Positions 1-10,679 of a stretch of DNA of 10,679 nucleotides are shown piece by piece; position 1 is the stretch's first letter; each line of letters begins with the position of its first letter. Below the pieces are notes generated by a model. The model saw only the letters and a program-made list of their open reading frames with translations, did no database searches and was not told where the DNA came from. The stretch spans positions 1-10,679 of the forward strand of contig CAIMDR010000448.1 of NCBI GenBank assembly GCA_903839795.1, in the 5' to 3' direction. A program made the position numbers and the translations under genes. The DNA is from an uncultured Methylococcaceae bacterium. GTDB taxonomy: Bacteria > Pseudomonadota > Gammaproteobacteria > Methylococcales > Methylomonadaceae.

Positions 1-12
1 GTTTCGACTATC

Positions 13-152
13 GAGACTGTGAAAGTATTTATGTGGGAGAGGCTTTAGCCTCGAATTCGAAGCTAAAGCCTCTCCCACATCATATAAAAACAATGAGTTA
101 CAATATTAAAAAGTTGTTTTTGTGTTGTTTTCATAAATACTTTCACAGTCTC
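13..152. repeat. Composite palindromic repeat (MITE-like or REP-like, no coding capacity)
   Basis: Two inverted repeats share this stretch. The outer pair is a perfect 21-bp match (13-33 and 132-152, beginning GAGACTGTGAAAG). Inside it, 31-80 is a 50-base palindrome with a single mismatch (50 against 61): the 19-bp arms 31-49 and 62-80 close on the self-complementary core TCGAATTCGA at 51-60. The inner palindrome starts within the last three bases of the left outer arm, so the two centres differ (55.5 and 82.5). This suggests one palindrome inserted next to an arm of another. No reading frame of note lies inside. It resembles the non-autonomous hairpin repeats found in many copies in some gammaproteobacteria, but the copy number cannot be seen here. 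Confidence 0.8.
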
Positions 153-257
153 TATCGCCTCTACCCATCTTAAGGGTTACAAAATTTTACCACTTACATT
201 TTATAAATTATTTATACCGAAAATAACAACCTAAACTAAAATAATAAAGGTGATTTT
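153..257 (+). promoter_or_regulatory. AT-rich leader of the transglutaminase/HET-C gene with ribosome binding site
   Basis: This AT-rich spacer separates the palindromic repeat from the first gene. The run AAAGG at 246-250 lies seven bases before the ATG at 258 and is a reasonable Shine-Dalgarno site, which supports that start. The TTTATAAATTATTTATA run near 200-216 could supply a -10 element. I cannot pair it convincingly with a -35, so no promoter is placed. Confidence 0.4.
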
Positions 258-1829
258 ATGTGTTTCAGCCAAAGCACCATCATAGGTTTAAATTCTTACA
301 ACTGGGACGGTGACAAAATTGATTTTGATCCTATCGTCCCCTCGCACCGTGCTGTTGTCGGTAAATCCTCTAAAACAACTTATCAGTTAGATGTAAGAGA
401 ATTTTTAACGGGTGATAATAACGCAGTGATACGTAAGACTATTGAGGAAGATGTCAAGCGTTTTGGATTAAGCGTCCATGCAGATATGGGGCTTTTTTCA
501 AAACGCGGTGACGGCGGGTTTGATTATAGAGCTTCATTAATTTCCCAATTTGTTGGTCATACTATTCATTATCGTACTCGAAAACATAATGATCCTTGGC
601 GGTTTCCAGAAGAAACGTTAATGATTAATGAAGGCGATTGTGAAGATATTGCTTTTTTACTGGCATCGCTTTTATATACAGCGGGAATTAGCCCATACAA
701 TATAAGAGTTGCTTTAGGAAAAGTTAAAACCACCATTGACGGTAATAAAGATGAATTTGATCATGCCTGGGTTATGTATAAAAGGGAGTCAGGGAAGTGG
801 ATGGTTTTAGAGCCGTTAGATTTACCTGAAAATAAAAAACCGGAAAAGAAAAAGTCAAAACCATCTGTTATTTTGTTACCGAACACTTCGAGTTGCATTT
901 ACGAATACAAGCCCAGATTTTTGTTTAATTGGCAGCATTTATGGGTAATTGATAATGGCACTAACGAGAAATTAGCAGATATCGTCAGCAGAGAATGGAA
1001 GCGGATGGATCCAACTTTTGCTGGATTTGTGCATAGAAATATTATTCACGCTGCCTTGTCCACCCTATCTCCTGACAAAAATTGGATAAAAAACGAATTG
1101 GATAAACGATTTACCCATATTGTGCCATTTTATGATGGGTCTTTAGTAGACGAACCCGATTGGCCTTGGAATTATCATCCTTATGATCATTTTGATAGTG
1201 GTTTTATAGAAGAAGGTTGGGGCAAAGTAAACGCTCGTTTGAGTAAAGTTAGAGCTAATAATAATGCCATCGGTAATTTTGCTTGGGCAGCTCACGGAAT
1301 TGCTGATTTTTATGCGCATAGCTCTTATGTACAATTTGCCAAACTAATTAGCCCAAAAATGGACGGTGGATATGCTATGCCTTATGATCCTGATAATCCA
1401 TCGTCATGTATTGAAATACCACCTGATTATAATTCAGGTATCTTTGATTTTAATCGCTTTAGTATTAATTCTAGTCTTTATAAAGGAAGTGAAAATCAGG
1501 CCGCAGCATTATGGTCTGGTAAACTCATTTCGGGAAGATACGCACAAAGCCCCGACTCTCGCCCACCGGGTACGCTGGAGAACTTAGCAAAAGTTCCGAC
1601 CGATGTGAGTAATCGAGCCGACTATGATAAGCATGCGGCATTACCGCATCATGATGAAATTGCCGTTGATGAAGCTGATGTTGGAAGTGATCATATTCTT
1701 TACTCAAGAGATACTCCTTCTCCGACCCAGTTAGATGACAGGCAATATTACGCCAATCAATATCGATGGCGATATTTCAGTGCTGTTCAACATATACGTC
1801 AGTCATTTGAGAGTAATTGGCCTTCATAA
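258..1829 (+). CDS. Two-domain protein: transglutaminase-like cysteine protease plus HET-C-like domain
   Basis: The 523-residue product has no signal peptide or membrane segment. Residues about 95-190 look like a transglutaminase-like fold: Cys128 in NEGDCEDIA, His169 in FDHAWV and Asp188 in LEPLD are spaced as a Cys-His-Asp triad. Residues about 255-500 resemble the HET-C / zinc-dependent phospholipase C-like family: HRNIIHAAL (His259, His264), FTHIVPFYDGS (His287, Asp293), YHPYDHFD (His307, His311) and AAHGIADFYAHSSYV (His346, Asp350, His354), then a PHHDEIAVD motif near the C-terminus. The many His and Asp residues suggest a metal-bound hydrolase site. Fungal HET-C proteins act in heterokaryon incompatibility and cell death; the role of bacterial relatives is unclear to me. 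The gene is followed by remains of a duplicated oxidase leader, so an operon with later genes is unproven. Domain calls are from motif recognition; the triad is the firmer of the two. Confidence 0.7.
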   Translation: MCFSQSTIIGLNSYNWDGDKIDFDPIVPSHRAVVGKSSKTTYQLDVREFLTGDNNAVIRKTIEEDVKRFGLSVHADMGLFSKRGDGGFDYRASLISQFVGHTIHYRTRKHNDPWRFPEETLMINEGDCEDIAFLLASLLYTAGISPYNIRVALGKVKTTIDGNKDEFDHAWVMYKRESGKWMVLEPLDLPENKKPEKKKSKPSVILLPNTSSCIYEYKPRFLFNWQHLWVIDNGTNEKLADIVSREWKRMDPTFAGFVHRNIIHAALSTLSPDKNWIKNELDKRFTHIVPFYDGSLVDEPDWPWNYHPYDHFDSGFIEEGWGKVNARLSKVRANNNAIGNFAWAAHGIADFYAHSSYVQFAKLISPKMDGGYAMPYDPDNPSSCIEIPPDYNSGIFDFNRFSINSSLYKGSENQAAALWSGKLISGRYAQSPDSRPPGTLENLAKVPTDVSNRADYDKHAALPHHDEIAVDEADVGSDHILYSRDTPSPTQLDDRQYYANQYRWRYFSAVQHIRQSFESNWPS

Positions 1830-1851
1830 ATCTCTAAAGCAAGTGGATATA

Positions 1852-2085
1852 GCACAAGCATATCGTGCCTGACATTTCTTTTAAACCGCCCATTAATATG
1901 GCTAGTCTACCGATGTCCATCTTATGAATTTGATACTTAACAATCACAAAATTTAATGAGGAATAGCTATGTTTGAAAACTGTCTACCGCTGACTGATTT
2001 TTATATTACTGAAATTACTGATAATCACAGCAATAACAAGCCAGTCACTCAACTTTTTAATATTTATACATTTCCAGATAAATAA
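1852..2085 (+). pseudogene. Truncated duplicate of the multicopper oxidase leader and 5' end
   Basis: Positions 1852-2046 align with 2988-3192, the leader and first codons of the intact oxidase gene downstream. Shared landmarks, in order, are GCACAAGC, TGACATTT, the ATGTCCATCTTATG run, and an identical stretch of at least 19 bases ending in GAGGAATAGCTATG (ribosome binding site plus start codon). Translation from the ATG at 1969 gives MFENCLPLTDFYITEITDN, against MFENRLPLTEFYITDVIDS in the intact gene; about 17 of the first 27 residues agree. After Pro-Val (about 2046) homology ends and the frame runs into a dispersed repeat, stopping at 2083-2085 after 38 codons. None of the copper ligands remain. 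I read this as the stump of an oxidase paralogue. A functional 38-residue peptide is possible but unlikely. Confidence 0.8.
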
Positions 2086-2189
2086 TTCCTATGTCAACAG
2101 ATACCATCCCTTCAAGGGATGTTATCTGTATGAGATTACCGCAACGCGAATTGGAAATTTAATTTCTGAAAGTCTATATCACAATTGTT
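2059..2189. repeat. Dispersed hairpin repeat, copy A
   Basis: This stretch matches 8869-8998, with the same landmarks at the same spacing: CAGATAAATAATT, ATACCATCCCTT, AAGGGATGTTATC, GTATGAG and TTTAATTTCTGAAA. The central part folds into a long hairpin centred on 2113. The arms 2097-2112 and 2114-2129 pair with one mismatch (2104 against 2122). The hairpin half is better conserved than the 24 bases after GTATGAG. It interrupts the duplicated oxidase fragment and lies just upstream of the lipoprotein gene, whose leader it therefore partly supplies. No coding capacity is visible. Confidence 0.8.
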
Positions 2190-2225
2190 TTCCTGATCAT
2201 CGAATAACCAAAGAGAAAAATACTT

Positions 2226-2972
2226 ATGAAATATGTTTATATAAAACAAACCAGTCATTGCTTGCTGCATCTATTAGCGGTATTGATACTAACTGGTTTA
2301 GTTACTGCTTGCAGCATAGACACCACAAAAAATAATAACCTTTCAATACCTTTTCTACCAGCACCCGCTGCCGAATCAGAATCTTGCATAAACCCGCCGA
2401 ACCCCAATAAAAATTCTGCTTGTCCTTTAGACGCACTTCCTTCTTCCTGTTTTAAGGGTTCAACAGACCAACAAGAAAAAATTAACACATTTGACAACGG
2501 CAAATGTGAATATCGGCAACTTGTTGAGGATACTACTTTCTACCGTTATTTTGATAATGTCGCAACTAAAGTTGGCGGCTTTTATATCACAGAAGAAATT
2601 CGTATAAACGAGTCAGATCAAGATAAAAATCTTCATAACAAGATAATAAAGACATTAGCTTTGAATCAGAAATGGGGTAATTCAGCTAAAATGCTAGAGC
2701 GGGTTACGTTTCCTAAAGGGACTGTAGTTTTTCAAGGAAAGGCGGCCTCGCAAGGCAGCACTGAAATAGAAAAAGAACAATGTTATCCAGGTGGCGGGGC
2801 TCAAATTTTTATTCTTAATGATACCCTGCAACATTTGATTAAAAATAATCAGGTGTGGTTTTCCGAACCGCATGATTATGATGGCAAAAAAAACGATGTC
2901 AAAGAAAATCCTGAACCAAAATACGACAAACTGTTCAGCTGTCCACCAAAACCTACACTTCCAACCATGTAG
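2226..2972 (+). CDS. Lipoprotein of unknown function
   Basis: The 248-residue product begins with a basic and hydrophobic signal sequence ending in the lipobox LVTAC. Cys29 (codon 2310-2312) is the likely lipid-modified residue after signal peptidase II cleavage. Ser30 at +2 predicts outer-membrane retention by the Lol rule. A low-complexity, Pro/Asn/Ser-rich linker with several Cys residues follows (about 30-80), then a mixed alpha/beta region (about 95-225) with no motif I recognise. The start is supported by the purine-rich AAAGAGA at 2211-2217, nine bases before the ATG. It sits 142 bases before the multicopper oxidase on the same strand. The oxidase leader carries its own hairpin, so the two genes may or may not be co-transcribed. 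I cannot assign a function. Confidence 0.75.
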   Translation: MKYVYIKQTSHCLLHLLAVLILTGLVTACSIDTTKNNNLSIPFLPAPAAESESCINPPNPNKNSACPLDALPSSCFKGSTDQQEKINTFDNGKCEYRQLVEDTTFYRYFDNVATKVGGFYITEEIRINESDQDKNLHNKIIKTLALNQKWGNSAKMLERVTFPKGTVVFQGKAASQGSTEIEKEQCYPGGGAQIFILNDTLQHLIKNNQVWFSEPHDYDGKKNDVKENPEPKYDKLFSCPPKPTLPTM

Positions 2973-3040
2973 ATCGAGCCAGGTCGGGCACAAGCTTTTT
3001 GTGTTTGACATTTATTCAAAACCGCACCCGCTCCCAATAA

Positions 3041-3071
3041 TAAGATGGATAGCTTATTAATGTCCATCTTA
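3041..3071 (+). promoter_or_regulatory. Hairpin in the leader of the multicopper oxidase gene
   Basis: TAAGATGGA (3041-3049) and TCCATCTTA (3063-3071) are perfect 9-bp inverted repeats separated by 13 bases. The structure lies 43 bases before the oxidase start. It could be an operator, an attenuator or the terminator of the lipoprotein gene, although no clear T-run follows. In the duplicated leader at 1905-1925 only the right arm is kept and the left arm has decayed. Confidence 0.45.
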
Positions 3072-3114
3072 TGGGTTTATACCTAACAGATACAGAATTT
3101 AATGAGGAATAGCT

Positions 3115-5442
3115 ATGTTTGAAAACCGTTTACCGCTAACCGAATTTTATATCACTGACGTTATTGATAGTTATGGCAATAACCAGCCAGTTAAATTGAC
3201 CATCAAGATACAATCACGTTGTGCCAAAATATCCGACAATCCAGATAACGATCCGACAAAAGCTAACGCATGGCGTTATATTATTGTGGGAGATACTTAT
3301 AAGTTGGGCATTGCCACTTCTGAAGATAACAATTATTTGCTCAAAACCAATATTGGCCCCATTATCAATGTTAAGCGCGGCGTACTTCTTGAGATAACAT
3401 GGGTAAATGAATTATTAAACGACGCTATGGGCGGCATGATGCCAGCGGTAGGCTTTTCCGATCCTTTACTGGAAATGCCGCCAATAAATCCCTTGCCGAT
3501 GGCTTATGCCAACGCCGAAATGCTCACCATGAATCCTTCTGTGGGCGTCGTTACCCATTTACACGGCGGTAGAGTGCCAGACGATAGCGACGGCTGGCCG
3601 CTAGAGCCGATCAGCTATCAAGACAATCCTTTTTATACCGAAACGGCTGCCGGTAATATACCGTTTGCGACCAAAAAAACCGTTACTTATCCCAACGATC
3701 AGCGCGCCACTATGCTTTGGTTTCATGATCACGGCATGGACAATACCGCGCCGCAGGTTCATGCCGGTTTAGCTGGGTTGTATTTTATCCGCGATGAATC
3801 GGATGATCAGCTGGCTACAAAGATAAATGCCTACAATACGCTTCAAAACAATTATGTAGCGAATGAGGAATTACTGGAAATCCCGTTAGTGATTCAGGAT
3901 CGAGTCGTTGATTGCGATTTTTGCTGCGTCGATTATTGGGCCGGTATTCCGACTCAGTATGACAACAGCGATCCCCAAAATCCCGTGCTTAATAAGCTGC
4001 GGCCCGAGTTTTTGGGCGATACTATTTTTGTGAACGGCAGACCTTGGCCACACCATAAGGTAACGCAAAAAGTCTACCGGCTTAGGTTGCTCAATGGTTC
4101 CAATGCCCGTACTTATGCGCTGGCTTTAATCAACCCCAGTCCTTGGACGACAACCGAAAATATCGATAAACCCACTAAAATTTGGTACAGTGATTGTTTA
4201 ACAGTGATAGGTAATGAAGCCGGTTTGTATGCAGCCAGCCAAACCCTGGGCGAACAAGATTATCTGCTGATTGCGCCAGGCGAACGCTTGGATGTGTTAT
4301 TGGATTTGACACGAATTTGTCCACATGAAACTCCAAAATTGCGGCTGGTTAATTTAGCCGTTCAATCGGTATTTAATAACGAATGGCCGGAAGCGATTTT
4401 TCAATCAGAAGCCCTATCTATTTTTTCATTGCCGACTACTCCTGCACCTACGCTACCCAGTGGGCTTATAAATCAGAATTATATCTGGCTAAACTCGTTA
4501 TTGGCTATTAAACAAGCCAATATCATGCAGTTTTGTATCGAACATATCGATTCTAACAACTGCGTGTGCAATGTCGACGATAAGCGATTAGCCGCTAACC
4601 AAGCTGAATTTAAAATTGCGCTTGATGCTTTGTTATTAACATACGATACAAAGGATACGGCTAAAAACCCCGAATTTGTTTATTCGGATGGAAAGCTTCA
4701 ATTACCAAACGGGAAAGTAGTCGATAAAAACCGCTTGGTGGTTTTGATGAATAATACCGGTACGGGTCTTGCCAATGAGTTTACAGAGAAACCGGATTGG
4801 ACTGACGCAGCCGGTAAGCATCCCGACTGGCATGATACCCAAATGTGGGAAATGGCAGAGCCGCTAGCCGATCCCGTCTATAAACCATTCAAATTGCCCT
4901 TTACTATTGACCTTCGTACGGTGGGCAATCCCGCCGCCGTTATTTTGGGCGGTTATCAGCCCTATAACGTCGCCCGCTCTACCTTTTTAGAGGCTGATGC
5001 AACACCCATTGCCAAAAATAGCCAGAGGAAATACGCCGATTTACGTCCGGCAACGATCAAACCGACAAGCGGTACTTATGAGCGTTGGTATGTCGCCAAT
5101 ATCGGCAATTGGCAACCTGGCATCAACGGTGTCGCAGGTGTACCGGATATGCATCCTTTTCATATCCATCTGGTTAATTTTGTGGTCTTGAGACGGTTTA
5201 GTTTTCGGCCAGTCGATCAAAGCAATCCGGTTGATTATCACTTTGTTGATGTTACGCCTGAACAAGCGGATTTCTACGATAAAAACATCCGCCATGATAC
5301 GGTTAGAATTAACTCAAATGAAATGGTGGAATTGCTGGTGTATTTTCCTGAAGGTTATCACGGCAAATATCCTTATCACTGCCATTTGGTTGAGCATGAG
5401 GATATGGGTATGATGCTGCACTTTGAGGTTTCCCCAGCTTAA
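3115..5442 (+). CDS. CotA/phenoxazinone synthase-like multicopper oxidase (laccase family)
   Basis: The 775-residue enzyme belongs to the three-cupredoxin-domain oxidases that couple substrate oxidation to reduction of O2 to water. All four copper-binding motifs are present: HLH (148-150) in VTHLHGGRVPDDSDGWP, HDH (204-206) in LWFHDHGMD, HPFHIH (680-685), and HCHLVEHEDMGM (755-766). The type 1 copper ligands would be Cys756, His761 and axial Met766. HLHGGRVP and AGLAGLYFIRDE are typical of the CotA, PhsA and bilirubin-oxidase branch. It has no signal peptide or Tat motif, so it is probably cytoplasmic, as CotA is before coat assembly. It is longer than CotA (about 510) and PhsA (about 640), with extra sequence around 445-610. 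Cys267, Cys270, Cys271 and Cys474, Cys483, Cys485 form two unusual clusters. The GAGGAATAGCT before the ATG sets the start. Substrate is unknown; phenolics, bilirubin-like compounds, Mn(II) or Cu(I) are all possible. Confidence 0.93.
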   Translation: MFENRLPLTEFYITDVIDSYGNNQPVKLTIKIQSRCAKISDNPDNDPTKANAWRYIIVGDTYKLGIATSEDNNYLLKTNIGPIINVKRGVLLEITWVNELLNDAMGGMMPAVGFSDPLLEMPPINPLPMAYANAEMLTMNPSVGVVTHLHGGRVPDDSDGWPLEPISYQDNPFYTETAAGNIPFATKKTVTYPNDQRATMLWFHDHGMDNTAPQVHAGLAGLYFIRDESDDQLATKINAYNTLQNNYVANEELLEIPLVIQDRVVDCDFCCVDYWAGIPTQYDNSDPQNPVLNKLRPEFLGDTIFVNGRPWPHHKVTQKVYRLRLLNGSNARTYALALINPSPWTTTENIDKPTKIWYSDCLTVIGNEAGLYAASQTLGEQDYLLIAPGERLDVLLDLTRICPHETPKLRLVNLAVQSVFNNEWPEAIFQSEALSIFSLPTTPAPTLPSGLINQNYIWLNSLLAIKQANIMQFCIEHIDSNNCVCNVDDKRLAANQAEFKIALDALLLTYDTKDTAKNPEFVYSDGKLQLPNGKVVDKNRLVVLMNNTGTGLANEFTEKPDWTDAAGKHPDWHDTQMWEMAEPLADPVYKPFKLPFTIDLRTVGNPAAVILGGYQPYNVARSTFLEADATPIAKNSQRKYADLRPATIKPTSGTYERWYVANIGNWQPGINGVAGVPDMHPFHIHLVNFVVLRRFSFRPVDQSNPVDYHFVDVTPEQADFYDKNIRHDTVRINSNEMVELLVYFPEGYHGKYPYHCHLVEHEDMGMMLHFEVSPA

Positions 5443-5529
5443 GATAATCAAACTCACAAATACGATCAAACTATGACCGATTATCGATGTTATCGGGTGA
5501 AAGGCGAAATTTTGCTGGGCTTGCTGGTT

Positions 5530-5620
5530 CCAAAGCTCCAGCTTGGTAACCGTTATTGGGTCTTGTAGGTTCTTTATCTACATTTTCTCGTGACGACAGT
5601 CACGGGAAGCTGGAGCTTGG
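5530..5620. repeat. Inverted repeat with internal GTGAC hairpin
   Basis: CCAAAGCTCCAGCTT (5530-5544) is the reverse complement of AAGCTGGAGCTTGG (5607-5620) apart from one extra A. Between them, 5585-5594 and 5599-5608 form a short-loop hairpin (CGTGAC, loop GACA, GTCACG) extended by further pairs, one of them a G-T wobble. It lies about 90 bases past the oxidase stop codon and may serve as a transcription stop, although no T-run follows. Confidence 0.6.
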
Positions 5621-5681
5621 GGAAACAGCAGAAAGCAGGTCGGATGTCGACTTTATCGTCGCTCAACATTTCGGGCTACCA

Positions 5682-5896
5682 ACTTAAGACGGGACACTGA
5701 GCAACAAAATGATTCGCTAAATGCCAAAAAGTCCGTCATACCGGTAGGGATGCCGGAATCCAGTCACACGGATGTGAAGCTGTAAGACCCTAAATCATGC
5801 GGCAACGTTATCGGAAAGTTACCCTCCATGGCACTGGATACCGGCATCCTTGCCGGTATGACGGCGTTAACTAAAATTTCTTGTCCCGGCTTAAGT
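5682..5896. repeat. Palindromic MITE-like element (CGTCATACCGG family)
   Basis: The outer arms ACTTAAGACGGGACA (5682-5696) and TGTCCCGGCTTAAGT (5882-5896) match over 15 bp with one mismatch. The inner arms are 31 bases long (5734-5764 and 5833-5863) and match at 28 positions; they start CGTCATACCGG and end CCGGTATGACG. The 68-base centre has no reading frame. An additional 10-bp pair, GTCTTGTAGG (5560-5569) and CCTACAAGAC (5924-5933), encloses it all but could be coincidence. The arrangement looks like a non-autonomous element or several that inserted into one another. Confidence 0.7.
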
Positions 5897-5976
5897 GGGT
5901 AAGGCTCCTCGCAAGGGACTGCCCCTACAAGACACTGATATCGTTAAATAAAACTACTTATCTTGCTGATCCAACC

Positions 5977-8673
5977 TCAGAAATTGAGTGTAAACGTTGC
6001 GCGTATCATTCTGGGTTCGACAGGATGTTTCATAATGCCGGTTTGCGGCGCAGTACCTGCCGGGAAGGCATATTGATAAGCATAAGAAATATCGTTGGCG
6101 GTCGAATCAAAAATATTGAATAGATCAAGCTCTAGTTTATATTTTTTTTGTTTATACCCCGCACCTAAATTGACGATGCTGGTATTCCCGGCCCAGTATA
6201 TACCGGACGAATCTAGGGGCATGTCTCCAAAATGACGTAAACGTACGGTACCGAATAAACCGTTAGGAGCTACTACCGTTGCGCCTGTGGTGATAACTCG
6301 GCCCACAGAGTTTGGGATATAATTGTTGCTTTCACCTTCCGGGATCGTTACATAACGTGCCGAAGTCATTGCAAAGTCAGCATCCAGTGTCAACCAGTCG
6401 GTAGGTTTATAATAATTAGTCCATTCAACGCCGTAGCGGTGGGATTTTCCGTTTACTTCAGTTGTCCCGGCGTCGCCCGTAAAAACCAGTTCCTGATTGC
6501 TCTCTAGCCACCATAATGCCAGAGTGCTATTTAAACCGTTTATAAAGTTGCTGCGAATGCCGGTTTCGCCACCGTGTGACTGGGCCATGGGTGAGATTTT
6601 TGCAGCATTACTGTCGAGTATATTACCGTTATTCGGATCGCGTTGTAGCGTAGTGCCTCGGGCATCGTTGGAGTGGTAACCGAAACCGCCATTGATAAAA
6701 TATTCAGTATCAAACCAGGGGCCGAAGATCAAACTTAGCTTCGGACTGACTAATGCTTGTCCCCGATTACCCGAGTTGGCCGCGTTAACACCAGGATCAT
6801 GTGTAGCCGTGTCGAGGACGGTGACATCGTTATGGATAATATCCCCTCTTAAACCAGCAATAGTCCGTACTTTTTCATGCCAAAAGGTCTGGTTTTTAAG
6901 ATATATACCCGCTGTAGTCTCACTGATATTGCTATTACTGACTGTGCTGAAATATTGCCTGTTGACTGTGTGATCTAGCCCCAAGCCCATGATTTCATCG
7001 TGACGAAGTTGAAAGCCCACGGTGTTGTCCATGTCAAAACCGAATAATTTGTGGTAGCGAGTATGTTCGATATTGCCGCCGGTCTGTACCCGATGTTCGA
7101 ACTGGTGTATCTGATCGCCGCCTGGAAAATTGATGGTATCGGTATAGCCGGTAAAGTTAGAAAATAAATTTACATCGTAATAGAGGGCATAGATATTAGC
7201 GTCATTTTTCCAGTTGTCGCCTTTGTTCCAGAGGTTGCTTGAAAAGCTGTAGCGATTGGTCTTGCCGCCATCCGTAGGATCCATGGTGCCGTACAAGTCG
7301 AGCGTACCGTTATTAACCAACGCCTGTGATATCTGGTTGGTTGCCGTCCAGTCATTGGTATAGCCTTTGCCGTTAATCGACACTCCCCAATCGTCTTTGT
7401 TAAGGGTGTAACGCAGCATACCGTTGAATTTTTTTGAATCCTCCGGCTGTTGCCAGACGCCGTTGTAGAAATTGAACTCTCCGGCATAAAGTAAATTGCC
7501 GTTACCGACTTTGTTGGAATTAGCAACCAACGTCCGGTAAAAACCGAACTCGCCTCCGGTAAACTTCAGAAAGCCTTCGGGTAATTTATTCATCGAGAAC
7601 ATTTTTGAATAACCGGCTGATGAAAAATCGCCGACTTCCGCATAATACGGCCCCTTGCCGTATTCAATATGCTCCACCAACTCGGGAATGACGCTATTGA
7701 TGTCCATATAGCCCTGTCCGTGAGCATGAGTAGGCATGTTCATCGGTATGCCATCGACATAAGTGGTAAAGTCGGTGCCGTGATCGAGATTAAAACCGCG
7801 TAAGAAATATTGATTAGCCTTACCTGAGCCGCTGTGTTGAGTGGCTACTGCGCCTGGAACCACTTCAACCAACTCACCATTACGGGAAAGTGGTCGATAT
7901 TCAAATTGTGCCTGACTGACTTCGCCCTGCGATGCTGATCCTGTCATGCCTATAAGATCTTTTCCTCGCCCGTCTTCAGTCACGACCATTTCCTCTAATT
8001 CTACGGTCGTATTTTTGCTGGTTTTCGATTTGGCTTTTACTGTGGTTTCAGTAGTTTCGGTGGGTGGAACTTCTATTTCTTGGGCATTAACGTTGCCCCC
8101 AAGAAAAAAGCTAAAAGTGAGTGCCAGGAAACGTAGGGTTGCTATACCCGCGCAATGTAATAGTAAGGTGGCAAATACAAATCCCAGAGTGTAAGAAATT
8201 AAACTCGTTGAAGCCGATATTTCAAGACCATGCGCATAGCCATGAAAAAAAGCAAAGAAGGCAACGATCAGGACATTTATTCGGGTAGTGAATTGTACTT
8301 TTTGGATAATGAATGCACTAAATACCAAGCCGGATAGCAAAATCATGATTTCCGCATTTGGAACACAAAAGCTTGCGGCGCCAGTAAGACCGCCAAGAGT
8401 CATGACGCTGACAAACGTGATTGGCAACATCCAAATGGCCTGCCCACGCAACTGAGCCGCCCATATTCCCACTGCAATCATGGTTAGAAGATGATCCCAA
8501 CCTTGCAGAGGATGCTCAAAACCATTGTCCCAATCCCTGCTGGCAAGAGCATCTGTTGGAATTTTAATAAATGACAAAGAGAGCAGCGACAGTAAGCCCA
8601 AGCAAAATAGAGTTTTTTGCAGATTAAACCCGAAAAAAATCAATTTATTATTTTTGTTTAGCATGGAGTTCAC
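5977..8673 (-). CDS. Fusion of a HupE/UreJ-type metal permease with a TonB-dependent receptor
   Basis: The 898-residue frame has two parts. Residues 1-197 start with a signal peptide (probable cut after DALA, Ala44), then HPLQGWDHLL (His54, Asp60, His61), further membrane helices, and HGYAHGLE (144-151) and LLLHCAGI (170-177). These are HupE/UreJ nickel/cobalt permease signatures. Residues 181-197, RFLALTFSFFLGGNVNA, occupy the place of the last HupE helix but read as a signal peptide ending in NVNA before Gln198. Residues 198-898 form a complete TonB-dependent receptor: possible TonB box near 226-233 (LEEMVVTE), plug with LRGFNLDHGTDF, THAHGQGY (His316, His318) and KGPYYAEVGDFSSAG, then a beta-barrel ending in ...TLNF with the terminal Phe of outer-membrane proteins. 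The frame opens with GTG at 8673; an in-frame ATG at 8664 is the alternative, and neither has a strong ribosome site. Nickel or cobalt is the likely cargo by HupE kinship; copper or iron cannot be excluded. Confidence 0.85.
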   Translation of the reverse strand: MNSMLNKNNKLIFFGFNLQKTLFCLGLLSLLSLSFIKIPTDALASRDWDNGFEHPLQGWDHLLTMIAVGIWAAQLRGQAIWMLPITFVSVMTLGGLTGAASFCVPNAEIMILLSGLVFSAFIIQKVQFTTRINVLIVAFFAFFHGYAHGLEISASTSLISYTLGFVFATLLLHCAGIATLRFLALTFSFFLGGNVNAQEIEVPPTETTETTVKAKSKTSKNTTVELEEMVVTEDGRGKDLIGMTGSASQGEVSQAQFEYRPLSRNGELVEVVPGAVATQHSGSGKANQYFLRGFNLDHGTDFTTYVDGIPMNMPTHAHGQGYMDINSVIPELVEHIEYGKGPYYAEVGDFSSAGYSKMFSMNKLPEGFLKFTGGEFGFYRTLVANSNKVGNGNLLYAGEFNFYNGVWQQPEDSKKFNGMLRYTLNKDDWGVSINGKGYTNDWTATNQISQALVNNGTLDLYGTMDPTDGGKTNRYSFSSNLWNKGDNWKNDANIYALYYDVNLFSNFTGYTDTINFPGGDQIHQFEHRVQTGGNIEHTRYHKLFGFDMDNTVGFQLRHDEIMGLGLDHTVNRQYFSTVSNSNISETTAGIYLKNQTFWHEKVRTIAGLRGDIIHNDVTVLDTATHDPGVNAANSGNRGQALVSPKLSLIFGPWFDTEYFINGGFGYHSNDARGTTLQRDPNNGNILDSNAAKISPMAQSHGGETGIRSNFINGLNSTLALWWLESNQELVFTGDAGTTEVNGKSHRYGVEWTNYYKPTDWLTLDADFAMTSARYVTIPEGESNNYIPNSVGRVITTGATVVAPNGLFGTVRLRHFGDMPLDSSGIYWAGNTSIVNLGAGYKQKKYKLELDLFNIFDSTANDISYAYQYAFPAGTAPQTGIMKHPVEPRMIRATFTLNF

Positions 8674-8683
8674 AAATAAAATG

Positions 8684-8700
8684 AAATGATTGTATCATTT
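8684..8700 (-). promoter_or_regulatory. Palindromic operator candidate overlapping an extended -10 element
   Basis: On the minus strand the sequence AAATGAT ACA ATCATTT is a perfect 7-bp inverted repeat with a 3-base spacer, ending 11 bases before the fusion gene's start. It contains TGATACAAT (8689-8697), which matches the extended -10 consensus TGnTATAAT at eight of nine positions (n free). A repressor bound here would block RNA polymerase. The ATGAT/ATCAT half-sites recall Fur-family boxes, but this is not a full Fur consensus. A second, imperfect palindrome lies just upstream at 8703-8721. Confidence 0.4.
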
Positions 8701-8811
8701 TGGTAAACCCCAGAGGGTTACAGTAATGTGACACTTTGTTGTCGCAAGAAAAGCATTTTGATATAGATGTCTTTGTTAATTAAGAGACATTATTTTCTGT
8801 GGTTTTCGATC

Positions 8812-9062
8812 ATAGAACACGGATGACACGGATTAGACGGATTTCAACGGATTTTTTTAGTCGAAAAAAATATCTACAGATTTTCAGATAAATAATTTCA
8901 ATGCGAACGGATACCATCCCTTTAAGGGATGTTATCCGTATGAGTTAAATTGTTGTGTAGTGGACGTTTAATTTCTGAAAAACTATATCGTGATTATTGA
9001 TGTTATGAAGAAATGTCTCTTATCCGTGCTTATCTGTTAAATCCGTGTCATCCGTGTTCTAT
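8812..9062. repeat. 251-bp element with perfect 23-bp terminal inverted repeats
   Basis: The ends 8812-8834 and 9040-9062 are exact reverse complements over 23 bases (ATAGAACACGGATGACACGG at the left outer end). The element has no coding capacity and encloses copy B of the hairpin repeat. The motif CACGGAT recurs imperfectly inside the left arm (ACGGATTT at 8837-8852). A further pair, TAAGAGACATT (8781-8791) and AATGTCTCTTA (9012-9022), straddles the left end and lies inside the right one, which hints at an older and larger palindromic structure. No clean target-site duplication is obvious. A MITE is the simplest description. Confidence 0.75.
8869..8998. repeat. Dispersed hairpin repeat, copy B
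   Basis: Second copy of the repeat at 2059-2189, in the same orientation on the plus strand. The hairpin is centred on 8923. Relative to copy A, the A-T pair at 2099/2127 is a G-C pair here (8909/8937), so both sides changed together and pairing was kept. Here the repeat lies wholly inside the element with 23-bp terminal repeats; copy A lacks those ends. The core is therefore either a separate unit that was captured, or what remains of a shared element in copy A. Confidence 0.8.
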
Positions 9063-9093
9063 TTCTTATCAAAAGTTTAGGCTAACCGGCGCT

Positions 9094-9885
9094 TCATGCC
9101 TTGTTAATCACTTCATCCTTCAATACATCGAAGGCGTTAAAGGCAATGTTTAGGCTGAGTTTCAGGTTAATAATGCTGGCGATGGTGGTACTGGTAAAAA
9201 TACAGATCATAATGGCGATTTGATATTTCACGGCTAACCACGGTTCACTGCCACCCAGAATTTGACCGGTCATCATGCCGGGTAAAGAGACCAGCCCCAT
9301 AGTTCCCATGCTGGCGATGGTCGGATTAATGGCCGCTTTGATGGCCTCCCGAAAATAGGGCTGCACCGCCTCCCAACGGGTCGCGCCCAGCATTAAAAAA
9401 GTCGCATATTCATTCTCGTTTTTGCGGAGTGCCGAATAAAAACGCTCCAGTGCAATAACGTTGCCTTGCAGACAATTGCCCAGAATCATCCCGGCCAATG
9501 GCACAATATAGCGGGCATCGTAAAAGTGGGTCGGCTGAATGACCAGAATCACCAAGTAGGCGGTGGAGAATAATATGCTGGAGGCAATCGCGGTAAAGGT
9601 GGCTAACGCAAAATAACGCGCTTTAAGTCCGGCACGTTTTAGAATGGTTATATCCGCGACTATCAACATCACCAATATCCATAAGCCGTTTAGCCAGGGA
9701 TTGTTAAGCGTAAACAGTGTCTTGAGATAAATGCCCACCAGCGCCAACTGGAGGCTCATGCGTAGCAGGCTGATGCCTATATCCCGGCTTAAGCGCAGAC
9801 CGATAAGCCAAAGCAGTATCCACGGCAGCACACAAAGGCCGTAAAGCAGCGCCATTTGTGGCAGCCCGATATCAAGTGTTTCCAT
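9094..9885 (-). CDS. fetB: FetB-like ABC transporter permease (UPF0014 family)
   Basis: The 263-residue polytopic inner-membrane protein has hydrophobic segments spread along the whole chain. It carries the family's best-conserved signatures: LAGMILGN (130-137), LGATRWEAVQPYFREAIKAA (166-185), a likely coupling region facing the ATPase, and GLVSLPGMMTGQILGG (197-212), nearly diagnostic for the family. In E. coli, FetA and FetB (YbbL and YbbM) form an ABC exporter linked to iron efflux and resistance to oxidative stress; the plant relatives STAR1/STAR2 act in aluminium tolerance. The start at 9885 lies 14 bases inside fetA, and a GAGGT ribosome site (9894-9898) sits within the fetA coding sequence, consistent with translational coupling. 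Length and motifs are normal for the family. Iron is inferred from E. coli. Confidence 0.92.
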   Translation of the reverse strand: METLDIGLPQMALLYGLCVLPWILLWLIGLRLSRDIGISLLRMSLQLALVGIYLKTLFTLNNPWLNGLWILVMLIVADITILKRAGLKARYFALATFTAIASSILFSTAYLVILVIQPTHFYDARYIVPLAGMILGNCLQGNVIALERFYSALRKNENEYATFLMLGATRWEAVQPYFREAIKAAINPTIASMGTMGLVSLPGMMTGQILGGSEPWLAVKYQIAIMICIFTSTTIASIINLKLSLNIAFNAFDVLKDEVINKA

Positions 9886-10534
9886 GTCGCTTTACCTCAG
9901 TCAAGCGCCCCGCCTCAAGTGTAAAAATAATATCACTGCGTTCCAGCCATTCAGGGTCATGAGCGACTGAAAGCACCGTCAACTGAGGATCCGAGAAAAC
10001 ATCGAACACGGCTTGTTTGCTTTGGGTATCCAGTGCGCTGGTGACTTCGTCCAGCAGATACAACGTTTTACCCAGTAACAGACCGCGTGCCAGCGCAATC
10101 CGCTGTTTTTCACCGCCGGAAATACGGCTGCTTTCCTGGTTTAAAATACTGACTGGCAGTTGCAGGCGCTGTAACACGTCAAGCAGTTGCGCTTTTGTGG
10201 GTTGATGCTCACGATGTGCCTTAAATTGAAAAGGCAAAAGCAGCGCGTCTCGCACCTTTTCGGCACCCAACATGGGTTCTTGTCCAATGTAAGCGGTACA
10301 GCTTCGAATAGTCTGAATCGATGTCGGCGTTAACGGCATTTCCTTAAAGTAAACGCTGCCGGTTTGTAACGGATGCAGTCCCAACAAGGTTCTTAAGACA
10401 CTGCTTTTGCCGGAACCGGATTTGCCGCATAACACCGCTTTTTCACCGGGAAAAAGCGCAAAGCTGATATCGGATAGAAGAACTTTTTCGTGGGCAATAA
10501 CCGATACTTGATCGAAACGAATGATAGGTGACAT
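9872..10534 (-). CDS. fetA: FetA-like ABC transporter ATP-binding protein
   Basis: The 220-residue cytoplasmic ATPase is the expected partner of the FetB permease encoded immediately downstream. All ABC motifs are present: Walker A GKSGSGKS (37-44), Q-loop Gln85 in YIGQEP, signature ISGGEKQRIALARG (138-151), Walker B LYLLDE (158-163) with catalytic Glu163, D-loop SALD and switch His192 in SVAHDPEW. The compact length and pairing with a UPF0014 permease point to FetA (YbbL) rather than a lipoprotein-release or phosphonate ATPase. The ATG at 10534 has no strong ribosome site before it, but the MSPIIRFDQVSV N-terminus fits the family. The gene is probably first in a two-gene operon with fetB. 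Confidence 0.92.
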   Translation of the reverse strand: MSPIIRFDQVSVIAHEKVLLSDISFALFPGEKAVLCGKSGSGKSSVLRTLLGLHPLQTGSVYFKEMPLTPTSIQTIRSCTAYIGQEPMLGAEKVRDALLLPFQFKAHREHQPTKAQLLDVLQRLQLPVSILNQESSRISGGEKQRIALARGLLLGKTLYLLDEVTSALDTQSKQAVFDVFSDPQLTVLSVAHDPEWLERSDIIFTLEAGRLTEVKRHGNT

Positions 10535-10679
10535 TAAGTGATTATTTCATATAAAAAAATGGGTTTTATAGCTTATTAGGAAAAACTAAAACCAGTCTAA
10601 TTAGATTATCTTTCAGGAAGACCCGAGCCATAATACTGAATCAAATTAACATGAAATTTAGGGCGCGTGCATTAAAATA
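10535..10679. other. AT-rich region upstream of fetA, cut by the window edge
   Basis: This end piece should hold the fetAB promoter on the minus strand. TATAAA near 10566-10571 on that strand could be a -10 element, but no good -35 pairs with it. No complete gene is visible. A short plus-strand frame opens at 10651 and runs off the window, without a ribosome site. Confidence 0.35.

Follow-up and report, generated by a model that had tools for sequence, protein, structure and literature searches.

How can a single polypeptide serve two membranes? On the reverse strand of a 10,679-nt contig from an uncultured Methylococcaceae bacterium (the whole of which is hereafter called the window), a HupE/UreJ permease of the inner membrane is followed in frame by a TonB-dependent receptor (TBDR) of the outer membrane (Table 1). 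Here we consider whether this fusion is genuine, how its two halves might reach their membranes and where it came from.

One reading frame for two membrane proteins

The open reading frame at 5977-8673 contains no internal stop codon and places a HupE_UreJ domain and a complete TonB-dependent receptor on one chain. The original prediction of a single unbroken frame joining a HupE-like part to a full TonB receptor is thereby borne out by both the frame and Pfam, in which HupE_UreJ (PF04955) matches residues 49-184 with 142.6 bits (cut-off 23) and the plug domain matches with 50.5 bits (cut-off 23.9). The more likely start is the ATG at 8664, which gives 895 aa and coincides with the start of the database cluster P0001. 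The inverted repeat just upstream is a possible operator, perhaps for a metal regulator; no repeat of this type is listed at the 19 other gene starts displayed.

A full-length search for the same two-domain architecture returned 19 near-full-length relatives carrying both domains at 69-85% identity (P0002-P0020), of which P0006 sits on a 422 kb contig. Loss of a stop codon or a frameshift at the junction, the artefact which the first description had wished to see checked, is refuted by the recurrence of the same single open frame across many genera. The fusion as originally observed is confirmed: it is real and it is conserved.

Table 1. Features of the fusion gene and its upstream region (window coordinates).
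Feature	Residues	Position	Strand	Remarks
Inverted repeat AAATGAT-ACA-ATCATTT		8684..8700	.	perfect; just upstream of the start codon
hupE-TBDR fusion gene		5977..8673	-	one open frame, 898 aa from GTG 8673
N-terminal signal peptide or signal anchor	18-42	8548..8622	-	hydrophobic segment 21-39, helix 18-35
HupE/UreJ permease core, TM1-TM5	46-178	8140..8538	-	PF04955, 1.2e-41
Sixth hydrophobic segment, proposed internal signal peptide	179-197	8083..8139	-	signal-peptide-like form
Polar linker, predicted cut to receptor	198-224	8002..8082	-	low model confidence
LEEMVVTE	226-233	7975..7998	-	read from the sequence
TBDR plug domain	251-354	7612..7923	-	PF07715, 3.3e-13
TBDR beta-barrel	354-898	5980..7614	-	final residue Phe

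The permease half possesses the hallmarks of its family. HPLQGWDH (residues 54-61), in the first helix, corresponds to the HPxxGxDH signature, and FHGYAH also lies within the core. In an alignment of the window protein with 51 of the 95 fused database proteins described below (alignment A2, which also underlies the structural model and the charge and conservation counts), H54, D60, H61, W81, E108, H144, H148 and E151 are identical in 52/52 sequences, a set that covers every His, Asp and Glu of the HPxxGxDH and FHGxAHGxE motifs. Of the remaining three of the 11 HupE positions displayed, two are kept in 51/52 sequences and one is variable. Between the window and locus L083, dN/dS is about 0.10 for HupE and 0.06 for the receptor, with 0.16 for the sixth segment and 0.27 for the linker; on this codon comparison purifying selection acts on both halves. 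Conservation is lowest in the linker (dN 0.47 versus 0.09 in HupE, for the same pair). AlphaFold2 predicts helices at residues 18-35, 59-74, 82-99, 107-123, 130-152 and 158-190, after which the TBDR barrel runs to residue 898. TM5 and the sixth segment are drawn as one helix (158-190), and confidence is low throughout the HupE part (35-72 in ten-residue blocks between residues 41 and 190); as modelled, this part is too uncertain for judging the permease pore.

The receptor half has the large beta-barrel fold of TonB-dependent receptors, and LEEMVVTE resembles a TonB box and is a candidate for one. The C-terminal aromatic signal for BAM is present in the window, and among 30 fused genes the last residue is F in 23, Y in 5 and I in 2. 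The receptor scores only 22.8 bits against the BtuB equivalog TIGR01779 (cut-off 599.7). By sequence, its nearest solved counterparts are PqqU/YncD and BtuB. PqqU/YncD also takes the first Foldseek rank, yet many TBDRs are near ties by Z, and the fold ranks name no substrate.

The junction resembles an internal signal peptide

The original prediction counted five HupE helices and held the sixth to be missing. This needs amending: a sixth hydrophobic stretch is present at residues 179-197, although it does not seem to have the form of a normal last HupE helix. The HupE_UreJ profile match of the window ends at position 158 of 179. The segment ends ...LALTFSFFLGGNVNA/QE (the slash marks the predicted cut), with the cut after A197 (A197/Q198, nucleotides 8083/8082), a residue invariant in A2. 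Downstream of the conserved TM5 end (LLHxxGI), the fused proteins read, for example, ATLRFLALTFSFFLGGNVNA/QEIE. In general, a single Arg or Lys leads into some 12 hydrophobic residues, which a Gly/Ser/Asn-rich break separates from V/A-x-A, often followed by QE.

Across the 95 fused proteins, with the cleavage site picked by a score of our own and an anchor pattern wide enough to take all of them, position -1 is Ala in 95/95 and position -3 is V in 51, A in 36, I in 5, S in 2 and L in 1 (Val or Ala in 87/95), while Gln occupies +1 in 77/95 and Glu +2 in 72/95. The distance from anchor to cut is 26 residues in 91/95, and a single Arg/Lys precedes the hydrophobic segment in 91/95. The strict motif (A/V-x-A) is accordingly present in 87/95 fused database proteins; in the fused frames of named loci it is found in 23/32, and a site by the looser score in 29/32. 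By composition the strict motif also occurs within the same search range in 9/30 stand-alone HupE proteins, in some of which the anchor pattern was placed about 12 residues too early. In these control proteins a loop and a normal last helix follow, and the chain stops 38-57 residues past the anchor in 29 of the 30 and at 25 in one.

Charge distribution speaks to orientation. In the 52 aligned fused proteins the mean number of Arg/Lys in successive segments is 2.21, 0.23, 1.13, 0.08, 3.08, 0 and 0.94, an alternation which matches the positive-inside rule and therefore places the receptor in the periplasm. The pattern fits an N-terminus inside, a first segment leading out, TM1-TM5 ending in the cytoplasm and the signal-like segment leading out again. 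Judged from sequence, segment 179-197 appears to have both the orientation and the form of a cleavable signal peptide, its cleavage being a prediction. The earlier argument that an intact fusion would need processing agrees with this signal-peptide-like junction and its constant Ala at -1.

Distribution of the fusion

When residues 1-200 were scored alone among long proteins, 145 matches were obtained, 120 of them listed. Classification of 218 collected proteins yielded 95 fused forms (among them the cluster of the window itself and a few incomplete sequences), 25 HupE proteins without TBDR and 98 TBDRs without HupE. In the 85 rows displayed, identity to the window ranges from 53 to 100% in HupE and from 39 to 100% in the receptor. 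By manual count among the matches listed, a fused frame is found in at least 27 of 311 genomes of the order, spread over 10 genera; these 27 include one with an internal TAA (G102) and one that matches only in part (G144). A scan of one genome per species, for which the best 79 of 225 named loci were kept, gave 79 HupE frames in 76 named loci: 32 are fused, 27 (one of them, L116, upstream of a fused gene) have a TBDR as the following gene and 20 (L153 being cut by a contig end) do not. Fused and unfused forms thus both exist, and close relatives do not all carry two genes, the arrangement that would have spoken against the fusion.

Fused genes occur in records named Methyloglobulus, Methylobacter, Methylomicrobium, Methylotuvimicrobium, Methylicorpusculum and several Nitrosomonas, with one more in a gammaproteobacterium of no named order (L155). 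Named isolates with the fusion include Methyloglobulus morosus KoM1, Methylotuvimicrobium buryatense 5G and Nitrosomonas oligotropha Nm45 and Nm75. In a sample of the class, HupE is found in 99/369 genomes among the matches listed, and the frames of at least 800 aa listed there belong to G000 and G217, both of the window's family, and to G511. The last was rejected as a fusion, being an ordinary HupE behind a chance open frame. No fusion outside the window's family was found among the listed frames of at least 800 aa in these 369 genomes, a thin sample per order. A frame of 514 aa is listed for G522 in the same sample. Tandem HupE-HupE proteins of about 500 aa in one frame were also encountered (P0121, P0122, P0123 and P0126), as were neighbouring HupE frames (L097 and L113).

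Unfused relatives and the origin of the fusion

Many unfused relatives have hupE immediately before the receptor gene, with both genes on one strand. Eight such pairs are separated by 3-46 bases or overlap by 4-32, as computed with starts at the longest open frame. Unfused HupE proteins mostly have the same signal-like end: the strict motif is present in 19/26 of those with a receptor gene and in 11/16 of those without. Beyond this segment they carry a tail (such loci are L030, L033-L041, L103, L107 and L116-L161); most of the tails read have a length of about 200-300 residues. We searched these tails for remnants of a decayed receptor and rejected that idea, no convincing match being obtained in any forward frame (best E 0.010). 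A motif of the type (S/T)(N/S)GVGxTSPP, often in the form FPDINxTPGxxLLSNGVGLTSPP, occurs in 27/41 of the tails and is conserved as protein (pS 0.59, pN 0.19; 15 sequences). The tail might be released as a peptide or might regulate the adjoining receptor gene.

Phylogenetic tests were applied to each half. The HupE tree drew on 18 further database proteins, two of which (P0181 and P0186) failed the pattern. For the receptor tree, 26 of the 95 fused database proteins were combined with 13 selected loci in which no intact hupE precedes the receptor; L089, L096, L105 and L115 were skipped on length or pattern, and the unfused HupE of L116 was left out because it precedes a fused gene. For the HupE half, with the long-branched L141 and the truncated L153 removed, neither a single clade of all fused rows (p-AU 0.734) nor one of all unfused rows (p-AU 0.771) is rejected. 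A quick HupE tree had suggested that the fusion is ancestral and was later split; since neither topology is rejected, that reading was withdrawn. For the receptor half, in contrast, the test rejects placing the fused rows in one clade (p-AU 3.07e-05), and there are two deep receptor clades with fused members in both. As the fused receptor halves do not form one clade, receptors have probably been exchanged. The best reading of these trees is that the HupE-signal cassette is probably one lineage behind which receptors were exchanged, with repeated fusion or splitting as the alternative.

A proposed polyprotein for two membranes

We consider it quite likely that the gene encodes a polyprotein, in which the last helix would act as the export signal of the receptor and would be cut by signal peptidase, giving permease and receptor in a 1:1 ratio. 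The N-terminal signal would start insertion and TM1-TM5 would integrate into the inner membrane, after which the chain would be on the cytoplasmic side, an order suggested by the charge bias and by knowledge of the family. The sixth segment, with its single Arg ahead, would then insert N-in/C-out and the receptor would be pulled through Sec; signal peptidase I would cut after A-x-A or V-x-A, in the window at A197/Q198. The HupE permease would stay in the inner membrane and the released receptor would be put into the outer membrane by BAM. There, receptor and TonB would bring a metal or metal chelate to the periplasm, from which HupE would move the metal to the cytoplasm, and one translation would provide both halves of one uptake route in a fixed ratio. 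A periplasmic start for the receptor is indicated by the charge pattern and is the location required for reaching the outer membrane.

That two products arise from internal translation initiation at the junction, without proteolysis, seems very unlikely. A Met does stand at the start of the signal segment in a few relatives, such as P0009 and P0119. In the window, however, no ATG, GTG or TTG occurs among the 34 junction codons scanned, and an internal start was rejected there; over 33 fused genes the junction start codons vary in place, and an SD-like 4-mer precedes one in only 1/33. With no usable internal start, and with an uncut chain having to span the periplasm, we infer that cleavage is the simplest route. 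An uncut chain could nonetheless be imagined to bridge both membranes and to pass metal straight from receptor to permease, an arrangement consistent with the single frame, with purifying selection on both halves and with the predicted status of the cleavage. Its stretch 198-250 (53 residues) could span about 18 nm when fully extended, but given the width of the periplasm this is at the limit, and the near-universal signal-peptidase-like site and the poor conservation of the linker both argue against a bridge, which we regard as unlikely.

Another reading takes HupE to be a degenerate, over-long leader, with the receptor alone being of importance. L165 has an internal deletion in its HupE half, yet a hydrophobic stretch ending NVNA/QE and the intact receptor remain in frame, and there are unfused receptors with signal-like N-terminal starts of their own. 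The invariance of the HupE-motif His, Asp and Glu in all 52 fused proteins and a dN/dS near 0.1 in HupE are hard to reconcile with degeneration and make this a quite improbable explanation. As to an assembly or sequencing error that removed a stop codon, the genome of the window is a fragmented draft of 748 contigs, but the same fusion is present in independent genomes, including those of the KoM1, 5G, Nm45 and Nm75 isolates; the artefact is hardly credible and was rejected. Returning to the polyprotein and joining it with the phylogeny, we think it on balance probable that one segment closes the permease and then acts as the signal of the receptor, the cassette serving as a launch platform for exchanged receptors.

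Substrate and gene neighbourhood

The substrate of receptor and permease is presumably a transition metal or metal complex. Cobalamin riboswitches precede unfused close relatives of the window's receptor (L009, L011, L012, L013, L016, L017 and L028), the second, more distant receptor of L046 and the fused gene of Candidatus Methylobacter oryzae KRF1 (L046 and L092 being the same record). This 5842 bp record contains a tandem of the fused gene and an unfused receptor, both preceded by a cobalamin riboswitch of their own, and a partial third riboswitch at the contig end. At the other 21/23 fused loci scanned, some of which are one record under two ids, no cobalamin riboswitch was found, and the window has none at gathering score.

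Other neighbours point to copper. Thioredoxin-like and BNR-repeat proteins follow in 11/33 fused loci (records named Methyloglobulus, Methylomagnum and Nitrosomonas) and a CopC protein is present in 9/33. In the two loci searched with Pfam, L085 and L104, CopC and BNR_2 are above cut-off in both, thioredoxin exceeds it in L104 but falls short in L085, and the BNR proteins of both contain a CSCC motif. A gene of one family lies close to 14/25 unfused pairs, HupE_UreJ_2 being recognized in the two members tested. Copper and cobalt/corrinoid are the leading candidates for the window, both supported in relatives; PQQ is a possible substrate as well. We also considered a link to copper monooxygenase, which was rejected: PF02461 is present in 6/8 genomes and absent from G000 (83% complete) and from the genome of L155.

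Within the window, a FetA/FetB-like ABC pair (UPF0014; 9094-10534, with a 14-base overlap) lies upstream on the same strand, scoring far below the FetAB equivalog cut-offs. A 775-aa multicopper oxidase with a PhsA-like match (3115-5442) is convergent to the fusion gene, and a 523-aa transglutaminase-like protein is encoded at 258-1829. In P0010, P0187 and similar fused relatives, cleavage of the first signal peptide would leave an N-terminal His (VQA/HTGS or VHA/HTGS), as in the His1 metal proteins of PMC12537917; the window protein is without it.

Comparison with known systems

To our knowledge, no polypeptide has been described with one part residing in the inner membrane and another in the outer membrane. 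The open-access literature searched, which excludes most subscription papers, contained no inner-membrane permease and outer-membrane receptor on one polypeptide, in agreement with the original prediction, which knew of no described case; nor did the literature searched yield a usable precedent for internal signal peptides. Automatic database names already give both parts for some members (P0131, P0141, P0152 and P0191), so that the architecture is visible in databases but apparently undiscussed. In FbcH, the cytochrome b/c1 polyprotein of Bradyrhizobium, an inner-membrane protein likewise precedes a second protein that bears a signal, and signal peptidase separates the two; both of its products stay in the inner membrane, whereas the second product of the window belongs in the outer membrane.

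If its cleavage is confirmed, the fusion would be a natural polyprotein serving both Gram-negative membranes and would show a route from transmembrane helix to signal peptide. It ties together two membrane steps of metal uptake in methane oxidizers and ammonia oxidizers, two groups whose key enzymes depend on copper. With its fixed ratio and exchanged receptors, the permease-receptor link lends itself to direct testing in strains that bear the fusion, such as M. buryatense 5G and N. oligotropha.

The Rhizobium and Synechocystis HupE proteins (PF04955) share with the window the HPxxGxDH signature and TM1-TM5. HupE/UreJ members are known or predicted to take up Ni/Co, some under B12 riboswitches, according to PMC7689651, PMC4284471 and PMC2667541. 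Compared with these permeases, the last helix of the window appears to be replaced by a signal-peptide-like segment, behind which a whole outer-membrane receptor follows. Unlike PqqU/YncD, BtuB and OprC, to which it is only 13-16% identical, the receptor of the window has no N-terminal signal peptide of its own, and the end of the permease is proposed to provide its export signal. The same pairing of outer-membrane receptor and inner-membrane Ni/Co permease exists in the riboswitch-linked cobalt locus of Novosphingobium, where a separate TBDR gene stands beside a gene for a permease of the NiCoT type, in contrast to the one polypeptide of the window (PMC7689651). Ang-1 and Ang-2, the 'anglerases' described in 2025, resemble the window in having an extra periplasmic metal domain fused to a HupE-type permease; theirs is a soluble metal-binding domain at the N-terminus of HupE/UreJ_2, whereas in the window an outer-membrane receptor is attached to the C-terminus of HupE/UreJ (PMC12537917).
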